DNA of 64,000 nucleotides. Source: Opitutaceae bacterium (lineage in GTDB: Bacteria; Verrucomicrobiota; Verrucomicrobiia; Opitutales; Opitutaceae). The notes beneath the pieces are model-generated. The model saw only the letters and a program-made list of their open reading frames with translations. It was not told the DNA's origin and did no database searches. Below, piece by piece: positions 1 to 64,000 of this stretch (within the stretch, counting starts at the first letter, position 1; each line of letters starts with the position of its first letter). The translations under genes were made by a program, and so were the position numbers. The stretch lies in contig JACMRG010000028.1 in assembly GCA_014376585.1 (NCBI GenBank), positions 1-64,000 on the forward strand, read 5' to 3'.

Positions 1-1563
1 ACGACATCGTGTCGATGAACGACCCCGCGCTCTGCGGAGAAACGTTTTCCCTCCTCACCTTCAAGGCCGCCATCGCCGCCGAGCCCGCCATCCTCTGCGA
101 CTACCGCATCCTCACCGTCGGCGTGCGCCAGTCTGGCGTCGCCGCGCTTGCCGCCGCCAGCCGCTGGCTCGACCTCGGCCCCGCCGGCCCCGACGAAATG
201 ACCGCGCTCGCCCTCGCCAGCCTCATCGCCCTGCGCCGCGCCACCGTCGCCCACGGCGTGCGCCACACCGTCTCCTTCCACAGCAGCATCGCCCGCGCGC
301 GCGATTTCCAAACCCTCTGCAACCGCCTCAACGGCACCTCACCACCGAGCCGCCCATCCCCGCCCACCACGTTTCCGGAAGACTCGGCAGCGCCGCCCGC
401 CAGCGCGAAATCAAAGCCTTTCTGGCCAACACGCCCTCGCTCATCACCAACGCCCGCTGCCTCACCGAAGGCGTCGATGTCCCCCTCATCGACTGCGTCT
501 TCTTCGCAGACCCGAAAGGCAGCACCATCGAGATCGTGCAAGCGGCAGGACGCGCCCTTCGCCTCGCGCCGGGAAAAACACGCGGCTACATCCTGGTCCC
601 GGTCGTCGTCCCCGAAGGCGCGACGCTCGACGAAGTCACCGCGACGAGCGCCTTCAAATTCGTGCTCGTCGTCCTGCGCCGCTGGCCGCCCACGACGAAC
701 GCATCATCGAATGGTTCCGCGCCACCGCCGAAGGCCGCACCCCCGAAGTCGGCGGCCTGATCGATTTCGACTTCGCGAACGTCGTCGCGCCGCTCGGCGT
801 GAATGCGGCGGAGTTCGCGAAACAGATCGAAGTGAAGTGCCGGCAACCAATCGCGAAACTGTCGTTCGCCAGCTACGAACCAGCCCAGAGTTGGGCACAA
901 GAATTCAGAATCACAGGCGGTCGGGCGTGGGGTGTTGAATACCGGAAGCTCACTGACCTTGGAGAATGGCCCACTGATATTCCCCGCGCGGTTGATTTCT
1001 TTTGTCGCGGGAGAGGTTGGATAGATTGGCCTACGTTTCCTGGGCGGGGGCGCAAATGTGTCACCTACGTGAAAGGATTGGCTGGGAAACGGCTTCGCCC
1101 ATTTACCGAGGCGAGAGCGTGGGCGCGCGCACTCGAACTACAATCCTCGGAAGAATGGATAAGCTCCATTCGACGCGAGAAACTAAAGTTTCCGACCGAC
1201 ATTCCCTCATGGCCGGATAGCGCATACAAACATAAGGGTTGGCCAAGCTGGCCCGATTGGGTCGGCTATCAACCAGCTTGGTGGCCTTTTTTCGAAGCTC
1301 GAGCGTGGGTGCGAGAGTTAAAGCTTTATCGCTTTTCGCCCGAGGGTGGCGCGCAAAGGGTTTGGAAGGCCTACCACAGTGGCAAACCGCTCGATCCGAC
1401 CCTTCCGCCTTTTCCACGCGGCAAAATTCCTACGGCGCCCGAGACCGTTTACACCAAAGAAGACGGTTGGAATGGCTATGCCGATTGGGTCAGACGGCCC
1501 GATTTTCTCCAGCCGCCGACCGGTCCAACGAATCCGCCGCCCGAAATTGCGCCTTTAACCTGA
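1..1563 (+). pseudogene. Superfamily II helicase C-terminus with tryptophan-rich repeats, frameshifted, 5' end outside window
   Basis: The reading frame moves twice: one frame to about 339, a second from there to about 680, and a third from there to the stop at 1563. Joined, the pieces read as one protein. The middle piece holds helicase motifs V and VI (ARCLTEGVDVPLIDC and QAAGRALRLAPGKTRG). The last piece (from about 880) carries two or three repeats of about 55 residues with W.SWPDWVG-type ends (PSWPDWVG, GYADWV). These resemble the INT_rpt (phage-integrase repeat) family, which is known from integrases and some helicases. Such proteins probably act on mobile or foreign DNA. Either the gene is decaying or two indels were introduced in sequencing; reads would tell. 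The helicase call is firm, the repeat family less so. Confidence 0.75.
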
Positions 1564-1595
1564 GCGCCGTTTCCCTCCATCTTCCACGCGCGTCC

Positions 1596-2015
1596 ATGCT
1601 CACCCAATCCCAAGCCGACCGGCTCCTGGCCGAATTGAAGGAGGCTGTGCGCAGCGACATTTTCGTCTGGGAGCACAGCCAGCGTCAGGATGAGATTCTA
1701 CGGGCCGTCGGCGACGAGAAGCTCCAGTTCATTCTCACGCTCACGCGAAATCCGTTTGAGATCAAACTTCATGCCCGCACGCGCGACCGGCATATCGGGC
1801 TGCTGCGAATCGATAACGCGCCGTTTCATACGAATCCCGACGGTTCCGAACTGCGCGATACGCCGCACCTGCACACCTACCGCGAAGGCTGCGGGCTCGC
1901 TTGGGCCGAACCCATCGACTGGTATGACCTCGGAAATCCCCTAGGCACGCTGGAACGATTTCTCGCCGAGTTCAGCGCCCGCTTTCCTTCCGGCATAACC
2001 GCCGCTATGGTTTGA
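1596..2015 (+). CDS. DUF6978-like protein, first gene of a two-gene pair
   Basis: This encodes 139 residues from ATG 1596, which follows the degraded helicase by 32 bases. The protein is soluble and acidic to neutral. It has a helical N-terminus (TQSQADRLLAELKEAV), then a beta-rich middle with LTRNPFEIKLHARTRDRHIG and HLHTYREGCGLAWAEP. This layout matches my memory of the DUF6978 family, whose function is unknown. The next gene begins three bases after the stop, so the two are almost certainly co-transcribed and probably act together. There is no signal peptide or membrane segment. Unlike its neighbours on both sides it is intact, which suggests it is still under selection. Family naming is from memory and moderately sure. 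Confidence 0.65.
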   Translation: MLTQSQADRLLAELKEAVRSDIFVWEHSQRQDEILRAVGDEKLQFILTLTRNPFEIKLHARTRDRHIGLLRIDNAPFHTNPDGSELRDTPHLHTYREGCGLAWAEPIDWYDLGNPLGTLERFLAEFSARFPSGITAAMV

Positions 2016-2018
2016 TTT

Positions 2019-2834
2019 ATGGTTTCCGCCCGCACACCCGACTTTGCCAGTGACTATGTCGCTTGGTTGAAAGACCGCGTTACCCAACGCGTGCGCGGCG
2101 ACGAGTGGGCGATCAGCACTCCGTTTCTCGATCCCTTCAACGATGGCGTGCAGCTGTTCGTTGACGCCCGCGCGCCCGAAATGGTGCTGCACGACGGCGG
2201 CCACACCATCGACAATCTCCTCACGCTCGGCGTTGCGATCGAGGACTCGGAACGCCGCCTGGCACTCATCAAGCGCGCGCTGTCAGGCTCTCCCGTGGAA
2301 TTCGCCGCCGGCCGCCTGCAAACGCGAGCCACCGCCGGAAACTTTGCCCAACGCGCACATTTTCTCCTCACCGCCATCACCCGGTTAAACGACCTGTGGA
2401 TGAGCGCCGTGCCTCATTCGTGGACGGACTTTTTCGAGATGGTTTCGGAGTTCCTCGACGCGCAAGGCGTGCTCTACACCGCCAACGCCATCTTGCCGGG
2501 CCGCACCGTGGAACACCCGATCGACTTCATCCTCCAATTCCCGAAGAAGCAGGAGCGATTGGTGAAACTGGTCGCCGCACCGCGCCCGGCCACGGCGAAG
2601 CTCGTCTCATTCACCTGGCTCGAACTCATGGCGACGCGTCCGCAGTCCGAGCGGGTGGTAGTCATCAATGACGTGCGCCGGCCCGATCCCTTCGAGACGG
2701 AAACCGACGAACAGTTTCGCGCGGTCAGCGATCAAACGATCGCCATCTTGCAGGGCTACAGCACGAAAGTTTTCCGTTGGAGCGAGCGAGCGGCGGCTCC
2801 GTTTGCGGATCTTTGGCATCCGAGCCGAAATTAG
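2019..2834 (+). CDS. DUF1828/DUF1829 domain protein, second gene of the pair
   Basis: This 271-residue protein starts three bases after the DUF6978-like gene. The N-terminal half (about 20-115) fits DUF1828: TPFLDPFNDGVQLFVDARA, then LHDGGHTIDNLLTLGV. The C-terminal half (about 130-260) fits DUF1829, with DFILQFPKKQERLVKLVAAP and a late KVFRWSERA segment. The two domains usually occur together in one cytoplasmic protein and are common in genomic islands and plasmids; their activity is not established. The location between a broken helicase and a broken nuclease gene points to an accessory, possibly defence or toxin-antitoxin, setting, but this is inferred from position alone. The reading frame is complete and shows no damage. 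Confidence 0.72.
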   Translation: MVSARTPDFASDYVAWLKDRVTQRVRGDEWAISTPFLDPFNDGVQLFVDARAPEMVLHDGGHTIDNLLTLGVAIEDSERRLALIKRALSGSPVEFAAGRLQTRATAGNFAQRAHFLLTAITRLNDLWMSAVPHSWTDFFEMVSEFLDAQGVLYTANAILPGRTVEHPIDFILQFPKKQERLVKLVAAPRPATAKLVSFTWLELMATRPQSERVVVINDVRRPDPFETETDEQFRAVSDQTIAILQGYSTKVFRWSERAAAPFADLWHPSRN

Positions 2835-2974
2835 ATTTTGCGCCCAACGTCGACGAAGCTGCGTGCTGAGCCAAGTCGAAGGTTAGATCAGCGGGACGGA
2901 CTTCCTCCAGCGGCCCGCGCGACGCGCCCCTGCCAGCTTTGACGCCCCGTCAACGCCACGTTTTTCTCTCCGCC

Positions 2975-4220
2975 ATGCACTAGCGCCAACTCATCACCGC
3001 CATCGCCGAAACCCACACGTCGGCGATCAGGCGCGCGACCGCCGCCGTAAACCAAGGCCTCGTCCTCCGCAACTGGCTCGTCGACGCCTACGTCGTCGAA
3101 TTCCAATAAGGCGGCGAGGACCGCGCGAAGTATGGTTCGGGATTGCTCAAACGTCTGGCGGCCGACCTGACCAAGCGCGGCGTAAGCGGATGCAGTCTAC
3201 AGATGCTGGAGCGCATGTGTCAGTTCTACGCCACCTATCCACAACTCGCGGATTCAATTTCCTCATCACCAATGCGGATTTCGCGCGAGGCCCCTCCAAC
3301 TTTGGAAATTTCGTCATCAGCGATGACGAAATCCAAGAAAAGCCAGTCACTGACTGGCCTTTCGCCCGACACACGCCGCACGTCCGACCCTTGGGATTTG
3401 GTCATCGCTGATGACCAAATCGCCCCTCACCGCAAAATCGTCATCGGTGATGAGGAAATCTAACGCCGGCCTTCCTACCCCGCTCACACTCCAGCAAATC
3501 CTCCAGTTTTCCTAGACGCACCTGATCGAACTCCACCGCCTCGACGATCCGTGGAAGCGGGCCTTCCACGAAGACGAGTGTCTCCTAGGCGCGTGGTCCG
3601 TGCGGCAACTCCAGCGCCAGATTAGCAGCCTTCTCTACGAGCGCACCGGTCTTTCCAAAAACAAGCGCGCCGTCGTCGCCCGCGCCCGCAAGCAATCCGC
3701 CGACGCGCCCGCGACCATCGAAGACCTCATCCGCGATCCCTCCATCCTCGAATTCGCCGGACTCGCCCACCGCGCCGCCTGCTCGGAAAACGATCTCGAG
3801 TCCGCCCTGCTCAATCACGTGCAGGCCTTCCTCCTCAAACTCGGCACCGGCTTCTGTTTCGAGGCGCGCCAGTTCCGCATCACGGTCGGCAACGAGCATG
3901 ATCGCATCGACCTCGTCTTCTACCATCGCCGTCTGCGTTGCCACGTGCTGCTCGACTTAAAAATCCGCGCCTTCTCCCACGCCGACGCCGGCCAGATAAA
4001 CTTTTATCTGAATTACTTTAAGAAAAACATGATGGCCCCGGGCGACCAGCCACCCGTCGGCATCGTGCTCTGCAGCGATGAAGACGAGACCAAGGTCGAA
4101 TACGCCACCGCCAGCCTCTCTCAAAAACTCTTCGTCTCCCGTTACCTCGTGGCGCTCCCTAGCGCCGAGAAGCTCAGCGCCTTCGTTGCCGCCGGCCGCG
4201 CCCGCCTCGAGCGCCGCTAG
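2975..4220 (+). pseudogene. YhcG/DUF1016-family PDDEXK nuclease, decayed
   Basis: ATG 2975 opens a frame with the DUF1016 N-terminal winged-helix domain (QLITAIAETHTSAIRR, then YGSGLLKRLAADLTKRG), but TAG at 2981 and TAA at 3107 interrupt it. After a variable stretch the frame ends at 3463 and the gene resumes in another frame from about 3480, with a further TAG at 3516. From 3519 on the PDDEXK nuclease half is clean: HLIELHRLDDPWKRAF, LSKNKRAV, and the C-terminal DLVFYHRRLRCHVLLDLK core. Three in-frame stops and one frameshift make a functional full-length product unlikely. Four 25-bp palindromes sit between the two domains. YhcG proteins are often linked to restriction or mobile regions, which fits the island. 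Confidence 0.82.
3257..3459. repeat. Four copies of a 25-bp palindrome inside the DUF1016 pseudogene
   Basis: Copies lie at 3257-3281, 3308-3332, 3396-3420 and 3435-3459. The second and third are perfect inverted repeats with 11-base arms around a 3-base centre (ATTTCGTCATC or ATTTGGTCATC and its complement). The first and fourth are diverged. Copy-to-copy spacing is 51, 88 and 39 bases, so this is not a CRISPR array. A further perfect palindrome, GCCAGTCACTGACTGGC, lies at 3342-3358. In the reading frames the copies encode related peptides such as VISDDEI, VIADDQI and VIGDEEI. Confidence 0.85.
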
Positions 4221-4251
4221 CTTTCACCGTTCCGCAAACGGCTTCCACCGC

Positions 4252-4801
4252 TCATCCTTCGGCCGGCAAAAGCCCTGCACGGAAAAACACCCGCGGCGGT
4301 CCTATCGGCACCCGCGCCAGCCTCGCCGCGCAGCCCAGAAGAGTCAGATCCCGCCGCAACAGATTCCGCCGGTGGCCGGGCGAGTTCATCCATTCCTTCA
4401 CGATGACCTCGGCCAACCGCCCGTAGTCGTCGGCCAGGTCGCGCCCGAATCGGCCGCGGGCAGGCTGATCGCCGAAACATTCTCCGCCACCAATTCCGGA
4501 TCGAGCCCCGCCTGTTGCACGTGTTCGAAAGCGTTGCGCCGGCCCGCAAACGGCCCGTCGTGCGAGGGCCGTAACTGCGCTGCCATCGTGACCGCCTGGT
4601 CCGCCGCCGCCGCGTCCAACGCCGCCTGCGGGAGGCGCCGCGCGCGTTTCTCCGCCACCCTCGCCCGGTTGCTCTCCGCAAAAATCGCCGCGCCCATTCG
4701 CGCCGCGTCGAAATTTTCCACGGTGATCGCGCGCGCCCGATCCTCTCCCGCAATGCGAGCGGGAGTGCCGCCATCGCCGTGATCCATTCCCGCCGTGCCA
4801 T
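4252..4801 (-). pseudogene. CAP/SCP-domain secreted protein, two frameshifts
   Basis: On the minus strand ATG 4801 begins a signal-like MARREWITAMAALPLAL. The CAP domain then continues in a second frame (AIFAESNRARVAEKR, PSHDGPFAGRRNAFEHVQ, AGLDPELVAENVSAI) and in a third (ADDYGRLAEVIVKEW, MNSPGHRRNLL) to the stop at 4252. The MNSPGHR motif is diagnostic of the CAP superfamily of extracellular proteins. The two frame changes fall near 4740 and near 4440-4460. The total length fits a single-domain CAP protein of about 180 residues. Either the gene is broken or the assembly has indels here; the conserved residues are otherwise well kept, so decay would be recent. Confidence 0.7.
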
Positions 4802-4898
4802 GTCGCCAAAAAAACCGCGCCCACTCCGCCCTGCAACCCAAACTGGACTCCGCCACTTCCCACTTCCCCCGCACGCCCGCGCGCCCACACTCCCCGCC

Positions 4899-5960
4899 AT
4901 GCCCAACACCCTGACGCGGAAAAAGCCCCCGTTCCCCGTCAGCCCCGATCTCCTCGGCTACCTTCGCCGCTACAAGCGCGAGCGTGACCTCTCCGTCACC
5001 TACGAGCGCCTCCGCATCTTCCAAGAGGTCATCCCGCTCACCGACGAAAAGGGCAAACCCACGCTCTGGGACACCGTCATCTACGAACCCACCGAGATGA
5101 GCGCACTCAACGAAGCGCTGAAACAGGTTTACGCTCTCCTCAAAGTGGACGGCGACCTCTCCGTGATGGGTCACCTCTACGTGGACCGCATCGACTACTG
5201 CACCTTCGGCAACTCCACGCCGTTCCGCATCCGCATCGTCAACGCCTACAACGACAATCAGGACTATTTTTACGTCAAAAAGGCCGACGCGTCCCGCATC
5301 TACGGCCTCGAGCTCGAGCACCTCCTCTCGCCCAACCGCCTCAATTTCATCACCCACGGCACCACGCTCATCGAGGAGCACATCGTCGGCCTCCCCGGCG
5401 ATATGTTTATCGACGACTGGCTCCACCGCCCCGAGCTGCGCCCGATCCGCATCGCCAAGGAACTCGTGAAGTTCAACGAGCGCTGCTTCGTCCGTCTCCT
5501 TGGCGACATGCGCAGCTATAATTTCGTCGTCCTCCTCACGCCCGATTTCGACGACTGGCAGGTCCGCATCCGCGCCATGGATTTCGACCAGCAGAGCTAC
5601 AACGGCCGCAAAAACTTTTACCTCCCCCAGTTCTTCAAGGAAAACTCCGAGCTCACCCTCTTCTGCGCCAAACATCTCCGCCCCGAGACCGCCCACCAGT
5701 ATCAACGCGAAGAGCAGACGCTGCTTCTCCAGCGCGCCGGCCTCGCCTCCGAACGCCTCAGCCTCCTCCTGCACGACATGGCGCGCGACCCGATCTCCCC
5801 GCCCGATAAAATCCACGAACTCCGCGCCGGCCTCGCCGAACACTACGGCCGCGACGCCTACCTGCGCTGCGAATCCATGGGTGCCCTCATCCGCGAAAAC
5901 CTCGAATCGATCCGCCGCCACGTCGGCCGCCCCGTCGTCCCCGAGCTCGTGCCGGAGTAA
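4899..5960 (+). CDS. Conserved protein of unknown function, 353 aa
   Basis: I do not recognise the family. The start is ATG 4899 (MPNTLTRKKPPFPVSPD); a longer frame exists upstream but overlaps the minus-strand CAP gene. The protein is soluble, rich in charged residues, with no signal peptide or membrane segment. Conserved-looking stretches include DTVIYEPTEMSALNEALKQ, MGHLYVDRIDYCTFGNSTPF, RAMDFDQQSYNGRKNFYLPQ and RPETAHQYQREEQTLLL. The MDFDQQSY segment with its acidic and glutamine residues could belong to a nucleotide- or metal-binding site, but this is a guess. It stands alone, followed by an intergenic hairpin pair. Confidence 0.75.
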   Translation: MPNTLTRKKPPFPVSPDLLGYLRRYKRERDLSVTYERLRIFQEVIPLTDEKGKPTLWDTVIYEPTEMSALNEALKQVYALLKVDGDLSVMGHLYVDRIDYCTFGNSTPFRIRIVNAYNDNQDYFYVKKADASRIYGLELEHLLSPNRLNFITHGTTLIEEHIVGLPGDMFIDDWLHRPELRPIRIAKELVKFNERCFVRLLGDMRSYNFVVLLTPDFDDWQVRIRAMDFDQQSYNGRKNFYLPQFFKENSELTLFCAKHLRPETAHQYQREEQTLLLQRAGLASERLSLLLHDMARDPISPPDKIHELRAGLAEHYGRDAYLRCESMGALIRENLESIRRHVGRPVVPELVPE

Positions 5961-5970
5961 GTTCTCCGCT

Positions 5971-6044
5971 GTAGGCCCGACCGCCGGTCGGGCCAAACCT
6001 CCGCCCGCTTTCCCCCCGCAACCGACCACCGGTCGGTTCTACAG
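5971..6044. repeat. Paired GC-rich hairpins bounded by inverted GTAG/CTAC
   Basis: Two stem-loops, GGCCCGACC-GCC-GGTCGGGCC and AACCGACC-ACC-GGTCGGTT, face each other inside outer inverted CTGTAG and CTACAG ends. The layout resembles bacterial interspersed (REP/BIME-like) elements. It lies between two plus-strand genes. Confidence 0.7.
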
Positions 6045-6133
6045 CGACTCTGTTCAGACCGTCCGCCCCCAGATCTCTCGTTAACCCGTCGATCGCCCCG
6101 ACGCTGGCCCTCATTCCCAAATTCACGCCACCC

Positions 6134-7828
6134 ATGCGCTTCACCCCGACCCTGCTCGCCCTCTTCGCCGCCGCGTTCTCCTTCCACGCCACCGCCGCCG
6201 ACCTCGCCTCCTTCCCCGTCACCATCCGCATCGATGCCGCGCTGCCAGGCGCCGAGCTCAAACCCATCTACCGCTTCTTCGGCGCCGACGAACCGAACTA
6301 CGTCACCATGAAGGACGGCAAAAAACTCCTACGCGACATCGGCCAGCTCGGCACCCCCGCCGCGCCCGCCTACTTCCGCACGCACAGTCTGCTCGTCACC
6401 GGCGACGGCACCCCCGCGCTGAAATGGGGTAGCACCAACGCCTACACCGAGGACGCGCAGGGTCGCCCCATCTACGACTGGACGATTGTTGACCGCATCT
6501 TCGATACCTACCTCGCGCGCGGCGTGAAACCCTACGCCCAGATCGGCTTCATGCCGCAGGCCCTCTCCTCAAAACCCGAACCCTACCAACACGAATGGCG
6601 CCCCGGCTTTCCTTATAACGACATCTACACCGGATGGGCGCATCCGCCGAAAGATTACGCGAAATGGGCCGAGCTGGTTTACCAATGGGTGGGCCACTGC
6701 GTCGCCCGCTATGGCGTGAAGGAAGTCGAGTCGTGGTATTGGCAGGTCTGGAACGAGGCCAACATCGGCTACTGGAAAGGCACGCCCGAGGAATTCCGCA
6801 AACTTCACGACTACGCCATCGACGCCGTCCGCCGCGCCCTCCCCACCGCGCGCGTCGGCGGCCCCGACACCGCCGGCGACGGCGGGAAGTTCATGCAGGA
6901 TTTCCTCGAACACTCCCTCCGCGGAAAAAATCACGCCACCGGCCAGGTCGGCACGCCCATTGATTTTCTTTCCTTCCACGCGAAAGGCTCGCCCACTTTC
7001 GTCGATGGCCACGTGCGCACCGGCCTCGCCGCGCAGCTCAAGACCATCGACACCGCCTTCGCGCGCTTCGCCTCGTTCCCCGAGCTGAAGGGGAAACCCA
7101 TCGTCATCGGCGAGTCCGACCCCGATGGCTGCGCCGCCTGCCAGGGCCCGCAACTCGCTTACCGCAACACCACGATGTATTCGAGCTACACCGCCGCCGC
7201 CTTCGCGCGGAAACATCTTCTCGCCGAAAAACACGGCGTGAATCTCGAGGGCGCCGTCACCTGGGCTTTCGAGTTCGAAGACCAACCCTACTTCGCCGGC
7301 TTCCGCGTGATGGCGAGCAACGGCCTCACGCTCCCCGTGTTTAACGTCTTCCGCATGATGGCCAAAATGTCCGGCCGTCGCCTCGACGCCCAGAGTTCCG
7401 GCGACCCCGGCGTCGAGTCCATCATCAAGAACGGCGTGCGCGGCGCCCCCGCCGATGTCTCCGCCCTCGCCAGCCTCGACGCCGCCCGCCGGCAGCTCGC
7501 CGTCCTCGTCTGGCATTATCACGACGACGACATCCCCGGCGCCACTGCCGACGTCCGCCTCACCCTCGCCGGCCTGCCCGCCGAAGCCACCACGCCGCGC
7601 GTCGCGCACTACCGCGTCGATGCCACCCACGGCAACGCCTACACCCTCTGGCTCGCGCTCGACTCGCCCGTCGCGCCCACCCGCGCCCAATACGCCCAGC
7701 TGGAAGCCGCCGCCCAGCTCGGCCAGCTCGACGCCGGCCCCGCCACCGTCACCACCGACCACGGCACCGCGACCCTAAACTTTCCTCTCCCCCGCCAAGC
7801 CGTGTCCCTCGTCATTCTCACTTGGTAG
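6134..7828 (+). CDS. GH39-family glycoside hydrolase (beta-xylosidase-like), secreted
   Basis: This is a 564-residue protein with a signal peptide (MRFTPTLLALFAAAFSFHATA). The fold is a GH39-type TIM barrel: the acid/base glutamate is E208 in YWQVWNEANIGYWKG, and the likely nucleophile is E327 in KPIVIGESDPDG. C-terminal to about residue 440 is a beta-sandwich typical of GH39 enzymes. Known members release xylose from xylo-oligosaccharides or act on related glycosides in the periplasm. Xylose isomerase and its regulator at 30-33 kb would handle the product. The nucleophile motif departs from the usual TEF context, so the exact substrate is open. It is probably transcribed alone; REP-like hairpins lie on both sides. 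Confidence 0.85.
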   Translation: MRFTPTLLALFAAAFSFHATAADLASFPVTIRIDAALPGAELKPIYRFFGADEPNYVTMKDGKKLLRDIGQLGTPAAPAYFRTHSLLVTGDGTPALKWGSTNAYTEDAQGRPIYDWTIVDRIFDTYLARGVKPYAQIGFMPQALSSKPEPYQHEWRPGFPYNDIYTGWAHPPKDYAKWAELVYQWVGHCVARYGVKEVESWYWQVWNEANIGYWKGTPEEFRKLHDYAIDAVRRALPTARVGGPDTAGDGGKFMQDFLEHSLRGKNHATGQVGTPIDFLSFHAKGSPTFVDGHVRTGLAAQLKTIDTAFARFASFPELKGKPIVIGESDPDGCAACQGPQLAYRNTTMYSSYTAAAFARKHLLAEKHGVNLEGAVTWAFEFEDQPYFAGFRVMASNGLTLPVFNVFRMMAKMSGRRLDAQSSGDPGVESIIKNGVRGAPADVSALASLDAARRQLAVLVWHYHDDDIPGATADVRLTLAGLPAEATTPRVAHYRVDATHGNAYTLWLALDSPVAPTRAQYAQLEAAAQLGQLDAGPATVTTDHGTATLNFPLPRQAVSLVILTW

Positions 7829-7841
7829 GGTCGCCACGAAC

Positions 7842-7910
7842 GTAGCGGCGGGCGTCCCTGCCCGCCGACAGCCGGCGCCGAACCCGGCAGGCAGGGACGC
7901 CAACCGCTAC
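7842..7910. repeat. Inverted pair of GTAGCGG-type repeats
   Basis: GTAGCGGCGGGCGTCCCTGC starts at 7842. Its near-complement runs from 7886 to 7910, giving a long stem interrupted by a GC-rich loop. It is the same general design as the element at 5971-6044 and sits just after a gene end. Confidence 0.7.
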
Positions 7911-8001
7911 ATCATTCGGCTTAGATAATCGAAACGGTCGGCCGCTTCGCCGCCGAATTTTATCCGTGTCGCTCCCGGAAATCCGTGCATAGAAATCCTT
8001 G

Positions 8002-9000
<999 letters not shown>

Positions 9001-9168
9001 CGTGAGGTAATTTTTCGTAGCCGCTCGGAGTGGCCCGCGGGCGTCCGCACGTTTAAGTAAACTACGCTGGCGCCTCCTTCCCGCGCCTCGACCTCCGCGC
9101 AAATTCCCGCGCCCCCGGCATCCGCCGCCGGCACCCGGGCGTTGTTTCCCGGTCCACCCCACCCTCCC

Positions 9169-9717
9169 ATGCGCACTTTTCTCCCATTCCTCCTCAGCGC
9201 CACGCTCGTCACCCTCACCGCGCTCCTCGCCGGCTGCGCCACCGCGCCCAAACTCGCGCCGCTTAAGACCGTGCCCTTCGTCGATCTCGAGCGCTACACC
9301 GGCCGCTGGTATGTGATCGCGAACATCCCCTACTTCCTCGAGCGCGGCAAAGTCGCCAGCTACGACACCTACGCCCGCCGCCCCGACGGCACCTTCACCA
9401 ACAACTTCACCTTCCGCCGCGAGACCTTCGACGCGCCGGAAAAAACGTGGCACGGCTCCGCCAAGATCACCAACAAAACGACCAATGCCGAGTGGGCTGT
9501 GCAGTTCGTCTGGCCGTTTTCCGCCGACTACCTCGTGATCGACCTCGACCCTGACTACCGCTGGGCCGTGATCGGCCACCCTTCGCGCGATCTCCTCTGG
9601 GTTCTCGCCCGCGACCGCCAGCTCCCCGGCGCCCTCTACAACGCCATCGTCGCCCGCACCGCCACTCAAGGCTACGACCCCGCGCGCATCGCCAAAGTCC
9701 CCCAGCCCGCGAACTGA
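9169..9717 (+). CDS. blc: Bacterial lipocalin (Blc-like) outer-membrane lipoprotein
   Basis: The protein has 182 residues with a lipoprotein signal (LTALLAGCATAP, acylated C23). The lipocalin signature DLERYTGRWYVIANIPYF follows at about residue 40, and the C-terminal lipocalin blocks are YRWAVIGHPSRDLLWVLAR. Blc-type lipocalins sit on the inner face of the outer membrane and bind lysophospholipids or fatty acids. This fits with the OMPLA and LpxR proteins elsewhere in the window. A hairpin with a T-rich tail follows 22 bases after the stop and may end the transcript. Length and motifs match the family. Confidence 0.88.
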   Translation: MRTFLPFLLSATLVTLTALLAGCATAPKLAPLKTVPFVDLERYTGRWYVIANIPYFLERGKVASYDTYARRPDGTFTNNFTFRRETFDAPEKTWHGSAKITNKTTNAEWAVQFVWPFSADYLVIDLDPDYRWAVIGHPSRDLLWVLARDRQLPGALYNAIVARTATQGYDPARIAKVPQPAN

Positions 9718-9733
9718 GCGACCGTCCAGAAGT

Positions 9734-9771
9734 GCAGGGCGGGGTCTCCGAACCCCGCCTCATTATTTTTT
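9734..9771 (+). terminator. Candidate rho-independent terminator after the lipocalin gene
   Basis: The stem GGCGGGGT/ACCCCGCC at about 9738-9759 is followed by a T-rich run (9762-9771). A second, similar hairpin (GGCGGGGTT/AACCCCGCC) at about 9790-9812 serves the converging minus-strand operon or belongs to the same interspersed family. Confidence 0.55.
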
Positions 9772-9831
9772 ATTCCGCGCTCGCTGACCGGCGGGGTTGG
9801 GCAACCCCGCCCTGCGAACCCAGCGCTGGCT

Positions 9832-11403
9832 TCACTTCGCCGGCACGCGAGGCACGCGGTTCAGCGTGTAGGCGATGCGTGGGTTGAGCACGGTGTCGCC
9901 CGCCACCGAGGCCAGTCCCGCGAGATCGAAATCGTAAATGTAGCCGGGCTTCAGTTCGGCAAATTCCACGTCGGCAATATGGCCGTCGCCGCTCAGGGTC
10001 ACCTTGCTGGGCGTCACCGGCGTGAGGTCCATCTGCGGCGAGCCGTAGGGCTCGTGGTATTTGTAGAAATAACGCTGCCCGGCCCAACGCATCGGATCGG
10101 CGGCGCTCACATCAAGCGGCGCGGTAAACTCGAAGCGGAAGCCCTTCGGCGTCGCGTGCAGGTTGAGCGCTTCAAACGGCGTCTTGGTCAGCTTGACCGT
10201 GCCGATGCCCTCGCCGCCGGCCCAGATGAGATGCGTGCGGCCGAGGTAGAGGGTGTCGCCGGCGAAGACGAGCCGATGGATGCCGCCGCGCAGCGCCGGG
10301 CTGTCCACGAAGTTCACGCATGCGCCCTGCCACACGCCATCCACCTGCTCGGGCAGGAGCCGCAGCACACGGCCGGAGTTCATCTCGCCCACGATCATCT
10401 GCCCGCCAAACGGGCCCCATGCGGCCGTCTGCGGGATCGTCACCATCTGGGTCGGTGAATTACCGTAGATGGCGTAGGGAATGTTGATCGCCGGCAACGT
10501 GCGCAGCGCATTCAGTCTTTCGACGGGCTGCTTGAGCGGCTCCGAGCCGTCCCAATCCGGCCGCCAGACCAGGCTCGCCGGATGACCGTAAAAACCGCCG
10601 CGTTTCACGATGTGCACGGGGCTCGTGCCGCGCCAGTCGCCCTGGTTGTCGTTCACGTAGAAGTTTCCGGCCGAGTCGAAAAACATCCCGTCCGGCGAGC
10701 GAAAGCCCGTCGCGTAAAGCGAAGAGGCACCGGTCGTCTCGTCAAGTTCGACGACGCAGCCGCGCCATTTCACGCGGCCATACATGCGGCCGGCCTCGGT
10801 GGCATATTTCTTCCAGTCACCCGCATAAAACCTGTCGCGCGCGAGGCCGATCGGGCTCCACTCGCCGCGGATTTCTGGGCGGATGGTATCGCCGGCGGAA
10901 GCGAGATTGAGCGCGACGAAGAGTTTGCCGTCGGGCCCGCGCACCGGTCCGAAGGCAAACTCGTGGTAATTGCCGGTCATGCCGAAATCGTCGAACACGG
11001 TTTCATAGCTGTCCGCGACGCCATCGCCGTCGGTATCCCGCAGGCGCGTGAGCTCCGGGCGCTGCATCACCAAAAGGCTGCCGTCTTTGCCGGGCAGCAC
11101 GCCGAGCGGCTCGTGCAGACCCTCGGCGAAGATTTTCCAACTCGATTTTTTGAAATCGTAGAACGCGACCTCGCCGTGGTGAAACGCCGCGACCATCCGG
11201 CCGTCGGGCATCAGCGCGAGCCCGCCGATCTGCGGATCGACGCCCGCCGGCGTGGCGAGCTTGCCGATACTGTAAAACTCCGCGACGCGCGCGCCCGCCG
11301 CCGGTAACGCCTCGGCGGCGACAAGGGCCGGCGCCGCGCTGAGCAGCGCGGTCGCGATCAGGGCGGCGGACATCAGGGGGCGGGAGAGGGCAAGAGGGTT
11401 CAT
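9832..11403 (-). CDS. Secreted PQQ/sorbosone-dehydrogenase-like beta-propeller protein (DUF7133 type)
   Basis: The 523-residue product starts at ATG 11403 and has a signal peptide (SAALIATALLSAAPALVAA). The body is a six-bladed propeller-like domain with GLALMPDGRMVAAFHHGEV, LRDTDGDGVADSYETVFDDF and FRSPDGMFFDSAGNFYVNDN, as in the large PVC-group families related to L-sorbosone dehydrogenases. No CxxCH heme motif is present, unlike many relatives that carry a fused cytochrome c. Its start codon overlaps the stop of the cupredoxin gene (ATGA), so the two are translationally coupled and probably interact in the periplasm, with the copper protein as likely electron partner. The substrate is unknown. 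Confidence 0.75.
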   Translation of the reverse strand: MNPLALSRPLMSAALIATALLSAAPALVAAEALPAAGARVAEFYSIGKLATPAGVDPQIGGLALMPDGRMVAAFHHGEVAFYDFKKSSWKIFAEGLHEPLGVLPGKDGSLLVMQRPELTRLRDTDGDGVADSYETVFDDFGMTGNYHEFAFGPVRGPDGKLFVALNLASAGDTIRPEIRGEWSPIGLARDRFYAGDWKKYATEAGRMYGRVKWRGCVVELDETTGASSLYATGFRSPDGMFFDSAGNFYVNDNQGDWRGTSPVHIVKRGGFYGHPASLVWRPDWDGSEPLKQPVERLNALRTLPAINIPYAIYGNSPTQMVTIPQTAAWGPFGGQMIVGEMNSGRVLRLLPEQVDGVWQGACVNFVDSPALRGGIHRLVFAGDTLYLGRTHLIWAGGEGIGTVKLTKTPFEALNLHATPKGFRFEFTAPLDVSAADPMRWAGQRYFYKYHEPYGSPQMDLTPVTPSKVTLSGDGHIADVEFAELKPGYIYDFDLAGLASVAGDTVLNPRIAYTLNRVPRVPAK

Positions 11404-12515
11404 GGCGTGCAGAGGGCGGAGGTGAGCGTGAGGGTGACATCGGCGGCCTGGGCGGGGGTGAGCGTAAGCACGCCGCCGTTCCACGTGCCGACCGAGCTGG
11501 ACCATTTGGAATTCTCGTCGTTGGCGGCACGGTAGAAAACCGGCCCCTTCGCCCGTGGGATCTGCAGGCGCACCGCGATCCCGGGCCGGCCGGCGGCGGG
11601 GATGACCTGTTCAAACACCTCAGTCTCGCCCGCGCGGTAGCGGAAGATCGGGCCGGAGGGCGTCGCCGCGTAGCCGAGGAATTTCGGCGTCGGCGCGGCG
11701 GCGTCGGCGGAGCCGAAACGCAGCGGGAAATCATCTTTCGGCGCGCGCCACCAAGGTTTCGTGGGGACGACGGGCAGCACGAGGCCGTTGCCCGCCCAGT
11801 TGGCGGAGGCATCGATGAAGCCGCCCTGCCAGGCGTAGCGCAGGCGGCACTGGCCCGCGTCCCAGCACACGTTCTGGCTGCCGGCGAGCGCGACGGCGAT
11901 CGCGGCCGGACCGGCCTCGGGCATGAAGATGCGCTGGGCAAACGGGCGCTTGCCCGCACCGGCGACGGTGGTCTGCGCGGCGGTCGGCGGGATGTTTGGG
12001 TCTTTGTCGAGCGGCGGCAGCGTCACCCCGGCGTAGAGCGCGCCATACATGATCATACCGTGACCGGGAAACGTGCAGACGTAGGGATAGATGCCGGGCT
12101 CGCCGGGAACCGTGAGCGTGATCTTCGCCGCACCGTCGGGCGCGAGGACCTGACTGTGAACCAGGATATCGGAGCTGGCCGGAATGAATTCCTGCGCCGG
12201 GCCTTTTTCCGCCAGCGCCAGGGCTGAGGTGATGACGGTTTCGCGCGTGCCGGGACGCAGGAGCACAAAGTTGTGGGTGAGATCCGTCGTGTCGCCATTC
12301 TCGATCTCGATCACGAGCGCTTCGCCCGGCTTCGCCTCGAAGCGCGGCGGCTCGAAGCGCAGGCCGTCGCGCATCTTCAGTTTCACAGTGCGGATTTTTT
12401 GCGTCGCGGGCGCGGCGGGTTTTGCAGTCTCGGGGGCGGCGGCGGGAGCCACTTGGGCCGTGAGACCGGCGGAAGCCAGCGTTGCCAGCGAGACGAGGAC
12501 GGGGAGAAATCTCAT
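11400..12515 (-). CDS. Periplasmic cupredoxin-domain protein
   Basis: The product is 371 residues with a signal peptide. Residues about 40-165 form a type I copper domain: H81 in DLTHNFVLLRPG, then C147, H152 and M156 in CTFPGHGMIM, the C-x4-H-x3-M spacing of azurin and plastocyanin. The rest (about 190-371) is a beta-rich domain of unknown role (GRPGIAVRLQIPRAKG). It is the first gene of a two-gene operon with the propeller protein. Copper-dependent electron transfer in the periplasm is inferred from the intact ligand set. ATG 12515 is chosen because the signal peptide begins there; the longer frame adds a poor N-terminus. Confidence 0.82.
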   Translation of the reverse strand: MRFLPVLVSLATLASAGLTAQVAPAAAPETAKPAAPATQKIRTVKLKMRDGLRFEPPRFEAKPGEALVIEIENGDTTDLTHNFVLLRPGTRETVITSALALAEKGPAQEFIPASSDILVHSQVLAPDGAAKITLTVPGEPGIYPYVCTFPGHGMIMYGALYAGVTLPPLDKDPNIPPTAAQTTVAGAGKRPFAQRIFMPEAGPAAIAVALAGSQNVCWDAGQCRLRYAWQGGFIDASANWAGNGLVLPVVPTKPWWRAPKDDFPLRFGSADAAAPTPKFLGYAATPSGPIFRYRAGETEVFEQVIPAAGRPGIAVRLQIPRAKGPVFYRAANDENSKWSSSVGTWNGGVLTLTPAQAADVTLTLTSALCTP

Positions 12516-12611
12516 GGGGGGGAATGGAAAGGGGAGGGAGGAAGCTGGACACAACCTCAGCGCCTGCAAGTGACCGCGCCGTTAATTCCTCGGCAGTGAT
12601 GGGACAAAAAG

Positions 12612-12636
12612 TAGGGCGGGCTTTAGCCCGCCCTAG
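12612..12636. repeat. GC-rich hairpin, GTAGGGCGGGC type
   Basis: GGGCGGGCTTTAGCCCGCCC forms an 8-bp stem with a TTTA loop. A second copy at 32887-32906 has a compensating pair change (G:C to A:T) in the same stem. Confidence 0.7.
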
Positions 12637-12697
12637 CGCGCGCACTCCGCAGTGCCGGCAAACAGTCAGCAGGGCGGATGAAGTGCGCCCGACTTAG

Positions 12698-13474
12698 TCA
12701 CTTCAGCATCGAAAAGTCCGTGGGCGCGAGGAACACGGATTTCACCGCGGTGGTGAGCGAACCGCCGGCGGCTTTTTCCGAAGCGGCCTTGGCGGCGACC
12801 CAGACGGGATCCGCGCGGAAGGCGGCCCAGTTGGCGGTAGCCGCCTCGCGGCTGGGGTGTGCGATAATGTAGGTGAGCGTGCGGCCTGCGCCCTGCGAGG
12901 CATCGACCGGGTGCCAGTAGGCGATATTCACGATGCCGTGCTTTTCGAAGAGCGTCGTCGTGTGATCGCGGAAACGCGCGTCGATGTTGGCGACCTTGCC
13001 ATCCGGGGTCGTGTAGGTGCGGAGCTCGAACACGCGGGCGGTGCCGGCGGGCTTGAACGCGGCGCGCGAAAAATCCGTGGCCTCGAGAAAAATGGATTCG
13101 ACCTTCGCGACGATCTTGCCGTCCGCCTCGCTGGCCTTGGCCACCGCGCGCCAATCGGGATCGGCGGAGAAGGCTTTCCACGAGGCCCTGGCGGCTTCGC
13201 GGCTCGCGTGCTCAAGCACGTAGACGAGTTTCTCGCCGGCGGCGTCGGCCGCGTCGAGCGGCGTGAAGTAACCGAGGTTCACCATGCCGTGTTTCTCAAA
13301 GAGCTTCGTGGTGTGGTCGCGGAAGCGCGCGAGAACGTTGGGCAATTTCCCGGGTTGCGCCGTGTAGGTGCGCAGCTCGTAAACGTGCGCGACACTTTCG
13401 GCCGCACGGAGTGGGGCGGCGACCAGCAGCGCCAGCCCCAGAAGGGGGAGAAAACGGAGGAGGGGGATATTCAT
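12698..13474 (-). CDS. Secreted protein with two NIPSNAP domains
   Basis: The 258-residue product has a signal peptide (LLGLALLVAAPLRAA). Two NIPSNAP domains follow: VYELRTYTAQPGKLPNVLAR at about residue 30 and VFELRTYTTPDGKVANIDAR at about residue 145, each with an EKHG...GY/YW segment. They align along most of their length, which shows internal duplication. NIPSNAP domains have a ferredoxin-like fold with no firm biochemical role. Similar exported double-domain proteins are common in Verrucomicrobiota and Planctomycetota. It precedes the cupredoxin operon on the same strand, 182 bases apart with a hairpin between, so separate transcription is likely. Confidence 0.85.
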   Translation of the reverse strand: MNIPLLRFLPLLGLALLVAAPLRAAESVAHVYELRTYTAQPGKLPNVLARFRDHTTKLFEKHGMVNLGYFTPLDAADAAGEKLVYVLEHASREAARASWKAFSADPDWRAVAKASEADGKIVAKVESIFLEATDFSRAAFKPAGTARVFELRTYTTPDGKVANIDARFRDHTTTLFEKHGIVNIAYWHPVDASQGAGRTLTYIIAHPSREAATANWAAFRADPVWVAAKAASEKAAGGSLTTAVKSVFLAPTDFSMLK

Positions 13475-13527
13475 GGGGGAAAGAAAGCGGGGAAGGCACG
13501 GCGGCGGCGGACGCGGTGCGGGTTCAC

Positions 13528-13872
13528 TCAGTGGGACCAAAAGCCGCCGTGGTGTTTCTCGGCCCCGGCGCCGACGAGTTCGCCGACTTCGGCGGTGGCT
13601 TCCTCGGGCGGGAGTTCTTCCATGGGGGCGAAGCGTTCGGAGGTGAAGCCGAGTTCCTGCTGGCCCTGATGGAAGGGGTCGGGAGGGTTGGTCAATTCGG
13701 AGAGCAAGAGGCCCACGGTGGCGGTGTCGCCGCCTTTCACGATTTTCTCCCGGCCGAGGAAGACCTCGCGGATCGTGTAGGTGCTACCCTTCGCCGGGAG
13801 CTGTTTGTAGAGCGCGCGGATGAAGGCGGGGAAGGTATCGTTAATGCAGACGACTTTCTGACCTTTGACCAT
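13528..13872 (-). CDS. Small conserved cytoplasmic protein of unknown function
   Basis: This encodes 114 residues from ATG 13872. The first half resembles a short SH3-like module seen in many small phage-associated and chromosomal proteins (KVVCINDTFP, LPAKGSTYTIREVFLG). The C-terminal half is acidic and probably disordered. There is no signal peptide or membrane segment. It lies between the NIPSNAP gene and the branching-enzyme gene on the same strand, with short gaps. I can name no function. Confidence 0.7.
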   Translation of the reverse strand: MVKGQKVVCINDTFPAFIRALYKQLPAKGSTYTIREVFLGREKIVKGGDTATVGLLLSELTNPPDPFHQGQQELGFTSERFAPMEELPPEEATAEVGELVGAGAEKHHGGFWSH

Positions 13873-13966
13873 CCGGTGACTGTAGCGACCGAGACGCGCG
13901 TGGCAAATTTTCGTTCACGGCGGGTTTCCGAAACGATCCGATGGGATCGCCCGCGGGACGATTCGG

Positions 13967-15820
13967 TCAAGGCGCCGCGTGATCCTGCGAAAAAATCACG
14001 GCGGAATAGGCACCGAGGCTCACCCGAATGCGCTGACCGCAGCCATCCAAAGGCTCGGCCTGCGCGAGACAGTCGGTCCCGGCGTGATCGCCGAACTCGG
14101 CATCGTAGGCGCGCGCATCGCTGTTGAGGCGCACCCGCCAAGTCCCGCCAGTGGGCACGCCCACAGCGTAATCGGTCACCGTTTGCGCGGAGAGGTTAAT
14201 GAGCACGAGCACCTCGTCGCCCGCGCCACCTTCGCGCCAGCGGCGGTAACCCACGATCTTGGCCAAGTGATCGACATGGTGCGTTTCGAGGTGCTGGCCG
14301 CTGAGGCCGGCGGTGTGGCCGGCGAGATTCCGACGCAGCGCGATCAGGTCGCGGTGAAAGGCATGCAGCCCGGAAAAGCGCTGCAGTTTGCTCCAATCGA
14401 GGGGAATCTCGTCACGGAACCATTCGTTTTCCAAAAACTCCTGGCCTTGGAAAAGCATGGGCACGCCGGGCGCGGTGAGCACGAGCGCCGCACCGAGGAG
14501 CGAACGTTTTTTCGCCGCGTAGCTGTCGAACGCCTCGGGCGCGATTTCGGAGGGGAGCCGAGCTTTGCCGTTGGCGACCTCGTCGTGCGATTCCGTGTAA
14601 ACGACCCGACGGAACGCGTCGCCTTCGTAACGGGTTTTGAGGGCGTTGACGACGGCGTCGAGATTACGTTGTTCGTCCTCGGCCACGATGAGCGTCGCCC
14701 GGACCGGATGCACGAAGGCGGCATCCCATTGCGTGTGAAAGCCCGCTCCGCCGGCCCCGGATTCCTTGACGAGCCATTCGCTATCTTGGAGATCCTCGGC
14801 GATCGTCATCGCGCGGGGAAACTCCTCGCGGATGCTGCCGTTAATCCGCTGGAGCAGGCCCCAGCCTTCCTTGAGATCGTCCCCAGGATCACCGTGGCGG
14901 CCACGATAGGTGCGGATGAAAACGGACATATCCCAGCGCAGGCCATCGACACGATAATCGCGGAGCCACATGAGGGCGTTGTCGTGGATGTAGGCGCGCA
15001 CTTCCTCGCGCCCGTAGTCGGGGCGCGTCTGGCCCCACGGCGTCTCGGCGCGCCAGTCGTTGTAGAAATAAATACCGCCGAGCCCATGCTCGTTCCAACC
15101 GTCGAACTGCCACAGTGCGAGATCACCGGGGCCGAAGTGATTGTAAACCACGTCGAGGATGACCGCGATCCCGTGCTCGTGCGCCGCTTTCACAAAAGCC
15201 TGCAGGCCCTCGGGACCGCCATAGATGCTCTCGACCGCGTAGGGGTGCGCCGGGTTGTAGCCCCATGAGAAATCGCCGGCGAACTCCACCACGGGCATCA
15301 CCTCGACGGCGTTGATCCCGAGATCGCGCAGGTAGGGCAGCTTCTTGATCGCGGACGAGAAGTCGCCCGGACCCCGGCCTTTCTGGGCATTAAAGGTGCC
15401 AATATGCAGCTCATAGACGACCAGTTGATCGAGCGTCGGCGGCGTGAACGCCGGGCCGGCGGCCTCCGGGTCGGGGCGCCACACGATGGAGTTGCCCATG
15501 GAGTTGGTCACCTTCGCCGCACGCGGGTCGGCGCGTTTGAATTCTTCGGGTCCGCGCCGCAATTGATAGCGATACTCGTCACCTCTCTTCGCCTCGGGCA
15601 CGGTGCCGAACCAAGTGCCGTCGTCGGCCCGCACGAGCGGGTGGCGGTCGGCCTGCCAGTCGTTAAACGCGCCGATGACGCTCACGGCGTCCGCGTTGGG
15701 CGCCCACACGCGGAAAACGGCGCCGCCTTCCGCAGGGAGCGTGAGACCGAGTGGGGGGAGGGCGGCGCGCGGGGCGCGGCATTTTTGGGTCGGAGCGCCC
15801 GGAGGGTGCGGCGGTTTCAT
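13967..15820 (-). CDS. GH13 alpha-glucan branching-type enzyme
   Basis: The 617-residue protein has an N-terminal CBM48/E-set domain (VFRWAPN-type: AVFRVWAPNADAVSVIGAFN) and then a GH13 barrel. Conserved regions are DVVYNHFG, DGLRWDMS with the nucleophile Asp, MTIAEDLQ with the acid/base Glu, and TESHDEVANGK with the transition-state Asp. The order and the ESHDE motif fit 1,4-alpha-glucan branching enzymes and close GH13 relatives such as trehalohydrolases. Likely role is glycogen or alpha-glucan branching in the cytoplasm. ATG 15820 gives a short basic N-terminus; an ATG at 15877 in the same frame is possible. No other glycogen gene is in the window. Confidence 0.82.
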   Translation of the reverse strand: MKPPHPPGAPTQKCRAPRAALPPLGLTLPAEGGAVFRVWAPNADAVSVIGAFNDWQADRHPLVRADDGTWFGTVPEAKRGDEYRYQLRRGPEEFKRADPRAAKVTNSMGNSIVWRPDPEAAGPAFTPPTLDQLVVYELHIGTFNAQKGRGPGDFSSAIKKLPYLRDLGINAVEVMPVVEFAGDFSWGYNPAHPYAVESIYGGPEGLQAFVKAAHEHGIAVILDVVYNHFGPGDLALWQFDGWNEHGLGGIYFYNDWRAETPWGQTRPDYGREEVRAYIHDNALMWLRDYRVDGLRWDMSVFIRTYRGRHGDPGDDLKEGWGLLQRINGSIREEFPRAMTIAEDLQDSEWLVKESGAGGAGFHTQWDAAFVHPVRATLIVAEDEQRNLDAVVNALKTRYEGDAFRRVVYTESHDEVANGKARLPSEIAPEAFDSYAAKKRSLLGAALVLTAPGVPMLFQGQEFLENEWFRDEIPLDWSKLQRFSGLHAFHRDLIALRRNLAGHTAGLSGQHLETHHVDHLAKIVGYRRWREGGAGDEVLVLINLSAQTVTDYAVGVPTGGTWRVRLNSDARAYDAEFGDHAGTDCLAQAEPLDGCGQRIRVSLGAYSAVIFSQDHAAP

Positions 15821-16093
15821 GGTGGTGGCAGCGGGGACGGACGCGGCGCCGAAACGGACGAATGATCCGCCCGGCACGGACGCCAGGTTCGCCTCAAATG
15901 CATCTCCACCAGCTCTCGCGCCGGACGCGCCCCCGCCAGGAGACGGCTGCGCTCAAAAGCGGAGGCCGGCTCGACCAAACGGGGAAGCGGACGCGACAAG
16001 GATGACATGCAAGCGAAGCGGAACAATCCCCACTGACTGCGATTCGTCCCGCCGGTTCTCACCGCCGACGAAAAAACCGCCGCGCCGCCTGCG

Positions 16094-16567
16094 TTACTCC
16101 AGCCGACCTTCGTCGAAATCCATCAAGTCGGTGACGCTGATGATCTGCTCCGCGCGATCGGCGCAACCCATGTTGGTCAGCGCGGTCTTCAAAAATTCGC
16201 GACCGGCCGCGGTCATGCCTTTTTGCACGTAGTCGCGGTTCCACTTGGGGACCCGCAGATCGGACGGAAAAAGCGCCAGCAGCCGGCGGTCGCGCTCGGC
16301 GTCGTCGAGGCCGGCGGCGAGACATTCGTGGACGATGCTCTCGACGGCGGCGGGCTCGACGCCGAGGTGGAGGCAGAGAAATTTATCCATGCCGCGCTTG
16401 TAGTTCTTCGCGTAGCTGGCGGGCAGCGCGCCGTGCGCCTTCACGTAGCGGCACTTCGCGAGAAAACGCGGCAGGTGCAGCAGGCCCGTGGCCGCGTGCG
16501 GCACGTAGGGAGACGGCAGCTCGGTCAACACTTTCCCGCTCGAACCGGGGATGGGTTTGGACAACAT
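16094..16567 (-). CDS. DUF5069 domain protein
   Basis: The 157-residue protein starts at ATG 16567 (MLSKPIPGSSGKVL). The DUF5069 pattern is clear: HAATGLLHLPRFLAKCRYVK, YAKNYKRGMDKFLCLHLGV and a C-terminal DRAEQIISVTDLMDFDEGR. The family is widespread in Verrucomicrobiota, soluble, all-alpha and of unknown function. It is divergent from the GreA/B-like gene, with 86 bases between the two starts, so they share a promoter region. A longer frame to 16648 exists but would overlap that region. Confidence 0.85.
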   Translation of the reverse strand: MLSKPIPGSSGKVLTELPSPYVPHAATGLLHLPRFLAKCRYVKAHGALPASYAKNYKRGMDKFLCLHLGVEPAAVESIVHECLAAGLDDAERDRRLLALFPSDLRVPKWNRDYVQKGMTAAGREFLKTALTNMGCADRAEQIISVTDLMDFDEGRLE

Positions 16568-16653
16568 GTCCGCTACGAAACGCAGTCCGCTCGCCCGCGC
16601 CAGCAAAAGCGCGGGCTTGCCGCCCCGCCTTCCCCGCCCTGACATCACCCTCC

Positions 16654-17133
16654 ATGGACAAAGCCGCGCTGCGCCGGGCCATCCTCGCCCAACTCGAAGC
16701 CGAACTCGCCACGCTCACCGCCGCCGCCCACGACGCGCACGCCGAGGCGACCGACGAGGAGAATCGCGCGGAGGACAAATACGACATGCGCAGCCAGTCC
16801 GCCGCCTACCTCGCGGCCGGCCAGGCCAAGCTCGCCACCGAACTCGGCGAAGCCATCGGCGCTTACCAGACGCTCGCCCTCCCCGCCTTCGGCCCCGCCG
16901 ATGCCCTCGCCACCGGCGCACTCGTGACCCTCGAAACGCGCGGTCAGCGCACGCTCTATTTTCTCGGTCCACAACGCGGCGGTCTCGAACTCAACGTCGA
17001 TGGCCAGCCCGTGCTGATCGTGACCGCCGCCTCCCCGCTCGGTCGGCAGCTTATCGGCCGGCATCTGGGTGAAAGCGTGATGTTGCCCGGCCGCGGCGGT
17101 CCGGCGATGCAAACGATCATTACGGTGGCATGA
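16654..17133 (+). CDS. GreA/GreB-family elongation factor-like protein
   Basis: The 159-residue protein lacks the full GreA coiled coil but keeps a shorter helical N-terminus with DEENRAEDKYDMRSQSAAYLA. The C-terminal FKBP-like GreA/B domain follows, ending VTAASPLGRQLIGRHLGE. True GreA stimulates transcript cleavage by RNA polymerase; proteins with this short N-terminus bind RNA polymerase or nucleotides in other ways, so the same role is not assured. It stands at the head of a series of small stress-associated genes on the plus strand. Confidence 0.78.
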   Translation: MDKAALRRAILAQLEAELATLTAAAHDAHAEATDEENRAEDKYDMRSQSAAYLAAGQAKLATELGEAIGAYQTLALPAFGPADALATGALVTLETRGQRTLYFLGPQRGGLELNVDGQPVLIVTAASPLGRQLIGRHLGESVMLPGRGGPAMQTIITVA

Positions 17134-17281
17134 ATCATCTTAGCGAAGCCCAGTGCTCCCCTCGCACATTGCGAGTGTCCGCTCCGGCCGCATTGCAGAA
17201 TGCCCTACGGGACATGGAGCGACGGGCGGCATGCTTTTTTTAAATATTGGCGGGCTATGGATTATCCAAAATCGCTCCGCG

Positions 17282-17297
17282 TGGCACCGCGGCTGCA
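17282..17297 (+). promoter_or_regulatory. Candidate sigma-54 (-24/-12) promoter before the lmo0937-like gene
   Basis: TGGCAC-CGCGG-CTGCA matches the consensus TGGCAC-N5-TTGCA with one mismatch, and the GG and GC doublets have the required 10-base spacing. It lies 60 bases upstream of the ATG at 17357. A sigma-54 activator gene is 6.4 kb away. Confidence 0.5.
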
Positions 17298-17356
17298 TTT
17301 GTGGGAGGACAGCTCACTTCAACTTCAACCCGTCACCCACCAACCCGCTAGCCGCC

Positions 17357-17509
17357 ATGCTCGAAACCGTCGCCATTATCTTGGTCGTCATGTGGCTCCT
17401 GGGGATGATCTCCTCCTACACCGTCGGAGGCTACATTCACCTCCTTCTTGCCGTGGCGTTAGTGACGGTGATCATCCGTCTCATCCGCGGACGTGACCCG
17501 TTAAAGTAA
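17357..17509 (+). CDS. lmo0937-family small membrane protein
   Basis: The product has 50 residues and two hydrophobic segments: TVAIILVVMWLLGMISS and GYIHLLLAVALVTVIIRLI. The central SSYTVGGYIHLL motif is typical of the lmo0937/DUF5670 family of inner-membrane proteins. These are often in general stress regulons, but their function is unknown. ATG 17357 is chosen because it starts at the family's usual N-terminus; upstream codons in the same frame have no support. It is the first of several short stress-type genes. Confidence 0.85.
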   Translation: MLETVAIILVVMWLLGMISSYTVGGYIHLLLAVALVTVIIRLIRGRDPLK

Positions 17510-17563
17510 TTTTTCCGAACCCTTTCCCCGCTCACAACACCAACCACCCAACCCATCATCACC

Positions 17564-17767
17564 GTGTCCAAAGTCCCCTCCATCGCCATCCTCGTCGTCG
17601 GTGTCATTTTGCTCGTTTACGGGCTCAGTGCCGCTGACTCCGTCTCCTCCTCCGTCAGTAACGCCGTCACCGGCTCGCCCACCAACAAGAGCATCTGGCT
17701 CATCGTGCTCGGCGTGATCGGCGTGATCACCGGCGGCATCGGCCTGGTCTTCCGCCGCGCTCCCTAA
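17564..17767 (+). CDS. DUF3185-family small membrane protein
   Basis: Starts with GTG 17564 and encodes 67 residues. Two transmembrane helices (SIAILVVGVILLVYGL and IWLIVLGVIGVITGGIGLVF) flank a polar loop (ADSVSSSVSNAVTGSPTNK). This is the DUF3185 pattern, usually found near other small stress membrane proteins. The function is unknown. It is 54 bases after the lmo0937-like gene and 48 before the YqjD-like gene, so these three are probably one transcript. Confidence 0.82.
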   Translation: MSKVPSIAILVVGVILLVYGLSAADSVSSSVSNAVTGSPTNKSIWLIVLGVIGVITGGIGLVFRRAP

Positions 17768-17815
17768 ACCCCGCATCCCATTCTGTCCGCAATCATCATC
17801 TCATCCCTCCCAACC

Positions 17816-18142
17816 ATGTCTAAAAAATACTCCGCCATGCTCAGCGATCAAGCCGACTCCACCATCGAAGAACTCCGAGGCCTCCTGGCCGAAGCCGAGC
17901 AGGCGCTTAGCAGCGCCGGCGACGCCGCCACCGACGAAGTCCAAGCCCTCCGCGAACGCCTTCGCGGCGTCCTCGCCGAAGGGCAGGCGACGTTGAAGAA
18001 CGTCACCGCCGCCGCGCGCCGCCAAGCCGCCCGTGCCGACGAGACCATCCGCGAAAACCCCTATCAGGCCATCGGCATCGCCGCCGCCGTGGGCCTGCTT
18101 GCCGGCTACTTGGTCTCGCGCAATTGCAGCGACAGTCGTTGA
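17816..18142 (+). CDS. DUF883 (ElaB/YqjD-like) ribosome- or membrane-anchored protein
   Basis: The 108-residue product has a long amphipathic helix, residues 10-80, followed by a C-terminal membrane segment (YQAIGIAAAVGLLAGYLVSR). The RENPYQAIGIAA motif is the hallmark of ElaB/YqjD/DUF883. E. coli YqjD binds ribosomes and is a C-tail-anchored protein expressed in stationary phase. The next two genes resemble YqjE and YqjK, the same order as in E. coli, which strengthens the call. Confidence 0.88.
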   Translation: MSKKYSAMLSDQADSTIEELRGLLAEAEQALSSAGDAATDEVQALRERLRGVLAEGQATLKNVTAAARRQAARADETIRENPYQAIGIAAAVGLLAGYLVSRNCSDSR

Positions 18143-18169
18143 TCCCTGCGGCCTTCTCTTCGGTTTCAC

Positions 18170-18219
18170 CCACCGCCGGCGCGCCGTCTTCCGCTCCGAC
18201 CGGCCCGTGCCGGCGGTGG
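18170..18219 (+). terminator. Large inverted repeat after the YqjD-like gene
   Basis: CCACCGCCGGC at 18170-18180 pairs with GCCGGCGGTGG at 18209-18219, around a 28-base GC-rich loop, and TTTAAT follows. It may attenuate read-through from the YqjD-like gene into the YqjE-like gene; the tail is weak for a classical terminator. Confidence 0.4.
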
Positions 18220-18266
18220 TTTAATCTTCCCGCCATCCGATCCGTCCGCCCGCCTCTGCCTTCCCC

Positions 18267-18665
18267 ATGAACACCGCTCCGCCCGTTTCCCCGCTCGCCG
18301 CGCTGGGGTCCGCTCCGCGCATCGTCCTCGAAGGCCTCGTTCATCGGGGCGAGCTGGCCACGCTCGAGCTGGTCGAGGCGCGCAACCACGCCACGCTCAC
18401 GACCGGGCTCGCCGGGCTCGCCGCGGCGCTGACCTTGCTCGCGGGCTTTGCCAGCACGTTTACGCTCGCCGCCCTCGTGTGGCAACGCGAAGACCGGGGT
18501 CTTATCCTCGGGCTCGTCACGCTCGTTTACGTGTTGGGCGCCGTCGCGTTGGGCTGGATCGCCCTCCGCCGCCTGAAGACTTGGAGTCTTTTCGCCGAGA
18601 CCCGCCACCAACTCGGCCAAGACTACTCCTGCCTGCGGCAATTTTTCCCCCCGGCCACGCCATGA
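18267..18665 (+). CDS. YqjE-like (phage holin superfamily III type) membrane protein
   Basis: The product is 132 residues. A helical N-terminus (VHRGELATLELVEARNH) precedes two membrane segments (GLAAALTLLAGFASTFTLAALV and ILGLVTLVYVLGAVALGWIAL), and the C-terminus is cytoplasmic and helical. This is the pattern of YqjE and related holin-like inner-membrane proteins; despite the family name they are not lysis proteins. Its stop overlaps the start of the next gene (ATGA), consistent with coupling. It follows the YqjD-like gene as in E. coli yqjDEK. Confidence 0.75.
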   Translation: MNTAPPVSPLAALGSAPRIVLEGLVHRGELATLELVEARNHATLTTGLAGLAAALTLLAGFASTFTLAALVWQREDRGLILGLVTLVYVLGAVALGWIALRRLKTWSLFAETRHQLGQDYSCLRQFFPPATP

Positions 18666-18925
18666 ATCCGTCCGCGCATCCCCCCACCCCGGCCGAGCGG
18701 CGCCAACGCCTCGCGCTCATGTGCGAACTCGACCGCCTGCACCTCCGGCTCGCCCTGCGCCCCCCCGCGCACCGGCCCGAAATCACCCTCGGCGGTGTGC
18801 CCGTCTCCGCCCTGACGAAAGCCTTTTCCTTAGTCCAATTCCTACCCGGAAAATTGGGTCGCTTCGCCCGCGGCGCGGCGCTCGGGGCCGGTCTTTTTCG
18901 CGGGTTTAATCCGTTCACACGCTGA
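18662..18925 (+). CDS. YqjK-like small protein
   Basis: The product has 87 residues from ATG 18662, overlapping the YqjE-like stop by four bases. An N-terminal helical stretch (AERRQRLALMCELDRLHLRL) leads to a weakly hydrophobic basic C-terminus. Sequence similarity to YqjK is low. The assignment rests mainly on position after YqjD-like and YqjE-like genes and on similar size. Function is unknown. Confidence 0.6.
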   Translation: MNPSAHPPTPAERRQRLALMCELDRLHLRLALRPPAHRPEITLGGVPVSALTKAFSLVQFLPGKLGRFARGAALGAGLFRGFNPFTR

Positions 18926-18949
18926 GGCCCTGGCGCCTTCGTTCGCGTC

Positions 18950-19777
18950 ATGCACATCCGGTTCGGCTTCGATATCGCCTACGAATTCCCCGTCGCGACG
19001 CCCGTCGTGCTCATGCTCCATCTGCGACCCGAGCTCGCGCCGCGCCTCGTCACGCCCGAACAGCTCATCCTGATACCCGACGTGCCGGTCGGTGATTTTC
19101 GCGACGGTTTCGGCAACCGCTGCACGCGCCTCACCGCGCCCGCCGGACTGCTTGAACTGCGTTGCACCGCCACCATCCGCGATTCCGGCCAGCCCACGGC
19201 GCTCTCGACCGAGGCGGAAGAGTGGCCCGTTTCCACTCTGCCCGCCGCCGTGCTGTCGTTTCTCCTGCCGAGCCGCTACTGCGACGTTGATCTGCTCGGC
19301 GAAGTCGCGTGGTCGCAGTTCAACACCATCCCCCCGGGTTGGGGTCGCGTCCAAGCCGTGAGCGACTGGGTGCATCAGCATCTGCGTTTCGACTACGGGC
19401 AGGCCCGCCCGACGCGCACCGCCTCCCAAGCCTTCGAGGAACGCAACGGTGTGTGCCGCGATTTCACGCATCTCGCCATCACCCTCTGCCGCTGTCTCAA
19501 CATCCCCGCGCGCTATGCGACCGGCTATCTCGGCGACATCGGCGTGCCGCCCGATCCGGCGGCGATGGATTTCAGCGCCTGGATGGAGGTTTATCTCGGC
19601 GGGCGGTGGCACCCGTTTGATGTTCGTCACAACGCCCGGCGGATCGGGCACCTCGTGATAGCCCGCGGCCGCGACGCCGCCGATGTCGCCTTCACCACCA
19701 GTTTTGGCCCGCACACGCTGCGCCGTTTCAACGTCACCACCGAGGAAATCCCGGCTTCGCAAAACGTCGCGGCGTAG
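18950..19777 (+). CDS. Transglutaminase-like cysteine protease family protein
   Basis: The 275-residue protein has an N-terminal beta domain with a FDIAYEFP start and a transglutaminase core. C169 in RNGVCRDFTHLAITLCR is the catalytic nucleophile, and an Asp lies in FDVRHNARRIG. The position usually occupied by the catalytic His is Ser (S209 in MDFSAWMEVYLG). As I recall, this substitution is typical of this subfamily, so the enzyme may use another residue or have a different activity. There is no signal peptide; cytoplasmic. It begins 24 bases after the YqjK-like gene and could be in the same transcript. Confidence 0.82.
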   Translation: MHIRFGFDIAYEFPVATPVVLMLHLRPELAPRLVTPEQLILIPDVPVGDFRDGFGNRCTRLTAPAGLLELRCTATIRDSGQPTALSTEAEEWPVSTLPAAVLSFLLPSRYCDVDLLGEVAWSQFNTIPPGWGRVQAVSDWVHQHLRFDYGQARPTRTASQAFEERNGVCRDFTHLAITLCRCLNIPARYATGYLGDIGVPPDPAAMDFSAWMEVYLGGRWHPFDVRHNARRIGHLVIARGRDAADVAFTTSFGPHTLRRFNVTTEEIPASQNVAA

Positions 19778-19880
19778 GAAGATAAAAACAACTTTCGCCG
19801 ACATTTCTCCGTAGTCGTAAAGAGGCCAGCCCGATGCCTGTCGCAGGAACCGCCCGGAGCGGGCGGGGTCGGTCCCGAAC

Positions 19881-20714
19881 ATGGCGAAAACTAAAATTGC
19901 CGGCCCCGTTTCCCCGGATAGCGCTCCCGATGCTCCGCTGGCAGGCAAGGTGGCGTTCATCACCGGTGCCGCTGAGGGCATCGGACGCGCCTCCGCCCAA
20001 CGCCTCGCGCGGGCGGGCGCGCGCGTCGCTCTGGTCGGGCGCACGGCGGACGTGTTGCAAAAAACCTGCTCCGAAATTCGCGCGGCGGGCGGCGAGGTTT
20101 TGGCATTGGTGGCGGATGTGTCGCGGCCGGCGACGATGGAACGAGCCTTCGCCCGGACGATGCGCCGGTGGGGTCGTCTGGACATCGTGATGGCCAACGC
20201 GGGCATCAACGGAGTGTGGGCGCCCCTCGCCCGTCTTAAACTTTCCGATTGGGACGAGACGATTTCCATCAATCTGCGGGGCACGTTTTTGACGGTGAAA
20301 CTGGCGGCTGCACTCATGCGAAAGCGCGGCGGTTCCATCGTGGTCACGGCTTCCGTTAACGGGACGCGGATGTTCAGTAACACCGGGGCGACCGCCTACG
20401 CGGTATCGAAGGCGGGGCAGGTGGCGCTCGCCCGCATGTGCGCGCTCGAGCTCGCGCCGGCCCGCATCCGGGTCAACACGATCTGCCCCGGCGCGATCAC
20501 CACCGAGATCGCGGCCAACACGCGGCGTCGCGGGCTGCACCGCGTCGGCACCCCGGTAAAATTTCCCGCCGGGAAAATCCCTTTGACCCGCGGAGCCCCC
20601 GGCTCGGCCGAACAAGTCGCGGAGCTCGTATTGTTTCTGGCGGGCGACACCTCAAGCCACATCACGGGCACGGAGGTTTACATTGATGGCGGGCAGTCCC
20701 TCCTGCAGGGGTGA
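19881..20714 (+). CDS. SDR-family NAD(P)-dependent oxidoreductase
   Basis: The 277-residue enzyme has a classical SDR fold. The dinucleotide motif TGAAEGIG begins at about residue 28, NAG lies in MANAGING-type MANAGINGVW, and the catalytic triad is S158, Y173 and K177 (YAVSK). It ends with the usual VYIDGGQSLL. Members reduce or oxidise sugars, acyl carriers or secondary alcohols; the substrate cannot be read from sequence. The N-terminal 20 residues are extra, Pro- and Ala-rich. The neighbourhood of stress genes recalls the glucose/general-stress SDRs (YdaD/YhdG type), but this is inference. Confidence 0.85.
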   Translation: MAKTKIAGPVSPDSAPDAPLAGKVAFITGAAEGIGRASAQRLARAGARVALVGRTADVLQKTCSEIRAAGGEVLALVADVSRPATMERAFARTMRRWGRLDIVMANAGINGVWAPLARLKLSDWDETISINLRGTFLTVKLAAALMRKRGGSIVVTASVNGTRMFSNTGATAYAVSKAGQVALARMCALELAPARIRVNTICPGAITTEIAANTRRRGLHRVGTPVKFPAGKIPLTRGAPGSAEQVAELVLFLAGDTSSHITGTEVYIDGGQSLLQG

Positions 20715-20755
20715 TACTTCTCCGGCTTCCACCTTTTTTTAACCAACCGACCACG

Positions 20756-21022
20756 ATGCCCTCCCTCCCGCCGTATGACGCCAACGACCGTCAACCCGAT
20801 CCCGAATCCATCGCCCTTCGCGCCGCGCAACTATGGCAACAGGCCGGCGGCCCGCCGGATCGCGATGTGGAATTTTGGCTGGGCGCCGAACTTGAACTCA
20901 AGGCCGTCGGTGGCCAGCCCCCCGGCGGCGCGCCGACCGCAGCGGACGGCGCGCCGGTCAAAGCCGCGGCGACCGGCACCCCGAAACCGTTTCCCGGATC
21001 GCGCCCGCTTGGTAAACGCTGA
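20756..21022 (+). CDS. DUF2934 domain protein
   Basis: An 88-residue protein whose first half is DUF2934 (IALRAAQLWQQAGGPPDRD followed by VEFWLGAELEL). The C-terminal third is Pro/Ala/Gly-rich and likely disordered. The domain is small and helical, occurs in many soil bacteria beside stress genes, and has unknown function. It follows the SDR gene by 41 bases on the same strand. Confidence 0.8.
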   Translation: MPSLPPYDANDRQPDPESIALRAAQLWQQAGGPPDRDVEFWLGAELELKAVGGQPPGGAPTAADGAPVKAAATGTPKPFPGSRPLGKR

Positions 21023-21136
21023 CGTCCGTCTCCGATCGGACACCGTCTTCAACCCCCACCCACATGCCGGGCGGAGACAAAGCCCATGAGAGCCGGAACG
21101 CGCCGTCGCTCCCTGCGCGGCGCGCACGCCAAATCC

Positions 21137-21868
21137 TCAGCCCAGTCGCCGCGCGAGCTCCGGCCAGATTTCTCCACCCGCTTTTGCCCAACCCGGATGC
21201 CAACGGGCCCGCTTAAACGCCACGTCCGCATTCGCGATGTCGTCCGACATCTGATGCACGAGTCCGGTCACGAGAGCCGCGGGCTCCGCATGCTCGCTCT
21301 CGGGCCACGCCTGCAATTCCTTAAGCGCTTCGGCCCAAGCGCAGCGTTGGCAATGCCCCAGCGCGCGGGCCAGCCACGCCTTTGGCTCCGTGCCGTCCTG
21401 CGAGCGGGTGAGCAGACGCCGCACCCGGCGCCGCAGTTCGTCGGGCACCAGCGGCTTGGCCTGAAAATCCCACACCCCCAGCTTAAGCGCCGCGCAGATC
21501 ACCGCGCCCTCCGCATGCGCGCTCGCCAACAAAATTGGCGGCCGCGTCGCCGGGTCCAGCGCCGCGATCAGTTCGAGTCCGTTTGACTCCGGCATCGCGT
21601 AGTCGATCACCAGCACATCGTAGCGTTCGCCCCGGGCTACCAGCCGCTCCAACGCTGCGCGTGAGGAGCCTTCCCCCGTCGTGTGAAACCCATCCGAGCG
21701 CAGCGCAATCACGCAACCCAGCCGGACCGACGCCTCATCATCCACGACGAGCACACGCGGAGCGGACGCCGGAAGCGGAAACCCGGTATTTGAAGACGGA
21801 GTTGCAAATGCGGGGACTGATTCAGCCCCCGCTGGCGGCGGTGAGAGCGACGGATTGACCGGAGACAT
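21137..21868 (-). CDS. Single-receiver response regulator with unknown C-terminal domain
   Basis: The 243-residue protein has a proline-rich N-terminal 35 residues, then a CheY-like receiver (RVLVVDDEASVRLGC; phospho-acceptor Asp in DVLVIDYAMPESNG; conserved Lys in DFQAKPLVPDEL). The last 85 residues are helical, with no HTH I can see (WLARALGHCQRCAWAEALKE). It overlaps the sensor-kinase gene by 47 bases and is the third gene of the operon. It may act as a phosphate sink, or modulate the kinase or the sigma-54 activator. A GTG farther in is possible as start, which would shorten the overlap. Confidence 0.82.
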   Translation of the reverse strand: MSPVNPSLSPPPAGAESVPAFATPSSNTGFPLPASAPRVLVVDDEASVRLGCVIALRSDGFHTTGEGSSRAALERLVARGERYDVLVIDYAMPESNGLELIAALDPATRPPILLASAHAEGAVICAALKLGVWDFQAKPLVPDELRRRVRRLLTRSQDGTEPKAWLARALGHCQRCAWAEALKELQAWPESEHAEPAALVTGLVHQMSDDIANADVAFKRARWHPGWAKAGGEIWPELARRLG

Positions 21869-23699
21869 GATGCGGTGACGACGTTACGATGCGAAGATCG
21901 AGATAGAAATCCACCTCATCGTCGCGGGCCCAGACACCCACGCGGCCATTTTGTGCGGCGGCAATTTCACGACAAATGGTGAGTCCCAGACCCGTGCCTT
22001 CCGCCCCTTCGCCGGCGCGCCGGTAAAAGGGATCAAACACGTGCGCCTGCTCCGCCTCGGAAAGCGGCCGTTGCGTGCGGTTACGCACGCTCAGGCGCAC
22101 GAAACCATCGGCGCGTGGCTCCGCGCGCAACGTGATCGGCTGGCCCGGCGTGCTGTATTTCGCGGCGTTGGAAAGGAAGTTGCCCAGCACCCGCACGACA
22201 TGGACCTCGTCCGCATGCACCAGCGGTAGCCCAACCCGTATCGGCTCGATGGTAACGGGCAAACCGCAGCGCCGCACATAGTCGCCGTGCATCCCGTCCG
22301 CCTGTGCCAATAGATCGGCCGGCGCCACGGGAACGAGCTTCATGACGACCCGGCCGCTCTCAAAACGTGCGAGTTCCAACAGCGCGTGAAGCACGACGAG
22401 GAGCCGTTCGCAATCGTCGCGACCCGCCTGCACCAGCTCGCGCTGGTCGGGCGTGAGCGCACCGATCTTTTCTTCGAGTAAGAGATGGAGCGTCATCCGG
22501 ATGCTTGTGACCGGCGTCTTCACCTCGTGGCCGAGCGTGGCGATCGCCTTGGTCTTGGCCTGGTCGAATTGCCGCAGCTTGGTCACATCCAGCAGCAGCA
22601 CGGCCCAGCCGGCGGTCGTGCCCGGAGTGGCGGCCATGCGGAAAACCTGCGGCAGATAAGTGGGCGTGGGTCCCGCCGGCGCATCGGGCAGCGGGATCTC
22701 CACCGCGCGTTGCAAGTCGTCGCCCACCAGTTCGCAACCCAACGCCGCCGCCTCGTCGATGCACTTGCGCACGGCATTGGGAATATGGCCGCTGATCTTC
22801 AGCGCCTGGGAAAGCGCGATGGCGCGCGGGTTCTCCAACCGCACCTTGAAATCCTCATCGACGATGTAAACCGGGTAAGGCAGCGCCTCGAGGATGGCGC
22901 GGCTCACCCGGTTGGCCTCGACGACGCGTTGATCACTCTCCGCGAGATACGCGCGCAGCTCGCCGGCCATCTGGTTGAACGCGGTCGCGATCTGCGCCAG
23001 TTCCTCGCCGCCGTCAATGGGCACGAGCGCGTCGAACTGCCGCGCACTCACCTGCTGGATCGAGTCGCGCAGGCGCCGTAGCGGTTGGAAAACGCCCTGC
23101 GTCAGCCGCACCGAAGTGTAGATGTAGATCAGCAGCGAGAAGGCCGCCATCCCGAGCGCCGCCCAGCCAAACATCCGGCCACGCTCCACGGCGGCATCGC
23201 GCCGCGCGAAAATCGTCCGTTCGTTAATCTCGACGATTTCCTGCGCCCGGTCGCCGATGTCCTCAGTGCCGCGGGCCAGCGCGTCGATCAACAGGCCGAA
23301 ACGTTCCGTCTCTTTCGGTCCCAACAGAAACATCTGTCGGTAGTTGGAAAAATATTCCCTGATCAACGTCTCCATCCGATCAACTTGGGTGAGCTCGCCG
23401 GGCGCCGAACTGGCGCGTCGGATCGCGTCGAGGCGCTCGTTGATGATCGCACTCTCCACGTCAAAATTACCCTGGCTGGAGGGTATTTTCGCGATGGTGC
23501 GGACGGAGAGATAGCGGAGGTTGATCCGCGTGATCGCCGTGCGCAGATCGCGCACGGCACGGATCGTATCGTAGTTGTCCGCGATGATTTTTTCGAGATC
23601 CGTGGTCAGGCCGCGCGACACCCACACGCAGTAGCCGCTCATCACAAGCAAGAGAAGGAGCGTGATCGTCAGCCCGCTGATGAAGCTCCAGCGTTTCAC
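21822..23699 (-). CDS. Membrane sensor histidine kinase (KinB/NtrB-like)
   Basis: The start is GTG 23699, overlapping the activator stop (GTGA). The 625-residue kinase has TM1 at about 8-28, a periplasmic helical domain, TM2 at about 178-198, a HAMP domain, a PAS region (ILEALPYPVYIVDEDFKVRL), a HisKA domain with phospho-acceptor H391 (ATLGHEVKTPVTSIRM) and a HATPase (NFLSNAAKYST and GTGLGLTICREIAAA). This layout matches KinB of the AlgB/KinB pair. It should phosphorylate the downstream-encoded receiver proteins, most likely the sigma-54 activator encoded before it. The periplasmic part binds an unknown signal. Confidence 0.9.
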   Translation of the reverse strand: MKRWSFISGLTITLLLLLVMSGYCVWVSRGLTTDLEKIIADNYDTIRAVRDLRTAITRINLRYLSVRTIAKIPSSQGNFDVESAIINERLDAIRRASSAPGELTQVDRMETLIREYFSNYRQMFLLGPKETERFGLLIDALARGTEDIGDRAQEIVEINERTIFARRDAAVERGRMFGWAALGMAAFSLLIYIYTSVRLTQGVFQPLRRLRDSIQQVSARQFDALVPIDGGEELAQIATAFNQMAGELRAYLAESDQRVVEANRVSRAILEALPYPVYIVDEDFKVRLENPRAIALSQALKISGHIPNAVRKCIDEAAALGCELVGDDLQRAVEIPLPDAPAGPTPTYLPQVFRMAATPGTTAGWAVLLLDVTKLRQFDQAKTKAIATLGHEVKTPVTSIRMTLHLLLEEKIGALTPDQRELVQAGRDDCERLLVVLHALLELARFESGRVVMKLVPVAPADLLAQADGMHGDYVRRCGLPVTIEPIRVGLPLVHADEVHVVRVLGNFLSNAAKYSTPGQPITLRAEPRADGFVRLSVRNRTQRPLSEAEQAHVFDPFYRRAGEGAEGTGLGLTICREIAAAQNGRVGVWARDDEVDFYLDLRIVTSSPHHVSGQSVALTAASGG

Positions 23700-25066
23700 G
23701 ACGCGTCTCCCGCGACCCCGGCGGCGGGTTCGGCGGACCAGCGTTTCCGCTTCCGGTAAAGCGTGGCGATGTCGATGCCCAGCACGCTCGCGGCATCTTC
23801 CAGCTTCGCGGTGCGGGCAATGACCCGGCGCACGTGCTCCTGTTCCAGCGCATCGAGCGGCACCAGCGCGCCGAGCTCCACCGCCAACGCGCGCGAGGCC
23901 GCGGCGAGCTCGACGGGCAGATCGCCGAGCTCCAGTTGCTCGCCACGGGAGAGAATCACGGCGCGTTCGATGGCGTTGCGCAGTTCGCGGAGATTGCCCG
24001 GCCAGGTGTGTGCGCACACCGCGGCCCAGGCGTCCGCGCTAAAGCGCTGGACCGGCCGGCCGGCGTCGGCGGCGAAGAAATGCAGGAAACTTTCCGCCAG
24101 CCGCGCCAGATCCGCCGGGCGTTGCCGCAGGGGCGGCACGGTCACGGTGATGACGTTGAGCCGGTAAAAGAGATCCTCGCGAAACGTCCCGGCCTTCACC
24201 GCCCCCGCGAGATCACGGTTGGTGGCGGCGATCACCCGCACGTCCGCGTTGCGGGGCTTCGGGTCGCCCACGCGCTCGTAGGTGCGCTCCTGGAGGAGGC
24301 GCAGGAGCTTCGGTTGCAGCTCCGGGGGGAGCTCGCCGATCTCGTCGAGAAACAGCGTCCCGCCGCGCGCAGCCTCGACCTTGCCCCACTTGTCCTTGAT
24401 CGCGCCGGTGAACGCGCCCTGCACGTGGCCGAAGAGTTCGCTCTCGAGCAGCTCGCGCGAGAGGCTCGGGCAACTCACCGTCACAAACGGGCCGTCGGCC
24501 ACCGCGCTGCGTTCGTGCACATGGCGGGCGAGCTGGCTCTTGCCGGTGCCGTTCTCGCCGAGGATGAGCACCGTCGCGCGCGTGGCGGCGGCGCGCTCGA
24601 CCACATCGACGAGCGCTTTCATCGCCGGCTCCTCCGGAGAAAAATCCGGCGGCGGCGCCGTGCGCGCAACCTGGTCGGCGAGACCGTCGGCGCGCTGTTT
24701 CAGCCGCTGCGTGCGTTCGACACGCGCCAGCACCGTGCGCAGTTGCTCGGGTGTGAAGGGCTTTTCGAGATAGTCCATCGCGCCGCGCCGCATCGCCTCC
24801 ACCGCCGTATCGATGCTCGCCTGCGCCGTGAAAATCACCACGCCCAGCCCCGGCGAAATTTTTTGCAGCTTCGCCACGTAGTCCAACCCGTCGGCCGAGC
24901 CGTCCAGATGCAGATCAAGCAGCACCAGATCAAACCGCTCCTCCTGCAGTTTCAGCAGTGCCACGCGACCACTGTCGGCCGTGTCCGCTTCGTGGCCTTC
25001 GGCGCGCACGGCGTGCGAAGTAGCGAGGCGGACGGTGCGCTGATCATCAACGATGAGGATTCGCAT
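23696..25066 (-). CDS. NtrC/AlgB-family sigma-54-dependent response regulator
   Basis: The 456-residue regulator has a receiver (D52 region VLLDLHLDG, Lys in YLEKPFTPEQ), an AAA+ domain with Walker A GENGTGKS, the sigma-54 contact loop GAFTGA, Walker B FLDEIGELP and WPGNLRELRN, and a C-terminal Fis-type HTH (AASVLGIDIATLYRKRKRW). All residues needed for ATPase and sigma-54 contact are present. It is the first gene of a three-gene operon with the kinase and a second receiver. A plausible target is the -24/-12 site at 17282 before a stress-protein cluster; the link is inferred. Confidence 0.93.
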   Translation of the reverse strand: MRILIVDDQRTVRLATSHAVRAEGHEADTADSGRVALLKLQEERFDLVLLDLHLDGSADGLDYVAKLQKISPGLGVVIFTAQASIDTAVEAMRRGAMDYLEKPFTPEQLRTVLARVERTQRLKQRADGLADQVARTAPPPDFSPEEPAMKALVDVVERAAATRATVLILGENGTGKSQLARHVHERSAVADGPFVTVSCPSLSRELLESELFGHVQGAFTGAIKDKWGKVEAARGGTLFLDEIGELPPELQPKLLRLLQERTYERVGDPKPRNADVRVIAATNRDLAGAVKAGTFREDLFYRLNVITVTVPPLRQRPADLARLAESFLHFFAADAGRPVQRFSADAWAAVCAHTWPGNLRELRNAIERAVILSRGEQLELGDLPVELAAASRALAVELGALVPLDALEQEHVRRVIARTAKLEDAASVLGIDIATLYRKRKRWSAEPAAGVAGDAS

Positions 25067-25353
25067 GAGAGATGAGCAGTTAGGGAAAAAACATCCCCGC
25101 GCCCCGCAAGCATCATTCCTCGTGCGCCGAGAAATTCGCGGATTGCTCGGTTAACCTTCCCACCACGCTGCAATTTGCCCGACGCGCTGAGAGCCCGCGC
25201 CAGCACGATTCTATTCAAAACATTATTGATAAACAGTTAGCCGCGTCAATTCGACCGCTGGCATGAGTCGAGCGGTGGCACTTACGCACATCGCGGCGAC
25301 CCTCCGATGCGCTCATCAACCCTCCACAAAACCCGCTCCGGCTCTTCCCTCCC

Positions 25354-26121
25354 GTGAATAAATCCAGACTCCTCCGCCATCTCCTCCCCGTCTCTGTTCT
25401 CCTCATCGGCACGCCGCTGGCGAGCACCGCTCTCCGCGCCCAGACCGTGGACTCCGCCGTCGCCGATGCCAAGGGCGGCGCCATCAAAACCATGCTGAAG
25501 GACCTCGACCGCGAAATCGACCGCCTCGACGAATTTGCCGACAACGCCCCCAACGCCGGGGAAAAGGCCGCCGCCAAGGCCCGTCTTGAAGTCCTCAAAA
25601 ATCGTCGCAGCGAACTCCGCAAAAATTATGTCAAAGCCCGCTACGATGGACTGAAGGCCGACGTGAAGATCGAATACAACAAGGTCTCCGCGTGGACGAA
25701 GAAAACCTTCTCCAACAGCCCCGAATCCAAGATCGAGCGCAAGCTCGACCACGCCACCGACAAAACCAAGGAGATGGCCAACGACACCGCGCAAGGCGCC
25801 CGCGAAATGAAGGCCGATGTCCGTGCGGCGGTGAATCCCTCGGCCGTCGCCACCACGGCCGACATCGCCGCCTACAAGATGAGCCCGACCGAAGAAAACA
25901 AGGCCGACGTAAAAGCCTCCCTCGCCTCGCTTGACGCCGAGATCGACCGCCTCGAAGCACGCGTGGACAACGTGCCGAAGGGTGACGAACGCGAAGCCAC
26001 CAAAGTCCGCGTAAAAGCCCTCAAGGGTCGCCGCAGCGAGCTTTCCAGTAATTTCCGGAAGGCGCGCTACGAAGCCCTCAAGGACGACGTGAAGGCCGAG
26101 TGGAAGAAGCTCACCAGCTAA
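25354..26121 (+). CDS. Exported coiled-coil protein with internal duplication
   Basis: Starts with GTG 25354 and encodes 255 residues with a signal peptide ([18 protein letters not shown]). The mature part has two similar helical units of about 65 residues: [19 protein letters not shown] with [18 protein letters not shown], and [19 protein letters not shown] with [18 protein letters not shown]. They are joined by a Lys/Asp-rich linker. The periodicity suggests a long coiled coil in the periplasm. I know no function. It heads a run of small envelope genes and lies opposite the two-component operon. Confidence 0.75.
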
Positions 26122-26252
26122 AATCGCTCATATTGCTAGTAACCGACCCCGGCTTCACCGGTCGGCCACCCCACAGAATCCACCCAGCCGGGCGCGGCCC
26201 ACCCCCGCCCGGCACCAATTTCCCTCCGCAAAAACTTAAACTCCCTCCTGCC

Positions 26253-26429
26253 ATGCTCCGCTGGGCTTTCATCTTTCTTATCGTCGGCGTCGTCGCCGGA
26301 CTGCTCGGCTTCACCGGCGTGGCCGGCGCCGCCGTCGGCATCGCCAAGGTCCTCTTCTTTCTGTTCCTCGCGCTTTTCACCCTGTTCCTGGTCCTTGGGG
26401 TCCTGGCTGTGAACAAACTTCGCAAGTGA
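26253..26429 (+). CDS. DUF1328 small membrane protein (copy 1)
   Basis: The 58-residue product has two hydrophobic helices: [19 protein letters not shown] and [19 protein letters not shown]. It carries the family signature [17 protein letters not shown] of DUF1328 (YtjA-like), small inner-membrane proteins often linked to stress. A second copy lies at 27736. The two flank the LpxR gene. Confidence 0.9.
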
Positions 26430-26485
26430 TCCGCGCCGGGGGTGCCACGCGCAATCCCTTCCCGGCTTCAACTCCACTCAACCCC

Positions 26486-26614
26486 ATGCAAACACTCCTC
26501 ACGGCCCTGCCGCCCCTCGCGGCGATCGGTTACTCGATGCTCTATATCGTCTTCGGCGGAGGCCTCTTCGGCGCCGTGGTGGTTTTCATCATCGCAAAGA
26601 TTTTCCGCCAATGA
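26486..26614 (+). CDS. Very small membrane protein, 42 aa
   Basis: ATG 26486 encodes 42 residues: a short N-terminus and one membrane helix (LYIVFGGGLFGAVVVFIIAK). Its TGA stop overlaps the start of the LpxR gene (ATGA), which supports real translation and coupling. I do not recognise the family. Confidence 0.55.
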   Translation: MQTLLTALPPLAAIGYSMLYIVFGGGLFGAVVVFIIAKIFRQ

Positions 26615-27675
26615 GCCGTTTGCGCGTCACCTTCGCTGCCATCGGCCTCGGCATGCTTCTCGCCGCCGGCGGCGCCTTCGCGCAACCGACGACCACGGAC
26701 TCGTCCGCTTCCACCGCGCGTGCCCGCTCGGCCCCCGTGTTCACGATGTATTTCGAGAACGACATGTTCACCGGCACCGACCAGCACTACAGCAACGGCC
26801 TGAAATTTTCCTGGCTCTCCGCCGATCTCACCGACTGGGGCCAGACCGGCTGGCGCAAAAACGTCGTCGAATCCCTCCCCTTCGTAAACCGCCCCGGCGG
26901 CCAGAAAAATCTCGGTCTGGCCTTCGGCCAAAACATCTACACGCCGAGCAACATCGGGATCGCCAACCCCGACCCCGATGACCGGCCCTACGCCGGCTGG
27001 AGCTACGTCGAGCTCGCTTTCGTGAGCAAGACCCAGGACGTCTCCGACACCCTCGCCCTCCAAATCGGTGTCGTCGGCCCTCACAGCCTCGCCGAGGATT
27101 CCCAACGCATCGTCCACCGCGCGATCAACAGTGTCCGGCCGCGCGGGTGGGACTACCAACTCCGCGACGAAATCGGCGTGAGCGTCGTCTATGAACGCCG
27201 CTGGCGCCTCTACGGCCGCGCCCTCTACAACGCCCTTGGCATCGACCTCGTGCCCCACGCCGGCGTCAGCCTCGGCAACGTGCAGACCTACGCCAACGGC
27301 GGCGGCACCCTCCGCCTTGGCTTCAACCTGCCCAGTGATTTCGGCGTGCAGCTCGCCCGTCCCGGCGCCATCGGCGGCTCGCCCACCGATGACCTCGATC
27401 CGCGCGTCGCCCTCAACCGCAACTTCAGCCTCTTCGTCTTCGGCGCCGCCGACGGCCGCGCCATCGCCCGGGATATTTTTCTCGACGGCAACACGTTTCG
27501 CCACAGCCGGTCGGTGGACAAAGAAAACTTCGTCGCCGATCTGAGCGCCGGTGTCGGCCTCGTCGCCGGCCCCTGGCAGCTCACCTACACGCAGGTGTGG
27601 CGGACGAGGGAATTCAAAACCCAACGCGGCGACTACAACAACTTCGGCTCGGTGACGCTCTCACGCGCGTTTTGA
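26611..27675 (+). CDS. lpxR: LpxR-family lipid A 3'-O-deacylase
   Basis: The 354-residue outer-membrane protein has a signal peptide and an LpxR/DUF2219 barrel. The catalytic elements of Salmonella LpxR are present: Asn-Asp in FENDMFTGTD, the Ser in YSNGLKFSW, and the active-site His in the GVVGPHSLAEDSQ region. LpxR removes the 3' acyloxyacyl chain from lipid A at the outer membrane using calcium. The protein ends in Phe, as outer-membrane barrels usually do. It overlaps the preceding 42-residue membrane protein and is followed by a DUF1328 gene. Confidence 0.9.
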   Translation: MSRLRVTFAAIGLGMLLAAGGAFAQPTTTDSSASTARARSAPVFTMYFENDMFTGTDQHYSNGLKFSWLSADLTDWGQTGWRKNVVESLPFVNRPGGQKNLGLAFGQNIYTPSNIGIANPDPDDRPYAGWSYVELAFVSKTQDVSDTLALQIGVVGPHSLAEDSQRIVHRAINSVRPRGWDYQLRDEIGVSVVYERRWRLYGRALYNALGIDLVPHAGVSLGNVQTYANGGGTLRLGFNLPSDFGVQLARPGAIGGSPTDDLDPRVALNRNFSLFVFGAADGRAIARDIFLDGNTFRHSRSVDKENFVADLSAGVGLVAGPWQLTYTQVWRTREFKTQRGDYNNFGSVTLSRAF

Positions 27676-27735
27676 CGCCTCTCCCCTTTCCAGTCCCTAA
27701 CCACGCACAGTCAATAATCCCCAGTCATCACTCCC

Positions 27736-27906
27736 ATGCTCTCCTGGACCATCACGTTTCTTGTCATCGCTCTCATCGCCGGTCTTCTCGGCTTCACCGG
27801 TGTCGCCGGCGCCGCCGCCGGCATCGCGCAAACCCTGTTCTACATTTTCCTCGTGCTGTTGGTCGTCTCGCTGCTGGTCGGCGTGGTCCGCGGCAAGAAA
27901 AGTTGA
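27736..27906 (+). CDS. DUF1328 small membrane protein (copy 2)
   Basis: This encodes 56 residues with the DUF1328 signature ([17 protein letters not shown]) between two helices ([13 protein letters not shown] and [15 protein letters not shown]). It is closely related to the copy at 26253, so it arose by duplication or both derive from an older pair. A strong terminator follows. Confidence 0.9.
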
Positions 27907-27942
27907 TGTAGAAGCGGCGTTTGACGCCCGTCCCCTGCAAGT

Positions 27943-27960
27943 AGCGCGGATTATTCCGCG

Positions 27961-27970
<10 letters not shown>
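27943..27970 (+). terminator. Rho-independent terminator after the second DUF1328 gene
   Basis: The stem AGCGCGGA/TCCGCGCT with a TTAT loop (27943-27962) is followed by ATTTTTTT. It overlaps the last bases of the convergent DUF4197 gene. Confidence 0.8.
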
Positions 27971-30077
<2,107 letters not shown>

Positions 30078-30134
30078 GACCGTTGCTCCGGGCGCGGCCG
30101 ACCGGAAAAAACCTCCCGAACCCGTCGCGCCCGG

Positions 30135-30183
30135 AGGTCACGACGCCACCCGGGAAAGTCCAAATCCTACCACCCGCCGGTAT
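30135..30183. repeat. IS110 right inverted repeat
   Basis: Begins AGGTCACGACGCC and ends CCCGCCGGTAT, the complement of the left end with six differences in 49. Confidence 0.85.
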
Positions 30184-30195
30184 CACTCGTCCCGT

Positions 30196-31377
30196 TCAAC
30201 GCCGTGTTCTTTGTCGAGCCCGGTAGGCATAGCGGCTCTCGCCCGTCTCGCGGCGAAACGCCACGCTCAGATAACTCGCGTTGTCGAATCCCGCCTGCTC
30301 CGCCACCGCCCGAATAGCCAGTTCGCTCTCCACGAGCAGGTGTTTCGCCCGCGCGATCTTCTGCTGCACGATTTGCCGGTGCGGTGAATGCCCGAGCAAC
30401 GCCTTGAATTTCTCCTCCAACCGCGTCCTCGACATCGGCACCGCGCGCAACACGTCACCCACGTCCACGCCTTCGCACGCATGTTGTCGGATGAATTTCA
30501 ACGCCGCCGCCACTTTCGCATCCGCCACCGCCACGACATCCGTGGACTGCCGCTCCACCACCCGCACCGGCTGCACCTGGTGGGTGGGCTCCACCGCGTT
30601 TTTTTCTCCGCGCATCAACCGCGCGAGCACCGCCGCCGCCTCGTAGCCCGACCTCCGCGCATTCGGCTGCACGCTGCTCAGCGGCGGATTTGCCAGCTCG
30701 CACACCAGCTCGTCGTTATCGACGCCCAGCACCGCCACCTGATCCGGCACGTGCAACCCGAGCAACTGACACGCCTCGAGCACCTGCAACGCCCGTCCGT
30801 CATAACACGCAAACACCGCCACCGGCTTCGGCAGTCCGTTTAGCCACCGCGCGATCGCCCGGATCTCCGCGTCCGATCCCGGTTTCGCCGCCCCCGCCTT
30901 TTCGGCAAAGTCCAAACACCGCCGCCCCTTGGCCACGAGACACCGCTTGAACTCCGCCCCGCGCTGCCGCGACCACAGAAACCGGCGGTCCCCACAATAC
31001 GCGAAATCCGAAAACCCTTTCGCCTCGAGATGCTCCGCCGCCAGCCGCGCCACCGCCGCGTTGTCGATGCTCACCCGGGAAAACTCCGAGCTGAACCGCT
31101 CCGCGCTCACGTCCACCACCGGCAGCCGCGTCCGCCGCAGCGCCGCCGCAATCCGCGGCGAATCTACCCGCGCGATGATCCCGTCGCCCCGCCAATCCTT
31201 CAACCACGTCGGCAACGGTGCACGCCGGCCCTGCTCCGTAAACCTAATCGCCCACCGCTCCCCCTCCCGCATCCAGTCGCGCACGCCATACAACAAATCC
31301 CGTCCATACCGGTTGGACGTCTCGATGAGCAACGCCACTTTCCGGACCCCATCCCCGTTTTTCTTATCCGTGCCCAT
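30196..31377 (-). CDS. xylR: XylR-type transcriptional regulator (AraC HTH with sugar-binding domain)
   Basis: The 393-residue protein has a LacI/PBP1-like ligand domain at about 12-270 (ALLIETSNRYGRDLLYGVRDW, LGVDNDELVCELANPPLSSV) and a C-terminal AraC HTH domain (VPMSRTRLEEKFKALLGHSP, AIRAVAEQAGFDNASYLSVAFR). This is the XylR layout. It is divergent from xylose isomerase, which it probably activates when xylose is bound. The ATG at 31377 lies inside a short-period ATCCGTGT repeat, so the repeat supplies the first codons; a GTG slightly downstream (VALLIETS) may be the older start. The IS110 element sits just past its 3' end. Confidence 0.9.
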   Translation of the reverse strand: MGTDKKNGDGVRKVALLIETSNRYGRDLLYGVRDWMREGERWAIRFTEQGRRAPLPTWLKDWRGDGIIARVDSPRIAAALRRTRLPVVDVSAERFSSEFSRVSIDNAAVARLAAEHLEAKGFSDFAYCGDRRFLWSRQRGAEFKRCLVAKGRRCLDFAEKAGAAKPGSDAEIRAIARWLNGLPKPVAVFACYDGRALQVLEACQLLGLHVPDQVAVLGVDNDELVCELANPPLSSVQPNARRSGYEAAAVLARLMRGEKNAVEPTHQVQPVRVVERQSTDVVAVADAKVAAALKFIRQHACEGVDVGDVLRAVPMSRTRLEEKFKALLGHSPHRQIVQQKIARAKHLLVESELAIRAVAEQAGFDNASYLSVAFRRETGESRYAYRARQRTRR

Positions 31378-31401
31378 CCGTGCTATCCTTGGTTAAAAAT
31401 T
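31364..31401. repeat. ATCCGTGT-type short-period repeat at the xylR start
   Basis: Three imperfect units (TTATCCGTGCCC, ATCCGTGCT, ATCCTTGGTTAAAAAT). The same type occurs at 45925-45963 and as an inverted pair at 50747-50775 and 50881-50917. Confidence 0.75.
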
Positions 31402-31546
31402 CCGTTCCGATCCGAATTCATCCCGATAAGCCAGTCGGCAGCTCCGCTAAAAATCAAAATTTATATATGGATTCTTACTCACCTCCCGACTCGCCCCCGC
31501 CTCCCGCGCCGCCCACCCTCCCCCTCTTCCCCTCAGCCCTCTTCCC

Positions 31547-32875
31547 ATGAAAAAACCCGCCACGCACTTCCCCAAGATCAAGCAGATCGCCTACGAAGGC
31601 CCCGGCTCCGCCAATGCCCTCGCCTTCCGCCACTACAACCCCGCCGAGATCGTCGACGGCAAAACGATGGAGCAGCACATGCGCTTTTCCGTCGCTTACT
31701 GGCACGCCTTCCGCGGCACCGGCTCCGATCCCTTCGGCCCCGGCACTATCGTCCGCCCCTGGGAGAAAGGCAAAGACGCCGTCTCCATCGCCAAGGTCCG
31801 CATGGACGCCGCCTTCGAGTTTTTCCAAAAAATCCGCGCCCCGTTCTACTGCTTTCACGACCGCGACATCGCCCCGGAGGGCGCCACCCTCGCGCAGTCC
31901 AACAAGAACCTGGACGCCATCGTCGCCCACGCGAAATCCCTCCAAAAAGCCACCGGCGTAAAACTCCTCTGGGGCACCGCCAATCTCTTCTCCAATCCGC
32001 GCTACATGTGCGGCGCCTCCACCAATCCTGACGCCCACGTCTTCGCCTACGCCGCCGCGCAGGTGAAAAAGGCCATCGACGCCACGCAGGAACTCGGCGG
32101 CGAAAACTACGTCTTCTGGGGCGGCCGCGAAGGCTACGAGACCCTCCTCAACACCGACCTCAAACGCGAACAGGACCACCTTGCCGCGTTCCTCCACATG
32201 GCGGTGGATTATGCGAAGAGCATCGGCTTCAAGGGCCAGTTTCTCATCGAGCCCAAGCCGAAGGAGCCCACCAAGCACCAATACGATTTCGACGTCGCCA
32301 GCGGCATCGCCTTCCTCCGCACCTACGGCCTTGAAAAGTATTTCAAGTTCAACATCGAGACCAACCACGCCACCCTCGCCGGCCACACGTTCCAACACGA
32401 GATCGAGGTCGCCGCGTCGCAGCAGATGCTCGGCTCGATCGACGCCAACGCCGGCGACGAACTCCTCGGCTGGGACACCGACCAGTTCAACACCAACGTC
32501 AAAGAGCTCACCCTCGCCATGACGAGCATCCTCCAAGCCGGCGGCCTCGGCACCGGCGGCTTTAACTTCGACGCCAAGCTCCGCCGGCCCTCCATCGACG
32601 CCGAGGACCTCTTCCACGCCCACATCGGCGGCATGGATGCCTACGCCCTCGCCTTCAAACTCGCCCGCCGGATCATCGCCGACGGCAAATTCTCTACCTT
32701 TGTCGCCGACCGCTACACCTCGTTCGACACCGGCTTCGGCCAGGACATCGAGGCGGGCAAAGCCAACTTTAAGTCCCTCGAAAAACTGGTCCTCACGAAG
32801 CTCGGCGAACCTACCCCGCGCTCCGGTAAACAGGAATACCTCGAGAATCTCCTCAACACCTACCTCCACGGCTGA
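31547..32875 (+). CDS. xylA: Xylose isomerase
   Basis: The 442-residue enzyme matches the class II (E. coli-like) length. Catalytic and metal residues are in place: [13 protein letters not shown] (His and Asp), [17 protein letters not shown] (Glu), [14 protein letters not shown] (Glu, His), and [19 protein letters not shown] plus [16 protein letters not shown] (metal Asp and Glu). It converts D-xylose to D-xylulose in the cytoplasm. The gene is divergent from xylR, with 169 bases between starts and an AT-rich stretch (TTATATATGG at 31461-31470) that could be a -10 region. The GH39 enzyme may supply xylose. Confidence 0.97.
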
Positions 32876-32886
32876 TCCGAAAGCAG

Positions 32887-32906
32887 GGCGGACTTTAGTC
32901 CGCCCT
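32887..32906. repeat. GC-rich hairpin, GTAGGGCGGGC type (copy 2)
   Basis: GGGCGGACTTTAGTCCGCCC; relative to the copy at 12612 one stem pair changed from G:C to A:T on both sides, keeping the stem. Confidence 0.7.
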
Positions 32907-32926
32907 CTCCTCCTCGGATTCCCCCG

Positions 32927-32953
32927 GGCCGCTCGCCAGAGCGGCCCTTTTTA
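32927..32953 (+). terminator. Rho-independent terminator after xylA
   Basis: GGGCCGCTC-GCCA-GAGCGGCCC forms a nine-base-pair stem and is followed by TTTTTA. It lies 51 bases past the xylA stop. Confidence 0.85.
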
Positions 32954-33047
32954 TTTCACCGCGCTGGCTCCACGTCCGCCGCGCCATTGATTTTGTGGCA
33001 CGCACATTCCGCCCGTGGGTCTGACCCCAAGTCCACCTTCCTTCCCC

Positions 33048-33485
33048 ATGAAGCTCCTCCGCCCCGTCCTCTTCTTCGCCCCCGTCGCTCTCGTCACGCT
33101 CTTCCTCTCAGCCTGCTCCACCGCTTTGACCGTCCACAAAGCTGTCAACCTCGCGCCCTACAAACGCATCTACGTCGAGAGCCGGCTTTCCGACAATCAT
33201 CGCCTCGATGAGCAACTGGCCAACGAACTCAAGGCCTTGGATTACGACGCCACCTTCGGCGTCGCCACCATGCGCCCCGACAAAGTCGATGCCATCATGA
33301 CCTACGAAGACCGCTGGCAATGGGATTTTAAGGACTACCTGATCGACATGCAGATCGACCTCCGCGAGGCCCGCGGCAACAAGCCCCTCGCCACCGGCCG
33401 CTATCATCAAGCCGGCATAACCACCAAGACGTCCGCCGAGGTGATCCGACTCATCCTCACTCCGCTATTCAAGCCGACGCCGTAG
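33048..33485 (+). CDS. Small lipoprotein, DUF4136-like size
   Basis: The product is 145 residues with a lipoprotein signal (TLFLSACSTAL, acylated C23). The mature region has alternating beta and alpha segments (YKRIYVESRLSDNHRLDEQL, TYEDRWQWDFKDYLIDMQIDL). The layout recalls small outer-membrane lipoproteins of the ABC-type or DUF4136 kind, but the match is weak. It stands alone and converges on the fasciclin gene. A repeat with an AAATTTATT core begins at its stop codon. Confidence 0.7.
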   Translation: MKLLRPVLFFAPVALVTLFLSACSTALTVHKAVNLAPYKRIYVESRLSDNHRLDEQLANELKALDYDATFGVATMRPDKVDAIMTYEDRWQWDFKDYLIDMQIDLREARGNKPLATGRYHQAGITTKTSAEVIRLILTPLFKPTP

Positions 33486-33512
33486 GACCAAATTTATTTG
33501 CGACCGACGCCC
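33482..33512. repeat. GTAGGACCAAATTTATTTGCG repeat, copy 1
   Basis: A 31-base sequence repeated at 35566-35596 with three differences. The core AAATTTATTTGCG is partly palindromic and recalls REP sequences of other bacteria. It overlaps the stop of the lipoprotein gene. Confidence 0.65.
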
Positions 33513-33593
33513 GAGCCACGCCTAACCCCAAGTCCACCTCACGCCCAAGCCGCCCCCGCCCCCGCTTCGCCTCCACCCCTTCCCACGCCAAAT

Positions 33594-33622
33594 AAAAAAA
33601 CGCCCGCAAGCCTCCGCTTGCG
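33594..33622 (-). terminator. Terminator of the fasciclin gene
   Basis: On the minus strand the stem CGCAAG/CTTGCG with a six-base loop is followed a few bases later by a run of seven Ts (33594-33600). It is 72 bases past the gene's stop. Confidence 0.75.
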
Positions 33623-33693
33623 AACGTCGTTCCTGACTCGGTTTCTCGATCTTCGAATCTTCGCTTACCTCACAGTAGCCTCACGGATTAACC

Positions 33694-34161
33694 TTACGGC
33701 AGGATCACCGTGTCCACCACATGGACCACGCCGTTGCTGCCGACGAGATCCGTTGCGACTACCTTGGCGTTGTTTACCGTCACGCCCATGCCGTCGGCTT
33801 TGATCGTGAGCATCTTGCCGTTGACCGTCGGCGCCCCGCCCGACTTCACATCAGCCGCCATAACTTTGGCCGGGACGACGTGGTAGGTGAGGATGGCGAC
33901 GAGCTTGGCCTTGTTTTCCGGCTTCAGCAGCGATTCGACCGTGCCCGCGGGCAACTTGGCGAAGGCGGCGTTGGTCGGCGCGAAGATCGTGAACGGACCG
34001 GGCCCGCTCAACGTTTCGACGAGCCCGGCGGCCTTCACGGCGGCGACGAGCGTGGTGTGATCGGGCGAACCGATGGCGATCTCTACGACCGTCTTGGCGG
34101 AGGCCAGCGAGACGAGACCGGTGCAGAGTGCGAGGGTGGCAAACAGGGAACGGAGCTTCAT
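33694..34161 (-). CDS. Secreted fasciclin-domain protein
   Basis: The product has 155 residues with a signal peptide ([18 protein letters not shown]). The whole mature part is one fasciclin (FAS1) domain: H1 motif [19 protein letters not shown], middle [12 protein letters not shown], and H2 motif [15 protein letters not shown]1 domains mediate adhesion or bind surface ligands in the periplasm or outside. It is a single-gene unit ending in a clear terminator; nothing in the neighbourhood gives a more precise job. Confidence 0.93.
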
Positions 34162-34536
34162 GGGAACTGATTTTATCTGACGGTTGGAGTGTGTGCGGCC
34201 GGGTGGACGGAGTCCTACGGTCGCACCTCTGATGCGCCCGGGTGCACATCGCGGATGCCCACCGTCTGCGGGTGTTAGCGCGAGCCCAAGTCAGCATTAG
34301 GCCGGCGCAATACTTCACCCCTCGCTTGCTTTCCCGCTAAAAGGGGAAGTGGCCTCCCGGCCCGTTCCCGCGATCGCATGGCCGTCGCCCAAGCCAGAAC
34401 CATGCAGGGGCACCCCCGGGAATCAGAACTGTCTGCAAAATATCAAACGGTGAACGGCGTCACGCTCGTTTCGATCACGCGTCCGCGCTCCGGAGATTAG
34501 TCTCTCCGCTCTCAGCTCTCAACTGCGTCGTTTCGC
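34162..34536. other. Intergenic stretch of 375 bases
   Basis: No reading frame with coding character and no RNA gene seen. It holds promoter space for the fasciclin gene and, near its end at 34501-34527, a CTCTCAGCTCTCAACT-type short-period repeat like those around the S23 gene at 49.4 kb. Confidence 0.6.
34501..34527. repeat. CTCTCAACT-type short-period repeat
   Basis: TCTCTCCGCTCTCAGCTCTC then AACTGCG; about three units of seven to eight bases. It lies ten bases before the 3' end of the ThuA gene. Related stretches occur at 37077, 40871, 49400 and 49810. Confidence 0.65.
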
Positions 34537-35493
34537 CTACGATTTCTTCGCTTCCAGCCCCAGCGCCCACAGGATGCCGCCGCGCACATGCGCCTGAAAT
34601 TGCTGCGCCACCTCGGGCGAATTCATACGCCCGTTTTTATCCGTGTAAGCCGGGTCCCACACGTCCTCGCGATGACCGAGCGATGTGTAAAACACGCGGC
34701 CCTTGCCGTGCATCTTCGTCCACGCGACCGGATAGTCGCCCGGCGTGCCTTGCTTCGCTTTGATCGCGTCGGCCGACATCATCAGATTATCCAGCGACAA
34801 CAGGCCATGCACCTTCGCGCGTTCAAAATTCTTCATCTGGTAGATCTCGTCATAGATTTTCCAGACCTTGGGCAACGGCGCGCACGCCGCGTGATCGTCA
34901 TCCTGGTTGATCGCCTCCACCGGCACCTGTGGTCCATGCGCCTTGAACGCCGCACCGATCATCCCGACATAGGGCATGAAGGTCTTGAACGTGTCCGTCG
35001 CCGCGTGCACGCCGATGAAAGCCCCACCCGCCGCAACCCAGTCCACAAAACCCTGTGGATCAGGCAGCGGCAGATCGTCGCCCGTCGTGCTCGCGAAAAT
35101 CACCCCGTCGTAATTTTTGAGATTGGCCGGCGCCAGCGGCTTCAACGCCTCCGCCACCGCCTTCATCCACGCCGGCCGCGCCGCCTGATACGCCGCGTTC
35201 GCCTCTTTCCATTTCGCCATCGCCTCGACAAACGCCGGCGCCTGCTCGCCATCCTTACCGGCCTTGGGCTTGCCCGGCGCCTTCGGCTCACCCGCCGGCT
35301 GGTGAATAAATTCCACCGTAAACGCCCCGCCACTCCGGCCCGCGAGCTGCTCAATGATCTTCTCCGACACCGGAATCACACTATGGCGGAAACCCGTCGT
35401 CACCGTCACAACGAGCAGTTTCTTCGGCGCCGCCGCGAGCGGCAGGGCAAACACGAGCGCGACGAGGCAAAGCAAGGCTTGGATTTTTTTCAT
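34537..35493 (-). CDS. ThuA domain-containing secreted protein
   Basis: The 318-residue protein has a signal peptide (LLCLVALVFALPLAAAP). A ThuA-like glutamine-amidotransferase-type fold follows: KLLVVTVTTGFRHSVIPVSE, LKNYDGVIFASTTGDDLPLP, FIGVHAATDTFK and GRVFYTSLGHREDVW. ThuA proteins take part in trehalose or other sugar metabolism, and the exported forms are abundant in Verrucomicrobiota. The insert of about 50 residues rich in Lys, Pro and Ala (AGEPKAPGKPKAGKD) is unusual. Substrate unknown. It is divergent from the pectate lyase gene. Confidence 0.9.
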   Translation of the reverse strand: MKKIQALLCLVALVFALPLAAAPKKLLVVTVTTGFRHSVIPVSEKIIEQLAGRSGGAFTVEFIHQPAGEPKAPGKPKAGKDGEQAPAFVEAMAKWKEANAAYQAARPAWMKAVAEALKPLAPANLKNYDGVIFASTTGDDLPLPDPQGFVDWVAAGGAFIGVHAATDTFKTFMPYVGMIGAAFKAHGPQVPVEAINQDDDHAACAPLPKVWKIYDEIYQMKNFERAKVHGLLSLDNLMMSADAIKAKQGTPGDYPVAWTKMHGKGRVFYTSLGHREDVWDPAYTDKNGRMNSPEVAQQFQAHVRGGILWALGLEAKKS

Positions 35494-35803
35494 GGGGATG
35501 GGGGGGAAAGCGACGGGATCAAAACTTCCTCCGACTACGCCACCGCCACGCGCCGAGTCGAGGCCGTAGGAACAAATTTATTCGCGACCCACGCCCCCGC
35601 CCACGGTGGCCTCGCAACTATACCCCGCTCCCACCCCACCGCCTCCCACTCCTCCGGGTCCGCGCACCGCACCACGGTCCGTCCCCGCCGCGCGGCCGGG
35701 CGCCAATCTTGTTCATACGCCCATCAATCTTTAAACCCCACCCCCCACGCTCCCAATTCGGGAAACCTACCACGCCTCACCACCGTCTTCCCGCCATCTT
35801 CGC
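35494..35803. other. Intergenic stretch of 310 bases between divergent genes
   Basis: Holds the promoter regions of the ThuA and pectate lyase genes and one copy (35566-35596) of a REP-like repeat. No coding frame or RNA gene is evident. Confidence 0.6.
35566..35596. repeat. GTAGGAACAAATTTATTCGCG repeat, copy 2
   Basis: Matches 33482-33512 at 28 of 31 positions. The two copies are in the same orientation about 2 kb apart. Confidence 0.65.
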
Positions 35804-37048
35804 ATGTCCTTGAAATCCATTTTCCTCCACGCCGCCGCGCTCGCCCTGCTCTCCGCCTCGCTCCCCGCCGCCGTCATCGGCATCAATCCGCCCTCGCTGC
35901 CCATCACCGCGGAGCGCATCGCCACGTTGCCCGCCGTCGAGCAGCCCGCATGGCGCGACTACCTCGCGCGGTCCGCCGCCGCCCGCGCCGCCGACACCGG
36001 ATTCTACGCCGACGAACTCAAAGCCCACAATCTCACCGCACCGCTCGTTCCCGGCCACGGCCCCAGCCCCACCCTGACCGAACCCGCCGCCTGGTATGCC
36101 ACCGCCGGGGCCCGGCGCATCGCCGATATCATCGTGTCCTTTCAAACCCCCGCCGGCGGTTGGAATAAAAACAGCGACTTCACCGGCCACGCCCGTCGCC
36201 CCGGCGAACGTTCCGGCTATGAAGCCGGCTACGTTGGCACGATCGACAACGGCGCCACCGTGGAGCCTCTCCGCTTCCTTGCCCTCGTCATCACCGCCGG
36301 CGACGCCGCCTCCACCGCGCCTTATCGCACCGCCTTCCTCCGCGGCATCGACTATCTCCTCGCCGCCCAGTTCCCCAACGGCGGCTGGCCCCAAGTTTAT
36401 CCACTCGAAGGAGGCTACCATGACGCGATCACTTACAACGACGGTGCCATGATCAACGTCCTCACGCTTTTTCGCGAGGTCTCCACCCAACAGCCCGGCT
36501 TCGCCTTCGTCCCCGCCGACACCCGTGCCCGCGCCACCGCCGCGGGCCAGCGCGGCCTCGCCTGCATCCTTGCCACCCAGATCGTCGTCGCCGGCCGCCG
36601 CACCGTGTGGTGCCAGCAGCACGACGCCCTCACGCTCGCGCCCACCTCCGCGCGCAACTACGAGATGCCTGCCCAATCAAGCGGCGAGAGCGCGGGCCTT
36701 ATGTTTTTTCTCATCAGCCTGCCCATTCCTTCCGCGGAAATCGCGACCGCCATCCACGCGGCGGCCGCCTGGCTAGAAAAGACCGCGCTCAAAGACGTCA
36801 TATTCAAACCCACGCCCGACGGCACCGGCCGCCACTTGATTCCCACGCCCGGCGCCACCCCCCTCTGGCCGCGCTACGCCGAGATCGGCACCGACCGTCC
36901 GCTCTTCGGCGATCGCGATAAAACCATCCACGACCATATCGACGAAATCTCGAAAGAGCGTCGCAATGGCTACGCTTGGTTTGGCGACGCCCCCAAACGG
37001 GTGCTCGCCCATTACGCAAAGTGGGCCAGGACCCACCCCGCGCGGTGA
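35804..37048 (+). CDS. pelA: Pectate lyase, PL10 family, secreted
   Basis: The 414-residue enzyme has a signal peptide (HAAALALLSASLPAAV). The PL10 alpha/alpha toroid shows PAGGWNKNSDFTG, YVGTIDNGATVEPLRFLA, GIDYLLAAQFPNGGWPQVYP, YHDAITYNDGAMINVL and YAWFGDAPKRVL. PL10 enzymes cleave polygalacturonate by beta-elimination. Together with the GH106 rhamnosidase it points to pectin and rhamnogalacturonan breakdown. Signal peptide and length are normal. It appears to be a single-gene unit, divergent from ThuA. Confidence 0.93.
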   Translation: MSLKSIFLHAAALALLSASLPAAVIGINPPSLPITAERIATLPAVEQPAWRDYLARSAAARAADTGFYADELKAHNLTAPLVPGHGPSPTLTEPAAWYATAGARRIADIIVSFQTPAGGWNKNSDFTGHARRPGERSGYEAGYVGTIDNGATVEPLRFLALVITAGDAASTAPYRTAFLRGIDYLLAAQFPNGGWPQVYPLEGGYHDAITYNDGAMINVLTLFREVSTQQPGFAFVPADTRARATAAGQRGLACILATQIVVAGRRTVWCQQHDALTLAPTSARNYEMPAQSSGESAGLMFFLISLPIPSAEIATAIHAAAAWLEKTALKDVIFKPTPDGTGRHLIPTPGATPLWPRYAEIGTDRPLFGDRDKTIHDHIDEISKERRNGYAWFGDAPKRVLAHYAKWARTHPAR

Positions 37049-37076
37049 CCGTAGTTTCGTCCGCGCTCTGGGGTTC

Positions 37077-37106
37077 GATCTCTCAACTCTTAGCTCTCGA
37101 GTTCTC
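37077..37106. repeat. CTCTCAACT-type short-period repeat
   Basis: CGATCTCTCAACTCTTAGCT then CTCGAGTTCTCC, between the converging pectate lyase and phospholipase genes. Confidence 0.6.
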
Positions 37107-37112
37107 CGCCCC

Positions 37113-38306
37113 TCACGGCACCACCATGAACCCCAACCGAAACTGATCCGGCCGGCGGATATTGTAGTCGAGCAGGCTCTCCCCCCAGCCGTTGAAATAC
37201 TGCACCAGCAGGCGTCCGCCGAGCTCGGGGAAGAAATTATCGAGGGGCCACGACGCATTGATTTCGCCACTGCCGTAGCCGGAACTCGTGCCTTTCCGCA
37301 GATTTGCGGTGATTTTGAAACCGCTGCGATGCTCCAGCGCCACGAGCCACTCCACGTAGCCGCGGTAGTGCTCAAGGTCGGGATTTTCGTCTTTGTCAAA
37401 ATAGCCGATGAATCGCGGGCTCACCGCTAGCTGCCAGTCGCGCGGCAATTTCCATGTCACCACCGGCCGGAAATACACGGTATTCAAGCTGCGTGATTTT
37501 CCCAGGGCCTGTCCGTTGGACTCATGCTGGACGCCGATCTGCGCGCCCAGCCGATCGATCCACGGCAACTTCACATCAAACTCATCTTTGCCATAGAAAA
37601 GCGTCGGCTTGTAGCTGGTGTCGTAAAAAGGCTTCGAGAGCGACTCGAGATCCCACAACGAGGTCTGGGTGTAGGCGGCATAGAGATCCTGCCACGGCTT
37701 CGATACGTTGCCCTTGGGCGTCAGCGGACGGAACCTGAAACTAAATTGGAAACGCGCATTGATCCGGTCGTTCGCGCCCACCGAAAAATAAATCGGTTCG
37801 TAGGGCAGCAGGTGGCGCCGCATTTTGTCGAACGCCGTGTCTTGGCTGAGATCGCGCGGCTGATTCGCCGCGGCCCGCTCCGCATTTTCCATCGCCTTCG
37901 GATTCAGCCCCACCGTCGCCGCCGGCACCGCGATAAACATAATCGGATTAGTCTGCGGTTCCAGAATGCGCATCGATACGTTCCCCGCCAGCGTGTCCGG
38001 CACCAGCACCGTCAGCGTCGTCCGCGTGAAACTCATCGGCAGCAGCTCGATCTCCGTGCCGGTCGCGATGTCCACCACCCCCACCGGCAGCGTCCGTTGT
38101 TCACTTGGGCTGGCAAAAGTCGCCGTCATCACCGCGGGAAACTTGAACGTCGCCGCCGTGGTGGACGGATTGTTGAGGAAAAGCGTCACGCGCATGACCT
38201 TGCCCGCCTGCACCGGCTCGGCCGGCGGCACCAGCAGCGTTTCAAACTGTGCGCGCGCCACCGTGGCCAGTGCCGCAATGACGAGGATCGAAATAAATTT
38301 TCGCAT
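37113..38306 (-). CDS. pldA: Outer-membrane phospholipase A (OMPLA/PldA)
   Basis: The product has 397 residues from ATG 38306 with a signal peptide (ISILVIAALATVARA). After an extra N-terminal beta domain (about 25-130) comes the OMPLA barrel: EPIYFSVGANDRINARFQFS, LWDLESLSKPFYDTSYKPTL, and the catalytic set H261 and S263 in QHESNGQ with N275 in SLNTVYFRP. OMPLA is a calcium-dependent phospholipase that keeps outer-membrane asymmetry. The N-terminal extension is also seen in some relatives. With LpxR and the lipocalin this suggests active envelope-lipid maintenance. Confidence 0.92.
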   Translation of the reverse strand: MRKFISILVIAALATVARAQFETLLVPPAEPVQAGKVMRVTLFLNNPSTTAATFKFPAVMTATFASPSEQRTLPVGVVDIATGTEIELLPMSFTRTTLTVLVPDTLAGNVSMRILEPQTNPIMFIAVPAATVGLNPKAMENAERAAANQPRDLSQDTAFDKMRRHLLPYEPIYFSVGANDRINARFQFSFRFRPLTPKGNVSKPWQDLYAAYTQTSLWDLESLSKPFYDTSYKPTLFYGKDEFDVKLPWIDRLGAQIGVQHESNGQALGKSRSLNTVYFRPVVTWKLPRDWQLAVSPRFIGYFDKDENPDLEHYRGYVEWLVALEHRSGFKITANLRKGTSSGYGSGEINASWPLDNFFPELGGRLLVQYFNGWGESLLDYNIRRPDQFRLGFMVVP

Positions 38307-38548
38307 GGAGTCGGCGAAAATGCCGACCGCCTCCCCGCCGTCAAACCGACCTGGCCGCGCTGAGCCCACCCATGGCCCGACTCTCCGCCACCTTTTCGAT
38401 AACAACACTACCGTGACTTGGTTTTCGGCTCGTTTCATTCGCGTGGTTTGCGGGCAGCTGCCCGGCCCGGCCACACGCGTCTCTCACGCCCGCGCCCGCT
38501 TTCTGCTTTGCCGCCACAAATCCGTCCCCCACGCTCCTGGCTCAAAAT

Positions 38549-40051
38549 ATGAGTTCTTTCCCCATTCCCGCCCCCACAACCCCTCACGACACCGCCGGCC
38601 TCGGTGGCCATCCCCGCGGACTCACCACCCTCTTCCTCGCCGAGATGTGGGAACGCTTCAGCTACTATGGCATGAGGGCGCTTCTTATTCTCTTCATGAC
38701 GAAAACAGCCGTTGAGGGCGGGCTCGGGTATGAAACTAAAAAGGCCGCCGCCGTTTACGGCACCTACACGATGAGCGTTTACCTGCTCTCGATCCTGGGC
38801 GGCTTCATCGCCGACAACTTCATCGGCGCCCGCCGCGCCGTCTTTGCTGGCGGCGTCATCATCGCCACGGGCCACTTCACGATGGCCCTCAACTCTATCC
38901 CCACTTTCTACGCCGGCCTCGTCTGCGTCGCCCTCGGCACCGGCCTCCTCAAGCCCAACATCTCCACCATGGTCGGCAGCCTCTACGCCCCTGGCGACGA
39001 GCGCCGCGACGCCGGTTTCTCCATCTTCTACATGGGCATCAATGTCGGCGCCTTCGCCGCCCCGCTCGTCACCGGCTACCTCGCGCAAAGCGAACACTGG
39101 AAAGCCCGCCTCACCGCCTGGGGTTTCGATCCCGCTCATAGCTGGCACTGGGGCTTCGCCGCCGCCGGTGTCGGTATGGTCTTCGGCCTCATCGTCTACG
39201 TTCTCCAACGTGATCGTCTCGCTCACGTCGGCGCCGCGCCCACGCCCGAGGCCGACGGCTCCCGTCCCTGGGGCAAGCTCGGCCTCGTCGCCCTCGGCTC
39301 CGCCGCCCTCATCGCCGCCATGAAGGCCAGCGACACCTATCCCGTCATCATCTTCGCCCTCTTCGCCCTGCAAATCGCCGCCATCCTCCTCTTCGCCCTC
39401 CGCCCCGATCCTGACAGCAAACGCATGGCCGCCATCCTCGTGTTCTTTTTCGCCGCCGAGATCTTCTGGGCGCTCTTTGAACAGACCGGCTCCACCATCT
39501 CGCTGTTTGCCGACCGCCTCACGCGCAACGAAATCTTCGGCTCGCCCTTCCCCTCCTCGTGGTGGCAATCCGTCAACTCTGTCTGGGTCATCCTCCTCGC
39601 CCCCGTCTTCGCCTTTCTCTGGATCAAGCTGGGCTCGAAGCAGCCTTCCAGCCCGCTTAAATTCGTCCTCGGCCTGCTCTTCGTCGCGCTCTCCTTCGCC
39701 CTGATGGTTCCCGCCGCCAAGCTGACCGCCGACGGCAAGATCGGACCGATATGGCTCGTCGGCCTCTTCTTCCTCCAAACGGTCGGGGAAATGCTCCTCA
39801 GCCCCGCCGGCCTCTCGACGATGACGAAGCTCGCCCCGCACCGCCTCGTCGGCCTCGTGATGGGCATCTGGTTCCTCGCCGCCGCCCTCGGCAGCAAACT
39901 CGCCGGCGCCCTCGCAGGTGAATTCAAAAGCGACAACCCCGCCGAGCTCGCCGACTTTTTCCTGCACCAAGCCCTGATCGTCGGCGCCTGCACCCTCGCC
40001 CTCTTCGCCCTCGTTCCGTGGATGAAGAAACTCATGGGCGGCGTGCGGTGA
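38549..40051 (+). CDS. POT-family proton-dependent oligopeptide transporter
   Basis: The 500-residue inner-membrane protein has about 14 hydrophobic segments. The POT/PTR2 signatures are present: FLAEMWERFSYYGMRALLIL near the N-terminus (with the ExxER-type motif region), GGFIADNFIGARRAVFAGG, and FAAEIFWALFEQTGSTISLF. Members import di- and tripeptides with protons. The C-terminus ends KKLMGGVR. It is likely a single-gene unit. Confidence 0.95.
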   Translation: MSSFPIPAPTTPHDTAGLGGHPRGLTTLFLAEMWERFSYYGMRALLILFMTKTAVEGGLGYETKKAAAVYGTYTMSVYLLSILGGFIADNFIGARRAVFAGGVIIATGHFTMALNSIPTFYAGLVCVALGTGLLKPNISTMVGSLYAPGDERRDAGFSIFYMGINVGAFAAPLVTGYLAQSEHWKARLTAWGFDPAHSWHWGFAAAGVGMVFGLIVYVLQRDRLAHVGAAPTPEADGSRPWGKLGLVALGSAALIAAMKASDTYPVIIFALFALQIAAILLFALRPDPDSKRMAAILVFFFAAEIFWALFEQTGSTISLFADRLTRNEIFGSPFPSSWWQSVNSVWVILLAPVFAFLWIKLGSKQPSSPLKFVLGLLFVALSFALMVPAAKLTADGKIGPIWLVGLFFLQTVGEMLLSPAGLSTMTKLAPHRLVGLVMGIWFLAAALGSKLAGALAGEFKSDNPAELADFFLHQALIVGACTLALFALVPWMKKLMGGVR

Positions 40052-40083
40052 GGCCGAACAATAACGAAACCTAAAACAATCAA

Positions 40084-40563
40084 ATGCCACGTGATCGTTT
40101 CTACGGAGTAGCGGCGGAAGAGCTCACGTCTCATAGTGCGGATAAAGATCTTTTTGCCCGTGCCTATGCTATGGCCCTAGGTGACGCCGATAAAACCAAA
40201 ACTATTTACATCGGTATTCGCGCCGAACGTCTTGAACTTCTCGCTCACGAACAAGCGGCGGAAAATGAAAAGAAAATCTCCGCGCAGAAGACGGCTGATA
40301 AACGCCGAGAGGCTCATTTCTTTAAGCAACCAATCCTTCATAAGCCGCTGCCTAAACCCGAAGACTTTTCAGACCCCAAAATGGCAGAAGCAGTTAGAGC
40401 AATGATCGCAGCACTCGGAGTCAGTGAGTGGCGGCCTTCCGAAATAAGACTCGACGAATCCTCGTTCGAGCGGAGATCCGCTACCAAAGTCACATCACTT
40501 GTTCTCGATCCCACCCCGCCACGCCATGCCCTGGCTCTACCTCCTCATCGCAGCCGCCCTTGA
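40084..40563 (+). CDS. Unknown protein of unlike base composition
   Basis: This 159-residue frame starts at ATG 40084. The DNA up to about 40500 is visibly richer in A and T than its neighbours and uses codons they avoid. The protein is charged (Lys, Glu, Arg-rich) with a helical stretch [20 protein letters not shown] and a late [20 protein letters not shown]. No family is recognised. Its 3' end overlaps the start of the gdx gene by 38 bases in another frame, and the last 20 residues are low-complexity. It may have been acquired by transfer, or its original 3' end may have been lost. Confidence 0.5.
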
Positions 40564-40843
40564 AATCGTCTGGGCCGTCGGACTGAAATCGACCGACGGT
40601 TTCACCAAACTCTGGCCCTCCGCCGGCGTGATCGCCGCGATGGCTGCCAGCATGTTTCTCCTCGCCCTCGCCGCCCGCGGCCTGCCCATCGGCACCGCCT
40701 ACGCCGTGTGGACCGGCATCGGCGCCGTCGGCACCGCGATCCTGGGCATCGTCTTCTTTGGCGATAGCGCCGCCACCCCCCGCCTCCTCTGCATCGGCCT
40801 CATCATCGCCGGCGTCGCCGGCCTGAAATTTCTCGGCAAGTAA
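40526..40843 (+). CDS. gdx: SMR-family guanidinium exporter (Gdx/SugE)
   Basis: This is a 105-residue protein with four helices: [19 protein letters not shown] with the conserved Glu, [39 protein letters not shown] and [18 protein letters not shown]. It is close to E. coli SugE/Gdx, which exports guanidinium in exchange for protons, rather than to the drug-exporting EmrE branch. I saw no ykkC-type riboswitch upstream, where the AT-rich gene lies instead. Confidence 0.9.
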
Positions 40844-40870
40844 CCGACCTCGGCGCTTCCGCCCTTCGGT

Positions 40871-40900
40871 CTTTCAACTTTCATCCTTCAACTTTCAACT
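40871..40900. repeat. CTTTCAACT-type short-period repeat
   Basis: CTTTCAACTTTCATCCTTCA then ACTTTCAACT; four units of about seven bases, ten bases before the ATG of the next gene. Confidence 0.7.
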
Positions 40901-40909
40901 CCGCGCAGA

Positions 40910-41527
40910 ATGCCCACCCGCACCTGGTTTCCCACCCACATTTATTGCGAGCCGCTCCAACCCGCCGGCCTCGCCAAGTTCAACACCGAGCTCGCCGACG
41001 AATGCCGCAACCTCCGCGACTACGACAAGGGCGGCCGCAAATGGTCCGAGAAAAACTACCCCGGCGGCTACACCAGCTACGCCTCGATGAACGAGCTGCA
41101 CCGCTTCTCCAGCACGTTCGCCGCGCTCGAGAAAAAATTCCTGAAACACGCACGCGCTTTCGCCAAGACGCTGGAGTTCGACCTGCGCGGTCGCACCGTC
41201 CGCATGACCGATTGCTGGGTGAACATCATGCCGCCCACGGCCGCGCACTCACTCCACCTGCACCCGCTCGCCTTCATCAGCGGCACCTACTACGTCGCCA
41301 CGCCTCCCGGCTGCTCCGGCCTGAAATTCGAAGACCCGCGCCTCGAGCGCTTCATGGCCGCCCCGCCCCGCCTGCCGGACGCCAAGCTCGCCAATCGTAT
41401 CCACGTCACCTACCCCGCGGAAGCCGGCAACGTCATCCTCTTTGAAAGCTGGCTCCGCCACGAAGTCGCCGCCAACCGCGTCGAAGAAGAACGCATCAGC
41501 ATCAGCTTTAACCTCAATTGGAGCTAA
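40910..41527 (+). CDS. TIGR02466-family 2OG-Fe(II) oxygenase-like protein
   Basis: The 205-residue protein belongs to a family of putative 2-oxoglutarate/iron oxygenases. Visible parts are NYPGGYTSYASMNELHRFSS, WVNIMPPTAAHSLHLHPLAF with the proximal metal His, ISGTYYVATP, and FESWLRHEVAANRVEEERIS with the distal His and the Arg that binds 2-oxoglutarate. The acidic metal ligand usually in HxD is not in the plain form (HLHPLA), so activity is uncertain. It is cytoplasmic. The gene has a short-period repeat just upstream. Confidence 0.85.
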   Translation: MPTRTWFPTHIYCEPLQPAGLAKFNTELADECRNLRDYDKGGRKWSEKNYPGGYTSYASMNELHRFSSTFAALEKKFLKHARAFAKTLEFDLRGRTVRMTDCWVNIMPPTAAHSLHLHPLAFISGTYYVATPPGCSGLKFEDPRLERFMAAPPRLPDAKLANRIHVTYPAEAGNVILFESWLRHEVAANRVEEERISISFNLNWS

Positions 41528-41560
41528 CTCCACTGGGAGCGCGGACGCCCCTCGTCCGTT

Positions 41561-41613
41561 GTAACGCCGGCATCCTGCCGGCTCCGTGGTGGCTGCGGCA
41601 TCCTGCCGCAGTT
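41561..41613. repeat. Double GC hairpin element, copy 1
   Basis: Contains GCCGGCATCCTGCCGGC and CTGCGGCATCCTGCCGCAG joined by TCCGTGGTGG. The copy at 53487-53539 matches at 47 of 53 positions, and an A:T to T:A swap preserves the first stem. Confidence 0.8.
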
Positions 41614-41702
41614 CCATCCCTCCGCCGCGCCCCCCGCATCTCCTTCTCCGAACTTTCCGCCCAAGCCCCTCGCAAATTTTTCGGACCGCGCTTCTTTCCC
41701 GC

Positions 41703-42017
41703 ATGATCGTAATCCGCCGCATGGTTGACCGGCACCAGTCCTTCACCGGCATTTTCCTGCCCGGCGAACCCGCCCGCATTTTCCCGACCACGGACTACGA
41801 GCACGGCCGCATCCTTCAAATCTACAAACAGGACCGCCCCCACGAAGGCATCATCAACGATTTCACCGACCTCGATGCCTTCATCCGGCCGCCCACGCCT
41901 ACCGAACCAGCATCCGCCCCCACCGCCAAGCCGGCTGCCACTTCACCCGCGACCGCTTCCCCACCGCGCAAAAAAAGAAAACCCGCCGCAGCTAAGCCAC
42001 GGCGGGGTCATACCTAA
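41703..42017 (+). CDS. Small protein with basic Pro/Ala-rich tail, unknown function
   Basis: The product has 104 residues. The first 60 form a compact-looking domain (MIVIRRMVDRHQSFTGIFLP, YEHGRILQIYKQDRPHEGII, DLDAFIRPP). The last 40 are Pro-, Ala- and Lys-rich (SPPRKKRKPAAAKPRRGHT) and could bind nucleic acid, though that is a guess. ATG 41703 is the first start in frame after the hairpin repeat. No family is recognised. Confidence 0.6.
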   Translation: MIVIRRMVDRHQSFTGIFLPGEPARIFPTTDYEHGRILQIYKQDRPHEGIINDFTDLDAFIRPPTPTEPASAPTAKPAATSPATASPPRKKRKPAAAKPRRGHT

Positions 42018-42038
42018 AATTTCGGTTCCGGCGACCGC

Positions 42039-42572
42039 TTACCAGCGGCGATAGTCCGGAGCGACGTAAACGATCTCACGATCACGCCCGTGACGATGCC
42101 GCGGCTGCTCGGCCGCCACGACTACTACGGGCGCGCGACGCCATTGCGGCGCCGCCGGCACATAAACCACCCGCGTCGGCTCCTGCACATAAACCACGCG
42201 CGGTTGAGCCGGTTGCACATAGACGACCCGCGTCGCCGGCTGCGCGCACGGCTGAACCTCGACATAGACCGGGGCCTGCGACGCACATGCCACCGGCGCC
42301 GCCTGCACCAACGCCACCGGTTGAATCACCGGCTGCGTGTAAACCACTTGGCGAGGCTGGTCCACCACCGCCCCCAACAACGCGCCCGCCGCCGCACCGA
42401 TGATGGCGCCCTCGCCCCAACGGTCGTGATTGTGGCCGCCGATAAAGGCCCCGGCGATCCCGCCGATCACCGCGCCGTTGGCAACGGCATTGGGCCGAAA
42501 AACTTGGGCGTGGGCCGGACTGATCCCGGCTGCCGCGGGCGAGAGCGTGAGGAGAAGTGCTTGGGTTTTCAT
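42039..42572 (-). CDS. Exported glycine-zipper protein
   Basis: The product has 177 residues with a signal peptide (LLLTLSPAAAGISPAHA). A glycine-zipper segment follows at about 35-70 (GAVIGGIAGAFIGG, GAIIGAAAGALLGAVV). The C-terminal half is rich in repeated VVYVQ/RVVYV units with Pro and Gln (TRVVYVQPAQPRVVYVQEP). Glycine-zipper proteins insert in membranes or self-assemble. The repeats suggest an extended surface-exposed tail. Its function is unknown. It converges on the preceding small gene with 21 bases between stops. Confidence 0.75.
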   Translation of the reverse strand: MKTQALLLTLSPAAAGISPAHAQVFRPNAVANGAVIGGIAGAFIGGHNHDRWGEGAIIGAAAGALLGAVVDQPRQVVYTQPVIQPVALVQAAPVACASQAPVYVEVQPCAQPATRVVYVQPAQPRVVYVQEPTRVVYVPAAPQWRRAPVVVVAAEQPRHRHGRDREIVYVAPDYRRW

Positions 42573-42765
42573 GTCACAAGGTAAGACGCCGCCGTTTCCG
42601 AAATGTTTACATTGTTTCACTCATCCCCGTTAAGTTTTTAGCGGAACATCCCAAAATCCCCTCTGTCGCGCCGCGTCTCCTCCGCCCGGCCTTCCGACGT
42701 TAGATCTTGGTCGAAAGCGAACTTCCGCCTTCCGCCCCTCGCGGTCACCCGCCTAGTCTTCCCGC

Positions 42766-43197
42766 GTGTCCAAGCCGCCCACTCTCGAAGAGCCGCTGAT
42801 CAAGCGCCGCAGCTTCCGCAATTTTTTCGCTTCGGTGCGTTACGCCATCGACGGCTTCTTCGCTGCGTTGAAACACGAACCCTCGTTCCGCGAAGACCTC
42901 ATCTTTGCCATTTTACTGGTCCCGCTCGCGATCATTTTGCCCGTCAACGCCGTCTCCACCGCGCTGATGATCGCGTCGCTCATCCTCATCTTGATCGTCG
43001 AGCTGCTCAACTCCGCCATCGAGTGGGTCATCGACTACATCCGCCCGGAGATTCACCCCCTCGCCAAGCGCATCAAAGACATGGCGAGCGCCGCCGTCTT
43101 CCTGAGCTACATCAACTGTATCGTGATTTGGGTGATCCTCCTCTGGCCCGACAATGCCGTCTGGCGCCGCATCGGCGACATGATCACCGGCCACTGA
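42766..43197 (+). CDS. dgkA: Diacylglycerol kinase (DgkA family)
   Basis: Starts with GTG 42766 and encodes 143 residues with three or four membrane helices. The signature ELLNSAIEWVIDYI and HPLAKRIKDMASAAVFLSYI of the DgkA/undecaprenol kinase family is intact, as is the N-terminal Glu-rich motif (KHEPSFREDLIF). The enzyme phosphorylates diacylglycerol from envelope-glycan synthesis in the inner membrane. The next gene starts seven bases after the stop. Confidence 0.93.
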   Translation: MSKPPTLEEPLIKRRSFRNFFASVRYAIDGFFAALKHEPSFREDLIFAILLVPLAIILPVNAVSTALMIASLILILIVELLNSAIEWVIDYIRPEIHPLAKRIKDMASAAVFLSYINCIVIWVILLWPDNAVWRRIGDMITGH

Positions 43198-43203
43198 GCG
43201 TCC

Positions 43204-43425
43204 ATGGCTTTTTTCCTGTTTATTCCGATGGCCGTCATTTCATGGATCTATCGGCATGAACTGGGAATGTGCGCCCTCGTGATCTATTGGGGCCTTTGGG
43301 TTATCGGGCTGATTACAACCATCCAGAGCGCAGTGCATTTGGGATTCTTTGTCGGCTTCGAATGTCTGCTTGCGGTCGCGATGCTGATCCATCTCGGCGT
43401 CAACCCGATCGTGCCTCGCTGGTAG
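43204..43425 (+). CDS. Small membrane protein of unknown function
   Basis: The product has 73 residues and three hydrophobic segments (FFLFIPMAVISWIY, ALVIYWGLWVIGLITTI, LGFFVGFECLLAVAMLIHLG). It lies seven bases after dgkA and is probably co-transcribed. I recognise no family. Confidence 0.6.
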   Translation: MAFFLFIPMAVISWIYRHELGMCALVIYWGLWVIGLITTIQSAVHLGFFVGFECLLAVAMLIHLGVNPIVPRW

Positions 43426-43436
43426 CGGCCCCACCC

Positions 43437-44549
43437 TCACCGCAGCCGCACCAAAAACCAGCCTGCCAGCATCGTCATCCCGATATTCGGCAGCCACGCC
43501 GCCAGCACCGGATCGACGATCTGTTTGGTCGCCAGCGACGCCGCCATGTTGGCCATCACGTAATACAGGAAAAAAAGTCCGATCGATTTCGACACGCCCA
43601 CCGCCGGGTTCGCACGCACGCCCGTCACGGCAAACGGGATCGCGATCGCGATCACGATGAGCGGCCCGAGCGTGTCCGCGATCAGCCCGAAGAAACGCAC
43701 CGCATACGGCACGCCCTTCGGATTGTGCTCCACTTCGAAGTAATCGATCAGCCGCTCCAGTTCGCGAAACGACAGGTCCACCGGCCGCCGGTCGATCAGC
43801 AACATCAGCGTCGGATCTTCCCTGTATTTCTCCATGAATTTCTCCGCGAACGGCACCGAGGCCGTCAGCTCGCCCGTCTCCGCTTGAAAGGTCAGCTCGC
43901 GCCCGTCCTTAAACATCCAGCCGCGCCGCGTCTCGTCATACCACGCCTGCGCCGCCACCAGCCGCGTCGTCTCCCGTCGGCGCGCATCCAGCTCCGAGAC
44001 CGACACGCCATAGCCACGCTGTGCGAACTTTCCATAGCGGTTAAAAAACCACATCCGCCGCGCGCCGGGATTGTCGAAACCCACGCTGTTCACCGAACCG
44101 ATCCGGTCCGCCGGCAACGTCTGCGCCTGCCGCCGATACTCGAGTCCGTCCTTCAACGACCGCGATTCCTCCACCGACCACGGCACCACCGTGACGTTGA
44201 GCCACCACGACAACATGCACGCGAACACCCCCACGACCCACACCGGCGCCATCAGCCGGCCAAAGCCCACGCCGGCCGCGCGCATCGCCGTCAGCTCGTT
44301 GGCGCGATGCAGTTTCCCCAGTGCAAACATCAGCGACACCAACAACGCCAGCGGCAGCACGACCGTCAAAAAACTCGGCATCGTCACGAAGAAATACCGC
44401 CAAAGCTCCCCCCCCCGCGCCCCGCCCTCCCGCAGCCCGCGGAAATCGTCATACATCACCTGCACGAGCAACAGTCCGCAGGTCGCCACCAACACGAGCC
44501 CGAGGATTTGCAGCCACTCTCGCAAAAGATGCCGGTCAAACGTGTTCAC
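43437..44549 (-). CDS. lptG: LptF/LptG-family permease
   Basis: Starts with GTG 44549 and encodes 370 residues. The YjgP/YjgQ fold shows four N-terminal TMs (LREWLQILGLVLVATCGLLL, VVLPLALLVSLMFALGKLHR, with NELTAMRAAGVGFGRLM), a large periplasmic beta-jellyroll, and C-terminal TMs (PLIVIAIAIPFAVTG, IGLFFLYYVMANMAASLATK). It forms part of the LptB2FG exporter of lipopolysaccharide. The end KQIVDPVLAAWLPNIGMTML is typical of LptG rather than LptF, so the symbol is likely but not certain. It converges on the small membrane gene. Confidence 0.88.
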   Translation of the reverse strand: MNTFDRHLLREWLQILGLVLVATCGLLLVQVMYDDFRGLREGGARGGELWRYFFVTMPSFLTVVLPLALLVSLMFALGKLHRANELTAMRAAGVGFGRLMAPVWVVGVFACMLSWWLNVTVVPWSVEESRSLKDGLEYRRQAQTLPADRIGSVNSVGFDNPGARRMWFFNRYGKFAQRGYGVSVSELDARRRETTRLVAAQAWYDETRRGWMFKDGRELTFQAETGELTASVPFAEKFMEKYREDPTLMLLIDRRPVDLSFRELERLIDYFEVEHNPKGVPYAVRFFGLIADTLGPLIVIAIAIPFAVTGVRANPAVGVSKSIGLFFLYYVMANMAASLATKQIVDPVLAAWLPNIGMTMLAGWFLVRLR

Positions 44550-44723
44550 TCCGTCACACGAACCCTCGCCCCGCCCCACGCCAAGCCCAATCACCCGCGT
44601 GCGAACATTCACTTCCCGCACCCCGTCCAAAAATTTAGCCCCCGAACCAACGTCTTGGTTGAAAACCTGCTCTCGCTGCCCTTGCCTCCCACTTTCGCGA
44701 CCCAACCCGGACCGTATTTCTCT

Positions 44724-45851
44724 ATGTTTTTCGCCCCGCGTCCCCTGATTCTTACCGCCCTCGTCGCGCTCGTCACGACCTTCGCCGGCGCCCAGGAGAC
44801 CATCAAAATCGGCGAGTTCGCCTCCCTCACTGGCAAAGAGGCCACCTACGGTCAGACCGTCAACAAGGGCACCCGCCTCGCCTTCGAAGAAACCAACGCC
44901 GCCGGCGGCGTCCTCGGTCGCAAACTCCAACTCGTCACCGAGGACGACCAATCAAAACCCGGCGAATCCGCCACCGTCGTCAAAAAACTCATCTCCCGGG
45001 AAAAAGTCGTCGCGATCCTCGGCGAGCTCACCTCGGGCCGCACCCTCGAGGCCGCACCCATCGCTCAAGCCGCCAAAATCCCCCTCGTCTCCCCCGGCGC
45101 CACCGCCGTCGAGGTCACCACCAAGGGCAACTACATCTTCCGCGTCTGCTTCATCGACGAGTTTCAGGGCACCGTCATGGCGAAGTTCGCCTTGGACACC
45201 TTAAAAGTCCGCCGCCTCGCCCTGCTCTCGTCCGTCTCCTCCGCGCAAAGCGTCGGCCTCTCCAAATTTTTCCGCGAGCGTATCACCGCCGGCGGCGGCG
45301 CCGTCGCCCTTGAGCAGAAATACGGCGAAGGTGACAAAGACTTCCGCGCCCAGCTCACCGCCATCAAGGCCGCCAACGTCGAGGCCATCTTCGTCCCCGG
45401 CTACTACGCCGAGGCCGCCCTCGTCTCAAAGCAGGCGCGCGAGCTCGGCCTCACCGTCCCCCTCCTCGGCATCGACGCTTGGGAATCCTCGCAACTCATC
45501 TCCGTCGGCGGTGCCGCCGTCGAGGGCTGCTACTTCTCCACTCACTACTCGCCCGAGAACAAATCCTCCGCCGTCGTCGCGTTTAACCAACGCTTCCGCG
45601 CCCGCTGGAACGAAGATTCCAACGCCCTCTCCGCCCTCGCCTACGACGCCGCCAAGGTTCTGATCGATGCGATCAAACGCGCCGGCTCCACCGACGGTGC
45701 CAAAATCCGCGACGCCCTCGCCGCCACGAAAAACTACGCCGCCGTCACCGGCTCCATCACCTTCGACGCCCAGCGCAATCCCACCAAATCCGCCGTCGTC
45801 CTCACCGTGAAAAACGGCAAGTTCACCTTCGTCCAGGACGTGAACCCCTGA
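44724..45851 (+). CDS. livK: Branched-chain amino-acid type ABC binding protein, paralogue 1
   Basis: The 375-residue periplasmic protein has a signal peptide (ILTALVALVTTFAGAQ). The type I periplasmic-binding fold (Peripla_BP_6) begins IKIGEFASLTGKEATYGQ, then FEETNAAGGVLGRKLQLV and KVVAILGELTSGRTLEAAP. It resembles LivJ/LivK proteins. Four tandem paralogues precede livHMGF; this first one is separated from the second by 142 bases that include an ATCCGTGT-type repeat. Exact ligand unknown. Confidence 0.92.
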   Translation: MFFAPRPLILTALVALVTTFAGAQETIKIGEFASLTGKEATYGQTVNKGTRLAFEETNAAGGVLGRKLQLVTEDDQSKPGESATVVKKLISREKVVAILGELTSGRTLEAAPIAQAAKIPLVSPGATAVEVTTKGNYIFRVCFIDEFQGTVMAKFALDTLKVRRLALLSSVSSAQSVGLSKFFRERITAGGGAVALEQKYGEGDKDFRAQLTAIKAANVEAIFVPGYYAEAALVSKQARELGLTVPLLGIDAWESSQLISVGGAAVEGCYFSTHYSPENKSSAVVAFNQRFRARWNEDSNALSALAYDAAKVLIDAIKRAGSTDGAKIRDALAATKNYAAVTGSITFDAQRNPTKSAVVLTVKNGKFTFVQDVNP

Positions 45852-45924
45852 GCCCTCCGCCGATCTTTCTCTTTCCTCTTACTCTTAATTTTTCTCCATC
45901 CCTCCCCTTCTCCCCGCCTTTTCC

Positions 45925-45963
45925 GTATCCGTGTCCATCCGTGTAATCCGTGGTTAAAAAACC
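45925..45963. repeat. ATCCGTGT-type short-period repeat before the second binding protein
   Basis: GTATCCGTGTCCATCCGTGT, then AATCCGTGGTTAAAAAACCC. It lies between the first and second livK-like genes. Confidence 0.8.
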
Positions 45964-45993
45964 CTCCCTTCCCCCTCCCTTTTTTCCCTCTCA

Positions 45994-47130
45994 ATGAAAT
46001 CCCCCGCCCGTCTCCTCACCCTCGCCGCCCTCGCGGTCGCCGCCATCGCCGCGCCGCTCGCCCGCGCCGCCGAGCCCATCAAGATCGGAGAATACGCTTC
46101 GCTGACCGGCAAGGAAGCCGGCTTCGGCCAAACTTCTCACCACGGCGTGGTCCTCGCCCTCGAGGAAATCAACGCCGCCGGCGGCGTCCTCGGCCGCCCG
46201 TTGGAACTCGCCTACGAGGATAACCAGACCAAGTCCGGCGAATCCGCCACCGCCGTGAAAAAACTCCTCTCCCGCGACAAGGTCGTCGCCCTCATCGGCG
46301 AAGTTTCCTCCGGTCGTTCCCTTGAGGCCGCCCCCATCGCGCAGGCCGCGAAGATCCCCATGATCGCCCCCGCCGCGACCAATCCCAAGGTCACGCAGAC
46401 CGGCAACTACATCTTCCGCGTCTGCTTCATCGATCCGTTCCAAGGCACCGTCATGGCGAAGTTCGCCAAGCAAGACCTCAAGGCCAAGCGCGTCGCCGTC
46501 CTCTCCAGCGTCTCCAACGCCTACAGCCTCGGCCTCGCCAAGTTCTTCAAAGAAACCTTCGTCCCCGCCGGCGGCGTGATCGCCACCGAGAAAAATTTCT
46601 CCGAAGGCGACAAAGATTTCCGCGCCCAGCTCACCGCCGTGAAGGCCGCCAACGTGGACGCCATCTTCGTCCCCAGCTACTACACCGAGGCCGCCCTCAT
46701 CGCCCGCCAAGCCCGCGACCTCGGCATCACCGTCCCGATCTTCGGCGGCGACGGCTGGGAAGATGAGCAACTCCTTTCCATCGGTGGCGACGCCCTCAAC
46801 GGGTGCTACTACTCCACCCACTTTTCCGCCGAAAACACCGACCCCGTCGTCGCCAAGTTCGTCGTCAAATACAAAGCCCGCTGGAACAACGAAGTTCCCG
46901 GCGCCTTTTCCGCCCTCGGCTACGATGCCGTTTACGTCCTCGCCGATGCCATCAAGCGCGCCGGCACCACCGACGGCCCCAAGCTCCGCGACGCCCTCGC
47001 CGCCACCAAGAATTTCCCCGGCGCCAGCGGCGTGACCACCCTCGATAAGGACCGCAACGCCTCCAAAGCCGCCACCATCATCGCGATCAAGGGCGGCAAA
47101 CAGCTGTTCTTCAAAACCGTCGCTCCATGA
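45994..47130 (+). CDS. livK: ABC binding protein, paralogue 2
   Basis: The 378-residue protein has a signal peptide (LAALAVAAIAAPLARAA). Core motifs parallel paralogue 1: IKIGEYASLTGKEAGFGQT, LEEINAAGGVLGRPLELAYE and FGGDGWEDEQLLSIGGDALN. Ligand-pocket regions differ among the four copies, which could broaden the range of substrates of one permease. Its stop overlaps the start of paralogue 3 (ATGA), so the two are translationally coupled. Confidence 0.92.
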   Translation: MKSPARLLTLAALAVAAIAAPLARAAEPIKIGEYASLTGKEAGFGQTSHHGVVLALEEINAAGGVLGRPLELAYEDNQTKSGESATAVKKLLSRDKVVALIGEVSSGRSLEAAPIAQAAKIPMIAPAATNPKVTQTGNYIFRVCFIDPFQGTVMAKFAKQDLKAKRVAVLSSVSNAYSLGLAKFFKETFVPAGGVIATEKNFSEGDKDFRAQLTAVKAANVDAIFVPSYYTEAALIARQARDLGITVPIFGGDGWEDEQLLSIGGDALNGCYYSTHFSAENTDPVVAKFVVKYKARWNNEVPGAFSALGYDAVYVLADAIKRAGTTDGPKLRDALAATKNFPGASGVTTLDKDRNASKAATIIAIKGGKQLFFKTVAP

Positions 47131-48266
47131 CGTCCCCCCTCGCACCGCGCCGCCTCATCCGCGGCGCGGTTTTGCTTTCGGTCTTCGCACTCGTTGCCCG
47201 TGCCGCCGGGCCCATCAAGCTCGGCGAGGTCGCCTCGCTCACCGGCAAAGAAGCCGCCTTCGGCCAGCAAGCCCACCGCGGCATCCAGATGGCCATCGAC
47301 GAGGTCAACGCTCGCGGCGGCGTCCTCGGCCGTCCACTTGCCCTCGTTTCCGAAGACAACCAGTCCAAGCCCGGCGACTCCGCCACCATCGCCAAGAAAC
47401 TCCTCAGCCGCGAAAAGGTCGTCGCCCTCCTTTGCACCGGCACGTCGTCGAACTGCCTGGAAGTCGCGCCCCTCGCCCAGTCCGCCCGCATCCCGCTCAT
47501 CGGCACCACCGCGACCGCGCCCGAGGTCACCGAGAAGCGCGACTACGTTTTCCGTTCCTGCTTCATCGATCCGTTTCAAGGCGCCGTCCTCGCCAAGTTC
47601 GCCACCAGCACGCTCGAGGCGAAACGCGTCGCCCTGCTGACCTCCGTTTCCGCCTCCTACAGCGTCGGTCTCTCCAAAGTCTTCCGCGAAAAGTTCGCCG
47701 CCCTCGGCGGTGAAATCTCCGCCGACCAAAAATATTCCGAAGGCGACAAAGATTTCCGCGCCCAACTCACCGCCATCAAAGCCGCCAAAGTGGATGCCAT
47801 CGCCGTCACCGGATTTTACACCGAGGCCGCACTCATCTGTAAACAGGCTCGCGATCTCGGCCTCACGATTCCGATTTTCGGCGGCGACGGCTGGGAAGCC
47901 CCCGAGCTCATCGAAATCGGCGGCACCGCCGTCAACGGCACCTACTACGCGAGCCACTACTCTTCCGAAAGCACCGCGCCTGAGGTCAGCGAGTTCGTGA
48001 AAAAATACCGCGCGCGGTTCAATGGCGACACCCCCGACTCCATGGCCCCGCTCGCCTACGACGCCACCTTCATCATCGCGGAAGCCATCACCCGCGCCGG
48101 CTCCACCGAGGGCCCGAAACTCCGCGACGCGCTCGCCGCCACCAAAAATTTTCCCGGTGTCACCGGTCGCACCACCATCGACCCGCAGCGCAACGCCTCC
48201 AAGCCCGCCGTCATGCTCGCCGTGAAAAATGGCAAAGCCACTTACGTCGCCACCATCGAACCATGA
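47127..48266 (+). CDS. livK: ABC binding protein, paralogue 3
   Basis: The 379-residue protein has a signal peptide (AVLLSVFALVARAAGP). Motifs are IKLGEVASLTGKEAAFGQQ, IDEVNARGGVLGRPLALVSE and FGGDGWEAPELIEIGGTAVN. Overlapping start and stop codons join it to paralogues 2 and 4. It is closest to paralogue 4 in the GDGWEAP stretch, in keeping with stepwise tandem duplication. Confidence 0.92.
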   Translation: MTSPLAPRRLIRGAVLLSVFALVARAAGPIKLGEVASLTGKEAAFGQQAHRGIQMAIDEVNARGGVLGRPLALVSEDNQSKPGDSATIAKKLLSREKVVALLCTGTSSNCLEVAPLAQSARIPLIGTTATAPEVTEKRDYVFRSCFIDPFQGAVLAKFATSTLEAKRVALLTSVSASYSVGLSKVFREKFAALGGEISADQKYSEGDKDFRAQLTAIKAAKVDAIAVTGFYTEAALICKQARDLGLTIPIFGGDGWEAPELIEIGGTAVNGTYYASHYSSESTAPEVSEFVKKYRARFNGDTPDSMAPLAYDATFIIAEAITRAGSTEGPKLRDALAATKNFPGVTGRTTIDPQRNASKPAVMLAVKNGKATYVATIEP

Positions 48267-49384
48267 CCCTCCGCCCCCCCGCCCTTCTCTCGCTCGCGTT
48301 TCTCGCGCTCGCCGCCCACGCCGCCGATCCCATCAAGCTCGGCCACTACGGCTCGCTCACCGGTAAAGACGGCGCCTTCGGTGCCGCCACCCGCAAGGGC
48401 GTCATCCTCGCCATCGATGAAATCAACGGCAAGGGCGGTGTCCTCGGCCGACCGCTCCAATACCTCGTCGAAGACACCCAGTCCAAAGCCGGCGAAGCCG
48501 TCACCGCGGTAAAAAAACTCATCTCGCGGGACAAGGTCGTCGCCGTCATCGGCGCCAACGCCTCCGCCACCTCCCTCGAAGCCGCGCCCATTTGCCAAAA
48601 CGCCAAAATTCCCATGATGGCGATTTCCTCGACCAACCCGCGCGTCACCGAGGTCGGCGACTACATCTTCCGCATCTGCTTCATCGATCCGTTCCAAGGC
48701 GCCGTCCTCTCCAAATTCGCCGCCACCTCCCTCAAAGCCAAGCGCGTCGCCCTCATCACCGCCGTCAACTCGCCCTACAGCATGGGCCTCTCCGCCGTCA
48801 TGCGCCGGGACTTCACCGCCCGCGGCGGCGAGATCGTCGCCGAACAAAAATACACCGAAGGCGAAAAAGATTTCCGCGCCCAGCTTACCGCCATCCGCCC
48901 CCTCAGGCCCGACGTCATCGCCATCACCGGCTTCTACACCGAGGTCGCCCTCATGTGCAAACAAGCCCGCGACCTCGGCATTACCGTCCCCTTCATCGGC
49001 GGCGACGGTTGGGAAGCCCCGCAATTGATCGAGCTCGGCGGCAAGGCGGTCGAAGGCACCTACTACTCCACCTACTTCTCCGCCGAGAATGACGCCCCCG
49101 AAGTCCGCTCCTTCGTTGATCGCTACAGGGCCATGTGGAACAACGAAGTCCCCGAAGCCGTCGCCGCCCTCGGCTACGACGCCGTCTATCTGATCGCCGC
49201 CGCCATGACGAAAGCCGGCACCACCGACAGCGCCCCCCTCCGCGCCGCCATCGCCGCAACCAAGGATTTCCCCGGCGTCACCGGTCGCACCACCATCGAC
49301 GAAAAGCGCAACAGCGCCAAAGCCGCCGTCATGCTCACGGTAAAAAACGGCCGCTCCCAGTTCTTCGAGGCCGTGACTCCGTGA
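48263..49384 (+). CDS. livK: ABC binding protein, paralogue 4
   Basis: The 373-residue protein has a signal peptide (ALLSLAFLALAAHAADP). Motifs are IKLGHYGSLTGKDGAFGAA, IDEINGKGGVLGRPLQYLVE and IGGDGWEAPQLIELGGKAVE. It ends the run of binding proteins. The following junction, where livH would be expected at once, holds an inverted repeat pair enclosing the S23-type gene. Confidence 0.92.
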   Translation: MTLRPPALLSLAFLALAAHAADPIKLGHYGSLTGKDGAFGAATRKGVILAIDEINGKGGVLGRPLQYLVEDTQSKAGEAVTAVKKLISRDKVVAVIGANASATSLEAAPICQNAKIPMMAISSTNPRVTEVGDYIFRICFIDPFQGAVLSKFAATSLKAKRVALITAVNSPYSMGLSAVMRRDFTARGGEIVAEQKYTEGEKDFRAQLTAIRPLRPDVIAITGFYTEVALMCKQARDLGITVPFIGGDGWEAPQLIELGGKAVEGTYYSTYFSAENDAPEVRSFVDRYRAMWNNEVPEAVAALGYDAVYLIAAAMTKAGTTDSAPLRAAIAATKDFPGVTGRTTIDEKRNSAKAAVMLTVKNGRSQFFEAVTP

Positions 49385-49399
49385 GCGCGCAACGCGCTG

Positions 49400-49428
49400 G
49401 CTGAGAGTTGAGTGCTGAGAGTTGAGAG
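49400..49428. repeat. Left arm of the inverted repeat around the S23 gene
   Basis: GCTGAGAGTTGAGTGCTGAG then AGTTGAGAG. It matches the complement of 49810-49838 at 27 of 29 positions. It is built of seven-base GAGAGTT-like units. Confidence 0.88.
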
Positions 49429-49443
49429 ACCCAAACCTGCCGA

Positions 49444-49794
49444 ATGTTTAACTTTGAGAAACTTGAAGTCTGGCAGAAATCCGTCGCCTATGCGGGCGCG
49501 GTTTACCGCGCGACCAAGACATTCCCAAAAGAAGAACAGTTCGGCCTGACCAACCAGATCCGCCGTGCCGCCGCTTCCATCGCTTCGAATATAGCCGAGG
49601 GCTCCGCCCGGCCCCCGGCCGACTACGCCCGATTTCTTGGCTATGCGGTTGGCTCGCTCTTTGAGGTCGTGACTCAGGCCACCATCGCCCGCAACGAGGC
49701 CTACATCACCGCCGAAATTTACCAGCAACTCTATATCGACGCCGAAGAAATCAGCCGAATGCTCAGCGGACTCCGCCGCTCCCTCGGTGAGTGA
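49444..49794 (+). CDS. S23/four-helix-bundle protein (TIGR02436 family)
   Basis: The product has 116 residues with the family hallmarks: NFEKLEVWQKSVAYAGAVY at the start, IRRAAASIASNIAEGSARP, FLGYAVGSLFEVVTQATIA and a helical C-terminus. Relatives were first found encoded by intervening sequences of 23S rRNA genes; free-standing copies are common in environmental bacteria and have no proven function. The fold is shared with Avd of diversity-generating retroelements. Here the gene is inserted in a transporter operon between the fourth binding protein and livH, inside an inverted pair of heptamer-like repeats. Its stop overlaps a GTG in frame with livH. Confidence 0.9.
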   Translation: MFNFEKLEVWQKSVAYAGAVYRATKTFPKEEQFGLTNQIRRAAASIASNIAEGSARPPADYARFLGYAVGSLFEVVTQATIARNEAYITAEIYQQLYIDAEEISRMLSGLRRSLGE

Positions 49795-49809
49795 CAACAC
49801 AGTCCGAAT

Positions 49810-49838
49810 CTCTCAACTCTCAGCCCTCAACTCTCAAC
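49810..49838. repeat. Right arm of the inverted repeat around the S23 gene
   Basis: CTCTCAACTCTCAGCCCTCA then ACTCTCAAC. In the livH frame it would be read as SLNSQPSTLN if translation began at GTG 49791. Confidence 0.88.
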
Positions 49839-49844
49839 TTCCCC

Positions 49845-50735
49845 TTGTCCGAATTCCTCCAGCAGCTTCTAAACGGCCTGTCCCTCGGCGCCATCTACGC
49901 GCTCATCGCGCTCGGCTACACGATGGTTTACGGCGTTCTCCGGTTCATTAATTTCGCGCACTCCGACGTGTTCATGGTCGGCTCGTTTATCGGCTACTAC
50001 GCCGGCAAGCACGTCCCGGAGCGCACCTATTGGGGCGGCCTTCTGGTCCTAGTCGTCGCCATGCTCGGCTGCGCTCTGCTGGGCATGCTCATCGAGCGCC
50101 TTTGCTACCGCCGCCTCCGCGGCTCCGCCACGCTCAACGTCCTTATCACCGCCATCGGCGTTTCCCTGCTCCTCGAGTATTCCGGCCAGGTCTTCTTCGG
50201 CGCCACGCCGCGCACGTTCCCCGACATTTTCCCTTCAACTAATTTCGCCTTCGGCAGTCTCGTCATCTCCAGCAACCAGATCCTCGTCATAGTCGTCGCC
50301 ACGCTGCTCATGGTGGCGCTGCAACTCATCGTCTATCGCACGAAAATCGGCACCGCCATGCGCGCCGTCTCGCTCAACCCGAAGGCCGCCCAGCTCGTCG
50401 GCGTGAACAACGATATCGTCATCTCCTTCACCTTCGGCCTCGGCTCCGCCCTCGCCGCCGCCGGTGGTATTCTTTACGCGATTAATTATCCGTCGATCGA
50501 TCCACTCATGGGCGTGATGCCCGGCCTCAAGGCTTTCGTGGCCGCCGTCCTCGGTGGCATCGGTAACATCCCCGGCGCCGCCCTCGGCGGCCTCCTCCTC
50601 GGCACCGTCGAGACCTTCGTCAACGGCAGCCAGTGGTCCACCTACAAGGACGCCATCGCCTTCGCGATTCTCATCGGCATCCTGCTCTTCCGCCCCGCCG
50701 GTCTCCTCGGCAAGTTCACGGTCGAAAAAGTCTGA
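49845..50735 (+). CDS. livH: Branched-chain amino-acid ABC permease LivH
   Basis: The inner-membrane permease has about eight helices. Family motifs are FLQQLLNGLSLGAIYALIAL, GYTMVYGVLRFINFAHSDVF, MRAVSLNPKAAQLVGVNND (the EAA-like loop) and FVAAVLGGIGNIPGAALGGL. The start is uncertain. TTG 49845 gives 296 residues and the usual LivH N-terminus; GTG 49791, overlapping the S23 stop, adds 18 residues encoded by the repeat. The insertion of the S23 cassette has evidently replaced the original upstream region. Partner of LivM, LivG and LivF. Confidence 0.9.
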   Translation: MSEFLQQLLNGLSLGAIYALIALGYTMVYGVLRFINFAHSDVFMVGSFIGYYAGKHVPERTYWGGLLVLVVAMLGCALLGMLIERLCYRRLRGSATLNVLITAIGVSLLLEYSGQVFFGATPRTFPDIFPSTNFAFGSLVISSNQILVIVVATLLMVALQLIVYRTKIGTAMRAVSLNPKAAQLVGVNNDIVISFTFGLGSALAAAGGILYAINYPSIDPLMGVMPGLKAFVAAVLGGIGNIPGAALGGLLLGTVETFVNGSQWSTYKDAIAFAILIGILLFRPAGLLGKFTVEKV

Positions 50736-50746
50736 GTCAGAATTTG

Positions 50747-50917
50747 AACCACGGATCACACGGATGAACACGGATCAATTCACTCGGCGTTCCCGCTCGG
50801 TCCCTTCTCCGTTCCGATCTCTGGGCCTCTATGTCTCTGCGGTTCCCACCGAGCCCAAACTCACGTCACGGCACGTTCCGCATCCGTGTCTATCCGTGTC
50901 CATCCGTGGTTAAAAAC
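50747..50917. repeat. Inverted pair of ATCCGTGT-type repeats between livH and livM
   Basis: The left arm 50747-50775 (AACCACGGATCACACGGATG and on) is the near-complement of the right arm 50881-50917 (ATCCGTGTCCATCCGTGG, then TTAAAAA). The 105 bases between hold a CTCTGGGCCTCTATGTCTCT segment, itself of short period, and no gene. It has the structure of the S23 cassette without the gene. Confidence 0.82.
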
Positions 50918-50938
50918 TCCGGATCTCCCACCATTCCC

Positions 50939-51879
50939 GTGCCTCGCCCGCATCTCTACCTCCTCGCCGCGCTCCTCGTCGCTCTCGGCATCTCGCAATT
51001 CTCAGACCGGATCGATCCCTACTTCCTCGATGTCATCATCGGCATCGGCATCAACATCATCCTCGCCGTCTCGCTCAACCTGGTAAACGGCTACACCGGC
51101 CAGTTCTCCCTCGGCCACGCCGGCTTCATGTCGGTCGGCGCCTACCTCGCCGCCGCAGTCTCGCTCTTCCTCGGCCCGAAAATTCTCGGCGAAGCCGGCG
51201 GCACCGCCCTCCAACAAGGCTTGATGTTCCTCGCTGCACTCGTCGCCGGCGGCCTCGGCGCCGCCTTCGCGGGTCTCATCGTCGGCGTGCCCTCGCTCCG
51301 ACTCAAAGGCGACTACCTCGCCCTCGTCACCCTCGGTTTCGGCGAGATCATCCGCGTGGTTTTTCAAAACGTGGAATTCCTCGGCGGCGCCCTCGGCCTC
51401 AACGGCATTCCCGCCTACACCACGATCTTTTGGGTCCTCGCCTTCGTCGCCCTCTCGGTCTTTGTCGTCACCTGCCTCGTCCACTCTACCTACGGCCGCG
51501 GCTTCCTCGCCACCCACGACGACGAGATCGCCTCCGAATCCGTCGGCCTCAACACCACGCGCTACAAGATCGTCGCCTTCGTCATCGGCGCCTTCTTCGC
51601 CGGCACCGCCGGCGGCCTCTACGGCCATTTCAAGATGACCATCACGCCCACCGGCTTCGACTTCACGAAGAGTATCGAGATCGTCGTCATGGTCATCCTC
51701 GGCGGCATGGGCAACACCCTCGGCGTCATCCTCGCCGCAATCCTCCTCACGCTCCTCCCCGAGTTGCTCCGCCCCATCGCGGAATACCGCATGATCATCT
51801 ATTCGCTGATGCTGATCATCCTCATGCTCGTGCGTCCGCAGGGCCTGTTTAACTTCAAATTCGGCAAGGCGAAACTCTG

Positions 51880-51880
<1 letters not shown>
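50939..51880 (+). CDS. livM: Branched-chain amino-acid ABC permease LivM
   Basis: Starts with GTG 50939 and encodes 313 residues with about nine helices. LivM motifs are IILAVSLNLVNGYTGQFSLG, HAGFMSVGAYLAA, LRLKGDYLALVTLGFGEIIR and MVILGGMGNTLGVILAAILL. It forms the channel with LivH. Its TGA shares one base with the start of livG. An upstream in-frame ATG would read through the repeat element and give a non-membrane N-terminus, so it was not chosen. Confidence 0.93.
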
Positions 51881-52671
<791 letters not shown>

Positions 52672-52681
52672 CGCCGAAGTC

Positions 52682-52773
52682 ATTTTCTATTTTTAGATTC
52701 TCGATTTCCGACTGGCCCCGCCCGCCTATGTCGAAATCGAAATCGAAAATCGAAATTCAAAAATCGAAATTCC
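52682..52773. repeat. Inverted pair of AAATCG-type short-period repeats between livG and livF
   Basis: The left arm 52682-52709 (ATTTTCTATTTTTAGATTCT and on) faces the right arm 52731-52773 (TCGAAATCGAAATCGAAAAT and on). The right arm has six to seven units of about seven bases and ends five bases before the livF ATG. The arms pair imperfectly. Confidence 0.78.
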
Positions 52774-52777
52774 CGCC

Positions 52778-53485
52778 ATGCTTTCCGTCACCGATCTCGA
52801 AGTTTGCTACGGCTCGATCAGCGCGCTGCGCGGCGTTTCGTTCACCATTCCCCAGGGCTCCATCGTCACCCTCATCGGCGGCAACGGCGCGGGCAAAACC
52901 ACCACGCTCCGCACCATCTCCGGCCTGCTCCGCGCTAAAAGCGGCACCGTGAATTTCCTCGGCGAGGACATCACCTCGCTCCCCGCCCACAAGATCGTCG
53001 CCCGCGGCCTCAGCCACGTGCCCGAGGGCCGCATGGTCTTCTCCAATCTCACCGTCGGCGAAAACCTCTCGATGGGCGCCTACCTGCTCTCCGACAAAGC
53101 CGTCATCGCCAAAAACCGCGACTACGTCTTCAGCATCTTCCCGCGCATGAAAGAGCGCCTGAAGCAGACCGCCGGCACGCTCTCCGGCGGCGAACAACAG
53201 ATGCTCGCCATTGGCCGCGCGCTCATGGGCAACCCGAAGTTCCTCATGCTCGACGAGCCGTCGCTCGGCATCGCGCCGCGCCTCATCAGCACCATTTTCG
53301 AAAAAATCGTGGAGATCAACCGCACCCACGGCATCACCATCCTGCTCGTCGAGCAGAACGCCAACCTCGCCCTCGAAGTCAGCCAGCACGCCTACGTCCT
53401 CGAGACCGGCGCCATCGTGATGTCCGGCGAGAGCAAAAAACTTCGCGCCGACCCGCAGCTAAAAGCCACCTACCTCGGCGGCTGA
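52778..53485 (+). CDS. livF: Branched-chain amino-acid ABC ATPase LivF
   Basis: The 235-residue ATPase has Walker A GGNGAGKTT, signature TLSGGEQQMLAIGRALM, Walker B KFLMLDEPSLGIAP and H-loop ILLVEQNANLAL (Gln-Asn in place of the usual His, as normal for LivF). It dimerises with LivG. It is separated from livG by an AAATCG-type repeat and is the last gene of the operon. Confidence 0.95.
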   Translation: MLSVTDLEVCYGSISALRGVSFTIPQGSIVTLIGGNGAGKTTTLRTISGLLRAKSGTVNFLGEDITSLPAHKIVARGLSHVPEGRMVFSNLTVGENLSMGAYLLSDKAVIAKNRDYVFSIFPRMKERLKQTAGTLSGGEQQMLAIGRALMGNPKFLMLDEPSLGIAPRLISTIFEKIVEINRTHGITILLVEQNANLALEVSQHAYVLETGAIVMSGESKKLRADPQLKATYLGG

Positions 53486-53486
53486 G

Positions 53487-53539
53487 GTAGCGCCGGCTTC
53501 CAGCCGGCTCCGTAGTGGCTGCGGCATCCTCTCGCAGTT
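53487..53539. repeat. Double GC hairpin element, copy 2
   Basis: GCCGGCTTCCAGCCGGC followed by CTGCGGCATCCTCTCGCAG. It starts immediately after the livF stop and matches 41561-41613 at 47 of 53 positions. It may also act as a 3' end for the liv transcript. Confidence 0.8.
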
Positions 53540-53684
53540 GCATTTCCGAAACCCCCTCTGCCAGCCGAGTGGCGCGCAGCGCCGGGGTGTCTTTCGTCGC
53601 CGCCCACCCCAAGCCTCCGCTCAAGACTGTCCGAAGCCAGCCTCCGTTGTCGCATCGTTTCGCCGCCCCAGCCTCCGTATTCCC

Positions 53685-56288
53685 ATGCCCGCCCCTCGCC
53701 CCGTCCTCGCGTTCCTCGCCGTGTTCGCGCTCACCTGTTTCTCCCGTATCTCGGCCGCCGAAAACTCAACGTCCACCGATTCCGCTTGGCCCGAAATCAC
53801 CCGCGAGAACAAACCCTGGACCCGCTGGTGGTGGCCTGGCAGCGCCGTGGACAAGGCCAGCCTCACGCGCCAGCTCGAACAATTCGCCGCCGCCGGCCTC
53901 GGAGGCGTCGAGATTACCCCCATCTACGGCGCGAAAGGCTACGAAGACCGCTACATCGACTACCTCTCCCCCAAATGGATGGAGATGCTCGAGCACACCG
54001 CCCGGGAAGCCCGGCGTCTCGGCCTCGGCGTGGACATGGCCACCGGCACCGGCTGGCCCTTCGGCGGCCCTTGGATTCCGCCCGCCGATGCCAACACCAA
54101 AGCCGTCCTCAACTCCACCGGCAAACTCGTCGGCGAGCCCACCAGACAACTCGTGAAGCGCCCCGGCCCCGGCGGTGAAGGCCTCGTCCTCGATCCCTAC
54201 TCCCCCGACGCCCTGGGCCGCTACCTCGCCAAATTCGACGAAGCGTTCACCGCCGCCCAACTCCCCCGCGGCCTCATCCGCGGCCAGTTCCACGACTCCT
54301 TCGAATACTACGGCGCCACGTGGACCGCGAAACTCCCCGAAGTTTTTCGCGCGATGCACGGCTACGACATCCAGACCTACGCCGCCGCCCTCCTCGCCAA
54401 ACCCGGCGACCCCGCTCTCGCACCGCTCTCACCCGACACCCTCGGCCGCGTCAAAAGCGACTACCGCGAGACCCTCGCCCGCCTCCACCTCGACTATCTC
54501 CGCGCGTGGGTGACGTGGTCGCACGACCACGGGTTCATCGTGCGCAACCAATCTCACGGCGCCCCCGGCAACCTCCTCGACCTCTACGCCAATGCCGACA
54601 TCGCCGAGACCGAAATCTTCGGCTCCACGCCCTTCCCCATCCCCGGCCTCCGCCGCGACCCCGCCGACATCGCCAACAACGCCCAAGATCTCCCCGAGTC
54701 CCTCGTCGTCCGCATGGCCTCTTCCGCCGCGCACGTCGCCGGCCACGCCCTCGCTTCCAGCGAGACCGCAACTTGGTTGCGCGATCACTGGAAAGAATCC
54801 CTCGCCTTCGCGAAACCCGAGATCGACCGCATCTTCGCCGACGGCATCAACCACGTTTTCTATCACGGCAGCGTCTTTTCGCCCAACGACGCTCCCTGGC
54901 CCGGCTGGCTCTTCTACGCCTCGACCCAGTTCCAACCCCACAATCCGTGGTGGGATGATTTCGGCGCCCTCAACCGCTACGTCGCTCGCGTCCAATCCAT
55001 CCTACAACGCGGTCAGCCCGACAACGATATCCTCCTCTACTGGCCCTTCGCCGACCTACTCGACGACGAGGCCGGCGCCGTGAAAATGTTCACCGTCCAC
55101 AATGTGAAATGGCTCCCCGACCAACCCGTCGGCAAAATCGCCCGCGCGCTTATGGATCGGGGTTACACTTTCGACTACATTTCCGACGCCCAGCTCCAAC
55201 AAACCCGCTCCGAATCCGGGGCCCTCCTCACCGGTGGCAGCAACCGCTATCAAATCATCGTCGTCCCCGCCACGCGCCGCATGCCGGTCGCAACGCTGCA
55301 AAAACTCGCCGCCCTCGCCGCCTCCGGCGCGAAAATTATTTTTGAAAAACTCCCCGACGACGTCCCCGGCTACGGCCGCCTTGCCGAGCGCCGCGCCGAG
55401 TTCAAAACCGCGCTCGCCGCCCTCAGCCCCCACGCCGCCGTCAATTCCGACGTGCTCGCCGCCGTCGCCCCCCATGCCCGCCGCGAAGCCCTCGCCGACG
55501 CGGGACTCAACTTCATCCGCCGCACTTCGACGTCCGGCACCCATGATTACTTCGTCACCAACCTCACCGCCAGACCCTTTGCCGGCTGGATAAAGCTCGG
55601 CGCAACCGCCCAGTCCGTTCTCATCCTCAACCCTCTCGACGGCCACCACGGCCTCGCCGCCCAGAGTGCCCAGGGGATGTTCCTGCAAATCGCCCCCGGC
55701 GAATCCCTGCTCCTTCGCACGTCGAACGCGCCGTCCCGTTCACCCGCCTGGCCCTACCGTCGACCCGCCGCCGCCGCGGTCCCGCTCACCGGCACCTGGA
55801 AAATTTCCTTCCTCCAAGGCGGCCCCGAACTCCCGCCCGCCCTCGAGACCACCGAGCTAAAATCCTGGACCGATTTCGGCGGCGACGAAACTAAACGCTT
55901 CGCCGGCACCGCTCGCTACCGTCTCGAATTCGATGCGCCCATCGCCACAGCCGACGACTGGCTCCTCGATCTCGGCGACGTGCGCGAAAGCGCGCGCGTA
56001 ATCCTCAACGGCCAACCCATCGCCACCGCGTGGAGTCTCCCCTTCCGCGTGCGCATTGCCTCCGCCCTCCTAAAACCCGGCCGCAACCTCCTCGAACTCG
56101 ACGTCACCAACCTCGCCGCCAACCGCATCCGCGACATGGACCAACGCAAACTCCCGTGGAAAATCATGCGCGACGCCAATGTTCTTAACATTAACTACAA
56201 GCCCTTCGACGCCTCCGGCTGGCCGCTGACGCCCTCCGGCCTCCTCGGCCCAGTCACAGTGACCCCACTCAAGGCATTCACGCCTTAA
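53685..56288 (+). CDS. GH106-family alpha-L-rhamnosidase-like hydrolase, secreted
   Basis: The 867-residue protein has a signal peptide (VLAFLAVFALTCFSRISA). The GH106 pattern includes RWWWPGSAVDKASLTRQLEQ, GVDMATGTGWPFGGPW, RGQFHDSFEYYGATWT, DGINHVFYHGSVFSPNDAPW and ARVQSILQRGQPDNDILLYW. The C-terminus is a beta-sandwich (ARVILNGQPIATAWSLPFRV). Enzymes of this family remove terminal alpha-L-rhamnose from pectic side chains or rhamnosides. With the PL10 lyase it supports use of rhamnogalacturonan. The catalytic residues were not traced. Confidence 0.88.
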   Translation: MPAPRPVLAFLAVFALTCFSRISAAENSTSTDSAWPEITRENKPWTRWWWPGSAVDKASLTRQLEQFAAAGLGGVEITPIYGAKGYEDRYIDYLSPKWMEMLEHTAREARRLGLGVDMATGTGWPFGGPWIPPADANTKAVLNSTGKLVGEPTRQLVKRPGPGGEGLVLDPYSPDALGRYLAKFDEAFTAAQLPRGLIRGQFHDSFEYYGATWTAKLPEVFRAMHGYDIQTYAAALLAKPGDPALAPLSPDTLGRVKSDYRETLARLHLDYLRAWVTWSHDHGFIVRNQSHGAPGNLLDLYANADIAETEIFGSTPFPIPGLRRDPADIANNAQDLPESLVVRMASSAAHVAGHALASSETATWLRDHWKESLAFAKPEIDRIFADGINHVFYHGSVFSPNDAPWPGWLFYASTQFQPHNPWWDDFGALNRYVARVQSILQRGQPDNDILLYWPFADLLDDEAGAVKMFTVHNVKWLPDQPVGKIARALMDRGYTFDYISDAQLQQTRSESGALLTGGSNRYQIIVVPATRRMPVATLQKLAALAASGAKIIFEKLPDDVPGYGRLAERRAEFKTALAALSPHAAVNSDVLAAVAPHARREALADAGLNFIRRTSTSGTHDYFVTNLTARPFAGWIKLGATAQSVLILNPLDGHHGLAAQSAQGMFLQIAPGESLLLRTSNAPSRSPAWPYRRPAAAAVPLTGTWKISFLQGGPELPPALETTELKSWTDFGGDETKRFAGTARYRLEFDAPIATADDWLLDLGDVRESARVILNGQPIATAWSLPFRVRIASALLKPGRNLLELDVTNLAANRIRDMDQRKLPWKIMRDANVLNINYKPFDASGWPLTPSGLLGPVTVTPLKAFTP

Positions 56289-56558
56289 CCCCTGCGGGGA
56301 TCGGGCGCCGGCCCCCGAACGTCCTGATCTGCCTTCCTTCGCCGCCCTCGCCCATCGCGCGGTGCGCAACGTGGGGCAATCTCCCGTCTTATCTTTTCGG
56401 CATCTTCCGCGCCCGCGAGATCATCGCCGGCTTCTCTTCCTAAAAAATCACACGCCCTTCGCGCCGCTTGATTTTTTCCCCAGTCTGCTAAGATAGCGGG
56501 CTCTGTTACTCGGTCCGGCCCATTTGCCAGACCGACCCAACCCTACATCTAAACCACC

Positions 56559-58400
56559 ATGTCCACCACCGCTCCGCAAAAATTCGAGTTCCAAGCCGAG
56601 ATCAAACAGCTCCTCGATATCGTCATCCACTCGCTTTACACGGAGAAGGAAATCTTCGTCCGCGAGCTGGTCTCCAACGCCTCCGACGCCCTCGAAAAGC
56701 TCCGCCACACCCAGATCACCGAAAAAGAAATCTTCGACGACAAGGCCGAGCTCGAGATCAACGTCACCACCGACGACAAAGCCAAAACCCTCACCTTTGA
56801 AGATTTCGGCATCGGCATGACCCGCGCCGAACTCGTCGAGAACCTCGGCACCATCGCCCACTCCGGCTCCAAGCAATTCCTGAAAGCCCTCGGCGAGGGC
56901 GGCGCCAAGAACACCAACCTCATCGGCCAGTTCGGCGTCGGTTTCTACTCCGCGTTCATGGTCGCGAAGTCCGTGAAGGTTTATTCGCACTCCTGGCGCA
57001 CCGGCGAGCCCGGACACCTCTGGTCGAGCGACGGCTCCGGCAGCTACGAGGTCGATGACGCCGCCGATCTCCGCCGCGGTTGCAAAATCGTCATCGAGCT
57101 CAAGGACGACTGCGGCGACTACGCGCAGGACTGGAAGATCAAGGAAATCCTCGAGCGTTACAGCGCGTTCGTGTCGTTCCCGATCAACCTCAACGGCAAA
57201 CGCATCAACACCATCCAAGCCCTCTGGCTCCGCTCGAAGAACGAGATCAAGGACGAGGAATACACCGAGTTCTATAAATTCCAATCGCACGCCCACGACG
57301 ACCCGCGCCTCCGCCTGCACTTCAGCGCCGACGCCCCGCTCGCCATCAACGCCCTCCTCTTCGTCCCCAAGGACAACTCCGAGAAATTCGGCATGTCCCG
57401 TCTCGAGCCCGCCGTCGCCCTCTACTGCCGCAAGGTCCTCATCGACGCCAAGCCCAAGGACATCCTCCCCGAGTGGCTGCGCTTCATGAAGGGCGTGATC
57501 GATAGCGAAGATCTCCCGCTCAACATCTCCCGCGAGACGATGCAGGACCGTTCCCTCATCGAGAAACTCAACAAGGTCGTCACGAAGCGCTTCCTGAAAT
57601 TTCTCGCCGACGAATCCACCGCGCATCCCGATGCCTACAACGAGTTCTACAGCGAATTCGGCATCTTCCTCAAGGAAGGCGCCGCCATGGACTACACGCA
57701 CAAGGAGCAACTCACGAAGCTCCTCCGCTTCGAATCCTCCCTCACCGACAAGGGCAAGACCACCTCCCTCGCCGCCTACATCGGCCGCATGGGCGCCGAG
57801 CAAAAAGAGATCTACTACCTCGTCGGCTCCAACCGCGCCTCCCTCGAGAGCGGCCCCTACCTCGAAGGCTTCAAGGCCCGTAACCTCGAAGTCCTCTTCT
57901 GCTACGAGCCCGTCGATGAATACGTGATGAGCAACGTCCGCGAATTCGAAGGCAAGAAACTCACCGCCGCCGATCACGCCGATGTCCAACTCTCCGATCT
58001 CCCCAAGCCCGAAGGCGCCCTCAGCGCGGCCGACACCAAGACCCTCACCTCCTGGCTCAAGGAAACCCTCGGCGCCCGTGTCGAAGACGTAAAAGCCTCC
58101 GATCGTCTCGTGGATTCCCCCGCCCTCGCCCTCAACGCCGATAAGTTCATGTCGCCGCAAATGCGCCGCATGATGAAGGCCATGAAGAAAGACGGCGCCG
58201 ACGAGCCCGTGAAAGTGACCCTCGAGATCAACCCGCGCTCCGCCGTGATGAAACGCCTGTTCGAAACGCACACCGCCGCGCCCGAAAAAGCCAAGCTCGT
58301 CGCCGAGCAAATCCTCGATAACGCCCTCATCAGCGCCGGCCTCCTCGAAGATGCCACCCCCATGGTCGCCCGCCTCTACAAGCTCCTCGAGAGCGTCTGA
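56559..58400 (+). CDS. htpG: Molecular chaperone HtpG (Hsp90)
   Basis: The 613-residue chaperone is of standard length. The GHKL ATPase motifs are LVSNASDALEKLR, FEDFGIGMTR, and IGQFGVGFYSAFMVA. The middle domain has EWLRFMKGVIDSEDLPLNIS and RETMQD. The C-terminal dimerisation domain has MSPQMRRMMKAM. HtpG assists folding and maturation of client proteins in the cytoplasm, often under heat stress. Its 270-base upstream region shows no clear heat-shock operator. Confidence 0.98.
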   Translation: MSTTAPQKFEFQAEIKQLLDIVIHSLYTEKEIFVRELVSNASDALEKLRHTQITEKEIFDDKAELEINVTTDDKAKTLTFEDFGIGMTRAELVENLGTIAHSGSKQFLKALGEGGAKNTNLIGQFGVGFYSAFMVAKSVKVYSHSWRTGEPGHLWSSDGSGSYEVDDAADLRRGCKIVIELKDDCGDYAQDWKIKEILERYSAFVSFPINLNGKRINTIQALWLRSKNEIKDEEYTEFYKFQSHAHDDPRLRLHFSADAPLAINALLFVPKDNSEKFGMSRLEPAVALYCRKVLIDAKPKDILPEWLRFMKGVIDSEDLPLNISRETMQDRSLIEKLNKVVTKRFLKFLADESTAHPDAYNEFYSEFGIFLKEGAAMDYTHKEQLTKLLRFESSLTDKGKTTSLAAYIGRMGAEQKEIYYLVGSNRASLESGPYLEGFKARNLEVLFCYEPVDEYVMSNVREFEGKKLTAADHADVQLSDLPKPEGALSAADTKTLTSWLKETLGARVEDVKASDRLVDSPALALNADKFMSPQMRRMMKAMKKDGADEPVKVTLEINPRSAVMKRLFETHTAAPEKAKLVAEQILDNALISAGLLEDATPMVARLYKLLESV

Positions 58401-58470
58401 TCCTTCGCATCATCACTTATCCCAAGTATCTGATGAGCTGATTACTGGCTCGTCAGCCATACTTTAAAAA

Positions 58471-58500
58471 TTGACGGTATGGCCACCCAGCCATACCGTC
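58471..58500 (+). promoter_or_regulatory. Promoter overlapped by a 28-bp palindrome before vapB
   Basis: GACGGTATGGC at 58473-58483 and its exact complement at 58490-58500 flank CACCCA. A possible -35 TTGACG (58471-58476) and -10 TACCGT (58494-58499) with a 17-base spacer overlap the palindrome, so a VapBC complex bound there would block its own promoter. The transcript would start only a few bases before the ATG at 58510. The hairpin plus six Ts could instead be a terminator. Confidence 0.6.
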
Positions 58501-58509
58501 TTTTTTATT

Positions 58510-58779
58510 ATGAAAATGACCATGCACATCGACGGGGATGTCTTGGATCGGGTGATGAAGATCACCGGGGCCAAGACCAAGACCGAGGCCGTTGAGATCG
58601 CCCTCAACGAGATGGCGCGCCGCCACAAGATGAAGGAGCTCTTCACCGCCGGTCTCGGCCTCACTCCCGAGGAGTTAAAGGCTTCCTTCGACCCCGCCTC
58701 TTACCCGGAGGAGCCCCAACCCATGATGCTCGCCGCCAAGGAGCAGGCACCAAATGGCCAACCTGATCCTGCCCGATAG
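58510..58779 (+). CDS. vapB: VapB-type antitoxin
   Basis: The product has 89 residues. A ribbon-helix-helix-like N-terminus (MTMHIDGDVLDRVMKITGAK, TKTEAVEIALNEMARRHKM) is followed by a tail (LTPEELKASFDPASYPEEPQ) that would wrap the toxin. It binds the palindrome just upstream in the usual model. The gene overlaps vapC by 26 bases in another frame, the usual antitoxin-first order. Confidence 0.88.
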   Translation: MKMTMHIDGDVLDRVMKITGAKTKTEAVEIALNEMARRHKMKELFTAGLGLTPEELKASFDPASYPEEPQPMMLAAKEQAPNGQPDPAR

Positions 58780-59152
58780 TAATATCTACATCGGCGCCGT
58801 TCGCGCCGGCCGCGATCCCTTCCGTGAATTCGCGGCGGGGATCGACGACCGCGATTGGGAATTCACCACCTGCGGCCTGATCGTGCTGGAGGTCTGCCGC
58901 GGCCAACGAAACCCCGACCTGCTCGCGCGCTACCGCGAGCGCTTCGGCGTGATGATCTTCATCCCGACGACCCAACAGATCTGGGAACGCGCCGCCCAAC
59001 TCGCGTGGTCCCTCGACCGTCAAGGCCGTGTCTTACCCGTCCAAGATATTCTCATCGCCTCGCACGCGCTTCAGGCCGGCGCCGCCGTGCTGACACTCGA
59101 CGCCCATTTTCGATCAATCCCCGGCCTGCGCGTCATCGACCGGCTCCCCTGA
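58754..59152 (+). CDS. vapC: VapC-type PIN-domain toxin
   Basis: The 132-residue ribonuclease toxin has the PIN acidic residues: Asp in LILPDSNIYIGA, Glu in IVLEVCRGQRN, Asp in LPVQDILIASHAL and Asp in VLTLDAHFRSIPGL. All four expected positions are filled, so it should be active against RNA (tRNA or rRNA in known VapCs). It is neutralised by the VapB encoded just before it. The pair sits between htpG and a small membrane gene. Confidence 0.92.
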   Translation: MANLILPDSNIYIGAVRAGRDPFREFAAGIDDRDWEFTTCGLIVLEVCRGQRNPDLLARYRERFGVMIFIPTTQQIWERAAQLAWSLDRQGRVLPVQDILIASHALQAGAAVLTLDAHFRSIPGLRVIDRLP

Positions 59153-59170
59153 GTCGCCGGACCTTCCTTG

Positions 59171-59581
59171 ATGATTGCGACCACGCTCCTCCAACTCGCC
59201 GGCGCCGCCCATCTCATTTCGTTCACCGCCATCGTCGTCGCCCCGATCCGACTCCGCTGGGACGAAGAACTCGCCCGCCTGCCCAAACTCCTCCGGCAGA
59301 TGTGCCACGTCTATTGCCACTACACCGGCGGCACTATTGTCGCCCTCGGTCTCGTCAGCCTGTTGTGCGCCCCCGATCTCGTCGCCGGCACCCCGCTCGC
59401 CCGCGCCGTCTGCGGCTACACCGCGGTTTTCTGGGCCGCGCGACTCTGGCTCCAACGCTATTACGATTTCCGCCCGCACCTCACCACGGCCTGGCTGCGC
59501 CTCGGTTATCACAGCCTGACCGCGCTCTTCATCGTCTTCGTCGCGATCTACGGCTGGGGCGCACTTCATGGCCTCGTCTAG
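59171..59581 (+). CDS. Four-helix membrane protein of unknown function
   Basis: The product has 136 residues from ATG 59171. Four hydrophobic segments are visible (LLQLAGAAHLISFTAIVVAP, GGTIVALGLVSLLCAPDLV, VCGYTAVFWAARLWLQ, LGYHSLTALFIVFVAIYGWG). A His-rich stretch RQMCHVYCHYTGG lies in the first loop and second helix. It may bind a metal or heme, but I know no family. It begins 18 bases after vapC. Confidence 0.65.
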   Translation: MIATTLLQLAGAAHLISFTAIVVAPIRLRWDEELARLPKLLRQMCHVYCHYTGGTIVALGLVSLLCAPDLVAGTPLARAVCGYTAVFWAARLWLQRYYDFRPHLTTAWLRLGYHSLTALFIVFVAIYGWGALHGLV

Positions 59582-59614
59582 AAATCCCCCACGTTTCCGT
59601 CACCACTTCGCTCT

Positions 59615-60313
59615 ATGCGCACACGCCTGTTTCAGTTTTTCGTATTCACTCTCTTCATTGCCGTCTTCACTGCGGCCACCGCTGGCGAAACACCCGCGTC
59701 CTCACCCACCGCCGATCTCCGCGCCTGGGCGGTCGAACAAATGCCCGGCGGCACCGTCATCACCGAAGCCGGTGCCCTCGTCATCACCGACGTCGCCGGT
59801 AGCACCATCTGGCTCCGCGAAAAACTCACCGTGCCCGTCGTGATCAACTACGACGCGACCGTCGTCGTCCAAGGCGGCCCACGCGACCGCCTCTCCGACC
59901 TGAACTGCTTTTGGATGGCCAGTGATCCGCGCTCGCCCCAAACCCCGCCGTTCGCACCCACGCTTGCCCGCACCGGCAAGTTCTCCGACTACGATTCTCT
60001 GTTCACCTATTACGTCGGCTACGGCGGCAACGAAAACACCACGACGCGCTTCCGTCGCTACGGCGGCACCTCGGCTCGTCCACTCCTGCCCGAGCATGAT
60101 CTGCGCGATCAGAAATTTCTCCTCGCTCCCAATCACACCTACCGCATCGAACTCACCGCGCTCCCCGACGGCACCGTGCGCTTCCGCCGCGACGACGAAC
60201 TGATTTTCGAATACCGCGACCCGGCTCCGCTGCGCAGCGGCTGGTTCGCCCTCCGCACCGTCAAAAGCCACCTCGTGATCCGCAATCTGCGTATCACTCA
60301 TCCGCCTCGCTAA
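59615..60313 (+). CDS. DUF6250 family secreted protein
   Basis: The 232-residue protein has a signal peptide (FVFTLFIAVFTAATAGE). The rest is one beta-rich jelly-roll (LREKLTVPVVINYDATVVVQ, LNCFWMASDPRSPQ, YYVGYGGNENTTTRFRRYGG, and RFRRDDELIFEYRDPAPLRS). This matches DUF6250, found in polysaccharide-degrading bacteria in the context of rhamnogalacturonan and other pectic enzymes. It may be a lyase or a binding protein. It fits with the GH106 and PL10 genes. Confidence 0.82.
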   Translation: MRTRLFQFFVFTLFIAVFTAATAGETPASSPTADLRAWAVEQMPGGTVITEAGALVITDVAGSTIWLREKLTVPVVINYDATVVVQGGPRDRLSDLNCFWMASDPRSPQTPPFAPTLARTGKFSDYDSLFTYYVGYGGNENTTTRFRRYGGTSARPLLPEHDLRDQKFLLAPNHTYRIELTALPDGTVRFRRDDELIFEYRDPAPLRSGWFALRTVKSHLVIRNLRITHPPR

Positions 60314-60406
60314 GCGCCCGCCTGCCGGAGGTTTTTCCTCCGTTGCGCCCGATTTCCCACACAAGGTTTAGCTTGGCCCGCGTCGTGTGAATTCACAGAT
60401 TTTCCC

Positions 60407-63400
60407 ATGCGAAATCACCTCCGTTTTCTCACCGGGCTGGCGCTTATCGCCGCCGCGATCCCCGCTCTCCACGCCGCCGAGGACACCACCCGTCTGCTCC
60501 GCTTCCCCGCCACCAATGGCCAGGCCATCGTCTTCTCATACGGCGGCCAGCTCTACACCGTCGCCACCGAGGGCGGCACCGCCCGCCGTCTCACCGACGG
60601 CCCCGGCTACGCGATCTTCCCGCGCTTTTCCGCCGACGGCGCGCAGCTCGCCTTCACCGCCCAATACGACGGCAACACCGAGGTTTACGTCATGCCCTCC
60701 ACCGGCGGCACGCCCAAACGCCTCACCACTTCCGCCACGCTCGACCGCGACGACCTCGCCGACCGCATGGGCCCCAACAACGTCGTCTTCGGCTGGCGCA
60801 ACACCGCCGCCGAGGTCGTCTTCCGCTCCCGCTGGCATTCCTTCAATCCCTTCATCGGCCAGCTCTACACCGTCGGCCTCGATGGCGATGTGCCTGCTCA
60901 ACTGCCCGTGCCGCGCGGTGGCTTCGTCTCATACTCACCGGACGATACCAAAATCGCCTACAACCGCATCTTTCGCGAATTCCGCACTTGGAAACAATAC
61001 CGCGGCGGCATGGCCGACGACATCTGGATCTTCGACCTGAAGTCCGGAGCACTCGAAAATATCACCGATAATCCCGCTCAGGATCTCTTCCCGATGTGGG
61101 CGTCCAACGGCAAAATCTACTTCGTCTCCGAGCGCACGCCCCGCGCGAATCTCTTCAGCTACGACCTCGCCACCAAACAGACCAAGCAGCTCACGAGCTT
61201 CACCGACTACGACGTGAAATTCCCCTCGCTCGGCAAAACCGCCATCGTCTTCGAACAGGCCGGCCAGATTTGGAAATTCGACCTCGCCACCGAAAAGGCC
61301 GTCATCGTTCCCATCACCGTCCGCGAAGACTTCGCCGCCGCCCGCCCCGCCCTCACCAACGTGGCCAAATTCGTTACCACTGTCTCGCCCTCGCCCGACG
61401 GCCAGCGCGTGACGGTCGTCGCTCGCGGCGACGTGTTCACCGTCCCCGCCAAAGACGGCCCCACCCGCAACCTCACCCAGACCCAGGGCGTGCACGAGCG
61501 CGCCGCCACCTGGTCACCCGATGGCAAGTGGATCGCCTACCTCTCCGACGCCACCGGCGAATTCGAAATCTACATCCGCCCCCAAGATGGCAAAGGCGCC
61601 GCCACCCAGCTCACGTCCAACAACGATACCTATCCTTTCTCACCCGACTGGTCCGCCGACTCAAAAAAACTCCTCTGGGGTGATCGCAAGCAGCGCCTCC
61701 GCTTCGTGGACATCGACACGAAAGCCGTCACCACCGTCGCGGAAAATCCCGACGCTCCGATCACCGCCTACGGTTGGGCGCCCGACTCCCAATGGGTCAC
61801 CTACGTGAAGCCCCAGACCGGCACGCTCGCGAAGATTATGCTCTACGGTGTCGCCGATAAACAGACCCTCACCGTCACCGACGGCTCCTACGATTCCTCC
61901 GTCCCGACCTTCAGCGACGACGGCAAGTGGCTGCTCTTCGCCTCCGCGCGCGACTACCGCCCCATCTACTCCGACACCGAGTGGAACCACGCCTACCTCG
62001 ACATGGAGCGCATCTACCTCGTCGCCCTCGCCAAAGACACCGCCTCGCCCTTCGCCCCAAAAAGCGACGAGGTCGCCATCGCCAAGGACGACGAAAAGAA
62101 ATCCGCCGACGAAAAATCCTCCGAGAAAAAAGACGGCGACAAAGCCGAGCCCGCGAAGAAGCCCGACGAGAAGAAACCCATCGTCGTTAAAGTGGACGCC
62201 GACGGCCTCGCCGAACGCATCATCGGCCTGCCCATCGCGCCGTCCAATTACGGCACGATCTTCATGCTCGGCGAAAAGGTTTACTACCGGCGCGCTCCCG
62301 GCGGCCCCCAAGGTGGTGGTGGCGGCGGCGAGGGCTTCGGCGGCGGTGCCGCCAGCAAACCCGTCGTCGCGTTCTACGACCTCAAAGCCCGCAAAGAGAC
62401 CGAACTCGGCAACTTCGACTTCTTCGACATCACCGCCAACGGCAAAAAAATGCTCGTCCGCGTCGCCCGCGATTTTTCCCTTATCGATCTGCCCTCGGCG
62501 AAGATTGAGCTGAAGCCCGAATCAAAAATCGACTTCTCCGCCCTCGAAGTCCGCCTCGACCACCAGGCCGAGTGGACGCAGGTCTTCAACGAGAGCTGGC
62601 GCCAGATGCGCGACTTCTTTTACGCGCCCAACATGCACGGCGTGGATTGGCCCGCGCAGCGCGCGAAATACGGCGCACTCCTCCCGTCCGTCACCACGCG
62701 CAACGACCTTACCTACCTCATCGGCGAGATGATTTCCGAGTTGCACATCGGCCACGCCTACGTCGGCACCGGTGATCGTCCCGACACGCCCAAGATCAAG
62801 ACTGGCCTCCTCGGCGCCGAGCTTTCCCGCGACGCCGCCAGCCGCGCCTACCGTATCGACAAAATCCTCCACGGCGAAAACTGGCAGACCAAGACCCGCT
62901 CACCCCTTACCGAACTCGGCGTCAAGGTGAAGGCCGGCGACTTCATCCTCGCCGTCAACGGCCAGCCCGTGCGCGACCTCGCCAACATTTACTCCGCACT
63001 CACCGGCACCGTCGGCAAACAGGTCGCCTTGCGCGTGAATTCCACGCCCGCCGAAGAAGGCGCTCACGATATCACCGTCGTCCCCATCGCCGACGAAGCT
63101 CCGCTCTACTACGAGCAATTCGTCTCCACGAACATCGCCTACGTCCTCAAAAAAACCGACGGCAAGGTCGGCTATCTTCACATCCCCGACATGGGCCCCG
63201 AAGGCCTCAACGAGTTCGTTCGCCGCTACTACCCGCAACTCAACAAGCAGGCCCTCATCATCGACGTGCGCGGCAACGGCGGCGGCAACGTCTCGCCCAT
63301 GATCATCGAGCGCCTCCAGCGCGAACTCACCCTCATCAACGTCCGCCGGAACGGCCCGCCCAACGCCAACCCGGGTGGCCAGCTCCTCGGGCCCAAGGTC

Positions 63401-63766
63401 ACGCTCCTCAACGAATATTCCGCCTCCGACGGCGATCTCTTCCCCTACCGCTTCCGCGCCGCCGGCCTCGGCAAGCTCGTCGGCAAACGCTCTTGGGGCG
63501 GCGTCGTCGGCATCTCCGGTTCGCTCCCGTTCACCGACGGCGGCACACTCAACAAACCCGAGTTCGCGCCCTACTCCGCGGACGGCAAGAACTGGATCAT
63601 CGAGGGCCACGGCGTCGATCCCGACATCGTCGTGGACAACGACCCCGCCCGCGAATTCCGCGGCGAAGACCAGCAACTCGACAAGGGCATCGAGGTCATA
63701 CTCGAAGAACTCAAGACCAAGGGCCGCATCCTCCCGCCCCCACCACCTTACCCCGACAAGAGCTGA
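60407..63766 (+). CDS. Tricorn-like protease (S41 family) with propeller and PDZ domains
   Basis: This 1119-residue protein has a signal peptide (FLTGLALIAAAIPALHAA). Two beta-propeller regions follow (PRFSADGAQLAFTAQYDG, SPDGKWIAYLSDATGEFEI), then a Lys/Glu-rich insert near 560-590 and a Gly-rich insert near 640. C-terminal are the tricorn core, a PDZ domain (VKVKAGDFILAVNGQPV) and the S41 serine protease domain with the nucleophile Ser in NEYSASDGDLFPYRF and RSWGGVVGI. The upstream tetrad site reads SELHIGHAY, with the His kept and Gly where the tricorn Ser would be. It degrades peptides in the periplasm. Confidence 0.92.
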   Translation: MRNHLRFLTGLALIAAAIPALHAAEDTTRLLRFPATNGQAIVFSYGGQLYTVATEGGTARRLTDGPGYAIFPRFSADGAQLAFTAQYDGNTEVYVMPSTGGTPKRLTTSATLDRDDLADRMGPNNVVFGWRNTAAEVVFRSRWHSFNPFIGQLYTVGLDGDVPAQLPVPRGGFVSYSPDDTKIAYNRIFREFRTWKQYRGGMADDIWIFDLKSGALENITDNPAQDLFPMWASNGKIYFVSERTPRANLFSYDLATKQTKQLTSFTDYDVKFPSLGKTAIVFEQAGQIWKFDLATEKAVIVPITVREDFAAARPALTNVAKFVTTVSPSPDGQRVTVVARGDVFTVPAKDGPTRNLTQTQGVHERAATWSPDGKWIAYLSDATGEFEIYIRPQDGKGAATQLTSNNDTYPFSPDWSADSKKLLWGDRKQRLRFVDIDTKAVTTVAENPDAPITAYGWAPDSQWVTYVKPQTGTLAKIMLYGVADKQTLTVTDGSYDSSVPTFSDDGKWLLFASARDYRPIYSDTEWNHAYLDMERIYLVALAKDTASPFAPKSDEVAIAKDDEKKSADEKSSEKKDGDKAEPAKKPDEKKPIVVKVDADGLAERIIGLPIAPSNYGTIFMLGEKVYYRRAPGGPQGGGGGGEGFGGGAASKPVVAFYDLKARKETELGNFDFFDITANGKKMLVRVARDFSLIDLPSAKIELKPESKIDFSALEVRLDHQAEWTQVFNESWRQMRDFFYAPNMHGVDWPAQRAKYGALLPSVTTRNDLTYLIGEMISELHIGHAYVGTGDRPDTPKIKTGLLGAELSRDAASRAYRIDKILHGENWQTKTRSPLTELGVKVKAGDFILAVNGQPVRDLANIYSALTGTVGKQVALRVNSTPAEEGAHDITVVPIADEAPLYYEQFVSTNIAYVLKKTDGKVGYLHIPDMGPEGLNEFVRRYYPQLNKQALIIDVRGNGGGNVSPMIIERLQRELTLINVRRNGPPNANPGGQLLGPKVTLLNEYSASDGDLFPYRFRAAGLGKLVGKRSWGGVVGISGSLPFTDGGTLNKPEFAPYSADGKNWIIEGHGVDPDIVVDNDPAREFRGEDQQLDKGIEVILEELKTKGRILPPPPPYPDKS

Positions 63767-63886
63767 GTTTCCGCTCGGCTGAGGCTTCACCATCCGATCT
63801 CCCCGCCGGCTTCCACCGACCGTGGGGATCAACCGCGTCATGCGACGGTCTGCGTCTGCACGCCTTCGCCCAAAACTCACCCAGCC

Positions 63887-64000
63887 ATGTCGCTCACCTC
63901 CATCAATCCCGCCACAGGCGTCGCTCTCGCACGCTACCGTCCGCATACCCGCGCCGGCGTAGCTACCAAAACCGCCCGCGCTCAACGTGCCTTTCTCGCG
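63887..64000 (+). CDS. Aldehyde dehydrogenase family protein, N-terminal part
   Basis: Only the first 38 codons are in the window, from ATG 63887. SINPATGVALARYRPHTRAG followed by AQRAFLA is the usual N-terminus of NAD(P)-dependent aldehyde dehydrogenases of the succinate-semialdehyde type. Cofactor and catalytic residues lie beyond the window edge, so substrate and completeness cannot be judged. Confidence 0.75.
   Translation, partial: MSLTSINPATGVALARYRPHTRAGVATKTARAQRAFLA

Follow-up and report, generated by a model that had tools for sequence, protein, structure and literature searches.

An S23 gene between heptamer-array arms in a liv operon, probably a resident copy of a widespread miniature mobile element

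Why does a small gene of the S23 family stand inside a liv operon, between two inverted arrays of a heptamer, and does it move? The locus lies in a stretch of 64,000 nucleotides from an Opitutaceae genome (hereafter the window). The original prediction took it for a small non-autonomous mobile cassette of about 440 bases whose only protein is a four-helix bundle. The features concerned are the following.

48263 to 49384, plus strand: fourth livK-like gene, upstream neighbour of the S23 gene (stop codon 49382-49384)
49384 to 49398, plus strand: perfect hairpin AGCGCG-CAA-CGCGCT, directly outside the 5' arm and overlapping the livK stop
49400 to 49429, plus strand: 5' arm, about four degenerate GAGAGTT heptamers (GCTGAGAGTTGAGTGCTGAGAGTTGAGAGA)
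49444 to 49794, plus strand: S23 (four-helix-bundle) gene, 116 aa, ATG to TGA, assigned by PF05635, TIGR02436 and fold
49809 to 49839, minus strand: 3' arm, heptamer array as inverted copy
49845 to 50735, plus strand: livH, downstream neighbour of the S23 gene (TTG 49845 chosen as start from relatives)
34502 to 34521, minus strand: solo heptamer array without gene, GAGAGTT family
37080 to 37098, minus strand: solo heptamer array without gene, GAGAGTT family
40871 to 40900, minus strand: solo array without gene, of the related GAAAGTT type (CTTTCAA x 4.3)

The S23 gene is found where it was predicted, between the fourth livK-like gene and livH. Its product matches PF05635 (E=8.9e-36; 122.8 bits for a curated cut-off of 33.8) and TIGR02436 (E=1.2e-33; 117.7 bits for a cut-off of 24). 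The AlphaFold2 monomer (pLDDT 95) is a four-helix bundle with the fold of 2GSC (TM 0.93), the pentameric S23 protein XCC0516 of X. campestris. Other solved relatives of the model are 2RLD and, with the same fold, Avd of the diversity-generating retroelements (DGRs; 4DWL and 8UB7, TM about 0.8). Avd is a nucleic-acid-binding protein that acts in DGRs in a complex with a reverse transcriptase and RNA (structures 8UB7 and others). No match to RVT_1 was found in the window's genome (91.5% complete), thus the window S23 is not a DGR accessory protein. S23 proteins occur in many phyla, and we know of no function, catalytic site or recognised catalytic domain for them.

The prediction of 29-base arms matching at 27 positions was right about the inverted heptamer arms and off by one in the count: the match is 27 of 28 positions (49402-49429 against 49809-49836). 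By TRF the 5' arm has a period of 7/14 and the 3' arm one of 7, in agreement with the announced GAGAGTT units of about seven bases. The S23 start codon is 14 nt downstream of the 5' arm and the livH TTG start 5 nt beyond the 3' arm; arms and S23 together occupy the whole gap from the livK stop to the livH start. The inverted terminal repeats reach the ends of the element or stop within a few nt of them, and enclose S23 as the sole gene, with neither a transposase nor a reverse transcriptase encoded inside, as had been foreseen. The arm score of the window copy, 25.5, is exceeded by only about 0.5% of mismatched flank pairs; this control and that of random windows rule out a chance origin of the arms. 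As RNA, the 461-nt segment is predicted to fold 5.2 s.d. better than shuffles (z=-5.2), its complementary ends, the arms, pairing into a single long stem around the S23 ORF.

The gene-less repeats expected at 34501, 37077 and 40871 were recovered at the positions given above, all of the same or a related type. The window contains other short repeats as well. A separate family with a period of 10 bases (ATCCGTGTCA type) occurs in direct and inverted orientation between liv-cluster genes (45927-45952, 50745-50777 and 50881-50908). An array of AAATCGAAATTC type (52734-52772), ahead of the last liv ATPase gene, resembles the heptamer GATTTTCG of another S23 subfamily, the RTKxFALRILK type.

Are such arms a general property of S23 genes? 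By eye, short-period repeats flank all six S23 loci of the window's genome, with a different unit at each (GAGAGTT, GGAGGTG, GGCGGAC, AAATTTG, GATTGCC and GTTTCGG); by the automatic arm score, L001, L002 and L005 are clear and L003 is moderate; L004 and the decayed L006 fall below threshold. We then pooled 256 distinct S23 genes from Opitutaceae, from GTDB genomes of many phyla and from IMG/VR viral contigs. Arms (score of at least 14) are present on 73.8% of these genes and on 1.5% of 342 random windows of the same loci, bearing out the suggestion that S23 flanks would carry inverted short-period repeats more often than chance. Many of the loci are related, so that these counts are not independent. 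Of 189 arms, 156 fit a period of 7 best and 26 a period of 8 (182 together), and inverted arms of these periods are carried by the majority of S23 genes in each of the three collections. The period-8 minority includes L091, L108, L117, L121, L128, L150, L153 and L158. In the GTDB set, made up of the 80 best among more than 570 matches, 65 of 78 loci lie above the 95th percentile of mismatched pairs; its phyla include Bacteroidota, Desulfobacterota, Bacillota, Nitrospirota, Elusimicrobia and Planctomycetota. About a quarter of S23 genes are without clear arms. An assignment of these armless loci to intervening sequences (IVSs) of rRNA was rejected, since 19 such loci contain no rRNA.

The median arm is 31 nt long, the 5' arm ends 18 nt upstream of the start codon and the 3' arm begins 7 nt past the stop. 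Copies on plasmids of Cyanobacteria, Azospirillum and Gemmatimonadota mostly have the same anatomy. Perfect hairpins (stem of at least 6) stand directly outside the 5' arm in 13% of cases, against about 2% at shifted positions; examples are L331-L350 in G020, the liv-site loci and 49384-49398 in the window.

The heptamer differs between S23 genes. Arm similarity increases with S23 identity above about 50%, including pairs whose outer flanks are non-homologous (Mantel r=0.253; the best of 2000 permutations reached 0.076). A tree of 87 Opitutaceae S23 proteins was labelled with 18 heptamer classes, built by average linkage as single linkage had merged unrelated heptamers. The labels need 22 changes for a minimum of 17; label-shuffled trees need 52.2 on average, and none of 200 shuffles was as low as 22. 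The FNFEKL/liv type carries GAGAGTT, the QSFRDV type AGTAGCG, the RTKxFALRILK type GATTTTCG, the QTYRQLQVWQ type GGAGGCG and the RTFEDLIVWQKAHAW type AGGAGTC. Within the tree and the arm comparisons, every S23 lineage retains a heptamer of its own.

We compared relatives at the livK-livH junction, as the original prediction had proposed. S23 is present in 13 of 61 sampled genomes of the family and missing from this junction in many others, including G018, which belongs to the same genus, and G025, whose LivH is 88% identical. In the S23 tree a supported branch has the liv S23 genes with GAGAGTT-type arms on one of its sides. The insertion is therefore old and was lost again in some genomes, or else it travelled together with the operon. 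Shared by these 13 genomes, the window copy is an old insertion and not a recent jump; in this respect the cassette reading has to be amended. Arms at the liv site have drifted from GAGAGTT to GAAAGTT or GAGAGCC. A 5' arm fits its own 3' arm better than that of an ortholog (22.5 against 15.3, p=5e-5): by this measure, the two arms of the liv-site element change together. One liv-site copy, in G026, has a frameshifted S23 and a longer, rearranged 3' arm side, and is decaying.

Direct traces of mobility come from occupied and empty sites. Trichormus plasmid C and Nostoc linckia NIES-25 have flanks 97-99% identical around an S23 site: the empty allele reads AAAAAGTAATTAAC, and the occupied one holds a 423-bp element between two copies of GTAAT, with heptamer arms to or near both ends. 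On Nostoc plasmids a three-gene cassette, A-B-C, carries a GGGAAAA S23 element between B and C in pNsp_c and a different one (TCAGAAG/TCAGGAG) between A and B in pNsp_a; both junctions are found empty in other copies. The A-B insertion is flanked on both sides by TTCTA in L403 and L409, and by TTCTA/TTCTG in L406. The 5-bp target duplication thus comes from two plasmid sites, whose elements are related to each other. In Nostoc sp. C057 (p057_A) an unrelated small ORF lies at the A-B junction. Three further plasmid neighbourhoods give occupied/empty pairs (+444, +507 and +480 bp). In Anabaena sp. 90, S23 lies between cas6 and cas4; it is absent from a Dolichospermum that is 98.7% identical over the stretches that match, the gap itself also differing. 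In the window's own family, an intergenic region of G003 holds an S23 element that the same region of its congener G052 lacks, in an alignment too diverged to reveal a target duplication.

The clean empty sites and 5-bp duplications of the plasmids show that the gene plus its arms is a mobile unit. As read from these alleles, arms and S23 insert as a whole, tightly between neighbouring genes, and the short duplications suggest a staggered cut. For the class of elements, the predicted small mobile cassette, with short-period repeat ends and S23 as sole protein, is therefore supported, at about 430 bp: besides these two observations, it is backed by the common descent of S23 and heptamer and by arms on most S23 genes across phyla. 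Neither of the two checks suggested with the original prediction refutes it. The same data bear on the idea that arrays are born by slippage and palindrome correction, and that S23 genes insert into ready-made arrays as IVSs do into rRNA hairpins. Hairpin-templated correction could achieve long-term matching of the arms, and IVSs do occupy rRNA helices (PMC4990558). The empty sites are nevertheless without array, which rejects pre-existing arrays as targets at the plasmid sites; the arms come inside the inserted segment, and the heptamer tracks the S23 lineage rather than the site. We regard this origin as highly improbable.

S23 between cas6 and cas4 is a feature of two type I-D CRISPR loci, L400 (Anabaena sp. 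90) and L381 (Pseudanabaena galeata), where the heptamer arrays are very long and reach dozens of units on one side. Earlier work noted S23 in cas loci as an associated function (PMC3936711); the simpler explanation is insertion, which may account for the S23 genes of cas operons.

What moves the unit? GAGAGTT arrays give 165 overlapping hits in the window's genome, corresponding to at least 60 distinct places among 100 hits listed. All 13 genomes with the liv S23 have such arrays (12 to 508 hits), for only 5 of the 48 others with 12 or more (Fisher p=1.3e-9, with kinship ignored and the arms themselves contributing a few hits each). Contrasts within genera agree: 165 in G000 against 4 in G018, and 34 in G054 against 0 in G006. 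The association of AGTAGCG arrays with their cognate S23 is weaker (p=5e-4) and has clear exceptions, e.g. G020. The reversed-pattern control works for AGTAGCG and is uninformative for GAGAGTT, because this pattern reads the same backwards. Across genomes, array counts follow the number of S23 genes (rho 0.46, p=2e-4); they track neither Y1 transposases (rho 0.21, p=0.10) nor reverse transcriptases (rho -0.08). A reverse transcriptase of the same genome was rejected as the mover: there is no correlation, and it is absent from the window's genome and from G003, the array-richest. A Y1 transposase was rejected likewise, the correlation being weak and the enzyme absent from G017 and G023 despite their arrays (26 and 12 hits).

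S23 might still be mere cargo, the arms being the ends of a MITE-like element moved wholly by a transposase acting in trans. Target duplications and inverted ends do resemble ordinary transposition, and gene-less arm pairs occur: G020 has ten close array pairs, all convergent, which form palindromes without a gene; their arms consist of about four heptamers, and their loops measure tens of nt. Arrays are also abundant in some genomes without cognate S23: G004 has 137 GAGAGTT hits and no S23 at all, G020 has 114 AGTAGCG hits and no matching S23 among those seen, and G044 is likewise array-rich. In such genomes S23 may not be needed, or may have been lost later. Against the cargo explanation, the same passenger family is found inside such arms in many phyla, array counts track the number of S23 genes and not those of the two enzymes, and a lineage-specific heptamer would not be retained by an irrelevant passenger. 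We therefore consider it unlikely.

The position of the elements raises another possibility, that S23 is a post-transcriptional regulator whose binding targets are the heptamer hairpins of its own mRNA and the solo arms of other transcripts, the repeats being its regulon and mobility incidental. The outer edges of the elements hug the neighbouring ORFs (median about 10 nt). Neighbour genes are co-directional at 96 of 120 elements, with 73 of these elements in sense and 23 in antisense. The arms are polar: on the coding strand, the 5' arm is rich in G and poor in C. Most solo repeats are single arms, and solo arms occur just ahead of start codons; a translational role has been proposed for the TAACTGA repeats of Beggiatoaceae (PMC4679880). 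Arms at both ends of the gene would however be superfluous for simple autoregulation, and clean whole-unit insertions with patchy occupancy point to a mobile element first. As the primary role of S23, regulation seems very unlikely to us. The two are not mutually exclusive: a mobile unit could regulate too.

We think it likely that the S23 locus of the window belongs, as a resident copy, to a widespread class of miniature mobile elements, in which S23 recognises its own arms and thereby prompts copying or insertion, a host or trans-acting enzyme doing the cutting and joining. An element of this class would be roughly 0.4-0.5 kb long, with S23 as its only gene and inverted arms of about 31 nt, each made of about four units of a heptamer, or sometimes an octamer, that is specific to the lineage. 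From the pairing of heptamer and lineage, the co-evolution of arms, the dispersed cognate arms and the homology with Avd, we infer that each S23 protein is specific for the heptamer of its own arms, in DNA or as a folded RNA hairpin. This recognition would lead to copying or insertion of the arm-bounded unit, cutting and joining being presumably performed by a host or trans-acting enzyme. Solo arms would have arisen as by-products that lack the gene, or would be passengers. The liv operon probably tolerates its old copy thanks to RNA folding, since the cassette can form a hairpin in the transcript. A bolder version, which we put forward tentatively and rather doubt, has S23 rings reading the arms in single-stranded nucleic acid, with about four to five heptamers per arm for five subunits. 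This would drive a transposase-free transposition, from which the unexplained heptamer repeats of many bacterial genomes would stem, and rRNA IVSs would be its rRNA-resident members. That each subunit reads one heptamer is speculation.

Several known systems resemble this element in part. The IVSs of 23S rRNA with an S23p ORF, in Coxiella and Leptospira, have been described as selfish and horizontally acquired (PMC4990558). They share with it the S23 family, a similar size (428-444 nt in Coxiella) and stem-forming ends around the ORF, and the predicted stem of the window element would be compatible with excision by RNase III as in IVSs. They are its nearest kin; it is nevertheless not one of them, as it lies between livK and livH and not inside an rRNA helix. 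The S23 elements described here differ further by their heptamer-array arms, lineage-specific units, target duplications at the plasmid sites and scattered gene-less arms. With REP/RAYT systems and MITEs they share inverted ends, and one encoding copy for many gene-less palindromic ones; their arms, in contrast, are tandem heptamers. RAYT is a catalytic Y1 transposase and S23 a four-helix bundle without recognised catalytic domain; inside the window element there is S23 only, and no Y1 transposase between the palindromes.

Heptamer repeats have been noted without explanation in cyanobacteria, Beggiatoaceae, Xanthomonas and Bacteroidetes. Those described include TAACTGA in Beggiatoaceae, Cyanobacteria and Bacteroidetes, with no evident mechanism of transfer (PMC4679880), and GGGAATC in Xanthomonas and GGGGAYT in Nostoc (PMC4692102). 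Like the arrays studied here, these repeats and the STRRs of cyanobacteria are heptamer arrays, mostly intergenic. The GGGAATC arrays of Xanthomonas, mostly of four units and with about 70 convergent pairs per genome (PMC4692102), have the design of the gene-less convergent pairs of G020, and X. campestris encodes S23. The main text of neither paper mentions S23. In the open-access full-text literature, no link between S23 and heptamers was found, in line with the expectation that it would be new.

If this explanation is true, S23 genes and heptamer repeats would be two sides of a single mobile element, one coding and the other non-coding, and both the function of S23 and the puzzle of the heptamers would become directly testable. 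The IVSs of rRNA would gain free-living relatives, and the family would provide an unusually minimal mobile unit, made of one small protein without recognisable catalytic domain and of repeat ends.
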